Shown here: piece by piece, positions 1 through 64,000 of the stretch | Numbering within the stretch: position 1 is the stretch's first letter | How the letters are laid out: each line of letters begins with the position of its first letter | Assembly (NCBI RefSeq): GCF_000731315.1 | Contig: NZ_HG938353.1 | Location: 372,001 to 436,000 of the forward strand | Source of the DNA: Neorhizobium galegae bv. orientalis str. HAMBI 540 | Lineage (GTDB): Bacteria > Pseudomonadota > Alphaproteobacteria > Rhizobiales > Rhizobiaceae | Direction: 5' to 3' | Length of the DNA: 64,000 bases | Notes under the pieces: model-generated | The model's input: the letters and a program-made list of their open reading frames with translations, nothing else | Database searches by the model: none | Told to the model about the DNA's origin: nothing | Program-made: the position numbers and the translations under genes

Positions 1-70
1 GGACGCGCCCTTGTTCGATGATCGCCTGTACGTGATGAAAAACGCCTTCAATCGACATTTCCTTTGTCAT
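1..70 (-). CDS. Hypothetical protein, N-terminal fragment cut by the window edge
   Basis: The minus strand opens at an ATG at 70 with a purine-rich GGGAGTGG just upstream, and stays open to the window edge (MTKEMSIEGVFHHVQ...). A second ATG at 58 is also possible. The start lies 21 bases after the stop of the lipoprotein gene at 92-1201 on the same strand, so the two probably form an operon. Only about 23 residues are visible and no family can be named. Confidence 0.45.
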   Translation of the reverse strand, partial: MTKEMSIEGVFHHVQAIIEQGRV

Positions 71-91
71 GAGCCACTCCCGTTGCTGGAA

Positions 92-1201
92 TTATAAGCC
101 TTTCAACAGGCTCAAAACCTCGGTAGGACCAAGACGATCCCGATCCTCGATACGGCGCAGTTCTCGCGCGCTCGCGCTCAACTGCTCAAGATATTCGGCG
201 TTTTCACGCTTGTTGCGAATCTGTGCAATGGTCAGCCCGCCGATTGTCGGCACTTGCATCACAAGTATCAGCTTATGCAGGTCGACGCGTTCAGCGTTTA
301 AGTTCAGTGTTGCGGCTTTCACGCTGGTACCGGTCAGCCTTGGCTCCAAATCGAGCTTTGCCGTGTTGAGACCACCTTCTAGGGTGGTGGTAAATATATA
401 GGTTTTGTTGATTGACGGGGTGGGTGGCTTGTCAACTGCTGTGAGTAGTTCCGCGTCGCCGAATTGTCCAATAAGGTTCCCGGACTGATTGTCGGTAATG
501 AAGTTTGCTACGTCACCTCTAAGCTTCAATTCACCGGAGATCGGATACAGGCCATTTTCAGGACGCTCGCCCTTGCGGTATTTGTTGCACGTCCGTATCA
601 CTGGCCTGTTTAATAGAAGGTCGCTCACCCGAGTCCCAATAGCCTTCTCTAGTTTTGCTTGGCGCATGCCGCTAAACGAGCCGCCAATTGGACTGGTGAG
701 TGTTCCACGAGACACTGCGGAAACAAGGTCGATGCTAGCTCCGACGTCATTCGTCTGGGACATGTCGAACACGAACTTCAACGTAATGAAGACCTTTGAA
801 TAGGTCTCTATCGCGAATTCGACCTCGGTATCGCGCTTCGGCAGCTTTCGATATCCATCGGCAAGGAACTTCTCCAAGGTCTCCGCTTCATTGTTGGCTC
901 GCCAATTCGCTAATTGCTCTGGTTGAAGTTCAAATCCAGCAGGGACTGCAGCCGTAAGGTGTTCGCGAGATAACTCTGCAGCTTTGCCTCTGTTCTCTTC
1001 CAGTCGCCCCACTGCGCTGACTAGGACGCCAACCCAGGCATCACGCATTTCGCACTGAACCGCGCGGCTTATGCCGGAAGTATCGAGCGCAACTACATCA
1101 TCGGTATCCGGAACAACGGAGCAAGATGAAAACAGCAAAAATAGGCACAAGGGCACTATCTGCCGCGAGACAGCGTGAAAAATCAAAGCTAAATCCCCCA
1201 A
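92..1201 (-). CDS. Predicted lipoprotein of unknown function
   Basis: The 369-residue product starts with a charged-then-hydrophobic stretch ending in LFSSCS at about residues 23-28, a plausible lipobox with the Cys as the lipidated residue. This suggests export and anchoring to a periplasm-facing membrane. The mature part contains a possibly beta-rich segment with TYIFTTTLEGG and KAATLNLNAERVDLHKL, then a charged C-terminal helix. I do not recognise the family. It is followed closely by another minus-strand gene at the left edge, and transcribed away from the patatin gene at 2342. Gene reality is supported by length, signal sequence and even composition. Function is unknown. Confidence 0.7.
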   Translation of the reverse strand: MGDLALIFHAVSRQIVPLCLFLLFSSCSVVPDTDDVVALDTSGISRAVQCEMRDAWVGVLVSAVGRLEENRGKAAELSREHLTAAVPAGFELQPEQLANWRANNEAETLEKFLADGYRKLPKRDTEVEFAIETYSKVFITLKFVFDMSQTNDVGASIDLVSAVSRGTLTSPIGGSFSGMRQAKLEKAIGTRVSDLLLNRPVIRTCNKYRKGERPENGLYPISGELKLRGDVANFITDNQSGNLIGQFGDAELLTAVDKPPTPSINKTYIFTTTLEGGLNTAKLDLEPRLTGTSVKAATLNLNAERVDLHKLILVMQVPTIGGLTIAQIRNKRENAEYLEQLSASARELRRIEDRDRLGPTEVLSLLKGL

Positions 1202-1364
1202 TATGCGGTGGCTCCACCCTTTCGACTTCTATCGGTAGTTGTTAATATAATTAAACCATTGTCAACTAGATCATTTGAGACTCTTACGCCGATTCTATTT
1301 TTAACATTGCTTGCAACGCGCCCGGTCGCGCCAATAGGCTCCGAGGGACGTGGAGGTGAGATTG

Positions 1365-1625
1365 ATGGAGCCTCAATATGGTCTCCTCGATTGGACAACG
1401 ACGACAGTCTCCAGCGGGGCTGGAAAGGTAGTGGGCGGCCTCTTCGCGCTGGTTGTCGCGTGGGCAATACGCGGCTTGGAAATTGGAGAAATGATCGTAG
1501 CGAGCGACGCAAGCGCGAAGGTCTGGCTCCTTCGAGTGACGAGGCCTCCCTCGACGAGCTGTCGTAGACGCATGGCGAAGCGAATTCGCTTGGCGATCAC
1601 CACGAAGATGAGGGGACGGGATTGA
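1365..1625 (+). CDS. Possible small single-pass membrane protein
   Basis: An 86-residue reading frame starts at an ATG preceded by a strong GGAGGTGAG at 1352-1360. A GTG at 1350 in the same frame is less well placed. Residues about 19-35 (GKVVGGLFALVVAWAI) could form one membrane segment, and the C-terminus is strongly basic (RRRMAKRIR, TTKMRGR). No family is recognised. The frame lies in a region that otherwise holds decayed sequence, so it could be chance; the ribosome site and the hydrophobic segment are the only support. Confidence 0.35.
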   Translation: MEPQYGLLDWTTTTVSSGAGKVVGGLFALVVAWAIRGLEIGEMIVASDASAKVWLLRVTRPPSTSCRRRMAKRIRLAITTKMRGRD

Positions 1626-1699
1626 TCAAGGCACGCTCATCTCCTGCGTCAGCCAACGCAGATCGCATTGCTGCGATATCGACAAGGGCCTGAGGGCAG

Positions 1700-2170
1700 G
1701 TCGTATGCATCAGGATGCGGTTCGGCTAGGCACTGGGATGTCGAGCGACAGCCTTTTGGGCGTTGAAGGTGGTGGCCGTGGGGTCGAGATCGGCGCTGGT
1801 TTTGCCGTCGGAGATAGTGTCGCGTGGGTACGCGGTCCCGGCATCTATGCCGAAAAAAATGTAATCCCGGCGACATCCTGGTTCACGTGCCTTACGATAT
1901 TGACGACCGTACCGCAGCCTCGATTATAATGCAGGGGCTCACCGCCAGTCACTTCGGGGACCGATTTCTCTCCGATCAAGGATGACGACGTTGTTTTCAT
2001 TCACGCGCTTGCGGTGGCTTGGGCCTCCAGTTGACGCAGATTGTCGAAATGCGAGGCGCTACCGTCATGGGCGGGTTTCCTTTCAGGGAACGGCATAGCC
2101 GATGCAGCCAAGGCGCGCTCAGATATGGAGAGGCGTGCGAGTATGGGAAATTGTTGCTGATCCCTTGCTC
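1700..2170 (+). pseudogene. Decayed quinone oxidoreductase (zeta-crystallin/Qor family)
   Basis: Conserved pieces of an NADPH:quinone oxidoreductase appear in order but in different frames. LLGVEGGG...VGDSVAWVRGPGIYAEKNVIPA lies at about 1753-1875; after a frameshift YDIDDRTAASIIMQGLTA follows at about 1896-1949; after another comes DDVVFIHA, and after another GGLGLQLTQIVEMRGATVMGG at about 2014-2075. These match the family's substrate-domain GVE motif, the DDxTAAxxxxQGLTA helix and the GGVG nucleotide-binding loop. Several frameshifts and the lack of both ends show it is dead. The family assignment is from remembered motif patterns and was not checked by a search. Confidence 0.6.
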
Positions 2171-2341
2171 TACACCTTATATTCCATCGCAATGCCTATC
2201 TCCGGGTGTGCCGATGGTGTCTGATCGAAAATTTCAGTGTCCTTGCGCGGCATTGCGCCAATCTTAAAATGCTTATTTTACGTGCACTTAAGGAAAATAG
2301 AATTAGTGTATAGCAATAGCTGACCAACTGGACATTTTCTG

Positions 2342-4018
2342 ATGACGATAGCGGTACAACTGGCGTTTCAGGGCGGGGGAGCAAGGCTCTCTGCCTTTTT
2401 CCCTGCGATTATGGCTTTGCAAGAGCTTGAGCGTGCCGGTGTCATCGCAGTAAAACGGGTCTCTGGCGCTTCCGCTGGCGCTATTGCCGCCGCTTTGTTT
2501 GCTGGCCGAGCGAACATCCCAGCTCTTATCGAGTTCTGCAAAGGGCTGGAGGCAAAAAAAGATTTGATGAATCAGGTCTTTCCGAAAATCGATTACTCGA
2601 CAATGGGAGGCAAGGCAGGCATCGCAATGAATGTTGCCCGTCATAAGCCTTTTGGCGATGAGGCGGCGCTGGCGAAGATATTAGGAGATGCTTTCTCTGC
2701 TGCGCGAATTTCGGCAACTACAATCGGCAGCCTTTCCATCCCTTGCTACATCACGTCCGCAAACCTGGTCCACCATCAGGCTAATGTGGCTTCTAACGAT
2801 AAGCAAATCATCCAGTGCCTGATAGAATCCGCCGCTTTGCCATTCTTTTTTAGAATGGCTGGCGAGACGTTCGATGGGGGCGTACTTGATAATCTGCCAA
2901 TCGACGCTCTTAGGATCGACAGCAAACTGGAAACGGAGTTTGGAGAAATCGTAGCTGTAGGCTTTAGGCAAAGTTCTTACGCCGAGCCTGTGACAAGTCC
3001 TTATCGGCTTGGTCTTCGACTTCTTGAATCGTCAATAAATGCCCGCACGGCATATTCCAAGGCATTGTTAGGTGAAGATCGTGTTGTAGAGCTTCCGATT
3101 ACGTTCGATCAAGTTACCTTGTCGACATTCGACTTGAATAGCTTTTTTGCGGTGTGCAAAAGTACGTCGATCCAGAGCCAGATCGAGGTAGGCGTTTCGA
3201 ACTGGTTCAAAGCATACTCTGAAAAAAGAGCGAATCCTGAGAAAATCACGGTTGTCGCCGATAGTGCGATTAATGAAGCGCATGACCATGCGAAGATCGT
3301 TGCGTCTCAATCTGCAAAGCTGAGACAACTGGCGTCGATTTATCATGGTCGTTCAAATGTGCGGTTTGCGACAACGCTATTGGAGGTTACGGCAAACAGC
3401 CTGAAAAGTGTCAATCCCGGCGAAGACCGTTTTGATTATCAGGATGATTTTTACATCGGCGATGAGCCGGTTTTCTCCCATGTAACGCGGCTTTTTGCGA
3501 GCAATTCCGGGCACGTTAGTCAGAACCAGCTGCTGGTCTACGACGATCAGGGCGAGGAAATCCCGTCGGTTACATTCTCCGTCCCAGACGATGTGGGAGA
3601 TCACAATTGGATTTTGGCGCTGTTTGGCAAGCCCATAATGCCAACGGCCGAACGCAGGAAGTACACCCTACTAAGTAAGCAACACAGCGGCAACTCGATG
3701 CGCCCTATCGTGGAAAAGGGCCATGATTATCTGGCTATTCAGCTGTCGCAGGCGGAAAGCGCTGATTGTGCCGAAATCCGGCTTTTTGTTCCTGAAGAAA
3801 TCGAGCTCATAATGCAGAACGGAACCCAGGAACTTCTTGCGGCTTGCAAAATTGTTGAAGAGAAGGTTGAGGAAGGAGAGAAGCTCGTGGTGGGCAAAGA
3901 TTGTTCGAACGATCCCGCCGTCAAGCGCTCGTGTCCACCAGATTTTCGCGCTTATGTGTGGCGCGCCGAAGGCCTAGCGCGGGGCGACGTGTTGCGGGTC
4001 GTTTACAGCAAGAAATAA
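2342..4018 (+). CDS. Patatin-like phospholipase with an unrecognised C-terminal domain
   Basis: The 558-residue protein has all the patatin hallmarks: a glycine-rich oxyanion loop GGGAR (residues 11-15), the nucleophile elbow GASAG with Ser44, and the catalytic Asp in a DGG motif (Asp178). These hydrolases use a Ser-Asp dyad to cleave acyl chains from membrane lipids. The catalytic domain ends near residue 320; the remaining ~240 residues are probably beta-rich and unlike anything I recognise. There is no signal peptide, so it should be cytoplasmic. Patatins serve as membrane-damaging effectors in several anti-phage systems (for example CBASS), but no cyclic-nucleotide synthase or other sensor gene is adjacent here. 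The ribosome site before the ATG is weak. Confidence 0.85.
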   Translation: MTIAVQLAFQGGGARLSAFFPAIMALQELERAGVIAVKRVSGASAGAIAAALFAGRANIPALIEFCKGLEAKKDLMNQVFPKIDYSTMGGKAGIAMNVARHKPFGDEAALAKILGDAFSAARISATTIGSLSIPCYITSANLVHHQANVASNDKQIIQCLIESAALPFFFRMAGETFDGGVLDNLPIDALRIDSKLETEFGEIVAVGFRQSSYAEPVTSPYRLGLRLLESSINARTAYSKALLGEDRVVELPITFDQVTLSTFDLNSFFAVCKSTSIQSQIEVGVSNWFKAYSEKRANPEKITVVADSAINEAHDHAKIVASQSAKLRQLASIYHGRSNVRFATTLLEVTANSLKSVNPGEDRFDYQDDFYIGDEPVFSHVTRLFASNSGHVSQNQLLVYDDQGEEIPSVTFSVPDDVGDHNWILALFGKPIMPTAERRKYTLLSKQHSGNSMRPIVEKGHDYLAIQLSQAESADCAEIRLFVPEEIELIMQNGTQELLAACKIVEEKVEEGEKLVVGKDCSNDPAVKRSCPPDFRAYVWRAEGLARGDVLRVVYSKK

Positions 4019-4214
4019 CCTTTCTGCTATTGACTTATGAAACTTATACGACGATCTTTAAATCCCAATATGGAGTGGAATCAATGATGCGCGGCGGCAC
4101 TAAAATCATCTAATTCGCTAGTTATCTAGCAAAAATCTCCCAAATGGTCCGTCCGATTAGTTTCGGGTGGGCCATTGTAATTGTAACTCTGATTATGGTT
4201 AACGACAAGAGAGC

Positions 4215-4660
4215 GACGTTGAGAGTATCCGCAGACCGGATCAAATTGCACCTTCAAGCAATCCAATGCGTTGTTCAACGCCAATTTCGCTAGAAATTCC
4301 TCGTCGTGACTGGCGATCAGGGCGACCCGTCGTTGGCGCTCAAAGCATCTTCAATATATTCAATCGACTCGATATCCAGATGATTGGTCGGCTTGTCCAA
4401 GATCAGCAAGGCAAGTGGACTTTGTCCTCCACGGACATAGGCCAACCCAGCGGTGAGCATTGGCTATTGAGCGAACCAACCGTCTGCGGTGCCGCGTCCG
4501 TTCGGTACAGAAGCCAGCAAGCATCACGCGACATTCATTTTCGGTCGCACCAGGGTTGATGCCCTTCAAATTTTCCATGATCGACACCGTCCTCTCCAAG
4601 GCGCTGACGCTTTGATTGAGCGAGGCAATGAAGGTAAGCGGTGTTGCACTGGCACCTTGA
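4215..4660 (-). pseudogene. Decayed ABC-F family ATPase fragment
   Basis: Reading the minus strand from about 4660, LTFIASLNQSVSALE runs into SIMENLKGINPGATENECR. After a frame change there is LLILDKPTNHLDIESIEYIE, and after another VALIASHDEEFL. These are the region before the second signature, the Walker B with its DEPTNHLD motif (here DKPTNHLD) and the SHD H-loop of ABC-F ATPases. The ABC signature itself is lost. The catalytic Glu of DEPT is replaced by Lys and frames shift several times, so this is a remnant. Nothing else is seen between 4019 and 4783. Confidence 0.65.
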
Positions 4661-4783
4661 TTTTATGATGTCTGTCGTTTTGAAAAGCCGCGATACGGAC
4701 GGCAGGAATGGTCGCCAGTTGCGGTCACTGGCAGCGCAGCATAACGTGGCAGCGTAATAGCCAGCACGAGTAGGCGCGTTTGG

Positions 4784-5350
4784 ATGTATGGTTCGATCCT
4801 CAGGGCTTATATGGCTCCCCTCTGCGTCCTGCTTTCCACCGGGCAAGCTCATGCAGCAATACTGCCTTGGCAAAATGTCAAAGCCATGCCGTTTATCGTG
4901 CAAGATGGCTTAGAAATAGCGAGACAGGCTCAGGGGAAAGTACCAGCGTCTTTGTACATCGTTTGCTCGGAGAACAAAGAATTGCATCTGGTCTTATTGA
5001 CGAGATTGCCGGGCCCGCGATGGGCGATTGAAAAAGGCCGCGACGACAACGTCTCGCTTTTTGTTGGCGGCATTGAGCAGCAATTGAAAGTGGTCATGGA
5101 TTTAGTCGTGAAGGGGCAAGACCTCACATGGCTTGAATCCGCCATATCGCGCGACGGTGAAGGTGAGCCGGATACGTTGGTCACAAATCCAATAAAAGGC
5201 GAAGAAATAAAGACAATCGGCTCTTGGTTCGGTAACAGGCCACCGTTGAAAGTGTCTATCGTCGGTTATGCCGAAACAGGTGTCTCCATGGTGGGAGCAG
5301 TTGCGGGGCCAGCAATTGCCGAATTTAACGCCTCGTGTGTCGCCGAGTAG
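4784..5350 (+). CDS. Exported protein of unknown function
   Basis: The 188-residue product has an N-terminal hydrophobic stretch ending in GQAHA before AILPW, consistent with a Sec signal peptide cleaved near residue 24. An in-frame ATG at 4811 would shorten the leader. The mature chain is mixed in character, with a C-terminal GVSMVGAVAGPAIAEFNASCV segment. No family is recognised. It stands alone between two decayed genes. The signal peptide and uninterrupted length support a real gene, but expression is uncertain. Confidence 0.55.
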   Translation: MYGSILRAYMAPLCVLLSTGQAHAAILPWQNVKAMPFIVQDGLEIARQAQGKVPASLYIVCSENKELHLVLLTRLPGPRWAIEKGRDDNVSLFVGGIEQQLKVVMDLVVKGQDLTWLESAISRDGEGEPDTLVTNPIKGEEIKTIGSWFGNRPPLKVSIVGYAETGVSMVGAVAGPAIAEFNASCVAE

Positions 5351-5388
5351 AACTGGCCAAAGCATGTTATGATCTGTTCGGGCAGATA

Positions 5389-5735
5389 TCATCCTATTGG
5401 CCAATCCCACGGCAGTAGCTCGTCGATCCGGCTCTGCCTGTGGCCATTGACTATGGCGGTGAGCGTGGCGCTTAGGTAGGCGAACGGATCGACGGAATTA
5501 GCCTACAGGTCTCGATGAGCGACGCGATGATCGCCCAGTTCTCCGCCCCGGCGTCATGCCCAGCAGACAGAGCGTTCCTTCTGTTTAGAGCAATCGGTCG
5601 GATGGTTCTCTCGACGCTGTTGTTGTCGATCTCGATACGGCCATCGTCAGGAAAATGCAAAGGCCGTCCCAGTATTTGGCGATGCAGGCGAGCGCTTCGC
5701 CAAGCGGCGACTTACCAGCAACACGGGCACGACAC
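5389..5735 (-). pseudogene. IS66-family transposase C-terminal remnant
   Basis: The minus strand encodes GKSPLGEALACIAKYWDGLCIF, then after a one-base frameshift DDGRIEIDNNSVERTIRPIA and, further on, SRIDELLPWDWPIG with a stop at 5389-5391. This is the conserved C-terminal end of IS66 TnpC, including the DNNxVERxIRPxAxxRxN block. The upstream two thirds, the accessory orfs and the terminal inverted repeats were not found. It is a dead trace of past insertion. Confidence 0.75.
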
Positions 5736-5815
5736 TGAGCAAGCCAAGTTCGCGATCAAGGGCGCTGAACGCACTTGCCTTCGCTTTGGTCGTAACCCAG
5801 CTGACCGTGGGACGG

Positions 5816-6104
5816 TCACTTGGGGGCAACATCAAGACGTTGCTTCAACAACCAATCCCATAGTTCAGGATCGTTTAGAGCTGCCGCTTCGATCCCCGAG
5901 TGATCCACGCCTTCCAGGACACTCAGCCGCGCGTCACGGTTCAGAGCCTTGAGGCGTTCGTACATGATGACGGAATCTGATAGCAGGATGACGTCGTCGT
6001 CTGTCCCGTGGAAGACCCAGAAGGCAGCCTTCTCATTGGTCCTGCTGAGGTAGTGGCGATTGCCGACAGACGGGAGGTGAGCTTCGCGATTACGTGGAAA
6101 CGGT
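5816..6104 (-). pseudogene. C-terminal fragment of an alpha/beta hydrolase
   Basis: About 90 residues are open on the minus strand: PSVGNRHYLSRTNEKAAFWV, the FHGTDDDVILLSDS loop, then LSVLEGVDHSGIEAA and NDPELWDWLLKQ to a stop at 5816-5818. This pattern (FHGxxDDVVPxxxS, later DH, then PELWxWLL) is the acid and His end of dienelactone-hydrolase or phospholipase/carboxylesterase-like enzymes. An in-frame stop just upstream, and the absence of the Ser-bearing half, mark it as a remnant. Confidence 0.55.
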
Positions 6105-6169
6105 TATCCCTACAGATTTACCTTCTACGGAAAGCGAAATTCAATTGATTTAATGCATCTTCCCGATGC

Positions 6170-6433
6170 ATGAGCAACTTCACGCTTCTCGTCATTGGCG
6201 CAACGGCTACGGCTTTCTTGGCTGCGGGCGGCTACACCCTCTTCCCGCGTGAGTGGTATGACCCGGGCTGTAACCTCAAGGGCAACATCTCCATCGGTTC
6301 GGGCGAACGAATTTTTCACGTGCCGGGACAATACGACTACGATGCAACCAACATTCGTCGCGACTATGGCGAGCGTTGGTTCTGTTCAGAAGAAGACGCG
6401 AGGGCCGCAGGATGGCGAAAGGCAGGACGCTAA
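6170..6433 (+). CDS. Small membrane-anchored protein with a sunset domain
   Basis: The 87-residue protein has one N-terminal membrane segment (residues about 4-24), then CNLKGNISIGSGERIFHVPG followed by YDYDATNI and GERWFCSEEDARAAGWRKA. That array matches the small sunset domain often attached to secreted nucleases or found alone behind a membrane anchor; its function is not known. The two Cys residues bracketing the domain may form a disulphide outside the cytoplasm. No clear ribosome site precedes the ATG. The family call rests on motif recognition. Confidence 0.7.
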   Translation: MSNFTLLVIGATATAFLAAGGYTLFPREWYDPGCNLKGNISIGSGERIFHVPGQYDYDATNIRRDYGERWFCSEEDARAAGWRKAGR

Positions 6434-6515
6434 TAGAGCCTATCGGCGTCATGCCGGTGTGGAAGCGCCGTTTCCGGGACGGAAGTGCTCAGGGATGAGC
6501 TACAGCACTTTTCAG

Positions 6516-7388
6516 CTAGAGGGGCTGCTCTACTGGTACCTCACTGGAAAGCTTCTTGAGGCAGCTGAAAAGCTGGAACATGAAGTCTGCCATGATGAGG
6601 GCATTCATACTGTTCTGCATTGTGTTGTAATCCACCAGGCCGTGAATTGCTGCATGTCGATTGGGCACCGGATCGAGTGTTGCTTTCCTAATCGCATCGT
6701 CATCTTGGACCTTCGTGTATATGTGCCCCTCCAGCTTTCGATAGAGCTGGAGGGGCCCCTCAACTTGCGGAAATTCACCAAGGGTTAGGCGACCAACTGC
6801 ATCGGCGAATTTAGGCAAGCTAGCCTTTTGTTTTCGCGCTCCACCGTAGAATTCAAGGCAAGCAACCCGCTCGATCTCAGGAAACAAGAGACGCACGGTC
6901 GCCCGATAGCATCCATGCCTATGGCATTGCAATGCTTCACTAAACGTCGCCGTAAGCTGGCCATCCAAGTCGTAGCAGCCGACACTCGCCATGAACTGCC
7001 GCTCAACGTCGTCGATTTCGGAAAAGTAAAAATCTGACAAAATTTGGTGAACCCGCGCCGTATCCATATCGAGAGCTAAGAGCGCACTAGGTGTTGTTAT
7101 ATGTGGAAGCCAGCCTGCGTTGGTGACCAATTCAACGGTCTTCTCCCGGAGAGCCATCCGCTGAATTGACATCAGCAACGGTTCGAGTGCCCCACGGGCT
7201 TGGTCGTAAAATGAGCTAAGTTGAACTGCAGCTGCACGTATTCCCTTTACGGCATCCGCTACCTCCGGAGCCGCGAACATTTTCCGGTATCGGTCGCCAA
7301 CGACGGATATTTCTTCGAGCATCTTTCTGAGATCGATTGGGTCATTCTCTTCCAGCAAATCAGGTCTCCATCGTAGCCTCTGCTGCAC
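6516..7388 (-). CDS. HEPN-like protein of unknown function
   Basis: The 290-residue product is largely helical. Near its C-terminus it carries PNRHAAIHG, an R-x4-H motif of the kind that forms the RNase site of HEPN domains, followed by a helix (NALIMADFMFQLFSCLKKL). HEPN proteins often act as RNases in toxin-antitoxin and phage-defence systems, but many relatives are not nucleases. The listed start is a GTG; the frame is open further upstream to a TGA near 7440, and a second minus-strand frame at 7259-7591 overlaps it. The true N-terminus may therefore be longer or separated by a frameshift. No antitoxin-like partner is adjacent. Confidence 0.6.
   Translation of the reverse strand: MQQRLRWRPDLLEENDPIDLRKMLEEISVVGDRYRKMFAAPEVADAVKGIRAAAVQLSSFYDQARGALEPLLMSIQRMALREKTVELVTNAGWLPHITTPSALLALDMDTARVHQILSDFYFSEIDDVERQFMASVGCYDLDGQLTATFSEALQCHRHGCYRATVRLLFPEIERVACLEFYGGARKQKASLPKFADAVGRLTLGEFPQVEGPLQLYRKLEGHIYTKVQDDDAIRKATLDPVPNRHAAIHGLVDYNTMQNSMNALIMADFMFQLFSCLKKLSSEVPVEQPL
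6725..6756. repeat. Perfect 12-bp inverted repeat inside the HEPN-like gene
   Basis: Arms GCCCCTCCAGCT (6725-6736) and AGCTGGAGGGGC (6745-6756) are exact reverse complements with an 8-base loop. They lie inside the coding sequence, where they encode part of EGPLQLYRKLEG. The transcript could fold into a very stable hairpin. Confidence 0.8.
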
Positions 7389-7591
7389 TGACGTACCAAA
7401 ATGCGTACCTCCGGATTCCCATAAGGAAAACCGGGGGTGTCATAAGCAACTCGAAACTCCAAGCGGCTTATCGATTGAGCGACTACGCAGGTATGTGACA
7501 GATGCCCATAAGAGCGCTCCCAGGTCTGGGGCATCACCAAATCCTGCGTTGCCTGGTAGGCCTCGAAGAGGGGAAGCAGCGTTGGCACCAA
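7259..7591 (-). other. Open frame upstream of the HEPN-like gene, possible frameshifted N-terminus
   Basis: A 110-residue frame beginning MVPTLLPLFEAYQATQDLV and containing HTCVVAQSISRLEFRVAYDT has protein-like composition over its first 60 residues. It then overlaps the HEPN-like gene in a different frame. The simplest reading is that it is the original N-terminal part of that gene, separated by an indel near 7400-7440. It could also be a separate small gene or chance. No family is recognised. Confidence 0.25.
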
Positions 7592-7633
7592 ACCTCCTAC
7601 GGGTGGTTCAGCGCCTTAGCGGAAATAATCAAT

Positions 7634-7924
7634 TTACGGGCATTCTGGCAGACTTAGGAGGTTGTTGGGTTGATCACCGTCTGCCGTGGTCTTCAGATAT
7701 TTATTACCAGCGGCACTTTTAGCCACGATGACGTTCACGCGGTCACCCGCAGGCCGTTCGACGTAAAATGCGTATTTTCCTGTTTCGACGCCTGAAATCG
7801 CATCGTTGAGTGAAAGCTTCCATCTAGTTCCGTCTCCGTTCAACCCGCCTACGTAGCGGATTCTTTCCCAAGCGTTTGTCCGGTCGGATTTATTGATGCA
7901 CTGAATTCTCACGCTCGTTGCCAT
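7634..7924 (-). CDS. DUF3892 family protein
   Basis: The 96-residue protein matches the DUF3892 pattern: an N-terminal strand RIQCINKSDR, then ERIRYVGG, W-x-LS, AI..VETG, FYVE and the terminal KYLKT..DGDQPNNLLSLPEC. The family is small and uncharacterised. The start is set at the ATG at 7924 because an AGGAGG sits about seven bases upstream; an ATG at 7939 in the same frame would overlap that ribosome site. It stands alone, transcribed toward the HEPN-like gene. Confidence 0.8.
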   Translation of the reverse strand: MATSVRIQCINKSDRTNAWERIRYVGGLNGDGTRWKLSLNDAISGVETGKYAFYVERPAGDRVNVIVAKSAAGNKYLKTTADGDQPNNLLSLPECP

Positions 7925-8054
7925 GTTTCGCCTCCTCATCCCCTAGTTGAACAATAGGAACATAGCATGGCGTTACCGAGAACAGACTCCTTTGAGCGCA
8001 CTATCCACGGTTTATTAGAGAAGTGCTCACAACTCACTGAACCTGGATGCTGCC

Positions 8055-8201
8055 ATGCCGTGCAAGGAGCGCGAAGTGATCTTTGTTAGGGCAAAACCGT
8101 CGAAAGCCGTCAAGGCTGAGATACGGCATGCAAAGGCGGGTTTATCGAGCCGCGAAATTGTCACGTTGAGGGCCGAGAACGGCAAGGGATGGAAATATTG
8201 A
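8055..8201 (+). CDS. Possible 48-residue small protein
   Basis: A short frame encodes MPCKEREVIFVRAKPSKAVK and continues through AEIRHAKAGLSSREIVTLRA to ENGKGWKY. It is basic, mostly helical in character, and resembles a small regulatory or structural protein more than random translation. The ribosome site is weak. The surrounding 7940-8472 stretch shows no other gene; its last part should contain the flagellin promoter, but no clear sigma-28 or sigma-54 signature was seen. Confidence 0.3.
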   Translation: MPCKEREVIFVRAKPSKAVKAEIRHAKAGLSSREIVTLRAENGKGWKY

Positions 8202-8472
8202 TCCCAGTAACCGCCTTCGCGGAGGCCAAAGGCGAGAAAGGCAAAATGACAAGGACCTGGTTCAGCCTACCCCACGCACTGCGCCGGTGAGCGGACGGCA
8301 GGGGTCAATCGAACAAGGCGTTTCGGGGCCGCTTAGAAACGTGCGCTGCAGGGTAGTTTCCCCCTCCCGTTTTCATACCTCGATTAACCTTCACTGGCGA
8401 TAGTCGCACAGCAGCACGATGCTGCGGCGAGGCTCATGACGAACCGATCTTTATTAATTTTATTGGTTTTCC

Positions 8473-9699
8473 ATGGTCAGCATCCTCACAAATACGTCCG
8501 CAATTGCCGCCCTCCAAACGCTGCGCTCGATAGGTGCCTACCTATTTGATAGCCAGCAGCAGGTCAGCTCGGGCCTGCGAGTGAAAACCGCGTCGGATAA
8601 TGCGGCTTATTGGTCGATTGCAACGACGATGCGCTCGGACAACGGCGCACTTTCCGCCGTTCGGGATGCGCTGGGGTTGGGTGCTGCTACAGTCGACACC
8701 GCTTATGCGGGCATGGAAGTTACAGTCGACATCATCGCCGAAATCAAGAACCGTCTGACGGCCGCCGCCGAATCTGGTGTGGATCGTTCGAAGATTCAGG
8801 AAGAAATCGACCAGCTGCAAGATCAACTGTTGTCGGTCGCCAATGCATCATCATTTGCTGGTGAGAACTGGCTTATCGGCCATCCGAACGTCAACGGCTT
8901 CGTCTATGCCGGGCCAGACAACCCCAATCCCTTCCCGTTGTTGGAGGGCGATAAGAAACTGGTCGCATCCTTCACGCGCGATAGCGCCGGGAATGCGTCG
9001 GTCCAAACCATCGACATCAAGCGAACAACCAAGGACGTTGTGTTTGCTCCGGCCCGTTACGAGCCGGGCGCTCCCCTGATCGGCGTGCAGACCGGCTACG
9101 GCATTGCGGATAGTCCGATCAAATACGAGATGATCTACATCCCCGATGACGTTTTCAACGTTCCTAGGCCTGTAGCCTTTCTGGACTACCAATCGAGCTG
9201 GGAACGAGTGAGTGATGACCTCTATTCCGACGGCACCGACTATTTCACTCGCCTCAACGGCTTTTTCGTCAAGGCGGTCGATGCCTCAGGCAAGATTGAT
9301 ACAACAAGTACGACCGCGAGCCATGGCTTCAATCCGGACGTTACGGTTGCGAGCCTCGACATAACGAAGCTTGATGAGTATTCAGCGCAGTTCGTCGGCA
9401 CGCAAGCACCAGTGGAGTTTGCGCTCGATGTGCTTATTTCATTCGTCGACAGCAAGCTGCAGGATGCCGTCGACGTCTCGGCGAAGTACGGCGCGCTCTC
9501 CAAGAGGATCGAAATACAACAGAATTTCGCAATGGAATTGGCCGACTCTTTTGACCGGGGCGTCGGCCGCCTCGTTGATGCCGACATGAATCAGGCGTCC
9601 ACGCGGTTGAAAGCCCTGCAGGCCCAAGAGCAACTTGCCACCCAAGCGCTCAGCATCGCGAATGAAAGTCCGAACGCCCTTCTACGACTGTTTCAGTGA
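8473..9699 (+). CDS. Orphan rhizobial-type flagellin
   Basis: The 408-residue product has both conserved ends of flagellin. The N-terminal D0/D1 part is NTSAIAALQTLRSIGAYLFD, QQVSSGLRVKTASDNAAYWS and ALGLGAATVDTAYAGM; the C-terminal coiled part is RIEIQQNFAMELADSFDRGV with DMNQASTRLKALQAQEQLATQALSIANESP. The central ~200 residues are variable and would be surface-exposed. Flagellins are exported by the flagellar type III system and polymerise into the filament. No other flagellar gene is nearby. No ribosome site is visible before the ATG (preceded by TTTATTGGTTTTCC), so translation may be weak. Its 3' end overlaps the convergent recombinase gene by 50 bases. Confidence 0.9.
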   Translation: MVSILTNTSAIAALQTLRSIGAYLFDSQQQVSSGLRVKTASDNAAYWSIATTMRSDNGALSAVRDALGLGAATVDTAYAGMEVTVDIIAEIKNRLTAAAESGVDRSKIQEEIDQLQDQLLSVANASSFAGENWLIGHPNVNGFVYAGPDNPNPFPLLEGDKKLVASFTRDSAGNASVQTIDIKRTTKDVVFAPARYEPGAPLIGVQTGYGIADSPIKYEMIYIPDDVFNVPRPVAFLDYQSSWERVSDDLYSDGTDYFTRLNGFFVKAVDASGKIDTTSTTASHGFNPDVTVASLDITKLDEYSAQFVGTQAPVEFALDVLISFVDSKLQDAVDVSAKYGALSKRIEIQQNFAMELADSFDRGVGRLVDADMNQASTRLKALQAQEQLATQALSIANESPNALLRLFQ

Positions 9700-10252
9700 C
9701 GTGCTTCCGTAGATGCCTTCGAACCGTTCTTGGATGCACTCGGTACTGGAGGGCTATGATTTCTAGCGAAAGGTTTTCCTGGAAATGCGCCCGGTACACA
9801 TCAGCAATCTGCTCCTGAGTAAGCGACGGTCGGCGGCCAAGCAGTCGACCCTTAGCTTTGGCGGCGGCAATCCCTGCTGCGGAACGTTCGGATATCAGAC
9901 GTCGTTCAAATTCGGCCAACGCGGCAAAGATATGAAAAACTAAAGCGCCTGCGGGGTTTCCAGTGTCCATGGATTCCGTCAGCGAGAGGAACTCTACTCC
10001 CCTGTTTTGCAGCCGCGTTACTGTTTTTACCAGGTGAATCAGAGACCGACCGAGACGATCCAGTCGCCACACGATGAGCGTGTCACCTCGTTTAAGCCGT
10101 CGCAATGCCTTTGTTAGGCCAGGCCGATTTGTGATCGCGCCCGAAAATCCTTCGTCTTCAAAAATGACGTCACAACCGGCTGCAACCAAAGCGTTCAACT
10201 GCAAATCCAGATTTTGCTCTGTGGTCGATACCCTCGCGTAACCTATTCTCAT
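9650..10252 (-). CDS. Serine recombinase (resolvase/invertase family)
   Basis: The 200-residue protein begins MRIGYARVSTTEQNLDLQ with the catalytic Ser9. It has the RLDRLGRS motif and the long E helix region (FHIFAALAEFERRLISERS), and a C-terminal helix-turn-helix (LSLEIIALQYRVHPRTVRRH). This is the full small-serine-recombinase architecture of Tn3 resolvases and Hin/Gin invertases. These enzymes cut at a 2-bp core within paired inverted-repeat sites. The start is at 10252, preceded by GGAAAG. Two closely related 22-bp palindromes lie just upstream (10288-10309 and 10396-10417) and are candidate sites. No transposase accompanies it. The last ~15 codons overlap the flagellin gene. Confidence 0.9.
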   Translation of the reverse strand: MRIGYARVSTTEQNLDLQLNALVAAGCDVIFEDEGFSGAITNRPGLTKALRRLKRGDTLIVWRLDRLGRSLIHLVKTVTRLQNRGVEFLSLTESMDTGNPAGALVFHIFAALAEFERRLISERSAAGIAAAKAKGRLLGRRPSLTQEQIADVYRAHFQENLSLEIIALQYRVHPRTVRRHLRKHVTETVVEGRSDFHSRC

Positions 10253-10287
10253 GATCTTTCCGAGATTTCCTTGGAATCGGCGCGATT

Positions 10288-10417
10288 GACAAAACCAACC
10301 AATTTTGTCCAACCACGTTTGCCGACGTGCAATAAATGTATGCGTTCAAGGTTCTCAGGGACCTACGCAAGGTACGACATCAATTCTGGTTCGATGACAA
10401 AATTGGTTCGTTTTGTC
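10288..10417. promoter_or_regulatory. Pair of 22-bp palindromic sites between recombinase and LuxR genes
   Basis: Both copies (10288-10309 and 10396-10417) have the form GACAAAA-N8-TTTTGTC. The eight central bases are CCAACCAA in the first and TTGGTTCG in the second. The second copy read on the opposite strand matches the first at 21 of 22 positions, so the pair is in inverted orientation, 86 bases apart. The interval contains the only room for the divergent promoters of the recombinase (start 10252) and the LuxR-type gene (start 10466). They could be recombinase crossover/res subsites or operators. Confidence 0.7.
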
Positions 10418-10465
10418 CTTCACCGACAGCCAAGATTTGTCGTGTTGCCCTGCAGGAGTTGTTTC

Positions 10466-11122
10466 GTGCGAGGGGTGAAATCCTTTTCAGCCTGCGTGCA
10501 CGACTTGATGGACGCCTGGATCAAAAGCAGCGAGGGAGCCAAAGCTACCGACATCTACGAAGCCGTTCTTCGCCCAACGCAGCCGAACGCAATTCTGGCA
10601 CTCATCGGCTGCAAGGCTCAGGAACCAAGCAGTTTCTCAGTCGAATTTATCCGGCGCTACAGCGTTGCAACGGAAATTCTGGATTTCCCGTTGCAACAGC
10701 CGTTCAATCTCCGGAACTTCTCAGATCAAGATTACCTCCACGATATCGTGATGCCCGCGTTGACCGAGGTACTGGCCCAAAAGCGACCATTGTTTTCCAA
10801 GGGACGCACAGTCTTCCAAGGTTGCAGGATTTTCCATGAAAGGCTGCTCCTTCCTCAAAAGTCCGCAACCGGAAGAAGCGAATGGTGCATCCTCTTCTCG
10901 AAGATCGACCTCCTGCTCCCTGAGGTTACAGGGTTCAAAGTGGACGACATTGATCTCAGTATCCTCCAACTGCTCACAGAAGGCGCTGCGCAGAAGGAGA
11001 TCGCGCTCAGGCTGGACCTGTCGCCTCGGACGATTGAGCATCGGATCGAGCGGCTTAAGGGGAGGGTCGGGGCAAAGAACCTACAGCACCTCGTAGCGCT
11101 CTGGATTTCGAGCAGGCTGTAA
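10466..11122 (+). CDS. LuxR-family transcriptional regulator
   Basis: The 218-residue protein ends in a LuxR/FixJ-type helix-turn-helix: DIDLSILQLLTEGAAQKEIA, then LDLSPRTIEHRIERLKGRVGA and NLQHLVAL. The N-terminal ~140 residues form a possible sensory (PAS-like) domain that I cannot name; it lacks recognisable acyl-homoserine-lactone-binding or receiver-domain motifs. I chose the GTG at 10466 because AGGAG (10454-10458) precedes it by seven bases; an ATG at 10508 is an alternative. The frame extends upstream into the palindrome region, which more likely is promoter. It is divergent from the recombinase gene. Confidence 0.8.
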   Translation: MRGVKSFSACVHDLMDAWIKSSEGAKATDIYEAVLRPTQPNAILALIGCKAQEPSSFSVEFIRRYSVATEILDFPLQQPFNLRNFSDQDYLHDIVMPALTEVLAQKRPLFSKGRTVFQGCRIFHERLLLPQKSATGRSEWCILFSKIDLLLPEVTGFKVDDIDLSILQLLTEGAAQKEIALRLDLSPRTIEHRIERLKGRVGAKNLQHLVALWISSRL

Positions 11123-11311
11123 AACGCATGCTGAAGCACAGCCTATTCCAACCACCTGCCGAGCATAAAATGTCCGCACTCCCCACTTGACGACCAAAAA
11201 TTTGTTCACTAAATGTTCCATCCATGATGAACACGGCCCGCACCATACGAATATCGATCTGATCCCGCGTCTCCACTGGAGGCAGTGAGTTCAGCGTATT
11301 CGAGTGGTCCG

Positions 11312-11908
11312 ATGGAAATTCAGCCTGTCAGCCCCCAGGGCTCGTCAATTCCGACAAAAATTTTTTATCCTCAACAGACGGTCCGGTGCTCTGGCCCAGC
11401 TGCATTCCGCAATCAGTTGGCACGCGACATCGCATGCCTTCTGGACGTCGACGATGACGTGACCTCGTGGTCATGCCTCAGCGAGGCACTCCGGTATGGC
11501 GGCGAAGTATATTTTCCTGATTTGCTCGTGGAGCGTGAGAGCTGCCGAACCCTGATTCAAGCCGACAATAGGTGCGAGGGCGCTCCAACTTGGTTGATTG
11601 AGGCCGCTCACCTGGCTGGTTTCGAAATTCAGATTCTAGCTCGGCCCGATCTGCCTGACGTACGGCTTCGGAATGCGAAAGACCTTTTGCGGTACGCGCG
11701 TTACGAAGTTGCGCTCGATGATCGAGTTCGATTGTTGGCGGCTCTAGAGGAACACGGCACTCTCACGGTGGCTGAATGCCTTTCCGTATTTCGAAACGTG
11801 CCTCCGATACCCGGTCTAGCGAGTCTGGTTCTGGCCCGTATTGTCGCCATCGATTTGGATGACGCCTTGATTGCCCCTGAGACCATAGTACGCCGCTATC
11901 GCGGTTGA
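11312..11908 (+). CDS. TnsA-endonuclease-like protein, probably catalytically degenerate
   Basis: The ~198-residue product has the layout of the TnsA N-terminal nuclease fold: an FRNQLARDIACLLDVDDDV helix, EVYFPDLLVE and TLIQAD where active members have a lysine in an ExK motif, then a helical C-terminal part (AKDLLRYARYEVALDDRVRL, LTVAECLSV). The catalytic Glu-x-Lys is not evident, suggesting a structural or DNA-binding role. A GTG at 11285 gives nine more residues but its GGAGG is only two bases away. The AAA/M41 protease gene follows after 50 bases, so the two probably form one operon. The fold call is inference. Confidence 0.5.
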   Translation: MEIQPVSPQGSSIPTKIFYPQQTVRCSGPAAFRNQLARDIACLLDVDDDVTSWSCLSEALRYGGEVYFPDLLVERESCRTLIQADNRCEGAPTWLIEAAHLAGFEIQILARPDLPDVRLRNAKDLLRYARYEVALDDRVRLLAALEEHGTLTVAECLSVFRNVPPIPGLASLVLARIVAIDLDDALIAPETIVRRYRG

Positions 11909-11958
11909 TCCCACATTACCTGTTCAGCGTTCGCGGCTCCGCCGCCAGGAGGATAATT

Positions 11959-13878
11959 GTGTCTAAAAAGATGCCTTCGCTCAAAACCCCAAACGATGTC
12001 GCTCTGTATTGTACGCTCAGGCGAGCGCTCCGAAAGGCCCCTGATTTCATCGGCGGCTACGATTGCATCGTACTTCTGAATGTGCCGTCGGACCGATGTG
12101 CGGAAGACTATGATACGTGTGCGGCAAGCCTCATGCTGCGATTGTCTGCTAATCGGGATGATATGGCGTATGTGATGATCACCGCCGCCGACAAGCCGAG
12201 GGCAATCGTCAAACGACTGGAAGCGGACCATAAGAAACGCCGACTTCTTATCTTTAAGGAACAGGCTGTTGACCTTCCGCTCCAGGTGTCATTGTCCATC
12301 GATGTCGAAGTCGATCTTGCGCCGATCTCGGTGATGGATTTTCGGATCGGCTGCCGCATTGCGTATCAGATCGATGCTACTGCTACTGAAGCGGAAGCCG
12401 CCATGAAATATCCGCTGGATCATGTATGGGCAGCACTGCGTCGCGGCCGCCCCATCAAGGGAGCCTTGGCTCGTTTGGCGAAGGCATCTGAACTCAGTAG
12501 CAGCGGATCGAAGAGTAAAGGTGAATTGCCGCTCCTAGAGGCGATGTACGGTTTTGGAGCTGCAAAGACCTGGGGCCTCGAACTTGCGCAAGACCTAAAG
12601 GACTGGCAGCGAGGCACTATCGATTGGTCAGAGGTCGATACAGGTATCGTCCTCTCGGGTCCGCCAGGTGTCGGCAAAACGCAATTTGCAGCCGCGCTCG
12701 CCCGACAATGCGGTATTCCGATTATCGCGGCCTCGCTGGCTCGTTGGCAAGCGAACGGACACCTCGGAGACCTGCTCAAGGCCATGCGAACAGACTTTGC
12801 CAAGGCAAAAGACAGTGCGCCGAGCATCCTGTTCGTAGACGAATTGGACAGCTTCGGCGACCGAAACTCATTCACCCACGATCACAAAGACTATTCGGTC
12901 CAGGTCGTGAATGCCTTCCTTGAACATTTGGACGGGCTCGACGGGCGCGAAGGTGTCGTCATGATCGGCGCGACGAACGACCTCAGTCGAATTGACCCCG
13001 CCATCCTGCGGCCGGGACGATTGGATCGACATGTTGCCATTCCATTGCCGACCGCCACGGACAGGATCGCCATCCTTCAACAGCAGCTTGGCCAAGAACT
13101 TCCAAGCAAGCATCATTCAAGGCTAGCGGCCGCGACCAGCGGCTTTTCCGGGGCCGATCTTGCAAAGGTCGCACGCGACGCAAAACGAGTTGCACGACGG
13201 GCGAGACGTCACGTGACCATGGATGATGTTGTCGAGGTATTGCCGGAACTTGTCCCGATCACGGGTAAGCTCCGGCGGGCGCTCGCCGTCCATGAAGCTG
13301 GGCACGCGGCGGCAGTGGTTGTTCTTGATCATGGCAAATTTCATGGTGCCATGATCATCGACCACACTCGCAACGATGCGGAGACCGTACCTGGCGGGGG
13401 AGCTTATTACGAGCTTCCAAATGTAGCACACCGTACCGCCCAGACCTACAGGAACCAGATCGCAGTCCTGCTCGCAGGGATGGCGGCTGAGGAGGTCTTC
13501 CTCGGAGCCATCAGCGATGGTTCCGGGGCAGGCGAACGATCCGATCTTGCACAGGCAACAAGGATCGCAACGCTGCTGCAGACAGGCTTGGGAATGGGCA
13601 ATCGTCTTCGACACAGCCTTGCGAAGAAAGACGCCGACCTCGAAAAGCTTCGCAACACTGACGCGACGATCACGGCATGGGTCGATGGCGTGCTCCAATG
13701 CGAATTCGGACGAGCAAAGCAGCTTATCTGGGAGAACCGACAACTCGTCGAGCGTATTGCTGATGAACTGGAATCCCGAGGCAAAGTGACCGCTGACCAG
13801 GTCGCCGAGATGGTGGCGAAACCCGATCTCCTCACACGCAGGGAAAGTCGCCTGCACGCCAACAACAGGACATCTTAA
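11959..13878 (+). CDS. Soluble FtsH-like AAA+ ATPase with M41 peptidase domain
   Basis: The 639-residue protein has an unknown N-terminal domain (1-180). An AAA+ module follows, with Walker A GPPGVGKT (about 234-241), Walker B ILFVDELD (about 290-297) and the second region of homology ending ILRPGRLDRHV. A zinc peptidase with HEAGH (445-449) and a third ligand Asp in GERSDLAQAT (about 529) completes it. This is FtsH chemistry, but the two N-terminal membrane helices of FtsH are absent, so it should be cytoplasmic. The GTG start follows AGGAGG at 11947-11952. The preceding TnsA-like gene is its likely partner. Housekeeping FtsH would be elsewhere. Confidence 0.85.
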   Translation: MSKKMPSLKTPNDVALYCTLRRALRKAPDFIGGYDCIVLLNVPSDRCAEDYDTCAASLMLRLSANRDDMAYVMITAADKPRAIVKRLEADHKKRRLLIFKEQAVDLPLQVSLSIDVEVDLAPISVMDFRIGCRIAYQIDATATEAEAAMKYPLDHVWAALRRGRPIKGALARLAKASELSSSGSKSKGELPLLEAMYGFGAAKTWGLELAQDLKDWQRGTIDWSEVDTGIVLSGPPGVGKTQFAAALARQCGIPIIAASLARWQANGHLGDLLKAMRTDFAKAKDSAPSILFVDELDSFGDRNSFTHDHKDYSVQVVNAFLEHLDGLDGREGVVMIGATNDLSRIDPAILRPGRLDRHVAIPLPTATDRIAILQQQLGQELPSKHHSRLAAATSGFSGADLAKVARDAKRVARRARRHVTMDDVVEVLPELVPITGKLRRALAVHEAGHAAAVVVLDHGKFHGAMIIDHTRNDAETVPGGGAYYELPNVAHRTAQTYRNQIAVLLAGMAAEEVFLGAISDGSGAGERSDLAQATRIATLLQTGLGMGNRLRHSLAKKDADLEKLRNTDATITAWVDGVLQCEFGRAKQLIWENRQLVERIADELESRGKVTADQVAEMVAKPDLLTRRESRLHANNRTS

Positions 13879-13906
13879 ACTGGTCAGTGCCCTGGCAGGA
13901 AAACCA

Positions 13907-14410
13907 TCAGGCAAAAGCCGCTGGTGCCGTAAATTTGCTGTGCCACCTGTTATCTTGGGGATTGTAGATTCCTGGAAGCGGATAGCAGCTGTTGATCAAA
14001 AGGAAATCTTTGATATTGAGAGTTGCTATCGGTAATCCATTGACGAGCGCCGTCGCCGCAATATGGAGGTCTTGCCCGTGCCGCAGGCGTTTTGCCCCAG
14101 GATGTGAAATTAGGAGATTGCGCAATCTAGGATCGGCAGCGAGGACGCCCCACACCTCAGCGATCTCTTTTCCAGTATCTAGGATCGGCATGCCGGAGGA
14201 GATCAGCTTCTGATACCAGTTAGCTAGTCGAACCGCTTTGAGCGGATCACGTGAGCACAGCTGAGCGATCCCTTGCTGAAACTCCATGATCGCGGCTGCG
14301 GGAATAAAGAGATTAGATGCCGTTTCAATGAACCGGATCACGTGTGGATGAGGTCTGCTCCTACTTGTTTCGCTCAAAACGCATGTGTCCAGTAAATATC
14401 CTATCGTCAT
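13907..14410 (-). CDS. PIN-domain toxin, VapC/FitB type, without a classical antitoxin
   Basis: The 167-residue protein starts MTIGYLLDTCVLSE and carries the acidic residues of a PIN ribonuclease: Asp8, Glu43 (AAIMEFQQG), Asp114 (HGQDLHIAATA) and Asp135 (NIKDF). VapC-type PIN toxins cleave RNA and are normally encoded after a small DNA-binding antitoxin. Here no such gene lies upstream on the same strand; instead a divergent 82-residue gene starts at 14525, and a perfect 16-bp palindrome sits between them. It converges with the AAA/M41 gene, 28 bases apart. An ATG at 14440 would add ten unlikely residues. Confidence 0.85.
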   Translation of the reverse strand: MTIGYLLDTCVLSETSRSRPHPHVIRFIETASNLFIPAAAIMEFQQGIAQLCSRDPLKAVRLANWYQKLISSGMPILDTGKEIAEVWGVLAADPRLRNLLISHPGAKRLRHGQDLHIAATALVNGLPIATLNIKDFLLINSCYPLPGIYNPQDNRWHSKFTAPAAFA

Positions 14411-14473
14411 AAAGGTACGCTCAGTTTGCAATGCGCGCACGCTCCACCATTATGGTTAAGCATCGATTAATCT

Positions 14474-14489
14474 GTATATTCGAATATAC
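14474..14489. promoter_or_regulatory. Perfect 16-bp palindrome between PIN toxin and divergent small gene
   Basis: GTATATTCGAATATAC reads identically on both strands and lies between the PIN gene start (14410) and the small gene start (14525). GTATAT/ATATAC half sites are typical of operators bound by VapB/FitA-type antitoxins. The TATATT it contains could be a -10 element for the rightward gene. Confidence 0.6.
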
Positions 14490-14524
14490 TTCCGAGCGCG
14501 CCGGAAGATTTTACAGGAATAGAT

Positions 14525-14773
14525 ATGTCTGAAGACGATCACTCCCTAGCGGGAGCCCATGAAGATAATATATCGGACGGTGCATTCCTCATCCCCGAGG
14601 AGGGCGATCTAAGGCGCTTCTTTGAAGCCTTGCGCCGAACGGGCACGCTCACTGTGAAAGACGGTTCTGAAGAATTCCTTGTCCGGATTTCGCGGTTGCA
14701 GATAACAGACGAAGCGCGAGCTTTTCTGACGCGTGGCGGCCCGATTTCTGGCAGCGGATCGAAGCAAGTGTGA
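14525..14773 (+). CDS. Small acidic protein divergent from the PIN toxin
   Basis: The 82-residue product is acidic at its N-terminus (MSEDDHSLAGAHEDN), then has a helix (EEGDLRRFFEALRRTG) and a beta-rich stretch (GTLTVKDGSEEFLVRISRL). AGGAA lies six bases before the ATG. No family is recognised and no AbrB- or ribbon-helix-helix pattern is obvious, so it is not a typical VapB. Its position beside the PIN toxin and the shared palindrome make an antitoxin role possible but unproven. Confidence 0.55.
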   Translation: MSEDDHSLAGAHEDNISDGAFLIPEEGDLRRFFEALRRTGTLTVKDGSEEFLVRISRLQITDEARAFLTRGGPISGSGSKQV

Positions 14774-14961
14774 CGCAGCTTGCCGTTCTGGCTCGGTGCC
14801 GCTTTGACACGTTGGGGAATCAGTCGGGGTCGTATAGCTTCAGCCTCCCGCCTAAAGTAGGCGACCCTAGTCGGCTGGGACGTCGTATGCCCCAGCATTC
14901 TGGGGGCTTGCAGCGCTACGGTTAATCAATACTCTCCCATCATTGCTGCGGGGATTCTTTC

Positions 14962-15525
14962 ATGCTGTTCTGGTCTTACGGCGCATTCAATATGCCATCA
15001 TCTTTCGACGAGAAGTATTGGAAGAGCATATTTTGGCTGCAGACCCACGAATTCAATGAATATGATGGGCTTACACCAACGCTGCAGAAAGCGATAGGCT
15101 GCTACGTATTTGTCATGGCACGAGGCGACGTGCTTCGACCGTGGTATGTTGGAAAGACCAACGCTCGATCCGGATTTGAGGGTGAGATTTTCACTCCCCA
15201 TAAGCTGGGCCATTATTCCACAATCATTGCAGAGGCGCGCATGGGCTGGCGGCCTCAGATGCTTCTGTTCCCACTTGTTGCAAATCAGGAGACCGCACAG
15301 CTGAGTACAGCTTACAAGTCCAGCAAACCGCTCATCGAGTGGATGGAACGCACCTTGATCGGTATGGCCTTGGCTAAGAACCCGGACCTATTTAATACCA
15401 GGGACACAGTTAAACTTCGGAACTGCATCGTAGACGGCGTGGTCGGAAAGTTTCCTAAGCGACACCGATATCCAGGTGCCATCGCTGCAAGAAAAGCGCT
15501 GACAGACCTTCAGGACTGGGACTGA
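14962..15525 (+). CDS. GIY-YIG-like nuclease family protein
   Basis: The 187-residue protein has GCYVFVMARG followed by PWYVGKTNA, the paired strands and loop of a GIY-YIG fold (here CYV...WYVGKT). A downstream Glu in LIEWMERTLIG could be the metal-binding acid. GIY-YIG domains cleave DNA in repair, homing, restriction and mobile-element contexts. No second domain is obvious. GGGGAT precedes the ATG by about seven bases; an ATG at 14992 lacks a ribosome site. It stands alone. The family call is from motif spacing and is moderately secure. Confidence 0.6.
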   Translation: MLFWSYGAFNMPSSFDEKYWKSIFWLQTHEFNEYDGLTPTLQKAIGCYVFVMARGDVLRPWYVGKTNARSGFEGEIFTPHKLGHYSTIIAEARMGWRPQMLLFPLVANQETAQLSTAYKSSKPLIEWMERTLIGMALAKNPDLFNTRDTVKLRNCIVDGVVGKFPKRHRYPGAIAARKALTDLQDWD

Positions 15526-15892
15526 CCGCTCTGCAAGACTTGCGCCAGAGCACTTGGCCCATCATGCGATCTAGCGCACGCCATTGGATGTCGCAAGGAA
15601 TGGTGACCACCAAGCCGCAACGCGCAAAAAAACCCTCGGAAGTCATTGGGATAGGCGAATCGCACGGACGGCTGCGAGGACGTGTTTCTCAAAGTACCTG
15701 CAAATAAAACCATCCGTCCGTTCCGTGAGGGATCAGGTCGCGAAGCGGAAGCTTCAAGGATCGATCTCTCTACATGTGAATAACATAAGAAAATCTCAGG
15801 AATTTGCCAAATAAACGGCTTCGCAGATTGCTAAATGTGACTAGCAGTTCTTATTTACCGGGCAGCTCACGCTACGCTACCAAGGATTGCAC
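15526..15892. other. Gene-poor stretch
   Basis: No convincing gene, RNA or repeat was found. A minus-strand frame of about 60 residues (MTSEGFFARCGLVVTIPCD...) has some protein-like character and could be a degraded remnant, but nothing identifies it. The last ~80 bases should hold the promoter of the KAP NTPase gene. Confidence 0.5.
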
Positions 15893-18800
15893 ATGACGGA
15901 AGAAAAAGTACGGCGCGAAATCCTGCTCGATGAGCCGTCGGACACGGACTTATTTCACGGCAAAGGTCATGAACGGACGGCGGATGCGTTAGCTTCGGCG
16001 ATTAAAGCATTTAAAAATGCGGACCGAGCAATTGGCCTCGATGGCCCTTGGGGCAGCGGCAAATCAAGTGTCGTGGGAATTGCCCAGAGGAAATTGAAAG
16101 AAGCGAACGGGAATGGAAAGGTTAAGTTTCACTTCTTTACTTTCGATATCTGGAAATCTCAAGGCTCAGCTTTTCGCCGCTCGTTTCTTGAACACTTGGT
16201 CGCATGGGCGCACAGCCAATTCCCCAACAAGCAACCGAAATTGCGGGACATCGAAAGCAAAATCAAAGGCAAAATAAGAGAAGTAGACACCAACAATCAA
16301 TTAAATCTCGACTTGTACGGCATTCTCGTTTTGCTGTTTGTTCCTTTTGTACCAATTTATGTTTTGTGGACAAAACAAGTATTTGACAGCCTTGTGACTG
16401 CAAAAGAGCCGGAGAAATTTCTCTATTCTTGGCCGATGTTCCTAATTTACGTTTTCCTTGTCGGGACCTTCGTCGCAGCGTACGCCAAATACGAGCTTCA
16501 AAAACCTTCTGGGAAATCTCGGTTTTCGCGATTTCGCCTAGCGTTGTCTCAGACTCTCCTGATCGGCGCGAAGCAATATGAGCATCAGAAAGTTACCCAG
16601 TATATTCGGGAGACAGACCCCAATGACTTTGAGTTTCAGTCAGTATTAAGAGAAATACTAGAGACAATCCAGGAAGATCATTCGAAGGTTATTATCGTCT
16701 TGGATAATATCGACCGCCTGCCACCGGACGAGATCGCCGAATATTGGGCACTCGTCCGCTCGATCTTTTCAAGAACCCATTCCGTTACAGAGACGCAGCA
16801 GCACAGCCAGATTACCGCAATCGTCCCCTATGATCGTCGACATATCGAGGTTGCCGCCGACAAGAACAAGGGCGGCGACGGTTTTACCCATCTTCGAAAG
16901 CGCGAGCTTTTCTCAAAAACGTTCGACGAAGTGCTGAACGTCGCCCCTCCGATCATGTCGAATACGAAGGAATTCTTCGAACAGAAGATTCGCATCGCTT
17001 TGCCGGATATCCGTGATGCCGACGCACTTTTTCGCGTGTATTTGATCTTTAACATGCTCATTGACCGTGCAGGGGGAAAAGCCACTCCCCGACAGGTGAT
17101 CTCTTACATCAATGAAGTTGGTGGTCTTTACGCGCTACATGCAGGCCGGGTGCCTTTGCCGACGGTAGCTGCCTATCTCGCGCTTCAAGACAGTCTCGAA
17201 GAAAACCCGGCCTCACTTGCTATTCGCGAGACCGTTGACGACCATCTCCGATCCCTCGCTGCGGATGGAGAGCTGGAGAGGAATCTTTCGGCAATTCTCT
17301 TCAACGTTGAGCCTGAACTCGCCTTCCAGATTCTTTTGGATGGTGAAATTGAGAAGGCGGCTAACGCAGAAACATCTGACCGGCTGATCGCCCTCTCGAA
17401 ATCGCCTGGATTCGACGTACGCGTGAATGACGTTTTCGTAGCAAGCGCCTCAAGCTGGCGCAGCTCCTCGAATTTTGCGCCAATGGTGAACAACTTCGCC
17501 GAACTTCTAGTCAACTATGACGGTGAAGCTTCATCTCATCTCAGAAAATCTGTCGTCGCGGCCTTACTGCAGCTGCCGGATATCACATTAGGAAAGGATA
17601 CTGCTGCCGTAGTGAAGCTCTTGGAGGTGTGCTCTTCGGAGGACAGAGCGAAGGTCTTGCAACATATTCTGACGGCAACCGCAAGTGGCTTGGGAACCGA
17701 CAAGGACCAGGCAAAGGGAAGATTGTTCTCAAAGTTCTTGTCCAATGTCACGGCGGCGGCGCTCTCGGTCGACCCTAAGATGCAAACCGCCCCGCTGCTA
17801 AAGAAAGTGGTTCTTCCTTCCAATCCTTCGTTCTTGTTTGGTTTTGCAGCCGAGGCTTCCACTAGCTCTGTAGGGATGCAGCAGTTGGCTAAGCCTGCGC
17901 TGGATTTGTCCTCGGAGGGGACATTTCTAGAGACCATTGCGGTTCAACAGCCAAATGACAGCCTCGCCGCATTTTCCGGCTTCAAAGCGGCCTCTCTTTT
18001 GACCGATGACCAGTGGAACGCTATTGCCAATGCGCTAGCCTCCTCCCTCATTGACGACGAAACCGAGCTAGAGCAATTTCAGGAACAGCTCACATTGCTC
18101 AGCGCAGTCCGGTCGTTTACTTCGATCAGTAAAATCAAAGATAGCGACCTCAACAACCTTTTCGCGAGCGGAAAGTTCTATAAAAATCTCTACAATGCCT
18201 ACGGCGGCGATACCGAGAACATCGGAATCACCGACGCAATCTTTTTGGTAGGTGACTTAGCTCTTCCTGGTAATTTGCCACAGCCGACACGCTTAAATGT
18301 GAATGGTCAAAGAGTCCATGACGCCCAAGATGAGCAGGCTTGGTTTAATGGTTTTCTGAGTGGTGAAAGCCTCTTGACGAAGGAACAGATTGACAACCTT
18401 GTCGACAAACTCATTGCTCATTATCGCATACCGTGGTGGGCGTCTCACGGCGTTGCCAAACCGAGCAATCAACTAATTTCAGCTGTCGTTGGCACGGCCT
18501 TCGCACGTTCACGGGTTCCCTGGATTTCCGCCGCCGATCTGATGCGGCTCTACCCGTACATAAAGAAATCTATTGGAGCGGATTTTGAGACTGCGTTACC
18601 AAGAATTGGAAGTCGATTTGATGTAAACGATCTTTCAAAAATCGCGGTTGAGGCGTATCCCTCCGGCATTCTTCAGGACACGGCAAAGTTATCTGCCGGA
18701 GAATGGAGACTTGTCCATGAGCGTGCGGACGCTCTTCTTGATGAGATTCAAGTCGAAGGCTGGATGACCAGTTTTGCGACTGGCGATGTAAACCTGCTTC

Positions 18801-19390
18801 TCCTGGTCGAGAAAGCCAAAAGTTCCGGGTATTCCCCTTCCTCAACCGCAGTCAGAGACGCTTTTCGCCAATTTTCCGTTGGCGTACTTGATGGTTCCAT
18901 TACGGATGTTCCGGCAGCCGATTTCGACGCTGTCTTCTCTGTGATCGACGCTGGGTATCATCTCGAAACGTTAAGAACCATCAGGGAGAGCGTCAAATCA
19001 ACATCGGTCGAGAGCTTGGGTTTGGCTATCAGACTGTTCCCCATAACTTTAAAACGGTTGATAAAAGAAGGTGAGAAGTCGAAGCAAGAAAAAGAAAACC
19101 TCGTCCGGTTCTTCCTCCGGCCAGGACTAGAGGGAAAATTGACTCCGGTGATCGACGCATTTTTGGAGCTTAAGCGGTCGACAGTGGCCGATTTCATTCG
19201 AGCATCAGACAAAAGCGTGCGCGATAGCATTGAACCCGCGTTGCGGTTGTTTTCGCGCGATCAGAGCGGCAACTTTGGTTATGTCCAGAAAGTCGGAGAG
19301 CTGGTCCAAGGCAGAAAGTCAAAATCGTTTTTTGAGCGAGTTTTCAGTTTCGACTCAAGCGAAGCAAACGACGATGATGAGACGCCGTGA
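15893..19390 (+). CDS. KAP-family P-loop NTPase with two membrane segments
   Basis: The 1165-residue protein has an N-terminal KAP NTPase domain: Walker A GPWGSGKSS at about 51-59, two membrane-spanning segments inserted at about 141-162 and 178-200 (LVLLFVPFVPIYVLW and MFLIYVFLVGTFVAAYAKY), and Walker B IIVLDNIDRL at about 266-275. This insertion of paired membrane helices is typical of KAP proteins, which hold their ATPase at the inner face of the membrane. The remaining ~750 residues are a probably helical region of no recognised family. KAP proteins include the plasmid phage-exclusion protein PifA. AAGGA precedes the ATG by six bases. A nuclease-like gene lies 340 bases downstream on the same strand. 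Confidence 0.85.
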   Translation: MTEEKVRREILLDEPSDTDLFHGKGHERTADALASAIKAFKNADRAIGLDGPWGSGKSSVVGIAQRKLKEANGNGKVKFHFFTFDIWKSQGSAFRRSFLEHLVAWAHSQFPNKQPKLRDIESKIKGKIREVDTNNQLNLDLYGILVLLFVPFVPIYVLWTKQVFDSLVTAKEPEKFLYSWPMFLIYVFLVGTFVAAYAKYELQKPSGKSRFSRFRLALSQTLLIGAKQYEHQKVTQYIRETDPNDFEFQSVLREILETIQEDHSKVIIVLDNIDRLPPDEIAEYWALVRSIFSRTHSVTETQQHSQITAIVPYDRRHIEVAADKNKGGDGFTHLRKRELFSKTFDEVLNVAPPIMSNTKEFFEQKIRIALPDIRDADALFRVYLIFNMLIDRAGGKATPRQVISYINEVGGLYALHAGRVPLPTVAAYLALQDSLEENPASLAIRETVDDHLRSLAADGELERNLSAILFNVEPELAFQILLDGEIEKAANAETSDRLIALSKSPGFDVRVNDVFVASASSWRSSSNFAPMVNNFAELLVNYDGEASSHLRKSVVAALLQLPDITLGKDTAAVVKLLEVCSSEDRAKVLQHILTATASGLGTDKDQAKGRLFSKFLSNVTAAALSVDPKMQTAPLLKKVVLPSNPSFLFGFAAEASTSSVGMQQLAKPALDLSSEGTFLETIAVQQPNDSLAAFSGFKAASLLTDDQWNAIANALASSLIDDETELEQFQEQLTLLSAVRSFTSISKIKDSDLNNLFASGKFYKNLYNAYGGDTENIGITDAIFLVGDLALPGNLPQPTRLNVNGQRVHDAQDEQAWFNGFLSGESLLTKEQIDNLVDKLIAHYRIPWWASHGVAKPSNQLISAVVGTAFARSRVPWISAADLMRLYPYIKKSIGADFETALPRIGSRFDVNDLSKIAVEAYPSGILQDTAKLSAGEWRLVHERADALLDEIQVEGWMTSFATGDVNLLLLVEKAKSSGYSPSSTAVRDAFRQFSVGVLDGSITDVPAADFDAVFSVIDAGYHLETLRTIRESVKSTSVESLGLAIRLFPITLKRLIKEGEKSKQEKENLVRFFLRPGLEGKLTPVIDAFLELKRSTVADFIRASDKSVRDSIEPALRLFSRDQSGNFGYVQKVGELVQGRKSKSFFERVFSFDSSEANDDDETP

Positions 19391-19731
19391 CGACAAGACA
19401 AGTTCACGATAGACTTCATAAGCTGCCCGTTTTCCTTAGCTCGCAGGCCGAGTTCCATGTGAACCTCCGCACTAGCGGCAGGGTCGGACATCGTCGACGG
19501 TTGGCACGCCGCGAAAAGTGCAAGGATCACTCGCTTTTTATAGGGCGTCGTCGCGCCATTCTCAAGGCAAAGCGAAGCTCACGCTTGAGCTGTGCTGTCT
19601 GATGACGGCCGAGCCAATTCAAAAGAGGGAAATAGGCGGGAGGAATAGAGACGTTATTGACCTTCTCCTTCTCGAAGGAGCGTTGAAAGATAAGCTGATG
19701 AGCCGGGACTCGGGTTGAATCGGAACTGACG
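19391..19731. other. Gene-poor stretch between KAP NTPase and nuclease-like gene
   Basis: No supported gene. A minus-strand frame starting near 19530 begins like a lipoprotein (LALFAACQ) but runs into the antisense of the KAP gene. A strong terminator was not seen, so read-through from the KAP gene into the next gene is possible. Confidence 0.5.
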
Positions 19732-20208
19732 ATGGAAAATTTCGAAGAAACGACAACGGCCGACCTGCTGAAAATCCATGCGTCGATCATAGAAGAATTG
19801 CGAAATAGGAAGATTCTCCGCAGCGCCAACAGCCCCACAGGTGATTTGGCTGAGTACCTTTTCTGCGCCGCATTCGGCTGGGATCAGGCTTTAAATTCGA
19901 TGAAGGCTCTCGATGCCGTGGACACGGCCGGGGTTCGATATCAGATCAAAGGGCGTAGGATGCACCAGCGGAACAAATCCCGGCAACTTTCCGTCATCCG
20001 GGACCTGGAAGGCTTCGATGTCCTTGCCGCCGTGCTATTTGATGATGATTACAAAATCGTGCGCGCCGCGCTCATCCCGGCCGCTGTCGTGAAAGAGAAG
20101 GCAGTCTACATCGGACGCACGAATAGCCATAAGTTCATGCTCAAGGACGTGATCTGGGATGTTCCGGATGTCCTCGACGTCACCGCGCAATTGAGGGCAG
20201 TGCCCTAA
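19732..20208 (+). CDS. PD-(D/E)XK nuclease-like protein (DUF6998 type)
   Basis: The 158-residue protein has SPTGDLAEYLFCAAFGW, then LDAVDTAGVRYQIKGRR, then strands VLAAVLFDDDYKIVRAALI. The E...D...QxK arrangement (Glu in GDLAEYL, Asp in DAVD, Gln and Lys in YQIKGR) matches a compact restriction-endonuclease-like fold with a Gln in place of the usual acid. Such proteins are often annotated as DUF6998. The target is unknown. It follows the KAP NTPase gene on the same strand, which suggests but does not prove a joint function. Confidence 0.6.
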   Translation: MENFEETTTADLLKIHASIIEELRNRKILRSANSPTGDLAEYLFCAAFGWDQALNSMKALDAVDTAGVRYQIKGRRMHQRNKSRQLSVIRDLEGFDVLAAVLFDDDYKIVRAALIPAAVVKEKAVYIGRTNSHKFMLKDVIWDVPDVLDVTAQLRAVP

Positions 20209-20412
20209 GCAACGCCCGTAGCGGCGACGATCAGCCGTACGAAGATGAGCGACGCCCGGGTTCATTGGTTGCAGCGGCGAAGGCAGCTTGCGATCTGTTC
20301 TCGAATAAGAACAAGACAATTCGGGAGAAGATGGTTCTCAACCAAAGGGGGTGATTGTCGGCGGTTGATGAGTGAAGTACAACTCTTTCTGTGGACGCAA
20401 AGAGGGTAGCCG

Positions 20413-20892
20413 ATGCGAGGGCGAGTTGCCACAGGTCTGAAAACACTCTTTCTTTCCGTCACCTTTATCGCTGAGCTTTGCGCTCCGGCCGAAGCGGCCT
20501 GTTGGTCAGCGTTGAGAAGTCCGGAATGGCATCGGATGGCTGAATCCATTGCAACCATAAAGCTTTGCGAGGAGCTTCCCGGCGGCCCAGATCGGACCAA
20601 GAAGTTTGAGGTCACCGCCGTTGACGTTTGCACAGCAGCGAATGGAGTTTCAGTCACCGCGAAAGCGTCGCTGACTTGCGAGGCAAGTTCGGGAGCCTTT
20701 TTCAAAACACCGCCATTGGATGGGAAGGTCGTTGCCACGGTAACACTTGATATGGGGGCGTGCCGGATCACAGAATCGAATATCGAGATCAGTGGCGAAG
20801 TCGGCGGCCTCTTATCATCGCTGCCACAAACTCAGCAGTTTGCGCGCTCCTGGGCACAATATAGGCTCTCTCGCTTCTGCGGGCTTCAATGA
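20413..20892 (+). CDS. Periplasmic protein of unknown function
   Basis: The 159-residue product has a Sec signal peptide ending APAEAAC. The mature part is beta-rich with four or more Cys residues (ACWSA, KLCEEL, VDVCTAA, LTCEA, GACRI, RFCGL), suggesting disulphides and a periplasmic location. GAGGG precedes the ATG by six bases. Its stop overlaps the next gene by four bases (ATGA), so the two are co-translated. No family is recognised. Confidence 0.6.
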   Translation: MRGRVATGLKTLFLSVTFIAELCAPAEAACWSALRSPEWHRMAESIATIKLCEELPGGPDRTKKFEVTAVDVCTAANGVSVTAKASLTCEASSGAFFKTPPLDGKVVATVTLDMGACRITESNIEISGEVGGLLSSLPQTQQFARSWAQYRLSRFCGLQ

Positions 20893-21533
20893 CTCAATCA
20901 ACGTTGCGAACGATCTGGATAACAGCAGCTCTGCTAATACTTGTGTTCATTTTCAACATGCACAGCGGAACTCAGAAGTCCGATTTTGCTCTCGTCATAA
21001 AGCTCCCTATCGAATTCAAGGCGACTGAAAAGATCACGCCGGTTGGATATGCGCTGCATGGTCTTCGGATGATCGCGTTGTTCTTCTGGACGATTCCATT
21101 CCTGGCTTGGGTCCATGCGAAAGGAGAGTCCGGTTCAGCTGCGGCGGCTTTTCCCTTCCGTTTGCTCGACGTCGTACCTGCCAGCAGAGCTGGCATTGTT
21201 GTTCAAGTTCTTGCGTTCTTGCCATTAATCGTCGCTCCCTTCGTATCAGCCTTTCACTTTTGGCAGATCATCGAATGCGGGAAGGTATGCCGTTCGGACC
21301 CTGCAGAGCCCTGCTTGGGAATTTGGGCCCGACCGGTTACATCGGGTGGATTATGGAATCATACATACCGGCTGACCGATGGGACCTCTAACAATGGCCC
21401 GTCGTATGAACCCGTTGTCGAGCCGATTCTTGCATTGACGCTGCTCGCGGTGGCGCTTGGATTTGTAGTCCTGTTGCTGACGGAAATGTACAGAGCGCAA
21501 ATGCGGCCAGTCACCGCGAGCGAGACCTCGTGA
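20889..21533 (+). CDS. Integral membrane protein of unknown function
   Basis: The 214-residue protein has about four hydrophobic segments (TIWITAALLILVFIFNM, LHGLRMIALFFWTIPFLAWV, IVVQVLAFLPLIVAPFVSAF, ILALTLLAVALGFVVLLLTE), with a Cys-containing loop (IECGKVCRSDPAEPC) between the third and fourth. It starts inside the last codons of the upstream exported protein. The pair may form one membrane complex. No family is recognised. Confidence 0.6.
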   Translation: MTQSTLRTIWITAALLILVFIFNMHSGTQKSDFALVIKLPIEFKATEKITPVGYALHGLRMIALFFWTIPFLAWVHAKGESGSAAAAFPFRLLDVVPASRAGIVVQVLAFLPLIVAPFVSAFHFWQIIECGKVCRSDPAEPCLGIWARPVTSGGLWNHTYRLTDGTSNNGPSYEPVVEPILALTLLAVALGFVVLLLTEMYRAQMRPVTASETS

Positions 21534-21635
21534 GGTACTCGCTGTCACCGACAGTCCTGTTTGCTGGCAATCCTGGGGACCGGGGCAGCAGAGCGACAGC
21601 TATCAATCAGAGCCATATAGAGGACCGAAATCCCA

Positions 21636-22823
21636 ATGTCGCTACGAGCGGTTCCCTTCAGCAAGCTATCGGAAGCAGAAATCCAACGTCTGCTTGACTA
21701 TGGCGTCGGCGAGTCGATCCATCTCGACTACAAGCGCCAAAATTACGAGACCTCGGAAGGTGATCGTAAAGAGTTCTTGAAAGACATTTCGTCTATGGCG
21801 AACACCTTAGGCGGCGATTTAGTCATAGGCCTCTCCGAGGCCGACGGCCTTCCTCAGTCTATAATCCCGTTGGTTGGGGATCGTGACAAGGATGTGCAAC
21901 GCCTGGAACAGCTCGCCCTCCATGGGCTTGAGCCTCGTATTCGCAATTTGCAAATAAAACCCATCCCTTTGGCGGCGGGAGGTTACCTCATTGTGGTCCG
22001 CGTCCCTCGAAGCTATGTGGCTCCGCATAGGGTCATCCTCGGGAATAGTGCTCGATTCTATGCACGAGCAGGTACGACAACATATGAACCGAACGTTGAC
22101 CAGCTACGCCAGATGTTCACTGCAGCGCCGCTGATTGCGGAAAAGATCAAAGCCTTCCACGTGGATCGCTTGATCAAGATTACGGGCGATGAAACACCGA
22201 TTGCTATGAATGCTGCTGGCAAATTGGTGATCCACGTCGTTCCCTTTCCCGCGTTCACCGACGGCTCAATGATGGACCTAATTGCGAGGCTCAGCGCTGG
22301 AACGCATGTTCCGGTTCCACCAGATGGAGTCGGGCAGCTAACTCGGCAGTCGGTGAACCTGGATGGGTACCTGAATTATACGAGCACCGGCTCGCACAGT
22401 GACGCTCGAACGGCATACGCACAGTTCTTTCGAAATGGCGTTATCGAAGGCGTTGCCGACCTACGAAGTGATGATGGATCGTCATCACGTTTCGTTGGCG
22501 TTCCATTTGTCCGATTGGTCGTCGACAAAGTGCGGCAATATCTGGCCACGGCTGATCACTATGACATGGGCTTACCCGCTTATGTCTTCCTCTCATTATG
22601 CAATGCGTCGAACATCGTTTATCGTTACCCGGGACCTGAAGGCGGATTTCAGGACACCAATCCACTTGGACGGGAAATCATCGCCCTACCGGAAATCTAC
22701 GTCGATAGTTTTGACGTCGACGTAGCAAAGGCGATGCGTCCTGCGTTCAATGTGCTCTGGAACGCGTTTGGTCACTATCAATGCGATGTCTACAACGCCA
22801 ACGGTGAAATCCCCGCGTCCTGA
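21636..22823 (+). CDS. AlbA_2 (Schlafen-like) domain protein
   Basis: The 395-residue protein begins with an AlbA_2 domain: LLDYGVGESIHLDYKRQNYE, then EFLKDISSMANTLGGDLVIG and, after a gap, IVVRVPRSYVAPHRV and NSARFYARAGTTTYE. This is the E(x)nxKR - SSxANTxGGxxxIG - Pxxx...YxRxGxxT sequence of that family, found in predicted transcription regulators and in many defence-associated proteins. The C-terminal ~200 residues are unassigned. It is a single gene on the same strand as its neighbours but with gaps on both sides. Confidence 0.8.
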   Translation: MSLRAVPFSKLSEAEIQRLLDYGVGESIHLDYKRQNYETSEGDRKEFLKDISSMANTLGGDLVIGLSEADGLPQSIIPLVGDRDKDVQRLEQLALHGLEPRIRNLQIKPIPLAAGGYLIVVRVPRSYVAPHRVILGNSARFYARAGTTTYEPNVDQLRQMFTAAPLIAEKIKAFHVDRLIKITGDETPIAMNAAGKLVIHVVPFPAFTDGSMMDLIARLSAGTHVPVPPDGVGQLTRQSVNLDGYLNYTSTGSHSDARTAYAQFFRNGVIEGVADLRSDDGSSSRFVGVPFVRLVVDKVRQYLATADHYDMGLPAYVFLSLCNASNIVYRYPGPEGGFQDTNPLGREIIALPEIYVDSFDVDVAKAMRPAFNVLWNAFGHYQCDVYNANGEIPAS

Positions 22824-22930
22824 TCAATGGCAAACGGTCGCAGATCACTTTTCAAAGTACGACAATCTCAGTTTCAACGGCCATCTACGGTTCGTTGGAT
22901 AAGACTTGCCTGCGTAACCACGGAGGCTTC

Positions 22931-22951
22931 CGTATCCAATTATTGGATACG
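22931..22951. promoter_or_regulatory. Perfect 21-bp palindrome in an intergenic region
   Basis: Arms CGTATCCAAT and ATTGGATACG flank a single central T. It lies 89 bases upstream of the unknown gene at 23040 and is the only structured element in the 22824-23039 gap. It looks like an operator for a dimeric regulator; no regulator gene is adjacent. Confidence 0.6.
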
Positions 22952-23039
22952 CTTTTAATGTACCGCTGATGGTGGGCCTACAACGCGCCTTGTAGTTTGC
23001 AACGCTGATCCAAATCCTAGGTCAACCGAAAGGACGTCC

Positions 23040-23969
23040 ATGGATTACTTACCCCACCCCGCTCGAACTCAGTTTATCCCAGCCGCTGGGCTCGAACGCT
23101 CAACTCAAGCGAAAGCAGCCATCGAGAAGAACATTGCCGTTACCGATCCCAGGTTGAACCGCCAACGCGAAGTTATAGCGAAATGGATGGCCGCTTCGGA
23201 ACAGTCGGGCGCGACCGAGGACCAAGTCGCGGACATGAAGGCTCGCGCCAAAATTTTGGAAAAGATCGCGGAGCCTGTTCTGCACAGCGACGAGTGCTCG
23301 ATCTTCGACGTATCGGCCTTGATACCGAAGTTAGCAAAAAACGATGTCTCGGCCTTTAGTCTCCGTAACCTGGTGCTGCCGGGCGATAAAACCATCTACA
23401 TTCATCTTGGTCGCCAAGCGGCGCTGGTCGTCGACCAGAATGAGGACCTATATTTTGAAGGCGCTTACATCACACAAGTCGACAATGAGATCGGCGATAA
23501 CGAAGTCAGCACGTTCAGAATTGCGCTCGTATTCAGTGATCCTGAATTTGGAGTGCTGGCCTTCGACCGTCCAATCGGCCAGACGCTGAAGCGGAACACA
23601 GACTTCGTCCGGTTTGAGATCAAGCACACCAACAGCGTTCAAAAGAGCTTTGCCAGCATGGCCCAAAACGGGTTGACGGAAGAAAGCCAGATTTTAACCG
23701 CCCCGTTGAACGTCTATCGCATGGCTTATGATCTTGTCGTCAGATCGATGATCTATCTCGGTCTTGAAGGGCGTGACCTGGAATTGGGCTTCTTCACCGG
23801 CGCTCCGGACAAGCAGGTCCGGAAGGCGTTGAAAGGCGATGAAAATGCTAGGCGGTATCTTTTCGAGAACGGCTTTCCAGCCGTGCAGTTTGTCGGCCGA
23901 AACATCGGGCCGGTCTCGGACCTTTCGGAGCCCGATTGGCGTTCTGAACCATTTGGCTTTCGGATTTAG
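23040..23969 (+). CDS. Protein of unknown function, last gene before the tRNA
   Basis: The 309-residue protein has no signal peptide or membrane segment. An N-terminal helical region rich in Ala, Lys and Glu (residues 20-85) precedes a mixed alpha/beta part (NLVLPGDKTIYIHLGRQAAL, FRIALVFSDPEFGVLAFDRP) and a Tyr/Leu-rich end. AAAGGA precedes the ATG by seven bases. No family is recognised. The upstream palindrome at 22931-22951 suggests regulated expression. Confidence 0.6.
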   Translation: MDYLPHPARTQFIPAAGLERSTQAKAAIEKNIAVTDPRLNRQREVIAKWMAASEQSGATEDQVADMKARAKILEKIAEPVLHSDECSIFDVSALIPKLAKNDVSAFSLRNLVLPGDKTIYIHLGRQAALVVDQNEDLYFEGAYITQVDNEIGDNEVSTFRIALVFSDPEFGVLAFDRPIGQTLKRNTDFVRFEIKHTNSVQKSFASMAQNGLTEESQILTAPLNVYRMAYDLVVRSMIYLGLEGRDLELGFFTGAPDKQVRKALKGDENARRYLFENGFPAVQFVGRNIGPVSDLSEPDWRSEPFGFRI

Positions 23970-24110
23970 AGGGTTCTGCGGTTTAAGCCGCGAATCGGCC
24001 GGGGAAAGTTGTTATGGGGCATCCGCCCCCTAAGACCATTCCTGGGGAAATTCGTTAGGGGCCGCACCAGCGCGGGAAGTCCGCAACCATATCAAAGCTT
24101 CCAGGAGATG

Positions 24111-24195
24111 TGGTGCCCCGTGCCGGAATCGAACCAGCACTCCTCTCGGAACCTGATTTTGAGTCAGGCGCGTCTACCAATTCCGCCAACGGGGC
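24111..24195 (-). tRNA. tRNA-Leu (anticodon CAA)
   Basis: The minus strand folds as a class II tRNA: a 7-bp acceptor stem (GCCCCGT with ACGGGGC), GGCGGAATTGGTAGACGC D-arm, anticodon arm with loop CTCAAAA giving CAA, a variable arm, and the TTCGATTCC T-loop. It ends in an encoded CCA at 24111-24113. Its 3' end faces the accessory region on the left. tRNA 3' ends are common integration sites. Confidence 0.95.
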
Positions 24196-24479
24196 ACTTG
24201 GGTAGCGGTATGCGCTCTATCACGGGGCTGCACCGGCATGCAAGGGTGAAGTGAGGTTGCAATCTCACATGCCTCGCAGCTGCGAGATTGTCCCGGATCA
24301 AGGCCGCTTGATGTCGTTTTTCCCGATCCCCGGCGGCAGATCGCCGTCTTTGGCGCCTCCCGGAACATGCGCGCCGCCTGGGCCTCCGGAGGCCGCCATA
24401 TCAGGTCCCCTCCCGTGTCCCCCTTGTATTTTAAGCATCCCGGATGTTAGCTGGTGCAGCAAAAATAGAAGCGCTGCCC
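24196..24479. other. Upstream region of tRNA-Leu and of the acyl-CoA synthetase gene
   Basis: The stretch should hold divergent promoters for the tRNA (minus) and the synthetase (plus). It contains a 14-bp palindrome CTCGCAGCTGCGAG (24273-24286) which can alternatively pair as CAATCTC with GAGATTG. No gene is seen. Confidence 0.4.
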
Positions 24480-26114
24480 ATGAAACTGCCTGCCCGCACC
24501 TCCTATGAAGACCTTTTTCGCGATTTCGCCTGGGAGATCCCGCAGCGATTCAACATGGGGGAAGCGGTCAGCGATGCCTGGGCGGAGAAATTTCCGGGTC
24601 GCATCTGTCTCCAGCATTTCAGCCCGGATGGCGCTCATCGGGCTCTGACCTATGGCGAGCTGTCCGGGCGATCCGCCTCGCTTGCGAACGCCTTTGTCGC
24701 GCTCGGCCTGAAGCCCGGCGACCGCGTCGCACTTCTTCTGCCGCAGAGTTTCGAGACGGTGATCGCGCATGTGGCGATCTACAAGATGGGTGGCATCGCC
24801 CTGCCGCTGGCGCTTCTGTTCGGGGCCGAGGCGCTGGAATATCGGCTGAAAGCATCAGGTGCGACGGCGATCGTCACCAATCCCTTCGGCCTGTCGCGGC
24901 TGGCAGCCTTAAGCGAAAAGCTGCCGGAGTTGCGGCATGTGATCGTCACTGGAGATACGCCGCCCGGCGACGGCCTGCTGGCGCTCGATGCGCTGATCGC
25001 CGCCCATCCTCCGGTGTTCGAGGTCGTTGACAGCGGTCCGGACGATCCGGCGCTGATGATTTTTACCTCCGGCACGACCGGCCCGCCGAAGGCGGCGCTG
25101 CACGGCCATCGGGTGCTGGCCGGCCATATTCCGGGTTTCCAGCTGGCGCATGAATTCGCACCGCAACAAGGGGACCGGATCTGGACGCCGTCGGACTGGG
25201 CCTGGGCGGGCGGCCTGCTCAATGTGCTGATGCCGGCGCTGATGCTCGGCATTCCGGTCGTGTCCTCGCCGGCCCAAAAGTTCGATGCGGACATGGCTTT
25301 CCGCATCATGAGCGAGATGGATGTGCGCAACGCCTTCATTCCGCCGACGGCGCTCAGACTCTTGAAATCCATCGAAAACCCGCTCGAAAAATACGATCTC
25401 AAGCTGCGGACGATCGCGTCCGCCGGCGAGGCGCTCGGCCGCGAGACCTATGACTGGGCGAAGGCGGCGCTGGGGCTGACGGTCAACGAGTTCTACGGCC
25501 AGACCGAATGCAATTTCGTGCTGTCCTCGGCCGCCAATCTCGGCGTGTCGCGGGGCGGGGCGATCGGGCGGGCGGTGCCCGGCCATCATGTGGCGGTGAT
25601 CGACGGCAGGGGCATCGAGCTTCCGGCCGGCAAGATGGGGCAGATCGCCATCCGCCGTCCGGACCCGGTGATGTTCCTCGGCTACTGGAACGACGAGGCG
25701 GCGACGGAAGCGAAGTTCGTCGGCGACTGGCTGATCACCGGTGATCTCGGCCGGAAGGACCCTGACGGTTATGTGGAATTCGTCGGGCGGGACGACGACG
25801 TCATCACGTCGTCCGGTTATCGCATTGGGCCGAGCGAGATCGAGGATTGCCTGACGGGTCATCCGGCGGTGCGGCTGGCGGCCGTGGTCGGCAAGCCTGA
25901 CCCGATCCGCACCGAGATCGTCAAGGCCTATATCGCGCTCGCGCCCGGCTATCGTCCGAGCGACGAGCTGGCTCTGGAGATCCGTGACTGGGTGAAGACG
26001 CGGCTGTCGATGCACGAATATCCGCGCGAGGTCGCCTTCGTCGACGATATCCCGCTGACGACCAGCGGCAAGGTCATCCGCCGTCTGCTGCGCGACAAGG
26101 CGGCTGCCGAGTGA
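24480..26114 (+). CDS. Acyl-CoA synthetase (AMP-forming), acetyl-CoA-synthetase-like
   Basis: This adenylate-forming ligase activates a carboxylic acid with ATP and transfers it to CoA. Core motifs are present in order: IFTSGTTGPPKAALHGH (phosphate loop), NEFYGQTE (A5), the GDWLITGDLGRKDPDGYVEFVGR segment (A7-A8 hinge) and SGKVIRRLLRD with the C-terminal catalytic Lys. Length from the ATG at 24480 is 544 residues; an upstream ATG at 24444 would add 12 and neither has a good ribosome site. Substrate cannot be read from sequence; short- to medium-chain acids are likely. It converges with the acetyltransferase gene, 14 bases apart. Confidence 0.88.
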   Translation: MKLPARTSYEDLFRDFAWEIPQRFNMGEAVSDAWAEKFPGRICLQHFSPDGAHRALTYGELSGRSASLANAFVALGLKPGDRVALLLPQSFETVIAHVAIYKMGGIALPLALLFGAEALEYRLKASGATAIVTNPFGLSRLAALSEKLPELRHVIVTGDTPPGDGLLALDALIAAHPPVFEVVDSGPDDPALMIFTSGTTGPPKAALHGHRVLAGHIPGFQLAHEFAPQQGDRIWTPSDWAWAGGLLNVLMPALMLGIPVVSSPAQKFDADMAFRIMSEMDVRNAFIPPTALRLLKSIENPLEKYDLKLRTIASAGEALGRETYDWAKAALGLTVNEFYGQTECNFVLSSAANLGVSRGGAIGRAVPGHHVAVIDGRGIELPAGKMGQIAIRRPDPVMFLGYWNDEAATEAKFVGDWLITGDLGRKDPDGYVEFVGRDDDVITSSGYRIGPSEIEDCLTGHPAVRLAAVVGKPDPIRTEIVKAYIALAPGYRPSDELALEIRDWVKTRLSMHEYPREVAFVDDIPLTTSGKVIRRLLRDKAAAE

Positions 26115-26128
26115 TCGCTACGGGTTGA

Positions 26129-27406
26129 TTATTCCGAACGGCCGGCGAGCGACATGATCTTCTCGCGCAGCATGCGGGCCATGTTGCGGGTGTTGCGGTA
26201 GAGGTGAAGCTGGGCTGCCACCTGGCGCACGTCGCGGTCGCCGTTCTGGCGCAGGCCGATCACCAGCGTGCCCATTTCCTCGCGCTCTTCCCAGAAGCGG
26301 CTCATAATCGGATGGTCCGGAACCGCACAACTGTCGGTGCGCACGATGTTGGCGTCTTCGAGATGCCATTCGGTCAGCTTCACCATCAGCAGCTTGCCGG
26401 GCGAGAACTGGGAAAAGCTCTCGTCGTAGGCGGTTTTCCACGTATAGGCCTCGCCGGCCATGATGAAGACGATGAGCGAAGCGATCGCGCGGCCGTCGAA
26501 ATCGATGGTGTGGATGCGGACCGCGTCGATTTCCGCCAGGTTGGTGATCGCTTCGCGGGCGAAGGCGGCGCGGTAGCGGTCGTTGATCAGGGCCGAGCGT
26601 TTGCGGCCCTTCCAGCCCTTGGCTTCGAGCGCCAGGAATTCCTCCATCCGCAACCGGATCTCTTCCGGCTGGCGGGCGACCGAATAGCTGAGCGAGCCCT
26701 TGTTGCCGAGATTGCGCCAGAGACGGCGCATTTCGCGGTAGTGGTGCGACGAGATCGAGTGCTTGAGATAGGCCTCGCCGTCGAGCATGCTTTCGAGCAT
26801 CGGTCGGAGATGAGGATCGGTGACGGCCACCGGCAGGTTGCGGCCGATCGCGACCGCTTTGGCGAGCTGCGCGAACGGACCGGCGAGCCTGACGTCCGGC
26901 ATCACCAGCACGGAGGGGAGGCGGGCTTCGCGCATGCTGAGCGCGTCGAAAAGATTGTCGATCGTCTCGGCTGAATCTTCCGCGTCGACGAGCGGCGTGC
27001 CGATCGGTCCGAAGGGGTTGGCCCAGGCGCGGATGATCGAGGCGCCGACGGAAAAGCCCGGCTTTTCGACCGTGAACGGCATCAGCAGCCGCATGCGGCT
27101 GCGCGCACCGATCTCGTCGCGGATCAGCGCCAGGCGCACCTGCTTGTCCTCGACCCTCGGCATGGCGGGGGCGAGCAGCCGGGCCGAAAAGAAGATGTTC
27201 GGCTCCAGCGCGCGGTTGGAGAGGAATTCGAGCTCTTCCTGCAGGTCGTAACCGAAGGCGGCGGGATAGAGGCAGAGTTCGCGACCGGGCCGGCCGACCT
27301 GGAGATGGGTATCTGCATCCGGTCGCTCGGCGCGGAACGCCTGAACCATGCTCATCCGGCCGCCGCCATTGCCTTCGAATTCGCTGCTGAACGGAGGTTG
27401 CGCCAT
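26129..27406 (-). CDS. GNAT/FemAB-like acyltransferase (BioF2-like), polysaccharide-associated
   Basis: The 425-residue protein has the double-GNAT architecture of the CelD/BioF2-like acyltransferases, including DRYRAAFAREAITNLAEIDA and the core strand IDFDGRAIASLIVFIMAGEAY with TWKTAYDESFSQFSPGKLLM. Relatives modify cell-surface carbohydrate or are encoded with polysaccharide genes. The ATG at 27406 follows the stop of the flippase gene by two bases, so translation is probably coupled. A long frame running through the start from upstream is an antisense/shadow artefact. The substrate is unknown. Confidence 0.8.
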   Translation of the reverse strand: MAQPPFSSEFEGNGGGRMSMVQAFRAERPDADTHLQVGRPGRELCLYPAAFGYDLQEELEFLSNRALEPNIFFSARLLAPAMPRVEDKQVRLALIRDEIGARSRMRLLMPFTVEKPGFSVGASIIRAWANPFGPIGTPLVDAEDSAETIDNLFDALSMREARLPSVLVMPDVRLAGPFAQLAKAVAIGRNLPVAVTDPHLRPMLESMLDGEAYLKHSISSHHYREMRRLWRNLGNKGSLSYSVARQPEEIRLRMEEFLALEAKGWKGRKRSALINDRYRAAFAREAITNLAEIDAVRIHTIDFDGRAIASLIVFIMAGEAYTWKTAYDESFSQFSPGKLLMVKLTEWHLEDANIVRTDSCAVPDHPIMSRFWEEREEMGTLVIGLRQNGDRDVRQVAAQLHLYRNTRNMARMLREKIMSLAGRSE

Positions 27407-27408
27407 GA

Positions 27409-28821
27409 TCAGGAAGCCTTTGAAGGAGCAGAGGGCGTCGGATCGGCAAAGGCGAAGAGCACGATGCCGAGCGTGCGCCGGACTGCGATATGCAACAGGA
27501 TCGCCTCGATCATCATCGCCGACGCCGTCGCCATGGCGGCACCCGTCAGGCCGAAGCGGGGGATCAGCGCGATATTGAGGCCGATGCTCGCCAAAAGCGT
27601 CACGCCGTAGAGCAGCACGCAGAGTTTCTGGCGGCCGGCCATGCTGAGCAGGACCTCGCCTGGCCCCACCATCGATTTGGCGAGGATGCCGCAAAACAGG
27701 ATTGCCATCAGCCAGTAGCCGGCCGTGAACGCGCTGCCGAACAGCGACAGAAGCAGTTCGCCGGAAGCGAGCGCCATAAGCCCGACGGCAAGCGACGGCC
27801 AGAAACTCCAGCGCGCGGTCTGGCCGGCAAAGGCGGCCAGCGCCGTCATGTCCTCCTCCGCCATGATCGCGGAAAAGCGGGGGCCGGCGGCAGCCTTGAT
27901 CGAGAAGTAGACGAATTGGACGAGCACGATCGTTTTTGCCGCGGCATAATAGATGCCGACCTGGTCCGGCGGCAGGTAAAGGCCGACAACGACGACGTCC
28001 GCATTGGTCAGCAGGAAGCCGATGCCGTCGACAAGGAAGAGCGGCAGCGAATAGCGGAACCAGGCGCCCATTTCGAACTGCATCGGGCCAGGGCCGTAAA
28101 GCCGGCGCAGGCGCAGCGTCAGGCGCAGAAGCTGCGAGAGCGTCGTGACATAGGTTGCCGCAAGGGCTGCCTGCATGGCGGTGACGGCCGTGTGGTCGGC
28201 GCCGAACCAGAGTGCGGCCAGCATGAACACGAGGATCAGGGTCGGGCGGATCAGGTAGGTGGGGCTCAGCGCCGTCACCGTCCAACCGTTCGAGCGCGCG
28301 GTGCCGTCGAGCACGTCGCCGAGCGCGATCATCGGTATGGTGAAGAAGGCGAGCGACACCGGCACGAGGTAATAGGCCTCGACCGTGTGGCCGTAGGCAT
28401 GCAGGAACAGGAAACCGAGGCCGGCCACCGTGCTTGCCGAGATGAGCGCCACCAGGCGGACGGCGAGATTGAGCCCGCGCACCGTCGCCACCTCGTCGCG
28501 CGCCTTGTGCTGGTGCAGGAAGCGGATGACGGAGGTGTGGAAGCCGAGGCAGGAGAGATTGCCGGCGAGCACGACCAGAACCCAGACGAAAGCGAAGATG
28601 CCGTATTCGAACTCGCCCATCAGCCGGGCGAGCACGATTTGCGATACGAAGGCGATGGCGGCGCTGAAGACGCGGATCACGAAGGCAATCAGGGCACGGC
28701 GCTGGGCGCGGGCCGTCTCGTCGTCGTCGGTGAGGATCGATTCGAGCTTGCGGGTCAGCGGTGCCAGCCGGGTCCTCAGACCAGGCGGAAGCAATCTTTC
28801 CGCTGTTTCGATAACCGCCAT
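27409..28821 (-). CDS. Polysaccharide flippase-like membrane protein (MATE/Wzx superfamily)
   Basis: The 470-residue protein has about twelve to fourteen membrane segments and begins with ALIAFVIRVFSAAIAFVSQI and VLARLMGEFEYGIFAFVWVL, the classic start of oligosaccharide flippases. The C-terminal half contains the polysaccharide-synthesis C-terminal domain (LTLLASIGLNIALIPRFGLT, GAAMATASAMM). It should move a lipid-linked oligosaccharide across the inner membrane. The ATG at 28821 is preferred; a GTG at 28830 is possible, and neither has a good ribosome site. It is translationally coupled to the acyltransferase gene. Confidence 0.85.
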   Translation of the reverse strand: MAVIETAERLLPPGLRTRLAPLTRKLESILTDDDETARAQRRALIAFVIRVFSAAIAFVSQIVLARLMGEFEYGIFAFVWVLVVLAGNLSCLGFHTSVIRFLHQHKARDEVATVRGLNLAVRLVALISASTVAGLGFLFLHAYGHTVEAYYLVPVSLAFFTIPMIALGDVLDGTARSNGWTVTALSPTYLIRPTLILVFMLAALWFGADHTAVTAMQAALAATYVTTLSQLLRLTLRLRRLYGPGPMQFEMGAWFRYSLPLFLVDGIGFLLTNADVVVVGLYLPPDQVGIYYAAAKTIVLVQFVYFSIKAAAGPRFSAIMAEEDMTALAAFAGQTARWSFWPSLAVGLMALASGELLLSLFGSAFTAGYWLMAILFCGILAKSMVGPGEVLLSMAGRQKLCVLLYGVTLLASIGLNIALIPRFGLTGAAMATASAMMIEAILLHIAVRRTLGIVLFAFADPTPSAPSKAS

Positions 28822-28932
28822 GATGGGCACGCAATACTCGTAACGACGACGGGAACAATGGGCAAAAGTGTTGCCACAGCAGGGTTAAGAAAGGGTTCGC
28901 CCAGGCGTCGATGGCTTCACGAACTGTGAACT

Positions 28933-30393
28933 TCAAGGCTCCCTGGAAGAACGGGTCAAAAGGTTGCGGACGGCCGGAACAACCTGGTGAACGGCGGCAA
29001 TGGCGAGTGCGACGGCAATCATCCCCACGGCAATTGCGAAGGTGAACGACATGCCGGCGGCCACGGCTTGCGGAGGTGCCGTCGCGACATCGCCCGTTCC
29101 CGAGGCCATTGCGAACACCGCGCCCATCAGCGAAGCGCCGGTGATGAGGCCGAGATTGCGCGACAGATTAAGCAGGCCGGAAACGACGCCGCGCTGCTGT
29201 GCACCGACGTCCACCATGACCGCGGTGTTGTTGGCTGCCTGGAACAGTTGATAACCGGGCGTCAGTACCGCGATGGCAGCGACGTAGCCGCCAATGCCGA
29301 ACGTTTCGGGAAGCAGGGTGAGGGCAAACGAGCCGGCCAGCATTCCCACGAGACCGATGACGACCGCAGTCCCCGCGCCCAGGCGGTCCACCAGCCGGCC
29401 GGCCGGTACGCCGCTGAATGTGGAAACAATCGGGCCGATCGACATGACGAGCCCGACGAAAGCCGCGTCGAGGCCGAGCGAACGCGAAAGATAGAACGGC
29501 CCGACCACCAGCGTCGACATCATCACCGCCGAGACAAGCGCGCTGGTTATCAATCCCATGCTCAAGGCTGGATTGCGCAACATCGATAGTCGGATCAGGG
29601 GCGACGCCGCTCTCGCTTCGACAAGAACAAACAGGCCGGCTCCGACGGCAGCCAATAGTAGCAGAGCGGCGTTGACTGGACCAGGACTGCCTCGGCCGAC
29701 CGTCATGGCGAGTGCATAGGCTGCAAGCGTCAGGGCAAGCAGCAGCGTGCCAGAGACGTCGAAGCCGGGTCTTTGGTCCGGTCTTTCTCGGCGAAGATCG
29801 TCAGGCAGGTAACGAAAGGCAAGCAGGAGCGCCAGCAGGCCCAACGGCACGTTGATCAGGAAGATCGCCCGCCAGCCGGCGCCGGCGATCAGCAGGCCGC
29901 CCAGGGAAGGGCCGAGCGCGGTGCCGATTGCCGACATGGTGCCGAGCAATCCCATGGCCGCGCCGGTGCGTGTCTTTGGAAATAGGTCAGCGACAAAAGC
30001 CATGGTGAGCGCCATCATGGCGGCGGCTCCGAGACCTTGTGCTGCTCTTGCAGCGATCAGGATACCCAGCGTCGGAGCAATCCCGCAGGCGATCGAGGCT
30101 ACCGTGAAAAGGGCAATCCCGGCGAGCAGGAGCCGCCGGCGCCCCGAAATGTCGCCAAGCCGCCCGACGCTGACGATCAGTGTGGTGATTGCGAGAAGAT
30201 AGGCAAGAACCACCCATTGGACTTGCTGGAAGGAGGCGTCGAATGCCTGCGCCAATGTCGGCAGGCCGACATTGGCGATGCTGGTGCCGAGCGAAGAGAG
30301 CAACATCGAGAGCGAAAGAGCGGCGAGCGCCCCACCGAAGGCACCCGCGCGTTCTGCCGGTTGCGTAACCGGATCGTGGGCGGCAGAGGTCAT
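28933..30393 (-). CDS. MFS drug-efflux transporter, DHA2 (14-TMS) type
   Basis: The 486-residue protein has around fourteen membrane segments. It contains the motif A loop GRLGDISGRRRLLLAG after helix 2 and the antiporter motif C in helix 5 (GTMSAIGTALGPSLGGLLIA). DHA2 pumps export drugs or dyes using proton-motive force. The start at 30393 follows GGAGGG and overlaps the DUF2798 gene by four bases. A LysR regulator is divergent, 130 bases from the operon start, and probably controls it. Confidence 0.9.
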   Translation of the reverse strand: MTSAAHDPVTQPAERAGAFGGALAALSLSMLLSSLGTSIANVGLPTLAQAFDASFQQVQWVVLAYLLAITTLIVSVGRLGDISGRRRLLLAGIALFTVASIACGIAPTLGILIAARAAQGLGAAAMMALTMAFVADLFPKTRTGAAMGLLGTMSAIGTALGPSLGGLLIAGAGWRAIFLINVPLGLLALLLAFRYLPDDLRRERPDQRPGFDVSGTLLLALTLAAYALAMTVGRGSPGPVNAALLLLAAVGAGLFVLVEARAASPLIRLSMLRNPALSMGLITSALVSAVMMSTLVVGPFYLSRSLGLDAAFVGLVMSIGPIVSTFSGVPAGRLVDRLGAGTAVVIGLVGMLAGSFALTLLPETFGIGGYVAAIAVLTPGYQLFQAANNTAVMVDVGAQQRGVVSGLLNLSRNLGLITGASLMGAVFAMASGTGDVATAPPQAVAAGMSFTFAIAVGMIAVALAIAAVHQVVPAVRNLLTRSSREP

Positions 30394-30644
30394 CGTTTTT
30401 CGCCCTCCGCCGGTTTCGGGGCCGGTTTCGCGAGGTTGCTGACGATCCGGCGCGCCAGCGGCGCGACAACCAGTACGACCGGAAAAGCGATGATCCAGGA
30501 GGGGAGCCATGCTCCCATCCAGATCCCGAAGAAGCCGTCGATCAGCCCCGCGCTGCGGAGCGTGGAAACGCCGGAGATAAGCAGGGACATCATGCAGGAA
30601 AGAACAAGGCCGAAAATGACGGGTATCAGTCGTGCGGGTATCAT
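30390..30644 (-). CDS. DUF2798 family small membrane protein
   Basis: The 84-residue protein has two membrane segments (LIPVIFGLVLSCMMSLLIS and IWMGAWLPSWIIAFPVVLVV) and then RRIVSNL, the arrangement of DUF2798. The family is uncharacterised but often sits with efflux pumps. Its stop overlaps the MFS start (ATGA), so the two are made together. Confidence 0.8.
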   Translation of the reverse strand: MIPARLIPVIFGLVLSCMMSLLISGVSTLRSAGLIDGFFGIWMGAWLPSWIIAFPVVLVVAPLARRIVSNLAKPAPKPAEGEKR

Positions 30645-30712
30645 GGGGGAACCTCCAGAAACTGCTGCCCGATGGCTATCTCACGGTCAGGTATGGCGGA
30701 AGGCGCATCGTT

Positions 30713-30729
30713 TGCATCAATTCAATGCA
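30713..30729. promoter_or_regulatory. Candidate LysR-type operator
   Basis: TGCATCAATTCAATGCA has inverted TGCAT/ATGCA arms and fits the T-N11-A pattern bound by LysR-type regulators. It lies between the divergent LysR gene and the DUF2798-MFS operon, 45 bases before the LysR start. Confidence 0.55.
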
Positions 30730-30773
30730 TCGGACGCCATCTCATATAGAAGAGCCTGTGTTATGCTGCGCGC

Positions 30774-31679
30774 ATGTCCAGACCCGATCTCAACCTGCTT
30801 TTCACCCTCGACGTCCTTTTGGCTGAAGGCAGCGTGGCACGGGCGGCCAAACGGCTACGGCTCAGCCAGTCGGCCATGAGCCGGGCCTTGGCGCGATTGC
30901 GTGAGACGACGGGTGATCCGTTGCTGGTGAGGGCCGGCCGAAGTCTCGTGCCAACGCCTCGGGCGATCGAACTGCGCGAACGGGTCGGCGGCCTCGTGCA
31001 GGATGCGGAAGCGGTCTTGCGGCCGATCGAGATGCTCGATCTCGGTAAGCTCGTCCGGACATTCACGCTGCGCACCAACGAGGGTTTCGTCGAGAATTTC
31101 GGGCCTGGCCTCATCGCTCGTGTCAGCGCGCAGGCGCCCGGCGTGCGGCTGCGTTTCATCCGCAAGCCGGACAAGGACAGCACCTCGCTTCGCGACGGAA
31201 GCGTCGATCTGGAAACCGGGGTCGTCGGCACGACGATCGGTCCGGAAGTGCGGGCCCAGGCGCTGTTCCGGGACCGTTTCATCGGCGTCGTGCGCAGCGG
31301 GCACCCGCTGGCCGAAGGCGAGATATCGGCTCGGCGATACGCGGCGGGCGATCATATCCTAGTTTCGCGACGGGGGCTCGAAAAGGGGGCGATCGACGAG
31401 GCGCTCGCTGCGTCGGGGCTGGAACGGCGGATCGTGACGATCGTCGACGGTTTTGCCACTGCGCTGGTTCTCGCCCAGTCTTCGGATCTGATAGCCAGCA
31501 TTCCCGAGCGGCACAGCGGCAACCTGCGCGCCGGAATGTTCAGTTTCGCCCTGCCGGTTCCGGTGCCCGAGATCACCGTGTCATTGCTCTGGCATCCGCG
31601 CCTGGATGCCGATCCGGCTCACCGGTGGCTGCGGACATCTGTCCGCGAAGTCTGCGCCGGGTCTCCAGCCGAAGGCTGA
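30774..31679 (+). CDS. LysR-family transcriptional regulator
   Basis: The 301-residue protein has the N-terminal winged helix-turn-helix of LysR regulators (LLFTLDVLLAEGSVARAAKR, LSQSAMSRALARLRETTGDP) and a type 2 periplasmic-binding-like effector domain. It is divergent from the DUF2798-MFS operon with a candidate operator in between, so it likely controls that pump in response to an unknown ligand. It converges with secA. Confidence 0.9.
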   Translation: MSRPDLNLLFTLDVLLAEGSVARAAKRLRLSQSAMSRALARLRETTGDPLLVRAGRSLVPTPRAIELRERVGGLVQDAEAVLRPIEMLDLGKLVRTFTLRTNEGFVENFGPGLIARVSAQAPGVRLRFIRKPDKDSTSLRDGSVDLETGVVGTTIGPEVRAQALFRDRFIGVVRSGHPLAEGEISARRYAAGDHILVSRRGLEKGAIDEALAASGLERRIVTIVDGFATALVLAQSSDLIASIPERHSGNLRAGMFSFALPVPVPEITVSLLWHPRLDADPAHRWLRTSVREVCAGSPAEG

Positions 31680-31706
31680 CCTTCCATTCCGGAGGGCGGA
31701 AACGAC

Positions 31707-31733
31707 AACGCCGCCCGGCAAGGGCGGCGTTGA
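31707..31733. terminator. Bidirectional hairpin between lysR and secA
   Basis: CAACGCCGCCC (31707-31717) and GGGCGGCGTTG (31723-31733) form an 11-bp stem with a 5-base loop in the gap between convergent genes. No long T-run follows on either side. Confidence 0.7.
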
Positions 31734-31757
31734 AAGGATGGGGTTTTCGCAGAAGCC

Positions 31758-34469
<2,712 letters not shown>

Positions 34470-34724
34470 ACGAATGGTCCTTTCTGAAATCTGTCCCATG
34501 GGGGCGCGGGACCGGTCGAACCATCGGTTTCTGATACCGATAAAATGACCTGTCACGCCCGGAAACTCTGCTGGACGCGAAGTTGCGTGACAGATAAGAG
34601 GGGGGTCGAATGATGTCAACGGTGGCGGCCGATACAGAATGGCCACAATCCGGTGTTTGTGAAGGTTTTCTGGCCGGAATCAGACGTTCTGAAACCGGTA
34701 TCCTTAATCGAAAGGTCTTTATCG

Positions 34725-35594
34725 ATGTTGCGCCACAAGTTTCTCATGACGGCCGCGCTGGCCGCCGCGATCCTCTGCCAGGCTCCCGCCTTTGCCGCGG
34801 AGGATCCGGTCGTTGCCAAGGTCGGCGACCTCGAAATTCACCAGTCGGAACTGGAGATTGCGGTCCAGAACCTGGACCCGCAGCTTGCCCAGCTTCCGGA
34901 CGACCAGAAGAAGGTTGCAGCCCTTTCCGGCGCCATCGATGTCAAGCTGCTCGCCAAGGGCGCTCTCGCCGAAGGCATCAAGGACACCCCGGACTTCAAG
35001 AAGCGGATGGACTATATCGCCGACCGCGAGCTGCATAACGCCTATTTCCGCAAGCATGTGATCGACGCCACCACCCCGGCAGAGGTCAAGGCCCGTTACG
35101 ACAAGGAAATCGCTTCCCTGCCGAAGCAGGAAGAAGTGCATGCCCGCCACATCCTCGTAAAGACCGAGGACGAGGCCAAGGCGATCATCGCCGATCTCGA
35201 CAAGGGCAAGGATTTCGCCGCGATCGCCAAGGAAAAGTCCCAGGATTCCAACAAGGATGAAGGCGGCGATCTCGGCTGGTTCGGCCGCGGCCGCATGGTT
35301 CCGGAATTCGAGGAAGTCGCTTTCGCGCTGAAGAAGGGCGAATATTCCAAGACGCCGGTCAAGTCGCAGTTCGGCTATCACGTCATCAAGCTGGAAGACA
35401 CGCGAGATGCTCCGGCGCCGGCTTTCGATCAGGTCGAGGACCAGGTCAAGCAGCTGGTAATGCGCGACAAATATGTGGCTCTCATCACCAAGGCCAAGAG
35501 CGAGCAGAAGATCGACATCAAGGACGCGGCCCTCAAGAAGGGTTATGACGACGTCAGCAAGATGCAGGACGGCAACGTCCCTGCCCAGCAGTAA
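34725..35594 (+). CDS. Periplasmic parvulin-type peptidyl-prolyl isomerase
   Basis: The 289-residue protein has a signal peptide (LMTAALAAAILCQAPAFA before AEDP). A SurA/PrsA-like N-terminal helical chaperone part follows, then a rotamase domain: VHARHILVKTEDEAKAII, GGDLGWFGRGRMVPEFEEVA, and QFGYHVIKLED. It should catalyse prolyl isomerisation and help fold exported proteins, which fits its position divergent from secA. The ATG at 34725 is preceded by GAAAGG. A clear terminator follows at 35608. Confidence 0.92.
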   Translation: MLRHKFLMTAALAAAILCQAPAFAAEDPVVAKVGDLEIHQSELEIAVQNLDPQLAQLPDDQKKVAALSGAIDVKLLAKGALAEGIKDTPDFKKRMDYIADRELHNAYFRKHVIDATTPAEVKARYDKEIASLPKQEEVHARHILVKTEDEAKAIIADLDKGKDFAAIAKEKSQDSNKDEGGDLGWFGRGRMVPEFEEVAFALKKGEYSKTPVKSQFGYHVIKLEDTRDAPAPAFDQVEDQVKQLVMRDKYVALITKAKSEQKIDIKDAALKKGYDDVSKMQDGNVPAQQ

Positions 35595-35607
35595 TCATTT
35601 TGACGAC

Positions 35608-35634
35608 GGGCCCGGATCTTCCGGGCCCTTTTCC
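35608..35634 (+). terminator. Rho-independent terminator after the PPIase gene
   Basis: GGGCCCGGA (35608-35616) pairs with TCCGGGCCC (35620-35628) across a TCT loop, followed by TTTTCC. Confidence 0.85.
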
Positions 35635-35657
35635 TATTTGAGCCAGGTAGTTTTCCG

Positions 35658-36899
35658 ATGTCCGATTCCGTTTCGCCGCTCGCTCCGAAATCCTATCCCG
35701 ACATGCCGGCGATCCGCGGCGTGCGGATGGCGACTGCCGCCGCCGGGATCAAGTACAAGAACCGCACCGACGTGCTGCTGATGGTGTTCGACAAGCCCGC
35801 GACCGTCGCCGGCGTCTTCACCCGCTCCAAGTGCCCCTCGGCGCCGGTCGATTTCTGCCGCGCCAATCTGTCGCACGGGGTGGCGCGCGCCGTGGTCGTC
35901 AATTCCGGCAATGCCAACGCCTTTACCGGCGTCAGGGGCAAGGCTGCGACTGAACTCACCGCCAAGTCGGCCTCCGAGGCGGTCGGCTGCGGCAAGAACG
36001 AGGTCTATCTGGCTTCGACCGGGGTGATCGGCGAACCGCTCGACGCGACGAAATTCGCAGGCGTGCTCGGCGACATGAACAGCGGCGCCACCGGCGATTT
36101 CTGGCTGGAGGCGGCACGAGCAATCATGACCACCGACACCTATCCGAAGGTCGCGACCCGCACCGCCGAGATCGGCGGCGTCAATGTGACGATCAACGGC
36201 ATCTCCAAGGGCGCCGGCATGATCGCCCCCGACATGGCGACCATGCTGTCCTTCGTGGCGACCGATGCCGACATCGCGTCGCCGGCACTGCAGAGCCTGC
36301 TGTCCGCCGGCGTCGGCCCAAGCTTCAACTCGGTCACCGTCGACAGCGATACCTCGACCTCCGATACGCTGATGCTGTTTGCCACTGGTGCCGCCGCCGA
36401 AGATGGCCAGGCCCGCATCGAGACCGCCGACGATCCGCGTCTCGCAAGCTTCCGCGCCGCGCTCAATGACCTGCTCAAGGATCTGGCCCTGCAGGTCGTC
36501 CGCGACGGCGAAGGTGCGCGCAAGATGGTCGAGATCACCGTCACTGGCGCCGAAAGCGATGCCGCGGCAAAGGTGATCGCGCTGTCGATCGCCAACTCGC
36601 CGCTGGTCAAGACCGCGATCGCCGGCGAAGATGCCAATTGGGGGCGGATCGTCATGGCCGTCGGCAAGTCGGGCGAAATGGCCGACCGCGACCGGCTGGC
36701 GATCTGGTTCGGCGACGTGCGCGTCGCCGTCGATGGTGAGCGCGATCCGGCCTATTCCGAAGCAGCGACCACCGCCGTCATGAAGGAACAGGACATTCCG
36801 GTGAAGGTCGATATCGGTCTCGGCAGCGGCCGTGCGACCGTCTGGACCTGCGACCTCACCAAGGAATATGTTGCCATCAACGGCGACTACCGGAGCTGA
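35658..36899 (+). CDS. argJ: Bifunctional glutamate N-acetyltransferase / amino-acid acetyltransferase ArgJ
   Basis: ArgJ moves the acetyl group from N-acetylornithine to glutamate, recycling it in arginine synthesis, and in bifunctional forms also acetylates glutamate from acetyl-CoA. The 413-residue proenzyme has the oxyanion segment [11 protein letters not shown], the STGVIGEPL loop and the self-cleavage site [13 protein letters not shown], where the Thr after Ala becomes the N-terminal nucleophile of the beta chain. A GNAT gene and mutT follow in the same transcript. Confidence 0.97.
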
Positions 36900-36905
36900 C
36901 AGGAA

Positions 36906-37688
36906 TTGAACGAAGCATCATCTCCTCAGAACGATCTGCCATTGGTCCGGCGGCTCGAAGCCGTCGGCTTTCGAGCCTGGCCGGCGGCGTCCGTCGTGTA
37001 TGACGGCAGCTGGCAGGTACGGCTGACCGGCGGTCATCCTTCCAAGCGTTTGAACTGCATCGTGCCGCTCGACCCGTCGGATCATCGCGACATGGCGACG
37101 CGGCTCGAGAAGGCGCGCAAGCGGTTCGAGGACTATGGCCGGCCGCTGGTCGTCAGGGAGACGCCGCTTGCCCCTCCGAAGCTCATCGACCACCTCAACG
37201 CCGCCGGCTGGCGGGCGTTCGAGACCGTCGACGTCCTGACCGTCAACCTCACCGAACTGGAACTGCCGGACACGCTCGATCACCTGCCGAGCCACGATAT
37301 CGGCCGGTTCTGCGATGCGAGCCTTGCCATTGACGGCGAGGATGCCGCGCTGAAGCCGGCGCTTGCGGAGATCCTGAGCTCGATCAAGCCGACATCCGGC
37401 TTCTTCATCAAGGAGAACCCGCAGGAAGGGGCCGCGGCCGTGGCGCTCTGCGTGCAGGACAACGATCTGGCCGGCATCATCTCTTTTGCTGTCGCGAAGG
37501 CACATCGGCGCGAGGGTCTCGGCACCGAGATCCTGTCCTCGGCACTGCGCTGGGCCCGGATCAGCGGTGCTCGGTCGGCCTGGCTGCAGGTGGTCTCGAC
37601 CAACGAACCGGCGCTGGCGCTCTATCGGAGGTTCGGCTTCCGCAAGGCCTACGAATATCGCTACTGGCGGCAGGAAAGCCGGGCATGA
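36906..37688 (+). CDS. GNAT-family N-acetyltransferase
   Basis: The 260-residue protein has a C-terminal GNAT fold: DLAGIISFAVAKAHRREGLG (acetyl-CoA loop, here HRREGLGTE), WLQVVSTNEPALALYRRFGF and a YRYW end. The N-terminal 120 residues are a divergent GNAT-like half. The substrate is unknown. The assigned start is a TTG six bases after argJ, with a ribosome site that is too close; the real start could be inside. It overlaps mutT by four bases, so argJ, this gene and mutT form an operon. Confidence 0.82.
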   Translation: MNEASSPQNDLPLVRRLEAVGFRAWPAASVVYDGSWQVRLTGGHPSKRLNCIVPLDPSDHRDMATRLEKARKRFEDYGRPLVVRETPLAPPKLIDHLNAAGWRAFETVDVLTVNLTELELPDTLDHLPSHDIGRFCDASLAIDGEDAALKPALAEILSSIKPTSGFFIKENPQEGAAAVALCVQDNDLAGIISFAVAKAHRREGLGTEILSSALRWARISGARSAWLQVVSTNEPALALYRRFGFRKAYEYRYWRQESRA

Positions 37689-38098
37689 GCGACAACCCCC
37701 GCAAGATCCTGCTCGTCGCCGCCTGCGCGCTGATCGATACCGACGGCCGCATCCTTCTGGCGCAACGGCCGGAAGGCAAGTCGCTGGCCGGCCTCTGGGA
37801 GTTTCCCGGCGGCAAGGTCGAGCCGGGTGAAACACCGGAGGAGACGCTGGTGCGCGAGCTCGAGGAAGAGCTCGGCATCCAGACCAAGATTCCGTGCCTT
37901 GCGCCGCTCACCTTCGCCAGCCACACCTACGAGACCTTCCACCTGCTGATGCCGCTCTATATCTGCCGTCGCTTCGAAGGCATTCCGACGGGGCGGGAAG
38001 GGCAGGCGATCAAATGGGTGCGGCCGAACGCGCTGCGGGACTACCCGATGCCGCCGGCCGACGAGCCGCTGATCCCGATCCTGCAGGATCTCCTCTGA
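37685..38098 (+). CDS. mutT: 8-oxo-dGTP diphosphatase MutT (Nudix)
   Basis: MutT removes oxidised dGTP from the nucleotide pool, preventing A-to-C transversions. The 137-residue protein has the Nudix box as GGKVEPGETPEETLVREL followed by EEELGI, and the surrounding WEFPGGK and WVRPNALRDYPMPPAD segments typical of MutT. Length is normal. It is the last gene of the argJ operon, with an ATGA overlap to the GNAT gene. Confidence 0.92.
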   Translation: MSDNPRKILLVAACALIDTDGRILLAQRPEGKSLAGLWEFPGGKVEPGETPEETLVRELEEELGIQTKIPCLAPLTFASHTYETFHLLMPLYICRRFEGIPTGREGQAIKWVRPNALRDYPMPPADEPLIPILQDLL

Positions 38099-38205
38099 TC
38101 GATAAAATTAGAGCCGCCGAATTCATACGGCGTTAAGGGATCGTTTAGCCGATTGTGGCACCTTCAAGGCTTATCCGGTAACGCGTTGATGAGGCTTTAG
38201 AAGGC

Positions 38206-38526
38206 ATGGACGAGGAATTCTGGAAAACTGTGCGGGTCCGTCAGCGGACGACGCATGGCTCCGGCAAAACCGGCGCGCTGAATATCGCACTCCTGTTCGG
38301 GACGGCCGCGATCGCTCTTTCGCTGATCGTGACGCCAATGCTCGCCAGCCGCAATGACGAGCGCCGACTGGCGCATGTCCAGGAAGATTTCGACCTGATC
38401 AGCACGGGCTCCATCAAGCCCGGCGAAAAGGGCGCAAGACATTATACGATCCGGCGCAGCGTATTGCAGGAAACGCCCGGTTCGGTCTGCATCGTACAGG
38501 GTTATGGCATCGGCAGCGACTGCTGA
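38206..38526 (+). CDS. Small membrane protein of unknown function upstream of the Flp pilin
   Basis: The 106-residue protein has a basic N-terminus, one membrane segment (LNIALLFGTAAIALSLIVTP) and an outer part containing FDLISTGSIKPGEKGARHYT and a Cys pair near the C-terminus (GSVCIVQGYGIGSDC). A single-pass membrane protein with its C-terminal part outside is likely. It directly precedes the Flp pilin gene on the same strand, 47 bases apart. No family name is known to me. Confidence 0.7.
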   Translation: MDEEFWKTVRVRQRTTHGSGKTGALNIALLFGTAAIALSLIVTPMLASRNDERRLAHVQEDFDLISTGSIKPGEKGARHYTIRRSVLQETPGSVCIVQGYGIGSDC

Positions 38527-38573
38527 CGCCGGGACTTTGAGGCCGGACTCCCATTTGATCCAAAGGTCAGTTC

Positions 38574-38747
38574 ATGCGCCTTTTCAGGTTTCTTCTGAAT
38601 AATAACAGCGGCGCGACGGCCGTGGAATACGGCCTCATCATCGGGATCATCTCGCTGTCGATGATCGCCGGGTTCACCACCTTTACCGACGCATTGACGA
38701 ATACGTTCAAAACCATCTCTAACAACATTGACGACCCTGTTCCCTGA
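38574..38747 (+). CDS. Flp/Fap-type pilin subunit
   Basis: The 57-residue protein MRLFRFLLNNNSGATAVEYG, then LIIGIISLSMIAGFTTFTD and a short polar tail, is a class IVb Flp prepilin: a short basic leader, Gly then Ala-Thr-Ala-Val-Glu-Tyr at the prepilin-peptidase site, and one long hydrophobic helix. Flp subunits form tight-adherence pili assembled by the Tad/Cpa machinery. AAGGT precedes the ATG by seven bases. No tad or cpa genes are adjacent, so it depends on a locus elsewhere or has another use. Confidence 0.88.
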   Translation: MRLFRFLLNNNSGATAVEYGLIIGIISLSMIAGFTTFTDALTNTFKTISNNIDDPVP

Positions 38748-38765
38748 ATTTGGGTCGGGGGCCGT

Positions 38766-39644
38766 TCAGCGCGGGTCGCGACTGTTGAGGGCGTCGGCAA
38801 GCCGCATTTTGGCGGAGCCCGGCTTCAACGGCTTTTGCTGGCTTTCATGCGGCGCCCAGCCGGATGCGTAGATGATCGAGAATGTCGCGCGGATGCGGCC
38901 GTCCGGATCGGAATAACGCTCGGCATAAAGTTCTGCAGCTCTCACGAAGAAACGCCTCGTCACCGGCACGCGACTGCGCCCGGCGAGAGGGTTGGTCATG
39001 CCCATGGCCCGTAGATCCCGCATCAGTGGGAACAGCGAGTCGTAACGCACCGTGTAAGTCTCGGCATCGACGACCGGCAGCGAAAAGCCCGCCCGCTGCA
39101 GCAGCGCACCGACATCGCGCACATCGGCAAACGGAATGACGCGCGGGCTTGCCCCGCCGGTCAATTCGGCCTCGGCAGACAGAAGAACGTCCCGCATTTC
39201 CTGCAACGTGCCCGAGCCGGGGATCGCGGCCAGGAAAAGCCCGTCCGGCTTCAGTGCCCGGCGAATGCGGATCAGCGTGCCGGGCATATCGTTGACCAGA
39301 TGCAGCGACAGCGGCGACAGGACCAGGTTGACGGAGTCCGGTTCGAGCGGCACGTCCTCCAATGGAGCGGCCGTGAAGGTGTCGCCAGGCCTTGCAAAAG
39401 CGGCGTCTGCCTCGACGCGCCGGATGGTGCCGATCTTGCCGGTGGCAAGCGCTTCGCGGGCGGCGATGCCGGTTCCGCCATGGAGTTCGACCGCCGTCTC
39501 GAAGCGGCGCTCGACGACCGCCAACCGATCTGCAAGCTCTCGGCCAGCGATATCCAGAAGAAAGGCGGCGGCGTTGTCGTCCTGAGCGGTTACCGCGCGT
39601 CTGCGGCGCGCACTCACCAGCTGTTCGTCGAAGAGAATTTCCAT
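38766..39644 (-). CDS. BioC/NDUFAF5-like SAM-dependent methyltransferase
   Basis: The 292-residue class I methyltransferase has a divergent nucleotide-binding region, an acidic strand (SVNLVLSPLSLHLVNDMPGT), and the following LIRIRRALKPDGLFLAAIPG motif shared with BioC and the mitochondrial complex I factor NDUFAF5. The start MEILFDEQLVSARRRRA at 39644 is the typical alphaproteobacterial N-terminus. The substrate is unproven. It is divergent from the comF gene with 58 bases between the starts. Confidence 0.85.
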   Translation of the reverse strand: MEILFDEQLVSARRRRAVTAQDDNAAAFLLDIAGRELADRLAVVERRFETAVELHGGTGIAAREALATGKIGTIRRVEADAAFARPGDTFTAAPLEDVPLEPDSVNLVLSPLSLHLVNDMPGTLIRIRRALKPDGLFLAAIPGSGTLQEMRDVLLSAEAELTGGASPRVIPFADVRDVGALLQRAGFSLPVVDAETYTVRYDSLFPLMRDLRAMGMTNPLAGRSRVPVTRRFFVRAAELYAERYSDPDGRIRATFSIIYASGWAPHESQQKPLKPGSAKMRLADALNSRDPR

Positions 39645-39702
39645 GGTCGTCCACTCGTATTCTGCCGTCGCAAAGGCGCGTTCCATCCGCTATTGTCAAG
39701 TC

Positions 39703-40479
39703 ATGTCCGCCGAGCCGAACGTCAACGCCCTGCGACTTTTAACATCGTTCGCTGCGGGGTGGACGAGATGGATCGGCGATTTCGTCTATCCGCCGATCTG
39801 TCCCGGCTGCGGGGTGCGGACCGGGGCGCATCAGGGCTTCTGCCCCTCCTGCTGGCGGGAAATCCGTTTCATCGAACGGCCCTATTGCGAGAAGCTCGGC
39901 CTGCCGTTTTCCTATGATCCGGGGCCGGGCATTCTGTCGGCGCAGGCGATTGCGGAACCGCCCGTCTTCGACCGTTTGCGCTCGGCGGCAATCTTCGAGG
40001 GCGCCGCCCGTGACCTCGTCCATTCGCTGAAATACCGCGACCGCACCGACCTTGCGGGGATGATGGCCGGCTGGATGCTGCGCGCCTCCGATGGTTACGT
40101 GGAAAACTGTGACGCCATCCTGCCGGTGCCGCTGCATCGGTCGCGTTTCGCCTCGCGCAAATTCAACCAGGCGGCGGAGCTCGCCCGGCATCTGTCGCAG
40201 AAATCCGGTCGGCCGTTCCTGCCGTCTACCCTCATTCGCGTCAAACGCACCAACCGGCAGGTGGGGCTTACGGCGCGGGGCCGCGAGGACAATGTGCGGG
40301 CGGCCTTTGCGATCGCGCCGCGCCATGAGGATCGCGTTTTCGGCAAGCGGCTGGTGCTGGTCGACGACGTCTACACCACCGGTGCGACGGTTTCTTCGGC
40401 CACGCGTGCCTTGCGGAAAGCCGGCGCTGCGGAGGTCACTGTTTTGACCTTTGCAATGGCCGTCGGCGGGCCTATATGA
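39703..40479 (+). CDS. comF: ComF-family phosphoribosyltransferase-like protein
   Basis: The 258-residue protein has the ComF layout: an N-terminal zinc-binding CPGC...CPSC pair (residues about 30-50), the AAIFEGAARDLVHSLKYRDR segment, and a C-terminal type I phosphoribosyltransferase domain with the PRPP loop LVLVDDVYTTGATVSS. ComF proteins act in DNA uptake in naturally competent bacteria; in alphaproteobacteria the role is less clear. The start at 39703 removes an unlikely upstream extension. Its stop overlaps an upstream extension of the glutaredoxin frame. Confidence 0.9.
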   Translation: MSAEPNVNALRLLTSFAAGWTRWIGDFVYPPICPGCGVRTGAHQGFCPSCWREIRFIERPYCEKLGLPFSYDPGPGILSAQAIAEPPVFDRLRSAAIFEGAARDLVHSLKYRDRTDLAGMMAGWMLRASDGYVENCDAILPVPLHRSRFASRKFNQAAELARHLSQKSGRPFLPSTLIRVKRTNRQVGLTARGREDNVRAAFAIAPRHEDRVFGKRLVLVDDVYTTGATVSSATRALRKAGAAEVTVLTFAMAVGGPI

Positions 40480-40538
40480 CAGTAGAAAACACTATTGCGC
40501 GCGGCCTTTTCCCCGCCCGGTCGCGCCCGGAGACGATC

Positions 40539-40796
40539 ATGGCAGAGGTCACTATCTATACCCGCGAATATTGCGGTTACTGCGCGCGCGCAAAAGCTTT
40601 GCTGGATACCAAGGGTGTCGCCTATACCGAGCATGACGCCACCTATTCGCAGGAATTGCGCCAGGAAATGATCGGCAAGGCGAACGGCCGCTCGACCTTT
40701 CCGCAGATATTCATCGACGGCACGCATGTCGGCGGCTGCGACGATCTGCACGCACTCGACCGGGCCGGCAAGCTGGATCCGATTCTGGCGAACTGA
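40539..40796 (+). CDS. grxC: Glutaredoxin 3
   Basis: The 85-residue protein starts MAEVTIYTREYCGYCARAKA with the dithiol CGYC active site and has the GSH-binding TFPQIFIDGTHVGGCDDL loop. It reduces disulphides and glutathione mixed disulphides at the expense of glutathione. Length matches GrxC exactly when the ATG at 40539 is used; the frame is open to 40476. It is followed by a nitrilase gene after 12 bases. Confidence 0.95.
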   Translation: MAEVTIYTREYCGYCARAKALLDTKGVAYTEHDATYSQELRQEMIGKANGRSTFPQIFIDGTHVGGCDDLHALDRAGKLDPILAN

Positions 40797-40808
40797 GAGG
40801 TATCTTCC

Positions 40809-41663
40809 ATGGCTTTCAAAGCTGCCGCTATCCAGATGTGCTCCGGCGTCGATCCGGAAAAGAACGCCGCCGACGTGGCGCGGCTGGTGCGTGAAGCGGC
40901 GGCCCACGGGGCGACCTATATCCAGACCCCGGAGATGACCGGTTTCCTGCAGCGGGACCGAAAGGCCATGCGCGCTGTGCTGCGCGACGAGGCGGGCGAT
41001 ATCATTGTTTCGACCGCCCGCAGCTTGGCGAGCGAACTCGGCATTCACCTGCATATCGGCTCGACCGCGATCGCCGTCGACGGCGGCAAGATCGCCAACC
41101 GCGCCTTCCTGTTTGCGCCGAGTGGCCGCCAGATCTGCACCTATGACAAGATTCATATGTTCGATGTCGATCTGGACAATGGCGAGAGCTGGCGCGAAAG
41201 CTCGGCCTATGAGCCGGGAAGCGAGGCGCGGGTCGCCGGCCTGCCGTTCGGCAAGCTCGGTTTTGCGATCTGCTACGACGTGCGCTTCCCGCAGCTTTTC
41301 CGCAGCGAAGCCTTGGCCGGTGCCGAGATCCTGACCGTGCCGGCGGCCTTTACCCGCCAGACCGGCGAAGCGCATTGGGAAATCCTGCTGCGCGCCCGTG
41401 CGATCGAGAACGGCGCTTTCGTGATCGCCGCCGCTCAAGGTGGCGTGCATGAAGACGGCCGCGAGACATTTGGCCACTCGATGATCGTCGACCCCTGGGG
41501 CAAGGTGCTGGCGTCTGCCGGCGGCACCGGCGAAGGCGTCGTGCTCGCCGACATCGATATTGCTGCCGTTGCCGCAGCCCGGGGAAAGATCCCTAACCTC
41601 AAGAACGCCCGCGAGTTCTCGCTCGATGCGGTTCCCGACGCGGCGGGAGAGGTGGCCGCTTGA
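40809..41663 (+). CDS. Carbon-nitrogen hydrolase (Nit-type amidase)
   Basis: The 284-residue protein has the Glu-Lys-Cys triad of the nitrilase superfamily: Glu in TPEMTGF, Lys in YDKIHMFD and Cys in GFAICYDVRFP. Overall it resembles Nit1/NitP proteins, which hydrolyse deaminated glutathione, a side product of transaminases. That fits its place next to grxC. It overlaps the DUF1178 gene by four bases. Confidence 0.9.
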   Translation: MAFKAAAIQMCSGVDPEKNAADVARLVREAAAHGATYIQTPEMTGFLQRDRKAMRAVLRDEAGDIIVSTARSLASELGIHLHIGSTAIAVDGGKIANRAFLFAPSGRQICTYDKIHMFDVDLDNGESWRESSAYEPGSEARVAGLPFGKLGFAICYDVRFPQLFRSEALAGAEILTVPAAFTRQTGEAHWEILLRARAIENGAFVIAAAQGGVHEDGRETFGHSMIVDPWGKVLASAGGTGEGVVLADIDIAAVAAARGKIPNLKNAREFSLDAVPDAAGEVAA

Positions 41664-42088
41664 TCAAGTATTCCCTCTCCTGCGACAATGCCCACGCGTT
41701 CGAAGGCTGGTTTTCGGAAAGCGCCGATTTCGACCGGCAGGTCGCGAGCGGCTTCCTGACTTGTCCGGTCTGCAATTCCGCCGCGATCTCCAAGACGCTG
41801 ATGGCGCCCTCCGTTTCGACCGCCCGCAGGCAAGAAGAGAAGCAGGCGATGGTGATGGACCTGGCACGCCGGGAGGCGATCGCCAAGCTCAAGGAAGCGG
41901 TAGCGGCGATCAAGGCCAATGCCGAGGACGTCGGTGAAAAATTTCCCGAGGAAGCCCGCAAGATCCACTACGGCGAGGCCGATGCCCGCGGCATCATCGG
42001 CCAGGCGAGCCTCGGCGAGGTGCGCGACCTCCTCGACGAGGGCATCGAGATCGCACCATTGCCGGTCATTCCCGAAGACGCGAACTGA
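41660..42088 (+). CDS. DUF1178 family protein
   Basis: The 142-residue protein begins MIKYSLSCDNAHAFEGWFSE with an FLTCPVCNSAAISKTLMAPS knuckle, a likely zinc site formed by Cys8 and the CPVC pair. A helical middle and the conserved IHYGEADARGIIGQASLGEV end follow. DUF1178 is common in alpha- and betaproteobacteria next to nitrilase and glutaredoxin genes; its function is unknown. It is translationally coupled to the nitrilase. Confidence 0.9.
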   Translation: MIKYSLSCDNAHAFEGWFSESADFDRQVASGFLTCPVCNSAAISKTLMAPSVSTARRQEEKQAMVMDLARREAIAKLKEAVAAIKANAEDVGEKFPEEARKIHYGEADARGIIGQASLGEVRDLLDEGIEIAPLPVIPEDAN

Positions 42089-42142
42089 ATGAGCTGATGG
42101 CGATCAGGGAGAGGTTAGCGTGCGCGGCGGGGGCGGGGATGG

Positions 42143-42442
42143 CTATTCTTTCGGAAAGAGGGCGCTTTCGTAGTCCTGGGCGCCGTGGAAGATATGGAGG
42201 ATTTCGACTGTTGCGCCGCCGATCCTGTACAGGATTACATAGTTGCCATAGGGGCGTCGCCTGATCCCGCTTTCCGGATAGTCGGACAACGCGGCAAAAG
42301 CCCCCGGTGCATTTCCGAGCTGGCGGCAGGCTTCCCTTAATTCCAGTGCGAATGAGATCGCGCGCGGAGGATTATCTTTTCTGATAAATTTTGTGATTGA
42401 GGAAATGTCCGAAAGCGCTTCGTCCGTGATGACGACTTTCAC
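42143..42442 (-). CDS. parE: ParE-family toxin
   Basis: The 99-residue protein matches RelE/ParE toxins: an N-terminal VVITDEALSDISSITKFIRK helix pair and the C-terminal strand set GIRRRPYGNYVILYRI, VEILHIFHGAQDY. ParE toxins poison DNA gyrase; RelE toxins cleave mRNA. The missing RelE catalytic set and the YGNYVILYR pattern favour ParE. It follows its antitoxin gene by nine bases. Confidence 0.9.
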   Translation of the reverse strand: MKVVITDEALSDISSITKFIRKDNPPRAISFALELREACRQLGNAPGAFAALSDYPESGIRRRPYGNYVILYRIGGATVEILHIFHGAQDYESALFPKE

Positions 42443-42451
42443 GGGCTTTCC

Positions 42452-42697
42452 CTACTTTTCGAGGTCGCTCAGGATGCGGTCGAAGGCCTCTTCGAGCGGG
42501 GTGACGCGACCCGCATCGGCGTCAGCTATCGCCCGATCAAGAGACTCATGTAGCTTCTGTCTTTGGAGGTCGCGGAGATAGCGATCACGCAGCGCGTCCT
42601 CGATATATCGATCGCGTGACTTGGTCTCACCGCGGTCGATGGCGCTTTGGATATGATCATCCAGCGCTGCGTCGAGCTTTACGGTTACTTGCGGCAT
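42452..42697 (-). CDS. parD: Ribbon-helix-helix antitoxin of the ParD/CopG type
   Basis: The 81-residue protein has a short N-terminal strand (QVTVKLDAALDDHIQSAID) and a helix-turn-helix (KSRDRYIEDALRDRYLRDL) typical of ribbon-helix-helix antitoxins, then an acidic tail that should wrap the toxin. It neutralises the ParE toxin encoded downstream and probably represses the pair. The pair sits between the DUF1178 gene and ubiG. Confidence 0.85.
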   Translation of the reverse strand: MPQVTVKLDAALDDHIQSAIDRGETKSRDRYIEDALRDRYLRDLQRQKLHESLDRAIADADAGRVTPLEEAFDRILSDLEK

Positions 42698-42747
42698 ATG
42701 CAGCTCCTTCTACTCTGACATAGTACCACAGGCGCCACGAATTTCCA

Positions 42748-43512
42748 TCAAGCCGGCCGTTTCGCCAGCATCATGTAGTTGACGTCCATATCCGGCGACA
42801 GGTTCCAGCGGTCCTGCAGCGGGTTGAAGAAGACGCCGGTGCGGTGGATGATGTCCATGCCGGCTGAGGAGATCGGCCTTTCGAGCTCTTCCGGGCGGAC
42901 CAGCTTTTCGTATTGATGGGTGCCGCGGGGCAGCCAGCGCAGGATGTTTTCGGCAGCGAAGATCGCCAGCGCGCCCGCCTTGAAGGTGCGGTTGATGGTG
43001 GCGACGAACATCAGGCCGCCGGGGCGAACCATGTTGGCGCAGGTCGTCATGAAGAAATTGACGTCGGCAACGTGTTCCACCACTTCCATATTCAGCACGA
43101 CATCGAAAGTCTCGCCGGCTTCGGCGAGCTGCTCGGCGGTGACGGCGCGGTAGTCGACCGAGGTGCCGGTCTCGGCGGCATGGGTGGAGGCGATGCCGAT
43201 GTTCTTTTCCGACGGATCGGCGCCGACCACGGTCGCGCCCATGCGGGCGATCGGCTCGGAGAGCAGGCCGCCGCCGCAGCCGATATCGAGGATGCGCAGG
43301 CCGGAAAGCGGCAGGTGGCTCTTGCGGTCGCGGCCGAAGTTTTCACAGATGCGGTCGCGGAGATAGGCGAGGCGCACTGGGTTGAACTTGTGAAGCGGCT
43401 TGAACTTGCCGGTCGGGTCCCACCACTCGGCGGCCATCGCGGAAAACCGGTCGACTTCGCTCTGGTCGATCGTCGTGCGGGGATCGATCGTGCTGCGGGC
43501 GGCTTCGGTCAT
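42748..43512 (-). CDS. ubiG: Ubiquinone biosynthesis O-methyltransferase UbiG
   Basis: UbiG carries out both O-methylation steps of ubiquinone synthesis. The 254-residue protein has [23 protein letters not shown]-binding [20 protein letters not shown], and the [20 protein letters not shown] and [11 protein letters not shown] blocks, all diagnostic. Length is normal. It starts within the last codon of a conserved hypothetical gene on the same strand (ATGA overlap). Confidence 0.97.
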
Positions 43513-43946
43513 GGCTCTACTCCTTGTTCCGCTGTTGAAGTCGGATGCAGCGGATGAGAAGTCAAGAGATGTTTCTTGGCGCGCCGCCTTGCCGCAACCA
43601 AGATGCAGGCGCGGAGCACGTCGAGATTCGGTTCATCGATTGCTAACTGCTGAAGCTTCTGCAAGGCCTGTTTGAAGAGTTCATAACGTTGGGGTTCGCG
43701 ATTGGCGATGCAAAGCGGTAGATCGGCGCATGCCTTGCCGCTGAGGCCGATTTCCTGCTGGGCACGGACCTTCCAGATCTGATGCACCGATGGCAGCATC
43801 GGGCCACTGCAGACACGCCGGCGGCGGCAGGCGCGCAAATGGCAGAAGCCGCTGTCCAGAAAGCAGATCGACGCCGTGGCGCGGCATAATTCCTCATGCT
43901 GTTCGGCGCGAAGCTTTTCGTAATCGCTGAGTTCTGGCTTATCCAT
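43509..43946 (-). CDS. Conserved hypothetical protein coupled to ubiG
   Basis: The 145-residue protein has a Cys-rich N-terminal half ([20 protein letters not shown], then [11 protein letters not shown], later [11 protein letters not shown]) that could bind a metal, and a helical C-terminal half. It overlaps ubiG by four bases, so both are made together. I do not know the family's function. A plausible role would be around quinone or metal chemistry, but that is only a guess from position. Confidence 0.65.
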
Positions 43947-44009
43947 GTTCTTCCTTGCCTGATCTCAAGGCGTACTCATCCCTTGGTGCCTTTGCGTTTC
44001 AGTTTCGGC

Positions 44010-44066
44010 CGGGACACGTCGTGTGCCTCGAATTGAAATTTTAATAATGACACTCGACGTGTCCCG
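44010..44066. repeat. Long inverted repeat in the intergenic region before the hydrolase gene
   Basis: CGGGACACGTCG (44010-44021) and CGACGTGTCCCG (44055-44066) are perfect 12-bp arms around a 33-base AT-rich spacer. Pairing continues inward with one mismatch (GTG with CAC). It lies 64 bases upstream of the hypothetical-ubiG start. The rest of 43947-44438 shows no gene. Confidence 0.75.
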
Positions 44067-44438
44067 TTCGGCGTGTTTTTCCGCGCGACTCCGGTCCCTC
44101 TGCGGCGGTATGAATTTAACTCCGTGGAAATGAGCACGGATGCCATACCGGGTTGTGTGCGACACACGCACGCCCCGCCATTAGGCGAGAGGGAGACCAT
44201 TTTCTGCGCAGCCCCTGGCGACCCACCTGCATGACGGCAGATCATCAAGGCACCGGTCCCGTCTCGCCGGTTATGCGGGCCGGTGTAGCCGAAACGGGAC
44301 GCGCAGATTGTAGGCGGGGGTTTGGCGGGCGGGGATGCGAGGGGAGGAAATTTCGTCTATGTCTCTGAAAAGCCGAAGGGCACAGATGGCAGTCATCCTC
44401 GCTGGAGGGCCAAGATGACCGGCCGGGAGGAGGACAAC

Positions 44439-45332
44439 ATGGCGATCACGGTTGAGCGATTGAAGGAACTGCTTGCCTTCGAGGAGGTCTCCCTGACGCT
44501 GGCGGACAGTTCCGCGGAAAACCGCGACGGCTATATTCTCGAAAGGTTGCGGTTTCGGTTGAACGACGGCACCGAGGTGCGCGGCTTCCTGACCCGGCCG
44601 AGCGAAGGGTTCCTCACCCGCGGCCCGGCGATCCTCTATGCCCATGCACACGGCGCTCGCTGGGATATCGGTGCGTCGGAACTGATCGACGGGCGGCCGG
44701 CTTTACTCGATGCCCCGGGACCGGCATTGGCGCGCGACGGATATGTGGTGCTGTGCATCGACATGCCGACATTCGGCGAGCGTGCCGGCGTAACGGAGGA
44801 TGCGGCGACCAAGGCGGCGCTCTGGCATGGCAAAACGTTGTTCGGGCAGATGCTGTCCGAACAGGCCGCGGCGCTGGCCTGGCTTGCCGGCCGGCCGGAG
44901 GTCGATCCGCAGAGGATCGGCGTGACGGGGCTCTCGATGGGTGCGACGCTTGCCTATTTCCTGTCGGCGCTGGATCCGAGGGTGAAGGCGAACGCGCATC
45001 TGTGCTGCTACGCGGATTTCGCGACGCTGGTCGAAACCGGCGCCCATAATCTGCACGGCCATTACCTGACCGTGCCGGGGCTGCTCAAAGAAACCTCGAT
45101 CGGCGAGATCGCCGGGCTGGTGGCGCCGCGGCCGCAGCTGATCTGCGTCGGCTGGGACGATCCGCTGACACCGCCTGATGCGGTGGAGCGCGCCTTTGCC
45201 GAGACGGAGGCCGCTTATCTAAGGGCCCAGGCGCTCGGTGCGCTGGTGTTTTTGCCGCAAGCTGACGTCGGTCACCGCGAGACGGCGGAGATGCGGCGGG
45301 CGGTGCTGGCCTTTTTCAAAGGATATCTCTGA
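44439..45332 (+). CDS. Dienelactone-hydrolase-like alpha/beta hydrolase
   Basis: The 297-residue protein has the alpha/beta hydrolase set: nucleophile elbow GVTGLSMGATLAYF (Ser), the acid in GWDDPLTPP and the His in ADVGHRETAE. An N-terminal oxyanion strand AILYAHAHGARWDIG and a DMPTFGERAG loop resemble acetyl-xylan esterase or cocaine-esterase-like members. The substrate is unknown. The ATG at 44439 has a strong GGGAGGAGG; the frame extends upstream to 44322 without one. It converges with a small secreted-protein gene. Confidence 0.82.
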   Translation: MAITVERLKELLAFEEVSLTLADSSAENRDGYILERLRFRLNDGTEVRGFLTRPSEGFLTRGPAILYAHAHGARWDIGASELIDGRPALLDAPGPALARDGYVVLCIDMPTFGERAGVTEDAATKAALWHGKTLFGQMLSEQAAALAWLAGRPEVDPQRIGVTGLSMGATLAYFLSALDPRVKANAHLCCYADFATLVETGAHNLHGHYLTVPGLLKETSIGEIAGLVAPRPQLICVGWDDPLTPPDAVERAFAETEAAYLRAQALGALVFLPQADVGHRETAEMRRAVLAFFKGYL

Positions 45333-45340
45333 GAGAAAGT

Positions 45341-45370
45341 GCCGGTCAGGCACTACGGCGCCTGACCGGC
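45341..45370. terminator. Bidirectional terminator-like hairpin
   Basis: GCCGGTCAGGC (45341-45351) pairs with GCCTGACCGGC (45360-45370) across eight bases, between convergent genes ending at 45332 and 45388. Confidence 0.7.
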
Positions 45371-45387
45371 CACGCGGACGCCCACAC

Positions 45388-45630
45388 CTACCGCGTGCCG
45401 TTCAGATGCACGCATTTCTTGCCGATTTCTTCCTTGCGCTGCGACTTGGTGTATTGCGCGATCATGCCGGCGGGGCAGCTCTTGTCGTCGAACAGGACAG
45501 TCTCGCCGGCAGCCATCGACGCCACCGTCGGCTTGGTCTTGACCAGTCTGGTTTGGGCATTGGCCGGGAGCAATGCGGCGGACCCGGTGAAAAGCACGGC
45601 CAGCGACAGAAGCAGAAAAACACGGAACAT
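45388..45630 (-). CDS. Small secreted protein (DUF6719-like)
   Basis: The 80-residue protein has a signal peptide (FRVFLLLSLAVLFTGSAALL with PANA before QTRL) and a short mature part with two Cys (DKSCPAGMI, GKKCVHLNG) likely bridged in the periplasm. The pattern resembles DUF6719. GAGGAGG lies six bases before the ATG at 45630; an adjacent ATG at 45633 is too close. Function is unknown. Confidence 0.7.
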   Translation of the reverse strand: MFRVFLLLSLAVLFTGSAALLPANAQTRLVKTKPTVASMAAGETVLFDDKSCPAGMIAQYTKSQRKEEIGKKCVHLNGTR

Positions 45631-45740
45631 CATACGCCTCCTCTTCCCGTTTTGGCTGCGCCGACTGTACCGTTCGGTCAGTCAGCCGACCATCCCATCT
45701 TCCGGAGGAGGTGGGCGCAAAGGGATGAGGGGTGGACGGC

Positions 45741-46823
45741 TCAGCTACCCTTGACGCGCAACCCATTCCTGTCGAACAGGTGCAGCGGTGCGCCGGCGAC
45801 GGAGAAATAGGCTTCGTCGCCCGGCGAAATCGGCTTCTGGCCGGAAACTACCGCAAGCAGCTTTTCGCCGTTCAGATCCGCATGGATGACCGTCTCGGAG
45901 CCGAGCGCCTCGACGAGGCGCACTTTGACCGTGAGACTGCCGGGGTCGCCGGCGAGCGTGATGTGCTGCGGGCGGATGCCGATCGTCAGCTTGTCGCCGA
46001 CGGAAAGCGAATGGCCCGAGAACGGCACGAGGAGGCGGTGGCCGCCGGATGTCGTAAGCGTCGCGGTGCCGCTCTGCAGCTCGGTCACTTCGCCGGCCAG
46101 GAAATTCATGTGCGGCGCGCCGATGAAACCGGCGACGAAGCGGTTGGCGGGCGTGTTGTAGAGGTCGAGCGGCGTGCCGACCTGTTCGATCTTGCCGGCG
46201 CGCATGACGACGATGCGGTGGGCAAGGGTCATCGCCTCCACCTGGTCGTGGGTGACATAGATCATCGTCGAACCGAGGCGGGCGTGGAGGGCGGCGAGTT
46301 CGGCGCGGGTCGAGACGCGCAACTCGGCGTCGAGGTTCGACAGCGGCTCGTCGAGCAGGAAGGCGGTCGGGCGGCGCACGATGGCGCGGCCGATCGCGAC
46401 GCGCTGGCGCTGGCCGCCGGAAAGCTGGCCGGGCCGGCGTTCCAGATAGGGCTCGATCTCCAGCATGCGGGCGGCTTCGGTGATGCGCTCGGCCACTTCG
46501 GCCTTCGGCATGTTGGAATTTTCGAGGCCAAAGGCGAGGTTCTGGCGCACGCTCATATGCGGATAGAGCGCATAGGACTGGAAGACCATCGCAAGGCCGC
46601 GGTCGGCGGCCGACACTTCGTTGACGCGCTTGCCGTCGATCTCGATTTCGCCGCCGGTGACCTTTTCAAGCCCGGCGATGGTACGCAGCAAGGTCGACTT
46701 TCCGCAGCCGGACGGGCCGACGAAAACGATGAACTCGCCGTCCTTTATCTCGAGGTCGATATCCTTCAGGACGTCGACCGCGCCGAAGGACTTCTTGATT
46801 TTGGTGAGTGTGATCTCGCCCAT
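45741..46823 (-). CDS. Sugar ABC transporter ATP-binding protein, MalK/UgpC type
   Basis: The 360-residue ATPase has Walker A GPSGCGKST, Q-loop MVFQSYALYPHMSVRQNLAF, signature LSGGQRQRVAIGRAI, Walker B FLLDEPLSNLDAELR and the H-loop VTHDQVEAM. A C-terminal TOBE/OB regulatory domain follows (FIGAPHMNFLAGEV, GIRPQHITLA). It powers the importer formed with the two permeases upstream. The ATPase gene follows the second permease by nine bases. The substrate is probably an oligosaccharide from pectin, judged from the adjacent GH105 and kduI genes. Confidence 0.92.
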   Translation of the reverse strand: MGEITLTKIKKSFGAVDVLKDIDLEIKDGEFIVFVGPSGCGKSTLLRTIAGLEKVTGGEIEIDGKRVNEVSAADRGLAMVFQSYALYPHMSVRQNLAFGLENSNMPKAEVAERITEAARMLEIEPYLERRPGQLSGGQRQRVAIGRAIVRRPTAFLLDEPLSNLDAELRVSTRAELAALHARLGSTMIYVTHDQVEAMTLAHRIVVMRAGKIEQVGTPLDLYNTPANRFVAGFIGAPHMNFLAGEVTELQSGTATLTTSGGHRLLVPFSGHSLSVGDKLTIGIRPQHITLAGDPGSLTVKVRLVEALGSETVIHADLNGEKLLAVVSGQKPISPGDEAYFSVAGAPLHLFDRNGLRVKGS

Positions 46824-46832
46824 CGGGGATCC

Positions 46833-47885
46833 TTACTTCAGGCCGGTGCCGGCAATGCCGGTGGTGATGAAACGCTGCAGGAAGATGAAGACCAGCACGA
46901 CGGGGATCATGGTCACGACCGTCATCGCCAGGATGAAGTGCCACTGGACGTTCAGCTCGCCGGAATAGATGCTCAAGCCGACCTGCAGGGTATAGAGTTC
47001 GCGCCGCGACAGGACGATCAGCGGCCACAGGAAGTCGTTCCAGCGCCAGACGACCGAAAAGATCGCGAGCACCGCAAGCGCCGGTGCCGTCAGCGGCAGC
47101 ACGATGCGCCAGTAGATCTGCCATTCGGACGCCTTGTCCATGCGGGCCGCGTCGATCAGCTCGTCCGGGATGGTCAGCATGTACTGGCGCAGGATGAACA
47201 CGCCGGTCGGTGTCGCGACCGTCGGCAGGATCACGCCCCAGAGACTATTGAACAGCCCGAGTGACGAGATGATCGAATAGAGCGGCACCATGATCACCGA
47301 AAGCGGTACCATCAGCGTCGCAAGGATGATCAGCATCGCCAGGTTGCGGCCTTTGAACTCGTATTTCGACAGCGCGAAGGCGGCCATGGAATTGACGATC
47401 AGGGTGATCAGCGTCGCCGTCACCGTGACGAAGACCGAGTTCCACAGGTAGCGCAGGAAATCGAACTGGGTGAAGGGCGTCGTGTAGTTTTCCGTGGCGA
47501 ATGAGACCGAGCGGACCGGGGTGCGGTCGCCGATGTTGACGCGGACGATTTCTCCGGGCGCCTTCGGATCGACCATCTGGGCGACGAGGCCGATACGGCG
47601 CACTTCGGCCAGCACCTTGGTCGAACCGTCCGGCATCTTGGCGTCGAAGAGCTGCAGCGGCTTGTCGTAGCCCTGGACCGTCGCCTGGCTGGTGACATAG
47701 GGCAGGATCGACGGCGGGAATTCGGCAAGTGCTGCCGGCGTCTTGAACGACGAGAAGGTGAGCCACACGGCCGGGCCGAACATGATGATCAGCCCGCCGA
47801 TCAGCCAGACCCAGGTGACGATGTCCGTCCAGTGCCAGCTCTTGCCGCCGCGGCGGCGCAGAATGAAGCGAGAGGCTACACCCAT
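46833..47885 (-). CDS. Carbohydrate ABC transporter permease (MalG-like)
   Basis: The 350-residue protein has six membrane segments and the EAA loop DELIDAARMDKASEWQIYWR followed by IVLPLTAPALAVLAIF that docks on the ATPase. A periplasmic insertion of about 60 residues after the first membrane helix (PPSILPYVTSQATVQGYDKP...) is longer than usual. Its start overlaps the stop of the preceding permease by one base (TGATG). Confidence 0.9.
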   Translation of the reverse strand: MGVASRFILRRRGGKSWHWTDIVTWVWLIGGLIIMFGPAVWLTFSSFKTPAALAEFPPSILPYVTSQATVQGYDKPLQLFDAKMPDGSTKVLAEVRRIGLVAQMVDPKAPGEIVRVNIGDRTPVRSVSFATENYTTPFTQFDFLRYLWNSVFVTVTATLITLIVNSMAAFALSKYEFKGRNLAMLIILATLMVPLSVIMVPLYSIISSLGLFNSLWGVILPTVATPTGVFILRQYMLTIPDELIDAARMDKASEWQIYWRIVLPLTAPALAVLAIFSVVWRWNDFLWPLIVLSRRELYTLQVGLSIYSGELNVQWHFILAMTVVTMIPVVLVFIFLQRFITTGIAGTGLK

Positions 47886-48901
47886 CAGCGTTTCCCCTTC
47901 TTTTCGCCGCGCTGGCCTACGCCGAGCTGGATCAGTGTCAGGACGACGAGCACGAGGCCCATCAGGATCGAGGCGGCAGCGGCAAGGCCCGGATTGCGGA
48001 GCGCCGAGGCAAAGCCGGTCTCGTAGATATACTGGGTCAGATAGAGCGTGCTGGTGCCGGGACCGCCGCCGGTCAGGACGTAGACCTCGTCGAAGATCTG
48101 CACGGCCTTGATCAGCGCCAGGACGACGACGACCAGAAGGTTCGGGGCGAGAAGCGGCAGCGTGATGCGCCGGAAGACGCGCGCCGGCTTGGTGCCGTCC
48201 ATTTCGGCGGCTTCATAGAGATCCTTTGGGATCGCCTGCAGACCGGCGAGCAGGATCAGCGTGTAGAGGCCCATATGCGCCCAGATCGATACGCCGATCG
48301 TGGCGATGAAGGTCCAGTTGCGGTCGGTGAGCCAGGTATAGGGCTCGATGCCGAACTGGTAGAGGCCGAAATTCAAGAGGCCCTGGCGCTGCAGGATCCA
48401 CTTCCAGATCAGCCCGACGACGACGGGCGACAGGAGGACCGGGAAGAAGAACACGGCGCGCCAGAAGGAGCGGGCGGCGAGATCGCGGTTGAGGATCAGT
48501 GCGGTGATCAGCGACACGCAGATCATCAGCGCCACCTGCAGGATGACGAACCAGAACGTGTTGCCGACGGCGGCCCAGAAGGCATCCTCCTGGCAGGACA
48601 TCGGGTCGAGGTAGTTCGTGCAGGTGAAGAGGCGCTGATACTGGTCGGCGCCGACGAAATTGCGCTCGGAAAGGAAGAAGGCAGTGCCGCCGGTCATCGA
48701 GTAGACGAAGTTGATGACGAGGGGCAGGAGCACGAAAATGCCGAAGATCAGCATGTTCGGGGCGAGGAAAACGGTTGCCATGCCGCCGATGCCGGTCGCT
48801 TTCTGGACGGCGCGCAGCGGTATGTCGATGATGCGCATCAAGAGATGCACGGGCGCCATGAGGAGGCTGCCGAGGCGGTCTGTAAGGGACATCGTGCTCA
48901 T
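47885..48901 (-). CDS. Carbohydrate ABC transporter permease (MalF-like)
   Basis: The 338-residue protein has six or more membrane segments and the EAA loop PKDLYEAAEMDGTKPARVFR followed by ITLPLLAPNLLVVVVLALI. A substrate-side loop with ERNFVGADQYQRLFTCTNYL precedes the core. It is the first of the two permeases and is coupled to the second. The gap before it holds a RIME-like repeat, separating it from the binding-protein gene upstream. Confidence 0.92.
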   Translation of the reverse strand: MSTMSLTDRLGSLLMAPVHLLMRIIDIPLRAVQKATGIGGMATVFLAPNMLIFGIFVLLPLVINFVYSMTGGTAFFLSERNFVGADQYQRLFTCTNYLDPMSCQEDAFWAAVGNTFWFVILQVALMICVSLITALILNRDLAARSFWRAVFFFPVLLSPVVVGLIWKWILQRQGLLNFGLYQFGIEPYTWLTDRNWTFIATIGVSIWAHMGLYTLILLAGLQAIPKDLYEAAEMDGTKPARVFRRITLPLLAPNLLVVVVLALIKAVQIFDEVYVLTGGGPGTSTLYLTQYIYETGFASALRNPGLAAAASILMGLVLVVLTLIQLGVGQRGEKKGKR

Positions 48902-48987
48902 TTCAATGACTTCCTCCCCTTGGCCTGGTTCTGTTCGTTCGGCTGTATCGATTCAATGCATATGGAAAAAAGGCGTTGCGGCTGGCC

Positions 48988-49128
48988 GATCTCCCCCCTT
49001 GAGGGGGAGATGCCCGGCAGGGCAGAGGGGGGTGTCGCATAGGCACCTCATAGATCCTCGCACCCGCTGCACCGCTGCCACCCCCCTCTGTCACCTTCGA
49101 TGACATCTCCCCCTCAAGGGGGGAGATC
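48988..49128. repeat. RIME-like palindromic intergenic element
   Basis: Two 25-bp arms (48988-49012 and 49104-49128) are perfect inverted copies, and each arm is itself nearly palindromic (GATCTCCCCCCTTGAGGGGG and onward). Inner AGAGGGGGGTG and its complement CACCCCCCTCT add further pairing. This is the composition and size of Rhizobium-specific intergenic mosaic elements. It sits between the binding-protein and permease genes of one operon. Confidence 0.85.
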
Positions 49129-49169
49129 AGAGGGAGTTTGCCGCGCCGCCTCGTATCCTCATGCCGAAT

Positions 49170-49194
49170 TTCTCTCCCCGGTGCGGGGAGAGAA
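49170..49194 (-). terminator. Hairpin after the binding-protein gene
   Basis: TTCTCTCCCCG (49170-49180) pairs with CGGGGAGAGAA (49184-49194) across GTG, 44 bases past the binding-protein stop on the minus strand. No strong T-run follows. It may stabilise or attenuate the transcript between binding protein and permeases. Confidence 0.6.
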
Positions 49195-49237
49195 GAATGT
49201 CCCGCCCGACGGGCGGAGCAATTTCGCCAATTGGGCA

Positions 49238-50506
49238 TCAAAGGCCGCTGTCCTTGACCTTCTGGGCGATATCGGCGTCGATGCGCGTAAAGGCGTCGTC
49301 GAGCTTCAGTTCGCCGGCAAGGGTCTGACCGACGCGGGTGACGATCGCGGCATAGACCGTGTCGGACCAGCGCCAGCCGGGCAGCTTCAGGGCGGTGTCG
49401 GACGTGGTCTTGGATGCCTCGACATATTTGGTCAGGGCAGCCTTGGCGAAGGCGTTGTCGGTCTTGAAGTCGAGGCCACCCTTGTCGACGACGCCCTTGT
49501 GACCGGGCAGGAACAGGGTGCGCTCGGAGAATTCCTTGACGATCTTCTCCTGGGCGAACCAGTCCATGACGGCTGCGACGTCCTTCGGGTTCTTCGTGTA
49601 TTTCACAGCGACGAGTGCCGCGCCGCCGGGCATGCCGGTGCAGGCTGCCGGGCCGCAGGGGCTGCCGGTGGCGACCCAGTCGAAGCTGTTGCCGATCTTG
49701 GTGGCGAGGTTGGCCACCTGCCAGGAACCGGAATAATAGAAGGCGAGCTGGCCGTTGATGAAGTCTTCGGCCGCGGCGCGGTAGGTCGAGCCGCCAGCGG
49801 AGACCCAGACGTCCTTGGCAAAGGAGCCTTCGCCGACCCAACCGACGAATTTGGTCAGGAAATCCTTGGCGCCCTTGTCGAGCGGGGCCGGCTTGCCGTC
49901 CGGGCCGACATAGTTGGCGCCGTAGGACAGCAGCGGAGCGGTGAGGCGGTGGCCGGAGCGGTCGATCGCCATGGCGAACGGAAGCTTCTGGCTATCCTTG
50001 ACCTTCTTGGACGCTGCGGCCCATTCTTCCCAGGTGGCCTTCGGGCCCGGCATCGGAACGCCGGCCTGATCGAACAGGGTCTTGTTGGCAAAACCGCCGG
50101 TCAGGGTGATCTGCGTCATGAAGCCGGAGATCTGCTTGGAACCGTCCGGACGCATCCAGTCGGCCTGGGCGCCGAAATTATCGTCCCAGTACTTGGCGTC
50201 CTTGACCAGCGGGCGCAGGTCGAGCCAATGCTTGGAAAGGTCCTTGATCGCCGTGACGCGGGCGATATCCGGGCCGTTGCCGGCTTCGAGCTGCACCGGC
50301 AGTTGATCCTTGATGACGCTGTAGGCAACGTTGTCGAGGATGACGTTGATGCCTGGGTTTTCCTTCATGAAACGGCCGACGAGGTCCTTCATGACGTCGC
50401 CTTCGACGCCGTCCGAATACCACATGATCCGCACGTCGCCGGCATGTGCTGCCGTCGACATGAGAAGGGCGAGCGCTGCGCCCGCCAGAAGCGATTTGGT
50501 TTTCAT
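49238..50506 (-). CDS. Extracellular sugar-binding protein of an ABC importer
   Basis: The 422-residue protein has a signal peptide (LLAGAALALLMSTAAHA before GDVRIMWYSDG) and the fold of cluster B (family 1) sugar-binding proteins, with DLVGRFMKENPGINVILDNV, AGNGPDIARVTAIKDL and FINGQLAFYYSGSWQVANL. It captures the sugar in the periplasm and delivers it to the permeases. The ATG at 50506 is favoured because GAGGAGG is too close to an ATG at 50512. A Cys pair (SPCGPAACTGMPGG) is unusual and could be bridged. Confidence 0.92.
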   Translation of the reverse strand: MKTKSLLAGAALALLMSTAAHAGDVRIMWYSDGVEGDVMKDLVGRFMKENPGINVILDNVAYSVIKDQLPVQLEAGNGPDIARVTAIKDLSKHWLDLRPLVKDAKYWDDNFGAQADWMRPDGSKQISGFMTQITLTGGFANKTLFDQAGVPMPGPKATWEEWAAASKKVKDSQKLPFAMAIDRSGHRLTAPLLSYGANYVGPDGKPAPLDKGAKDFLTKFVGWVGEGSFAKDVWVSAGGSTYRAAAEDFINGQLAFYYSGSWQVANLATKIGNSFDWVATGSPCGPAACTGMPGGAALVAVKYTKNPKDVAAVMDWFAQEKIVKEFSERTLFLPGHKGVVDKGGLDFKTDNAFAKAALTKYVEASKTTSDTALKLPGWRWSDTVYAAIVTRVGQTLAGELKLDDAFTRIDADIAQKVKDSGL

Positions 50507-50526
50507 GCTCATTTCCTCCTCTGAAT

Positions 50527-50580
50527 GGACGGGGCCTCCTCCCGTCCGGTTTCCTTAAGGCGCACATCTGTGCGCCTTAA
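50527..50580 (-). promoter_or_regulatory. Two strong hairpins between the unknown enzyme and binding-protein genes
   Basis: TTAAGGCGCACA (50555-50566) and TGTGCGCCTTAA (50569-50580) are perfect arms separated by two bases; downstream on the minus strand GGACGGG/CCCGTCC (50527-50533, 50541-50547) forms a second hairpin just before the binding protein's ribosome site. They could terminate or attenuate most transcription, stabilise mRNA, or be an operator. Confidence 0.65.
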
Positions 50581-50599
50581 CCTGAAAATCCTTTTTATA

Positions 50600-53086
50600 T
50601 CATGCGGGGCTCAGCATCGTCGCTTCGCCCTTTACGGTGTAATCCGCCCGCGCGATCACGCGGCCTTCGGCCTCCACGGAGCCGTCCTTCCTGAAGCGGA
50701 CGGTACCATATTCCGGGTCCTCGACAACGACGGTGCCGTCGGACGCCTGCCGCGCGGCGAGCGCGCTGAAGCGGTATTCGACGGCGGTGAGATTGTTCGC
50801 CTCGCAGACGCGGACGATCCAGCGGGTCTTCTGGCCGTACTGGCGCAGTTCCGCGCCGGCCGACGGCCCTTCGGTCACGGCCTCCAACTTCGACGGGCTG
50901 ATCAGCAAAACGGCGCCCTTGCCGGAGCGGGCCAGTGCCATGCCGCCGGAAATGCTGGTTTCGTCGAACTCCGCCTTCGGGAACCAGGCGTGGGTGAAAT
51001 CGGGCTGTTCCTCGTAGGTGGTGAATTCGAGGATCGCCAGGCCGCGATATTGCTGGGCACGGGGAATGGTGCCGCAGCCGCCCCAATAGGACGGGCGACC
51101 GTAGCCGAACTGGATGGTTTCGCCCGGATGGTTGATCCAGATCGCAGCTTCCGGCTTGTCGCCGAGACGCAGGTGCAGGATGGTTTCCTGGTAACCCCAT
51201 TCGTCCCAGCGGTAATGCACTGTCGAACCCATGGCGAAATGCTCGCCCTTGTAGTGATAGAGCGCCGCAAACGAGTTTTCGCCCTGGGCGAAACGCCATT
51301 CCTGGTGCTGGCTGCCGCGGTGATCGGCGATCGCGGCAAATTCGGCGGGGATTTCGAGACCGTGGTCGCGCAGGCAAACGGCCATCTGCGGCAGGCAGTG
51401 GACGCGGCGGCCGTACCAGCCCTTGCCCCAGAGCAGACGGGCGACGCCGGAGAGTTCCAGCGAGCGGCCGGCGCAGAGCGTGTGCTCGTAGGAGCGGCCT
51501 TGCGCCGCGGTGACCATGCCGTGATGAGCGGAGCGGGCGATGATTTCGCAGAGCCGCACGATGCCGGCCTTGGCGCGGTCGGCGATATCCTTGTCGGGCG
51601 ACAAGGCGGCCAGCGCGGTCAGGCCCTTGAGGTCGATCGGGAAGTAGGGGGCCGAGTTGAATTCGGCCATTTCCCAATGTTCGAAATGGTCGAGCCAGGC
51701 GCGGACACGGGCGGCACCGACCTTCGCCTGCTCCGAACCTTTGCGGCCGGAGCGGGCGAAGGTGGCGTCTGGGAGGAGACTGCCGCCGAGATAGGCTGAA
51801 GTGTGGAAGAGGAGCGCGTGGTTTTCGGAGAAATACCACTGCACGTCGTTGCCCGGCTCATCCATCCAGTAACGGTAGTTGAGGATGGCGCCGTCGATGC
51901 GCGCGCGGGTCTTTTCCTTGATGTCCTTGCCCCAGACGGTGCGCGACCAGATGAGCGGCACCAGAGAGAAGTCTGCGCAGTCGTGGCAGTCTTCGATCGA
52001 GGGTAGGATCTCCTCGATCATCGCGTCCGTATCGGGCCCGGAACGGCCGCTCGCGAGACGGGCGAAGGCACGCACCGTATCGCGTTCGGAGTTCTCCGAA
52101 ATCTGCGTCAGGGTCTCGGCGATACGATCGCTGAGCGATGCAGGAGCCTGCCCCTGGCTTTCGGCATGGCAGATCTCGATGCCGAGCGAACGGGAGACGA
52201 CGAAGCCATCGGCATTGAGGGTGATACGGAAATGGCGGAAATCGGCGGGCGCCTTTTCCGACGGACCGACATTGAGGCTGGTGGCGCCGGCGGGCAGGGT
52301 GAAGTCGAAATCGAAACGCTCGCGCGACATGAAGTCGCCTTCGACCGCGACATTGACCTTCACCTCGACCGGCAGAGGCTCGGAGAGAAGCAGGGTGATA
52401 TCGCCGCCGAAATAATGCTGGCGGTCGAAATACATGGTGTCGAGGGCCTGTTCGAGGCTTGCGGCGACGGCGCTTGCGACCGGGACGGGCAGGGCGACGC
52501 TGGCACTCGGGCCGGAGATGTAGTCGAACTGGTAGAAATAACGGGCGTCACGTTCGGCGAGGTCGTCGAAGAACAGCGTGATCTCGTTGAGACCGGCGAC
52601 CAGCGGCAGCTCGAATTCCTGCTTGGCTTCGAGATTGCGGCTATAGGGCGCCATCCAGCCGGCTTCGGTGCCGTTGACCCAGATGACGGCGCCGCCGCAG
52701 GTGCCGAGGCGGATCTTTGCCGTGCCGGCGGTTTCCGCGTCGATATAGGTGCGGGTCCAGCTGGCGAGCCGGGTCGGGCGGAACCAGAAGCCGGAGAGAT
52801 CGAGCCGCGGTGAACCGAAAGGCAGCCACCAACGGGTGGCATCGAAGGCGCCGCGGACATCCGGGCGTTTGCCGCGATAGGTTTCGGCAAAAATGGTGCG
52901 GCAGGGATATTCGTGCGGAATGAAGTTCTTGACCTTGGTCAGGAAGAAGAACGGGTCCATCTCGCCCTTCATCGGGGCGTCGGGCACGTCGAACCGTTCC
53001 TCGGTGATGCGGCCGAGCTGCCAGTACCGGACGGCTTCGCCCGGCTTCAAGGTTTTCCGCATCCAGTTTGCTTCGGGGTTCATCAT
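50600..53086 (-). CDS. Large protein of unknown family in a uronate catabolism operon
   Basis: The 828-residue protein has no signal peptide and should be cytoplasmic. An N-terminal beta region contains IRLGTCGGAVIWVNGTEAGW, like the jelly-roll modules of GH2 and related enzymes. A central helical region (about 340-620) with YWMDEPGNDVQWYFSENHAL and WEMAEFNSAPYFPIDLKGLT suggests an (alpha/alpha) toroid. The C-terminal ~200 residues appear beta-rich. This three-part plan is seen in several polysaccharide lyases and glycoside hydrolases, but I recognise no specific family. Its gene follows kduI by 11 bases in the GH105-kduI operon, so it probably acts on the same imported oligosaccharide. An ATG at 53083 is an equally good start. 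Confidence 0.8.
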   Translation of the reverse strand: MMNPEANWMRKTLKPGEAVRYWQLGRITEERFDVPDAPMKGEMDPFFFLTKVKNFIPHEYPCRTIFAETYRGKRPDVRGAFDATRWWLPFGSPRLDLSGFWFRPTRLASWTRTYIDAETAGTAKIRLGTCGGAVIWVNGTEAGWMAPYSRNLEAKQEFELPLVAGLNEITLFFDDLAERDARYFYQFDYISGPSASVALPVPVASAVAASLEQALDTMYFDRQHYFGGDITLLLSEPLPVEVKVNVAVEGDFMSRERFDFDFTLPAGATSLNVGPSEKAPADFRHFRITLNADGFVVSRSLGIEICHAESQGQAPASLSDRIAETLTQISENSERDTVRAFARLASGRSGPDTDAMIEEILPSIEDCHDCADFSLVPLIWSRTVWGKDIKEKTRARIDGAILNYRYWMDEPGNDVQWYFSENHALLFHTSAYLGGSLLPDATFARSGRKGSEQAKVGAARVRAWLDHFEHWEMAEFNSAPYFPIDLKGLTALAALSPDKDIADRAKAGIVRLCEIIARSAHHGMVTAAQGRSYEHTLCAGRSLELSGVARLLWGKGWYGRRVHCLPQMAVCLRDHGLEIPAEFAAIADHRGSQHQEWRFAQGENSFAALYHYKGEHFAMGSTVHYRWDEWGYQETILHLRLGDKPEAAIWINHPGETIQFGYGRPSYWGGCGTIPRAQQYRGLAILEFTTYEEQPDFTHAWFPKAEFDETSISGGMALARSGKGAVLLISPSKLEAVTEGPSAGAELRQYGQKTRWIVRVCEANNLTAVEYRFSALAARQASDGTVVVEDPEYGTVRFRKDGSVEAEGRVIARADYTVKGEATMLSPA

Positions 53087-53097
53087 CGGTTCCGCAC

Positions 53098-53934
53098 TTA
53101 TCTAAGTTCGCTGAGAGCCACGGGGGCCACGTCGTTATATTCCTGGTTCTCGCCGGTCATGCCCCAGACGAAGGCATAAGGCCCGGTGCCGGCGCCCATA
53201 TGGATCGACCAGGCGGGCGAGAGAACCGCGTCGAGGTTCTTGACCACGAGATGGCGCGTCTCTTCCGGGCGGCCCATCAGGTGGATGACCCGTTCCTCTT
53301 CGGGCAGGTCGAAATAGCAATAGGCTTCCATCCGGCGCTCGTGCAGATGCGGCGGCATGGTGTTCCAGACGCTCCCTTCGGCCAAATCGGTAATGCCCAG
53401 CAAAAGCAGGCAGGACGGCGTGACTTCCGGATGGATGTACATGCGGAGGTTCCGCAGATTGGCGCGTTTGGGATCGCCAAACGTCAGCATCTTCGATTCC
53501 GCCCGCTTGATGAGGCGGTGCGGGATATCGGCGCCGGCGGGAACGGAGTTCATGTAGAACCGGGCCGGTTTGTCGGCCGAGGCACTGGCGACCGAGATCT
53601 CCTGCGCGCCGCGGCCGACATAAAGCACGTCGCGGTTTTCCAGGGTGAAACTCTTGCCGTCGACCGAGACGACGCCGGTGCCGCCGAGATTGGCGATGCC
53701 CATTTCACGGGCCGACAGCAGGAAGGGCGTGCCGATCTCTTCGCCCGAACCGAAGCTCAGAGTGGACGATGTCGGAACCGCGCCGCCCAGGATCAGCCGG
53801 TCGACATGGGTATAGGTGAAGCTGACCTTGTTCGCCTGGAACAGGTCTTCCATCAGGAACTCGGCGCGCAGGCGCGCGGTGTCGTAGGTCTTGATGTCGT
53901 TGGGGCCGGCCCCGTAGAGAACCTTCATCGTCAT
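53098..53934 (-). CDS. kduI: 5-keto-4-deoxyuronate isomerase KduI
   Basis: KduI converts 5-keto-4-deoxyuronate (4-deoxy-L-threo-5-hexosulose uronate) to 2,5-diketo-3-deoxygluconate in pectin breakdown. The 278-residue length equals the well-known enzyme. Metal-binding residues lie in NTMPPHLHERRMEAYCYFDL (two His and a Glu) with a later His (SPAWSIHMGAGTGPYAFVWG). The N-terminal part RLRAEFLMEDLFQANKVSFT and YTHVDRLILGGAVP is typical. It overlaps the GH105 gene by four bases. No kduD, kdgK or kdgA is in view. Confidence 0.96.
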   Translation of the reverse strand: MTMKVLYGAGPNDIKTYDTARLRAEFLMEDLFQANKVSFTYTHVDRLILGGAVPTSSTLSFGSGEEIGTPFLLSAREMGIANLGGTGVVSVDGKSFTLENRDVLYVGRGAQEISVASASADKPARFYMNSVPAGADIPHRLIKRAESKMLTFGDPKRANLRNLRMYIHPEVTPSCLLLLGITDLAEGSVWNTMPPHLHERRMEAYCYFDLPEEERVIHLMGRPEETRHLVVKNLDAVLSPAWSIHMGAGTGPYAFVWGMTGENQEYNDVAPVALSELR

Positions 53935-55031
53935 GCCGCCTCGTCTCCCGGTTCCACATGCCGGATGGCTTCGGAAAGGCAGAGGATCGAAAGCGCCTGT
54001 CCGTAGCCGGTCGGCTGGATCGGGATATCCCGATAGAATTGCAGGTCATGGCCCATGCGCGTCCCATAGGAGACGTTGAGCACGGTGCCGGTTTCGTCGA
54101 TATTGGCGAGCACGGCTTCAACGGCCTTGAGGCCGGCCACGCGCCATTCAGGGGTGCCGAGGCCAAGGCGGTAGCCCTTGAGCAGCCCGTAACCGAAACC
54201 TGCGGTCGCCGAAATTTCCTCGTAGGACGACGGATCGTCGAGCAGGGTGCGCCAGGCACCGGAGGCAGCCTGCAGCGGCAGCAGCGCGTTGACCTGCGCC
54301 GTCAGCACGCCGAGCAGGAAATCCTTCACCGGCTTTGAAACCTCGGCGAGGTCGAACAGGTCGAGCATGCCGGCGGTGATCCAGGCATTGCCGCGCGCCC
54401 AGCGGGCTTCAGCAAAATTATGGCGGCCCTGGAACGTCCAGCCGTGGAACCAGAGGCCGGTCTTGGTATCGGCGAGGTAACGGGAATGGACGAGGAACTG
54501 CCTTGACGCCTCGTCGACCAGTTCGCGGCGGCCACTTGCCTCGCCATAGGAAGCGAGGAACAAGGCGACCATATAAAGAGTGTCGTCCCAGAGTTCGTCG
54601 TCATTGACCTTATCGGAGACGTGATGTTCGAAGGCGCCTTCCTCGGTGCGGCCCATCTCGCTCATGACGCGGTCTGCCCAAGTGTCGAGAACCGGCTGCC
54701 AGCGCGGGTCGCGGGTTTCGCGCCAGAGGACGGACAGGCCGAGCATCGGTGCCGTGGTGTTGACGTTGAGCGTCGGAAGACCCGCTTCGATGCGGGACGC
54801 ATACCAGTTCTCGATCAGAGCCTTCAGGTCGTCGCGGCCGGTGAACAGCCACAGCCGGATCAGGCCGTAGAGACCGACGCCCTGCGGCCATTCCCAGCTT
54901 TCGAAAGAGATATAGTCGCCGGCGGTCCCGTCGAGATTGGGTTCGTGGAAACGACCGTCGTCGCGAAGCCCGGTTATGCCGGCCACGAGGCGATCAAGCT
55001 TTTCACGGATGTCCCGGGCTGAAAGGCCCAT
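53931..55031 (-). CDS. Unsaturated rhamnogalacturonyl hydrolase, GH105 family
   Basis: GH105 enzymes remove the unsaturated galacturonate left at the non-reducing end of pectin oligosaccharides by lyases, using hydration of the double bond. The 366-residue protein has no signal peptide, hence acts in the cytoplasm. It carries the (alpha/alpha)6 landmarks VNDDELWDDTLYMVALFLAS (candidate catalytic Asp in WDD) and RWARGNAWITAGMLDL, with WTFQGRHNFAEA nearby. The product rearranges to the substrate of KduI, whose gene overlaps it. It heads the operon, divergent from the LacI gene. Confidence 0.92.
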   Translation of the reverse strand: MGLSARDIREKLDRLVAGITGLRDDGRFHEPNLDGTAGDYISFESWEWPQGVGLYGLIRLWLFTGRDDLKALIENWYASRIEAGLPTLNVNTTAPMLGLSVLWRETRDPRWQPVLDTWADRVMSEMGRTEEGAFEHHVSDKVNDDELWDDTLYMVALFLASYGEASGRRELVDEASRQFLVHSRYLADTKTGLWFHGWTFQGRHNFAEARWARGNAWITAGMLDLFDLAEVSKPVKDFLLGVLTAQVNALLPLQAASGAWRTLLDDPSSYEEISATAGFGYGLLKGYRLGLGTPEWRVAGLKAVEAVLANIDETGTVLNVSYGTRMGHDLQFYRDIPIQPTGYGQALSILCLSEAIRHVEPGDEAA

Positions 55032-55122
55032 GTCTCAATTCCTCCCTTTGCTGCAGCTCTTGCCGCGCAGCATTTCACTCCGCTTCTCCCGAGCGATGCC
55101 TTCATGAAAACATTTGAAAATT

Positions 55123-55134
55123 GATTGCGCAATC
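55123..55134. promoter_or_regulatory. Candidate LacI-family operator
   Basis: GATTGCGCAATC is a perfect palindrome with the central CG typical of LacI/GalR operators. It lies in the shared 146-base gap between the GH105 and lacI-type genes, 44 bases before the regulator's start. Confidence 0.65.
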
Positions 55135-55177
55135 TGAAAATTTTTTGCAGTGTGCGCATCTGTGATGGGAGGATGTG

Positions 55178-56227
55178 ATGGCGACGACGATCGTGCCGGG
55201 CAAGCGCGGCAAAAAAAGCCGACGGGTGCGGCTGGAGGATATTGCGGAAAAAGTGGGCGTGTCGCTCAGCACCGTCTCGCGGGCGCTGGCCGGCGAGAAG
55301 GGGGTGCGCGCGGATATCCGCCAGCGGATCATGGAAGCGGCGAAGGACGCCAATTACGCGATGCCGACGCCGGTCGCCGGCAAGAAGGTGATTCTGGCAG
55401 CTTCGAGCGCGGCGATGATCGACTATGTGCGCAACCAGTTCACGCTTTATGTGCTGGAAGGGTTGCGGGACCGCGCCCAGGCTCTCGGGCTCGACATCGT
55501 CACCCGCGCCGTCGCGGATCAGTCCGAGGAAAAGGTGGTGCTGGAGGAGGCGCGGGTCGATCCGGACGTCGCGGGACTGCTGTTCCTGACCGTCGACGAC
55601 GAGGGCATGCTCGACGCCACCCGCAGTTTCGCCAAGCCGGTCGTGCTGATCAACGGCGACGATCCGATGATGCGGCTGTCGAGCGTGACGCCCTGCAATC
55701 GCTCGGCGGCGCATCTGGCGACGGATTATCTGATCCGGCTCGGGCACAAGCGCATCCTGTTCCTGATGCGTCCGGGGCGGCGGACGATCGACCGGCGCCG
55801 CGAAGGCTGGCAGGATGCCTTCCAGCAGCACGGGTTGCCGTGTCCCCCGGATCTCGTCGTGCCGGTCGATGACTGGCTGCCCGAGCTTGCCGCCCAGGCG
55901 GTGAGCGACCGGCTGCGGAAAAACGGGCTCGATTTCACCGCCGTGCTGACTGCGGGTGACAGTCTCGCGGTCGGCGCGATGATGGGCGTGCAGCAGATGG
56001 GTTTTACCGTGCCGGGCGACGTTTCGGTGATGGGCATGGACGACCTGCCACAGGCGGCCTTCCTCAATCCGCCGCTGACCACGGTGCATGTACCGATGCG
56101 CGAACTCGGTGCCGTGGCGCTCGATCTTTTGAGGGACGGCATGACGGGATTTGCAAACCCGGCGCGGCGGGTGGAGCTCGCCTGTTACATCGCCGAGCGG
56201 CAGTCAACCGGGCCGGCCAGAAATTAA
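55178..56227 (+). CDS. LacI-family transcriptional regulator of the uronate locus
   Basis: The 349-residue protein has the LacI headpiece VRLEDIAEKVGVSLSTVSRA with LAGEKGVRADIRQRIMEAA, and a periplasmic-binding-like effector domain ending GDVSVMGMDDLPQAAFLNPP and LTTVHVPMRELGAVAL. It is divergent from the GH105-kduI operon with a palindromic operator candidate between, so it likely represses the operon until a pectin-derived sugar binds. The ATG at 55178 follows GGGAGG by five bases; the GTG immediately before it is too close. Confidence 0.93.
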   Translation: MATTIVPGKRGKKSRRVRLEDIAEKVGVSLSTVSRALAGEKGVRADIRQRIMEAAKDANYAMPTPVAGKKVILAASSAAMIDYVRNQFTLYVLEGLRDRAQALGLDIVTRAVADQSEEKVVLEEARVDPDVAGLLFLTVDDEGMLDATRSFAKPVVLINGDDPMMRLSSVTPCNRSAAHLATDYLIRLGHKRILFLMRPGRRTIDRRREGWQDAFQQHGLPCPPDLVVPVDDWLPELAAQAVSDRLRKNGLDFTAVLTAGDSLAVGAMMGVQQMGFTVPGDVSVMGMDDLPQAAFLNPPLTTVHVPMRELGAVALDLLRDGMTGFANPARRVELACYIAERQSTGPARN

Positions 56228-56369
56228 CGCCTGCCAAATGACGTATTCATGCGCCATTCAGCGGCTTGCTGGAACAATGCGGATGTCTCGAACATTGATC
56301 TGCCGACGAAATGCGTCCGGCAGATGTCAGCCCGGTTCGAACGCCATTTGGTTTCTCAGGAGGAAGCCC

Positions 56370-56945
56370 GTGAAGAAAATACTGATGTCCGTTGCGGCAC
56401 TTTGCGCCATGTTCGTGGCGCCGTCGATTGCGGATGCGGCCGTGCGCGGGGTTGCCACCGCCGATGTCAACATGCGGTCAGGGCCAAGCACCGGTTATCC
56501 GGCCGTCGACGTCATTCCGGCCGGTGCGGCGGTAACGATCTACGGCTGCATGAGCAGCGTCAACTGGTGCGACGTCGCCTTCGTCGGCGGACGCGGCTGG
56601 GTGTCGGGCAACTACGTGCAGGCGACCTATCGTTCCAACCGTGTCTATGTCGCCCCCGACTATTACGAGGGCCTCGGCATTCCGATGGTCACGTTCGACG
56701 TCGGCAACTATTGGGGCCGCTACTATCGCAACCGCGACTTCTACCGCGATCGCGACCGCTGGGACCGCTATGACTGGAGGCGCGAATCGCGTCTTCCGCC
56801 GCCGCCACCCCCGCCGCCGCGCTGGGATCGTGACGGAGCCCCACGCTGGGACCGGGATCGCAGCTGGAGCCCCGGCGACGCGCAGCCGCCGCGTCCGCCA
56901 GTCTGGCAGAGATATCCCGACCGTTTCTTCAGAGATCGGGATTGA
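56370..56945 (+). CDS. Periplasmic SH3b-domain protein with a proline/arginine-rich tail
   Basis: The 191-residue protein has a signal peptide (ILMSVAALCAMFVAPSIADA), then one bacterial SH3 domain: ATADVNMRSGPSTGYPAVDV, IPAGAAVTIYGCMSSVNWCD, GGRGWVSGNYVQA. A YYRNRDFYRDRDRWDRYDWR stretch and a proline-rich tail with repeated RWDRD follow. SH3b domains usually bind cell-wall peptides. The GTG at 56370 is chosen because AGGAGG lies six bases upstream. Similar proteins are common in rhizobia; the role is unknown. Confidence 0.85.
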   Translation: MKKILMSVAALCAMFVAPSIADAAVRGVATADVNMRSGPSTGYPAVDVIPAGAAVTIYGCMSSVNWCDVAFVGGRGWVSGNYVQATYRSNRVYVAPDYYEGLGIPMVTFDVGNYWGRYYRNRDFYRDRDRWDRYDWRRESRLPPPPPPPPRWDRDGAPRWDRDRSWSPGDAQPPRPPVWQRYPDRFFRDRD

Positions 56946-57023
56946 CCGCAACCGGCCTCTCAGCGGTTCGGCCGTGACGATGACCGGCAACCCGAACCGC
57001 TGATCCCGCCCAAAAAATCAAAG

Positions 57024-57047
57024 AGGCCGCCTACGGGTGGCCTTTTT
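57024..57047 (+). terminator. Rho-independent terminator after the SH3b gene
   Basis: An 8-bp stem (AGGCCGCC with GGTGGCCT, one G-T wobble) closes a TACG tetraloop and is followed by five T residues. Confidence 0.9.
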
Positions 57048-57241
57048 GCGCTCGGCATTAAGCCAAGCTCATGCCGAAGCGTACCGCTCGGCCCTGTTCT
57101 GACCATTGCGCCTTTTCAGCCTTTTCGATAAGAGACCCCGCAACTCGATGATCCTGTCACAAACGACGGGATTTCGGGGCGGTTTGAAAGCAGGCGCCCA
57201 AGGCTCCCGAGCCTCTTGGCGAAACAGTGGTTTTTGTCGGT

Positions 57242-58516
57242 ATGGCTCGCATCGTCATGAAGTTCGGCGGCACTTCGGTCGCCAATCTCGAACGCATTCA
57301 CAACGTCGCGCGCCATGTGAAACGTGAGGTTGAGGCCGGCCACGAGGTCGCGGTCGTCGTCTCCGCCATGTCCGGCAAGACTAACGAGCTTGTCGGCTGG
57401 GTTCAGGACATGCCGAAGGTTTCCGGCGCCAACTCGCCTTTTTACGACGCGCGCGAATATGACGCTGTCGTGGCATCCGGCGAGCAGGTGACGTCCGGCA
57501 TTCTGGCGATCGCCCTGCAGTCGATGGGCATCAACGCCCGGTCCTGGCAGGGCTGGCAGATCCCGATCCGCACCGACAGCGCCCATGGCGCGGCGCGGAT
57601 CATGGAGATCGACGGGTCCGAGATCGTCAAGCGGATGGGCGAGGGCCAGGTGGCCGTCGTCGCCGGTTTCCAGGGGCTCGGCCCCGACAACCGGATCGCC
57701 ACGCTCGGCCGCGGCGGTTCCGACACGTCGGCGGTGGCGATCGCGGCTGCGGTCAAGGCCGACCGCTGCGACATCTACACGGACGTTGACGGCGTCTACA
57801 CGACCGACCCGCGCATCGTGCCCCAGGCACGGCGCATGAAGAAGGTCTCCTTCGAGGAAATGCTGGAAATGGCATCGCTCGGCTCGAAGGTTCTGCAGGT
57901 GCGCTCGGTGGAGCTCGCCATGGTATTCAAGGTACGTACCTTCGTGCGTTCCTCATTCGATGATCCAGATGCTCCGGGGATGGGCGATTTCGACAATCCG
58001 CCCGGAACGCTGATTTGTGCAGAGGAAGAAATCGTGGAACAGGAAGTCGTCACCGGCATCGCCTATGCCAAGGATGAAGCGCAGATCTCGCTCCGGCGTC
58101 TTGCCGACCGGCCGGGCGTATCGGCGGCGATCTTCGGCCCGCTCGCCGAAGCCCATATCAATGTCGACATGATCGTCCAGAACACGTCGGAAGACGGCTC
58201 GCGCACGGATATGACCTTCACGGTGCCTTCGGGCGACGTGCAGAAGGCCATGAAGGTGCTCGACGACAACAAGGAAAAGATCGGCTTCGACGTCGTCCAG
58301 ACCGAATCAGGCCTGGCGAAAGTGTCGGTCATCGGCATCGGCATGCGCAGCCATGCGGGCGTCGCCGCGCATGCTTTCAAGGCACTTGCCGAAAAATCCA
58401 TCAACATCAAGGCGATCACCACCTCGGAAATCAAGATTTCGATCCTGATCGACGGTGCTTATTCGGAACTCGCTGTTCGGACTTTGCATTCCGCTTACGG
58501 TCTCGATAAGAGTTGA
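57242..58516 (+). CDS. lysC: Aspartate kinase
   Basis: Aspartate kinase phosphorylates aspartate, the first step to lysine, threonine, methionine and diaminopimelate. The 424-residue protein has the signature VMKFGGTSVANLERI, catalytic and nucleotide-binding loops (ATLGRGGSDTSAVAIAAAVK, CDIYTDVDGVYTTDP), and two C-terminal ACT domains (QISLRRLADRPGVSAAIFGP; KVSVIGIGMRSHAGVAAHAF) for feedback control. The ATG at 57242 gives the conserved MARIVMKFGG start. ptsP follows on the same strand, as in other rhizobia. Confidence 0.97.
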   Translation: MARIVMKFGGTSVANLERIHNVARHVKREVEAGHEVAVVVSAMSGKTNELVGWVQDMPKVSGANSPFYDAREYDAVVASGEQVTSGILAIALQSMGINARSWQGWQIPIRTDSAHGAARIMEIDGSEIVKRMGEGQVAVVAGFQGLGPDNRIATLGRGGSDTSAVAIAAAVKADRCDIYTDVDGVYTTDPRIVPQARRMKKVSFEEMLEMASLGSKVLQVRSVELAMVFKVRTFVRSSFDDPDAPGMGDFDNPPGTLICAEEEIVEQEVVTGIAYAKDEAQISLRRLADRPGVSAAIFGPLAEAHINVDMIVQNTSEDGSRTDMTFTVPSGDVQKAMKVLDDNKEKIGFDVVQTESGLAKVSVIGIGMRSHAGVAAHAFKALAEKSINIKAITTSEIKISILIDGAYSELAVRTLHSAYGLDKS

Positions 58517-58591
58517 GAATGAACCGTTTGGACGCGCCGGCAGTTGCGGGCGCCGTCTTGCGGTTGGGGTGACCTCGTTTCGGGAGAGCAT

Positions 58592-60865
58592 ATGCCGATG
58601 AGAGACCTGTCGGCAGGTCCGCGCGTTCTGTTGAGGCGGCTACGCGAGTTGATGGCGGAGCCGCTCGAGCCACAGGAGCGCCTTGACCGGATCGTTCGCC
58701 AGATCGCCAGCAACATGGTGGCCGAAGTCTGCTCGGTCTATGTGCTCCGCTCCGACGGCGTTCTCGAACTTTATGCGACCGAAGGCCTCAACAAGGAAGC
58801 GGTCCACACGTCGCAGCTGAAGATGGGCCAGGGCCTTGTCGGCACGATCGCCGCGTCCGCCCAGCCGCTCAATCTTTCCGACGCGCAGGCGCATCCGGCG
58901 TTCCGCTACCTCCCGGAAACTGGCGAGGAAATCTACCATTCCTTCCTCGGCGTGCCGATCCTCCGGGCCGGCCGCACGCTTGGCGTTCTCGTCGTCCAGA
59001 ACAAGGCGAGCCGCAACTATCGCGAGGACGAGGTCGAGGCGCTCGAAACCACGGCGATGGTGATCGCCGAGATGATCGCCACCGGCGAACTCAAGAAGAT
59101 CACCAGGCCGGGCCTGGAGCTCGACCTTACCCGCGCCATCACGATCGACGCCGACGCCTATAACGAAGGCATTGGCCTGGGTCATGTGGTGCTGCACGAG
59201 CCGCGCATCGTCGTCACCAATCTTCTGAACGAGGACGCGGAAAAGGAAGTCACGCGGCTGGCGGAAGCGCTCGGCTCCTTGCGCATCTCCATCGACGACA
59301 TGCTGTCGCGCCGCGAAGTCTCCCAGGAAGGCGAGCATCGCGAGGTGCTCGAAACCTACCGGATGTTTGCCCACGACCAGGGCTGGGTCCGCCGCATGGA
59401 AGAGGCGATCCACAACGGGCTTACGGCGGAAGCGGCGGTCGAGAAGGTCCAGAGCGATACCAAGGCGCGGATGATGCGCCTGACCGACTCCTATCTGCGC
59501 GAGCGGATGCATGATTTCGACGATCTCGCCAACCGGCTTCTGCGCCAGCTGACGGGTTTTTCCGGCCGCGCCTTCGACGAAGGCTTCCCGGTGGACGCAA
59601 TCATTCTCGCCCGCGCCATGGGTGCGGCCGAATTGCTCGACTATCCCCGCGCCAGCCTGCGCGGCCTCGTGCTGGAAGACGGAGCGGTGACCAGCCATGT
59701 GGTGATCGTCGCACGCGCCATGGGCATTCCGGTCGTCGGCCAGGCGGCAGGTGTCGTGGCGCTTGCCGAAAACGGCGATCCGATCATCATCGACGGCGAT
59801 GACGGCCAGATCCACCTGCGGCCGGTTCTCGACCTGCAGAAGGCCTACGAGGAAAAGGTACGCCTGCGGGCCCGCCGGCAGGAGCAGTTCAGAGCGCTGA
59901 GGGATGTCGAGCCGGTCACCAAGGACGGCAAGCGCATCAGCCTGCAGATGAATGCCGGCCTGCTGGTGGATCTGCCACAGCTTGCCGAGTCGGGCGCCGA
60001 CGGCATCGGTCTCTTCCGCACCGAACTGCAGTTCATGATCGCCTCGACCATGCCGAAGCTCGAGGAGCAGGAAGGTTTTTACCGCAACGTCCTGAAACAG
60101 GCGGCCGGCCGACCGGTGACGTTCCGGACCCTCGATATCGGCGGCGACAAGGTCGTCTCCTATTTCCGCGCCCAGGAAGAGGAAAACCCGGCGCTCGGCT
60201 GGCGGGCGATCCGCCTGTCGCTGGACCGGCCCGGACTTTTGCGCACCCAGCTTCGGGCGCTGCTCAGGGCCTCCGCCGGCGCCGAGCTCAAGATGATGCT
60301 GCCAATGGTGACCGAGGTTTCGGAAATCCACGCGGTGCGCGAGCTGATGCAGAAGGAAGTGCAGCATCTTTCGAAATTCGGCCATAGCCTGCCACGCAAG
60401 CTGCAGTTCGGGGCAATGCTCGAAGTGCCGGCACTGATGTGGCAGCTCGACGAACTGATGGCAGAGGTGGACTTCGTCTCGGTCGGCTCCAACGACCTGT
60501 TCCAGTTCACCATGGCAGCCGACCGCGGCAATGCCCGGGTTTCCGACCGTTTCGACAATCTCGGCAAGCCGTTCCTGCGCATTCTGCGCGATATCGCCCG
60601 GGCCGGCGAACGCAACAAGACGGTGGTGACGCTGTGCGGCGAGATGGCGGGCAAGCCGCTCTCGGCCATGGCACTGCTCGGGGTCGGTTTCCGCTCGGTT
60701 TCCATGTCCCCGACCTCGATCGGGCCGGTCAAGGCGATGCTGCTCGGGCTTGACATCGACAAGCTGTCCGCTGAATTGAACGCGGCGCTCGACGATATAA
60801 GGTCGCCGGAGCCGATCCGCGCGCTGCTTCTGCGGTTCGCCGAGGCCAACAATATCCCCATCTAG
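58592..60865 (+). CDS. ptsP: PTS enzyme I-Ntr (PtsP) with GAF domain
   Basis: PtsP takes phosphate from phosphoenolpyruvate and passes it to NPr in the nitrogen-related PTS, which in rhizobia affects potassium, carbon and amino-acid transport. The ~757-residue protein has an N-terminal GAF sensor domain (1-165, SFLGVPILRAGRTLGVLVVQ), the helical NPr-binding part, the phosphohistidine domain with EDGAVTSHVVIVARAMGIPV (active His near 368), and a PEP-binding TIM barrel (GADGIGLFRTELQFM, FRTLDIGGDK, FVSVGSNDLFQFTMAADRGN). ATG 58598 is an alternative start. Confidence 0.96.
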   Translation: MPMRDLSAGPRVLLRRLRELMAEPLEPQERLDRIVRQIASNMVAEVCSVYVLRSDGVLELYATEGLNKEAVHTSQLKMGQGLVGTIAASAQPLNLSDAQAHPAFRYLPETGEEIYHSFLGVPILRAGRTLGVLVVQNKASRNYREDEVEALETTAMVIAEMIATGELKKITRPGLELDLTRAITIDADAYNEGIGLGHVVLHEPRIVVTNLLNEDAEKEVTRLAEALGSLRISIDDMLSRREVSQEGEHREVLETYRMFAHDQGWVRRMEEAIHNGLTAEAAVEKVQSDTKARMMRLTDSYLRERMHDFDDLANRLLRQLTGFSGRAFDEGFPVDAIILARAMGAAELLDYPRASLRGLVLEDGAVTSHVVIVARAMGIPVVGQAAGVVALAENGDPIIIDGDDGQIHLRPVLDLQKAYEEKVRLRARRQEQFRALRDVEPVTKDGKRISLQMNAGLLVDLPQLAESGADGIGLFRTELQFMIASTMPKLEEQEGFYRNVLKQAAGRPVTFRTLDIGGDKVVSYFRAQEEENPALGWRAIRLSLDRPGLLRTQLRALLRASAGAELKMMLPMVTEVSEIHAVRELMQKEVQHLSKFGHSLPRKLQFGAMLEVPALMWQLDELMAEVDFVSVGSNDLFQFTMAADRGNARVSDRFDNLGKPFLRILRDIARAGERNKTVVTLCGEMAGKPLSAMALLGVGFRSVSMSPTSIGPVKAMLLGLDIDKLSAELNAALDDIRSPEPIRALLLRFAEANNIPI

Positions 60866-60894
60866 CGGATAAAAAGAATAAACGGAGTTAGTGG

Positions 60895-61977
60895 GTGGCG
60901 AAGCTTCCTGTCGAAAAGATGCGCGAGCTGGAACGCCGGTTCGGCGAGATCGAGGCGCGCATGTCGGAAGGCCCGGCTGCCGACGTCTATGTGAAGCTGG
61001 CGTCGGAATATTCCGAACTGCAGCCGGTGGTGCGCAAGATCCGCGAATACGAAAAGTCGATCGCCGAAGTGGCCGATCTGCGCGCGATGCTGACCGACAA
61101 GGGCACCGACCGCGAGATGCACGAGCTTGCCGAAATGGAGCTGCCGGAGGCCGAGGAGCGGCTCGAAGGGCTGGAAAAGGACATGCAGGTCCTGCTTCTG
61201 CCCAAGGATGCGGCCGACGAGAGGAGTGCCATCCTCGAAATCCGCGCCGGCACCGGCGGCAACGAGGCGGCCCTTTTCGCCGGCGATCTGTTCCGCATGT
61301 ACGAGCGTTATGCCGCCACCAAGGGCTGGAAGGTCGAGGTTCTGTCGGCGAGCGAAGGCGAGGCGGGCGGCTATAAGGAAATCATCGCGACCGTCACCGG
61401 ACGCGGCGTCTTTTCGAAGCTGAAGTTCGAATCCGGCGTGCACCGGGTGCAGCGCGTGCCCGACACCGAAGCGAGCGGCCGCATCCACACCTCGGCGGCG
61501 ACCGTGGCGGTGATGCCGGAAGCCGAGGAGATCGACATCGAGATCCGGCCGGAAGACATCCGCATCGATACGATGCGTTCGTCGGGCGCCGGCGGCCAGC
61601 ACGTCAACACGACCGACTCCGCCGTGCGGATCACCCACATGCCGAGCGGCATCGTGGTGACCAGTTCGGAAAAGTCGCAGCACCAGAACCGCGCCAAGGC
61701 GATGCAGGTGCTGCGCACCCGTCTCTACGACATGGAGCGCCAGAAGGCGGACAGCGAACGTTCCGCCGACCGCAAGAGCCAGGTCGGCTCGGGCGACCGC
61801 TCCGAGCGCATCCGTACCTACAATTTCCCCCAGGGGCGGGTGACCGACCACCGCATCAACCTGACGCTCTACAAACTCGACCGGATGATGGAAGGCGATA
61901 TCGACGAAGTGGTCGATGCTCTGATTGCCGACTATCAGGCCGGCCAACTCGCGCAACTCGGCGAGCAACACGGATGA
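60895..61977 (+). CDS. prfA: Peptide chain release factor 1
   Basis: RF1 reads UAA and UAG and releases the finished peptide. The 360-residue protein has the GGQ motif ([18 protein letters not shown], residues about 233-235), whose Gln is methylated by the PrmC encoded next. The recognition-loop region is [20 protein letters not shown]. The start is a GTG, with a GGAG in the preceding AACGGAGTTAGTGG. It overlaps prmC by four bases. Confidence 0.98.
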
Positions 61978-62837
61978 CGACGCTCGGAGCGGCTGTCGCG
62001 GATGCCAGATCGCGGTTTTCGACAGCGGGCCTGCCGGATGCGGTGATCGAGGCGCGGCTGCTGATCGGCGGTTTGCTCGGCCTTTCGTCGACGGAAGTTT
62101 TTACCGGCGGCGACCGTGTCCTGACGGACCAGGAATTGTCCCTCGTCGAGAAAGCGGTCGAGCGGCGCTTGAAACGGGAGCCGGTGCACCGCATATTAGG
62201 GATACGTGAATTCCACGGCATGGAGCTCCTGATTTCGAAGGAAACGCTGGAGCCGCGCCCGGACACCGAAATCCTGGTAGATTCGATGCTCGCCTATCTG
62301 AGGCAGATTGTCGCAGGCAAGGGTTCGGCACGTATTCTCGATCTTGGAACCGGAACCGGCGCGATCGTTTTGGCACTGCTGAAAGAAAGCCCGCAAGCTC
62401 AAGGGATCGGCAGCGATATCTCGGAGGATGCCCTTCAAACGGCGTTGAGGAATGCGGCGCGGCTGGGAATGTCCGAGAGATTTCAAGCGATCCGCAGCGA
62501 TTGGTTCGACGCAATTTCTGGCCGGTTCGACATAATCGTGTCAAATCCGCCCTATATACGTAGCGATGTTATCCCCGCATTGGACCCGGAAGTCCGGGAT
62601 TTCGATCCGTTGACAGCGCTAGATGGAGGTCCGGATGGGCTCGAAGCCTATCGCGCGATTGCAGCGAGTGCAGGAGATTTCCTCGAAAAGGACGGCGTTA
62701 TCGGCGTCGAGATCGGGTTCGATCAAAAGGAAACCGTGACCGCGATTTTCCGCGTCGCCGGCTTTACGCTGGTGGAGGCGCTACGCGACTACGGCGACAA
62801 TGATCGAGTTCTCGTATTTACCGTGAATCATCCTTGA
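61974..62837 (+). CDS. prmC: Release factor glutamine methyltransferase PrmC
   Basis: PrmC methylates the Gln of the GGQ motif in release factors using SAM. The 287-residue protein has an N-terminal helical substrate-binding domain, [15 protein letters not shown]-binding [20 protein letters not shown] and the catalytic NPPY motif ([12 protein letters not shown], near residue 191). The ATGA overlap with prfA couples enzyme and substrate synthesis. Confidence 0.97.
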
Positions 62838-63138
62838 TTTTGCAGGCAAAAGAAAAGGCTTGGATTTCCGGAGGAAGCGGGATAGCTTGCAAATACGCAC
62901 TGGGACGGCTGGGAATGAACAGCGATTCGTTCGGGTTACAGGGCAACCCTTTGATCCTTCTCTTTTCGAAGAGTTGCGAAGGTTGAACAATTCCCGGTGC
63001 GTGAATCAGTTAATTTGACTTTCACAAGCGGCAGGACGCTTTGATCGGCCTGTGCGCGGCACGCGAAGTCTTGTTCGGCTCTGTCCGACAGACCGCGTGG
63101 CCCCTTATCAGCGAAGACAGAGAATTGGTGAACGATAG
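62838..63138. other. Intergenic stretch before the DUF4167 gene
   Basis: No gene, tRNA or strong hairpin is evident in about 300 bases. It probably carries the promoter of the DUF4167 gene; a short GGGTT/AACCC stem at about 62934-62950 is the only structure noted. Confidence 0.5.
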
Positions 63139-63999
63139 ATGAGGCCAGGACAGCAGAACAAACGCGGTCGAGGTCGCGGCAGTAACAACAATAACAATAA
63201 TGGCGGCGGCGGCGGTGGTGGAAATAACAACTTCAACCGCAAGGGCGGCAATCCTCTCAGCCGTACCTACGATAGCTCCGGCCCGGACGTGAAGATCCGC
63301 GGGACCGCCCAGCATATCGCCGAAAAATATAGCCAGCTCGGCCGCGACGCCCAAAGTTCAGGCGATCGCGTGATTGCGGAGAACTATCTCCAGCACGCCG
63401 AACACTATAACCGCATCATTGCCGCCGCACAGGCGCAGATGCAGGATCGGTTCCAGCACGACAATCGCGGTGAGTATCAGGATCGGGACGGCAACGTCCA
63501 GGATCAGGACGACATGGACAATGGCGACAACGAGGACAATGGTTTCTCGCAGCAGCCGTCCATGGACGAGGCTCCCCAGCCGCAGGTCCAGCAACAGCAG
63601 CCCCGCCGGGAACAGCCCCGGGAACAGCGCGAGCAGCGGGAACCCCGTGAACAACGCGAGCCCCGCGAACAGCGTGACCAGCAGCGCGAACGCCCCCGCC
63701 GCGAAAATCGTCCGGAACAGCCGGCCGTTGCAGCGGTTCCGGCCCAGGTCGCAGCACCTCAGCCAGTCGCTCCGGTCGTCGATGGTTCCGGTCCGCAGCC
63801 GGTGATCGAAGGCACGCCTGCCGAAGTGGCGGTCGAGGAAGAGGCACAGGCAGAAGCCGCTCCGCGCCGCCGCCGCGCTGCCGGCAGCCGCCCGCGTCGT
63901 CCGCGTCGTGGCGAAGGCGCCGGTGAAGAGGGTGGTTCCGAAGGCGAAGCCTCGGGCGACGGCTCGCAGCCGGCCCTGGCTGATGCCGCTTCCGAATAA
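63139..63999 (+). CDS. DUF4167 domain protein, low-complexity and highly charged
   Basis: The 286-residue protein starts MRPGQQNKRGRGRGSNNNNN and has the conserved DUF4167 core: NPLSRTYDSSGPDVKIRGTA, QHIAEKYSQLGRDAQSSGDR and VIAENYLQHAEHYNRIIAAA. A long Gln/Glu/Arg/Pro-rich middle with repeated REQREP-like units and an Arg-rich/acidic tail follow. The basic, Asn-rich N-terminus suggests nucleic-acid binding. In rhizobia it is regularly found after prmC. It ends with a stop one base before the window edge. Confidence 0.9.
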   Translation: MRPGQQNKRGRGRGSNNNNNNGGGGGGGNNNFNRKGGNPLSRTYDSSGPDVKIRGTAQHIAEKYSQLGRDAQSSGDRVIAENYLQHAEHYNRIIAAAQAQMQDRFQHDNRGEYQDRDGNVQDQDDMDNGDNEDNGFSQQPSMDEAPQPQVQQQQPRREQPREQREQREPREQREPREQRDQQRERPRRENRPEQPAVAAVPAQVAAPQPVAPVVDGSGPQPVIEGTPAEVAVEEEAQAEAAPRRRRAAGSRPRRPRRGEGAGEEGGSEGEASGDGSQPALADAASE

Positions 64000-64000
64000 G

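Follow-up and report, generated by a model that had tools for sequence, protein, structure and literature searches.

The intergenic region between a small serine recombinase gene and a divergent LuxR-type gene raises the question of which protein uses the two palindromes found there, and to what end. The analysed stretch of 64,000 nucleotides, here called the window, corresponds to C1:372001-436000 of a 6.46-Mb genome consisting of two contigs. Site 1 (10288-10309, plus strand, GACAAAACCAACCAATTTTGTC) and site 2 (10396-10417, minus strand, GACAAAATTGGTTCGTTTTGTC) lie 108 bp apart and enclose 86 bp of intergenic promoter region (10310-10395, no strand assigned). The reverse complement of site 2, GACAAAACGAACCAATTTTGTC, is identical to site 1 except for a single base (21 of 22 match, the centre included). 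The core is readable as AA/TT (AA at 10297-10298 of site 1) or as AC/GT (AC at 10298-10299), and the inverted match holds either way. GACAAAA-N8-TTTTGTC occurs without mismatch only in these two copies, in the window as well as in the whole genome, and the two inverted 22-bp palindromes are present as given in the preliminary description. A chance origin of the pair was rejected, because an inverted palindrome pair (at least 17 of 22 bases matching, at most 300 bp apart) was found once in the window and in none of 200 dinucleotide shuffles. We consider it rather probable that the palindromes are the crossover pair of the adjacent invertase and that inversion would change the expression of the LuxR-type gene.

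The recombinase (200 aa) is encoded at 9650..10252 on the minus strand with its start ATG at 10252, and is assigned to PF00239 with an E-value of 2e-46. Its best PDB match is the DNA-invertase 4m6f with 185 bits, which we take to be Gin of phage Mu, compared to 90 bits for the gamma-delta resolvase, and the corresponding PHROG match is a DNA invertase as well (E 7e-71). The residues S9, D65, R66 and R69, presumably the catalytic ones, are invariant in an alignment of eight sequences. Judged from these similarities the protein is nearer to the invertases than to the resolvases. Relatives with an E-value of 1e-30 or better are encoded in 83 of the 199 family genomes searched.

On comparative grounds the palindrome pair goes with this recombinase and not with the LuxR-type protein, since pairs also occur where recombinase relatives are neighbours of other divergent genes, and since 16 LuxR homologues located apart from a recombinase do not have the palindrome. 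The genome G120 encodes relatives of both proteins (70% identity for the recombinase, 51% for the LuxR-type protein) and contains both sites, likewise 108 bp apart. Its site 2 is identical at 22 of 22 positions and its site 1 has one mismatch in an arm; the cores match fully only if read as AC/GT, with one mismatch in the core of site 1 if read as AA. In a search of 394 family genomes for the exact palindrome nine matched, and besides the own genome only G120 represented the same locus, which makes the arm motif alone a poor probe; the strict AA/TT pattern was found in 6 of 394 genomes and is too narrow.

A pair was also present at 11 annotated plasmid loci from ten records, in which L150/L151 and L152/L153 are identical over the compared stretch. 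The divergent gene encodes an EAL-domain protein, which we assume to be related to c-di-GMP, in seven of them (L054, L055, L058, L062, L152, L153, L157). L059 and L158 have a gene for a Hint-domain protein at this place, and in L150 and L151 the product is hypothetical. At L158 from Paracoccus kondratievae (upstream of 2001) a long near-perfect inverted repeat around AAACGGTGGTTTTTGGC is located beside the Hint-domain gene. By eye no pair was seen in 6 of the 11 plasmid loci of one set (L056, L057, L060 at 2501, L061, L063 and L064), four of which are presumably phage-type invertases, nor in L159, one of the seven loci of a second plasmid set. The plasmid search with the recombinase of L014 gave no match, and the viral contigs contained no match to two site patterns.

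The upstream regions of the recombinase relatives were scanned for two quasi-palindromes at a distance of 60-200 bp. The two central bases were masked, and the score did not distinguish direct from inverted similarity. The 96 distinct regions, a non-random set picked for the similarity of their recombinases, were obtained from 162 recombinase hits by removal of duplicates and of starts preceded by too short a sequence; hits short of the N-terminus had been excluded beforehand. Without weighting, the window pair is one of those with the highest score. In the centre-weighted scan 40 of the 96 regions are above the 95% cut of the shuffles and 56 below; the window pair ranks low there and is not among the 36 pairs spaced 100-145 bp (the other four above the cut are outside that range), a consequence of its non-palindromic inner arms.

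Among these 36 pairs the central bases match in inverted orientation in 29, one core is palindromic, six are neither, and not a single pair matches in direct orientation only, whereas the 948 shuffled pairs above the cut contain 47 inverted and 46 direct matches. Since the core sequence varies between members (AA/TT 14, GT/AC 9, TT/AA 5, TC/GA 1), the inverted match means that the cores of the two sites covary. The 29 pairs represent 25 clusters, which were grouped by hand, and the family counts are not independent, because the members are relatives selected for their similarity. Four of the six pairs of neither type result from reading GGGTCCC/GGGACCC or a near form as TC/AC and become inverted after a shift of one base; two look spurious. 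For Hin, core mutations that block base pairing were reported to block ligation of the recombinant (PMC4513852); with that precedent, strand exchange between the two sites would be the simplest reason for the covariation of the cores.

The distance between the sites is restricted as well. One value per cluster was taken for 35 clusters, which were assigned by hand and with some positions placed by eye (L017 with 108 bp and L133 with 107 bp were left out); 22 clusters fall at 105-108 bp and 13 at 116-140 bp. With a period of 10.6 bp the 13 longer spacings share the phase of the main class (P ~1e-5, period and phase being chosen post hoc), and any period between 10 and 11.5 bp fits about as well. 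Five further loci picked by eye, L150, L152, L157 and L158, which were fetched later, and L059, which was among the 96 regions and was missed by the scan, have spacings of 85-106 bp with a phase within 1.1 bp and inverted cores (P 3e-4). This helical phasing points to two bound dimers that would meet across a small loop.

Taken together, the two palindromes very probably belong to the recombinase as a pair competent for inversion and are part of a wider family. From these data we infer binding, looping, actual inversion and an effect on transcription in the following manner. The palindromes would serve as binding and crossover sites of the neighbouring invertase-class serine recombinase, one dimer occupying each site. 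Because the sites are about ten helical turns apart and on the same face, a tight DNA loop, to which a DNA-bending protein might contribute, could bring the dimers together. Strand exchange at the matching central bases would then invert about 108 bp including the intergenic promoter region, and thereby alter the expression of the divergent, flagellin-linked LuxR-type regulator. The element would probably spend most of its time held in a single orientation.

Flipped versions of the segment, which the preliminary description proposed to look for in related genomes, were not found in any comparable set. In the all-against-all comparison of the upstream regions the alignable spacers had the same orientation only, and the minus-strand matches were, as read, the sites or self-palindromes. 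A multiple alignment showed the segments of the window, G120, G011 and G231 all in one orientation. A single orientation was also observed for four matching species among seven genomes of one genus and for three among 39 genomes of another, and identical or near-identical copies on Burkholderia plasmids were unflipped. Most of these comparisons are between species and not within cultures, and the three Agrobacterium plasmid loci are represented by one record each. The uniform orientation suggests that inversion is rare, strongly biased, dependent on induction, or does not happen.

If the segment inverts, a promoter element should be placed differently in the two orientations. Promoter and IHF consensus sequences were taken from general knowledge. 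Among 39 representatives, examined without a shuffle control and with a few cores shifted by one or two bases, TTGACA is present at five or six of six positions in the outer half of site 1 in 29 and in the outer half of site 2 in four. A virtual flip gives a better -10-like hexamer at 16-18 bp in 27 representatives, an equal one in eight and a worse one in four, again without shuffle control; four of six positions are reached in 11 of 39 after the flip and in 1 of 39 in the native state. For the family the flip thus weakly seems to favour a promoter toward the divergent gene, most clearly in the EAL-linked relatives, and the numbers suggest an OFF state for the sequenced family genomes. The window is an exception. 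Its -35-like box TTGACA (10286..10291, plus strand), which overlaps the outer half of site 1, is perfect, yet the -10 hexamer matches at two of six positions when flipped versus three of six in the native orientation, and neither orientation makes a convincing promoter. An IHF-like motif with not more than one mismatch is present in 14 of 50 loci versus 9.5% of the shuffles, but ten of the 14 belong to one related group with the motif at one place, and the window and most others fail; in the group with 107-bp spacing the motif has a fixed place, 6 bp right of the middle of the spacer. The corresponding column, WATCAANNNNTTR in many relatives, is located at 10353..10365 (plus strand) of the window, where the bases are degenerate with three mismatches by eye and the motif is unconvincing. 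An IHF-like bending site in the family is at best hinted at. The earlier proposal that serine recombinase sites form an invertible switch is upheld for the paired inverted sites, by family association, cores and phasing, and lacks support from a flipped relative or from a convincing promoter in the window.

Three other explanations have to be weighed. The preliminary description regarded a plain pair of operators as the main alternative, bound by the LuxR-type protein or by another repressor, and such operators would fit to sites flanking an intergenic region as well as to 22-bp palindromes, which suit dimers of helix-turn-helix proteins. The distribution of the LuxR homologues speaks against it. 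A search with four LuxR sequences gave matches at 27 places in 21 of 374 genomes. Out of 20 LuxR loci tested, only the four closest (window, G120, G231, G011) have a recombinase nearby, and the 16 others have none within the stretch examined. At all 16 the palindrome is absent, the best candidates within the 300-400 bp upstream being mismatched at no fewer than 4 of the 14 arm positions, while recombinases without a LuxR neighbour do have pairs. LuxR operators were rejected on this distribution, and an operator pair of any kind now appears very improbable.

The other two explanations leave the sites to the recombinase. In a resolvase-type res, one palindrome would be the crossover site and the other an accessory site, and the system would resolve dimers or cointegrates. 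Some relatives in the set indeed have other, more complex upstream regions when read by eye (L032, L034-L037), which we take to be res sites of the Tn3 family. Accessory sites need no matching core, however, and here both cores covary in inverted orientation, which also speaks against the res-type option of the preliminary description. The closest solved relative of the recombinase is an invertase, no Tn3 transposase was found among the seven neighbourhood proteins of the window that were scanned, and 7 of 8 rows labelled Tn3 fall into one tree group away from the pair recombinases (labels by hand, topology only), so that a res is quite improbable. A looping autorepressor, for which we see a small but appreciable chance, would bind both sites and shut both promoters by a repression loop, with little or no inversion today. 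Such a loop needs helical phasing, as is observed, both sites are within the intergenic promoter region, and no flipped segments were seen in comparable relatives; what it leaves unexplained is the inverted core match in 29 of 36 pairs, with none matching only directly.

The gene that such an inversion would control encodes an HTH_LuxR-type regulator of 218 aa (10466..11122, plus strand), divergent from the recombinase gene. It comprises a C-terminal GerE match (Pfam), and no Pfam domain was recognised in its N-terminal part; the start codon is either GTG 10466 or GTG 10475, the latter being suggested by an alignment to a relative. On the other side, tail to tail with the recombinase gene, an orphan flagellin of 408 aa with Flagellin_N and Flagellin_C is encoded (8473..9699, plus strand). 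The own genome has nine Flagellin_N matches, five of which are located at C1:185-192 kb. LuxR homologues adjoin a recombinase in G120 (51%), G231 (43%) and G011 (39%), and among the loci examined both genes are together only in these three genomes and in the window. In G011 (L197) the gene order is that of the window, namely flagellin, recombinase, sites and LuxR gene, and no flagellin was seen in the stretches read for G120 and G231.

Wider stretches were read for 21 of the 27 LuxR places besides the window, two of them being copies in G231, and five places were left out. A flagellin gene is near the LuxR gene at 9 of these 21 places, that is in G011 and in 8 of the 17 without a recombinase. 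In the tree the four recombinases linked to LuxR genes group together, as far as its topology is concerned. LuxR homologues are thus often located beside flagellin and mostly without a recombinase, and together with the grouping of the four recombinases it seems that a frequently flagellin-linked regulator has picked up an invertase module. The attention drawn earlier to the flagellin gene was therefore well placed, given the same order in G011 and the frequent neighbourhood of LuxR homologues and flagellin, and we probably deal with a serine-invertase element serving a flagellin-linked regulator. Small HTH_LuxR proteins next to flagellin and with no recombinase in the stretch read are encoded at L198, L199, L202, L203, L205, L207, L211 and L212; it is possible that these are flagellin-specific regulators.

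With Hin/hix of Salmonella flagellar phase variation and Gin/gix of phage Mu the locus shares an invertase-class recombinase encoded beside two inverted quasi-palindromic sites with matching core, and in the window also the link to flagellin. The hin gene lies inside its invertible segment, whereas the recombinase gene is outside here. The hix core is AAACC-NN-GGTTT, in contrast to AAAGG-NN-CCTTT-like cores in many of the present relatives. From centre to centre the sites are about 105 bp apart, and the segment is far smaller; a spacer of 86 bp is short compared to familiar serine invertases. The Hin system is described as using a pair of hix sites together with an enhancer that binds Fis and lies about 100 bp from one of them, HU aiding the looping (PMC3798978, PMC4513852). 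Like fimS and the Bacteroides invertons, the element has a short stretch flanked by inverted repeats in front of a gene and would follow the logic of phase variation. It differs from them by the invertase-class serine recombinase, by a -35-like box that in the family is in the fixed outer half-site with the -10-like box on the segment, and by both orientations not being seen in relatives. Tn3-type and Sin res systems likewise have paired sites in front of the gene for a small serine recombinase; the present element differs in that both of its sites have matching inverted cores and that no Tn3 transposase is among the neighbouring proteins scanned.

In the open literature searched nothing was found on such elements in rhizobia, which leaves room for work in other journals, and a read-based survey reported inversions in none of four alphaproteobacterial samples (PMC5903667). 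As a tentative proposal, somewhat less likely to be right than wrong, the loci may belong to a widespread and apparently undescribed family of micro-switches. Invertases would flip a looped segment of 8-13 helical turns, with a site for a bending protein in some groups, and the flip would join a -10 on the segment to the -35 in the outer half-site, activating EAL operons, secreted proteins or, in the clade of the window, the regulator linked to the orphan flagellin; the sequenced genomes would be mostly OFF. If this is true, unremarked phase variation would be common in alphaproteobacteria and would occur in some betaproteobacteria too, and serine invertases would be tied to c-di-GMP and flagellin regulation. 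As the spacing is phased to the helix, the system would also be a compact one for testing the shortest loop usable by a serine invertase.

Some minor observations concern the neighbourhood and the relatives. Within about 1.5 kb of many pair-type recombinases a second, paralogous small serine recombinase is encoded (L054 at 2501 and 3190, L114-L118, L087, L115, L119, L060); these second recombinases cluster together in the tree and none is above the pair cut. The LuxR query matched two loci in the genome contigs, one weakly and the other being L041 of Neorhizobium alkalisoli, where a C-terminal remnant of the LuxR-type gene is found at 5001-5132 (86% over 44 residues). Downstream in the window a protein with AAA and M41 peptidase domains (FtsH-like) is encoded at 11962-13878, near a PIN-domain gene at 13907-14440. 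The open reading frame 5472-5660 resembles what we take to be the C-terminal end of an IS66-type transposase, which suggests that the area is a mosaic.
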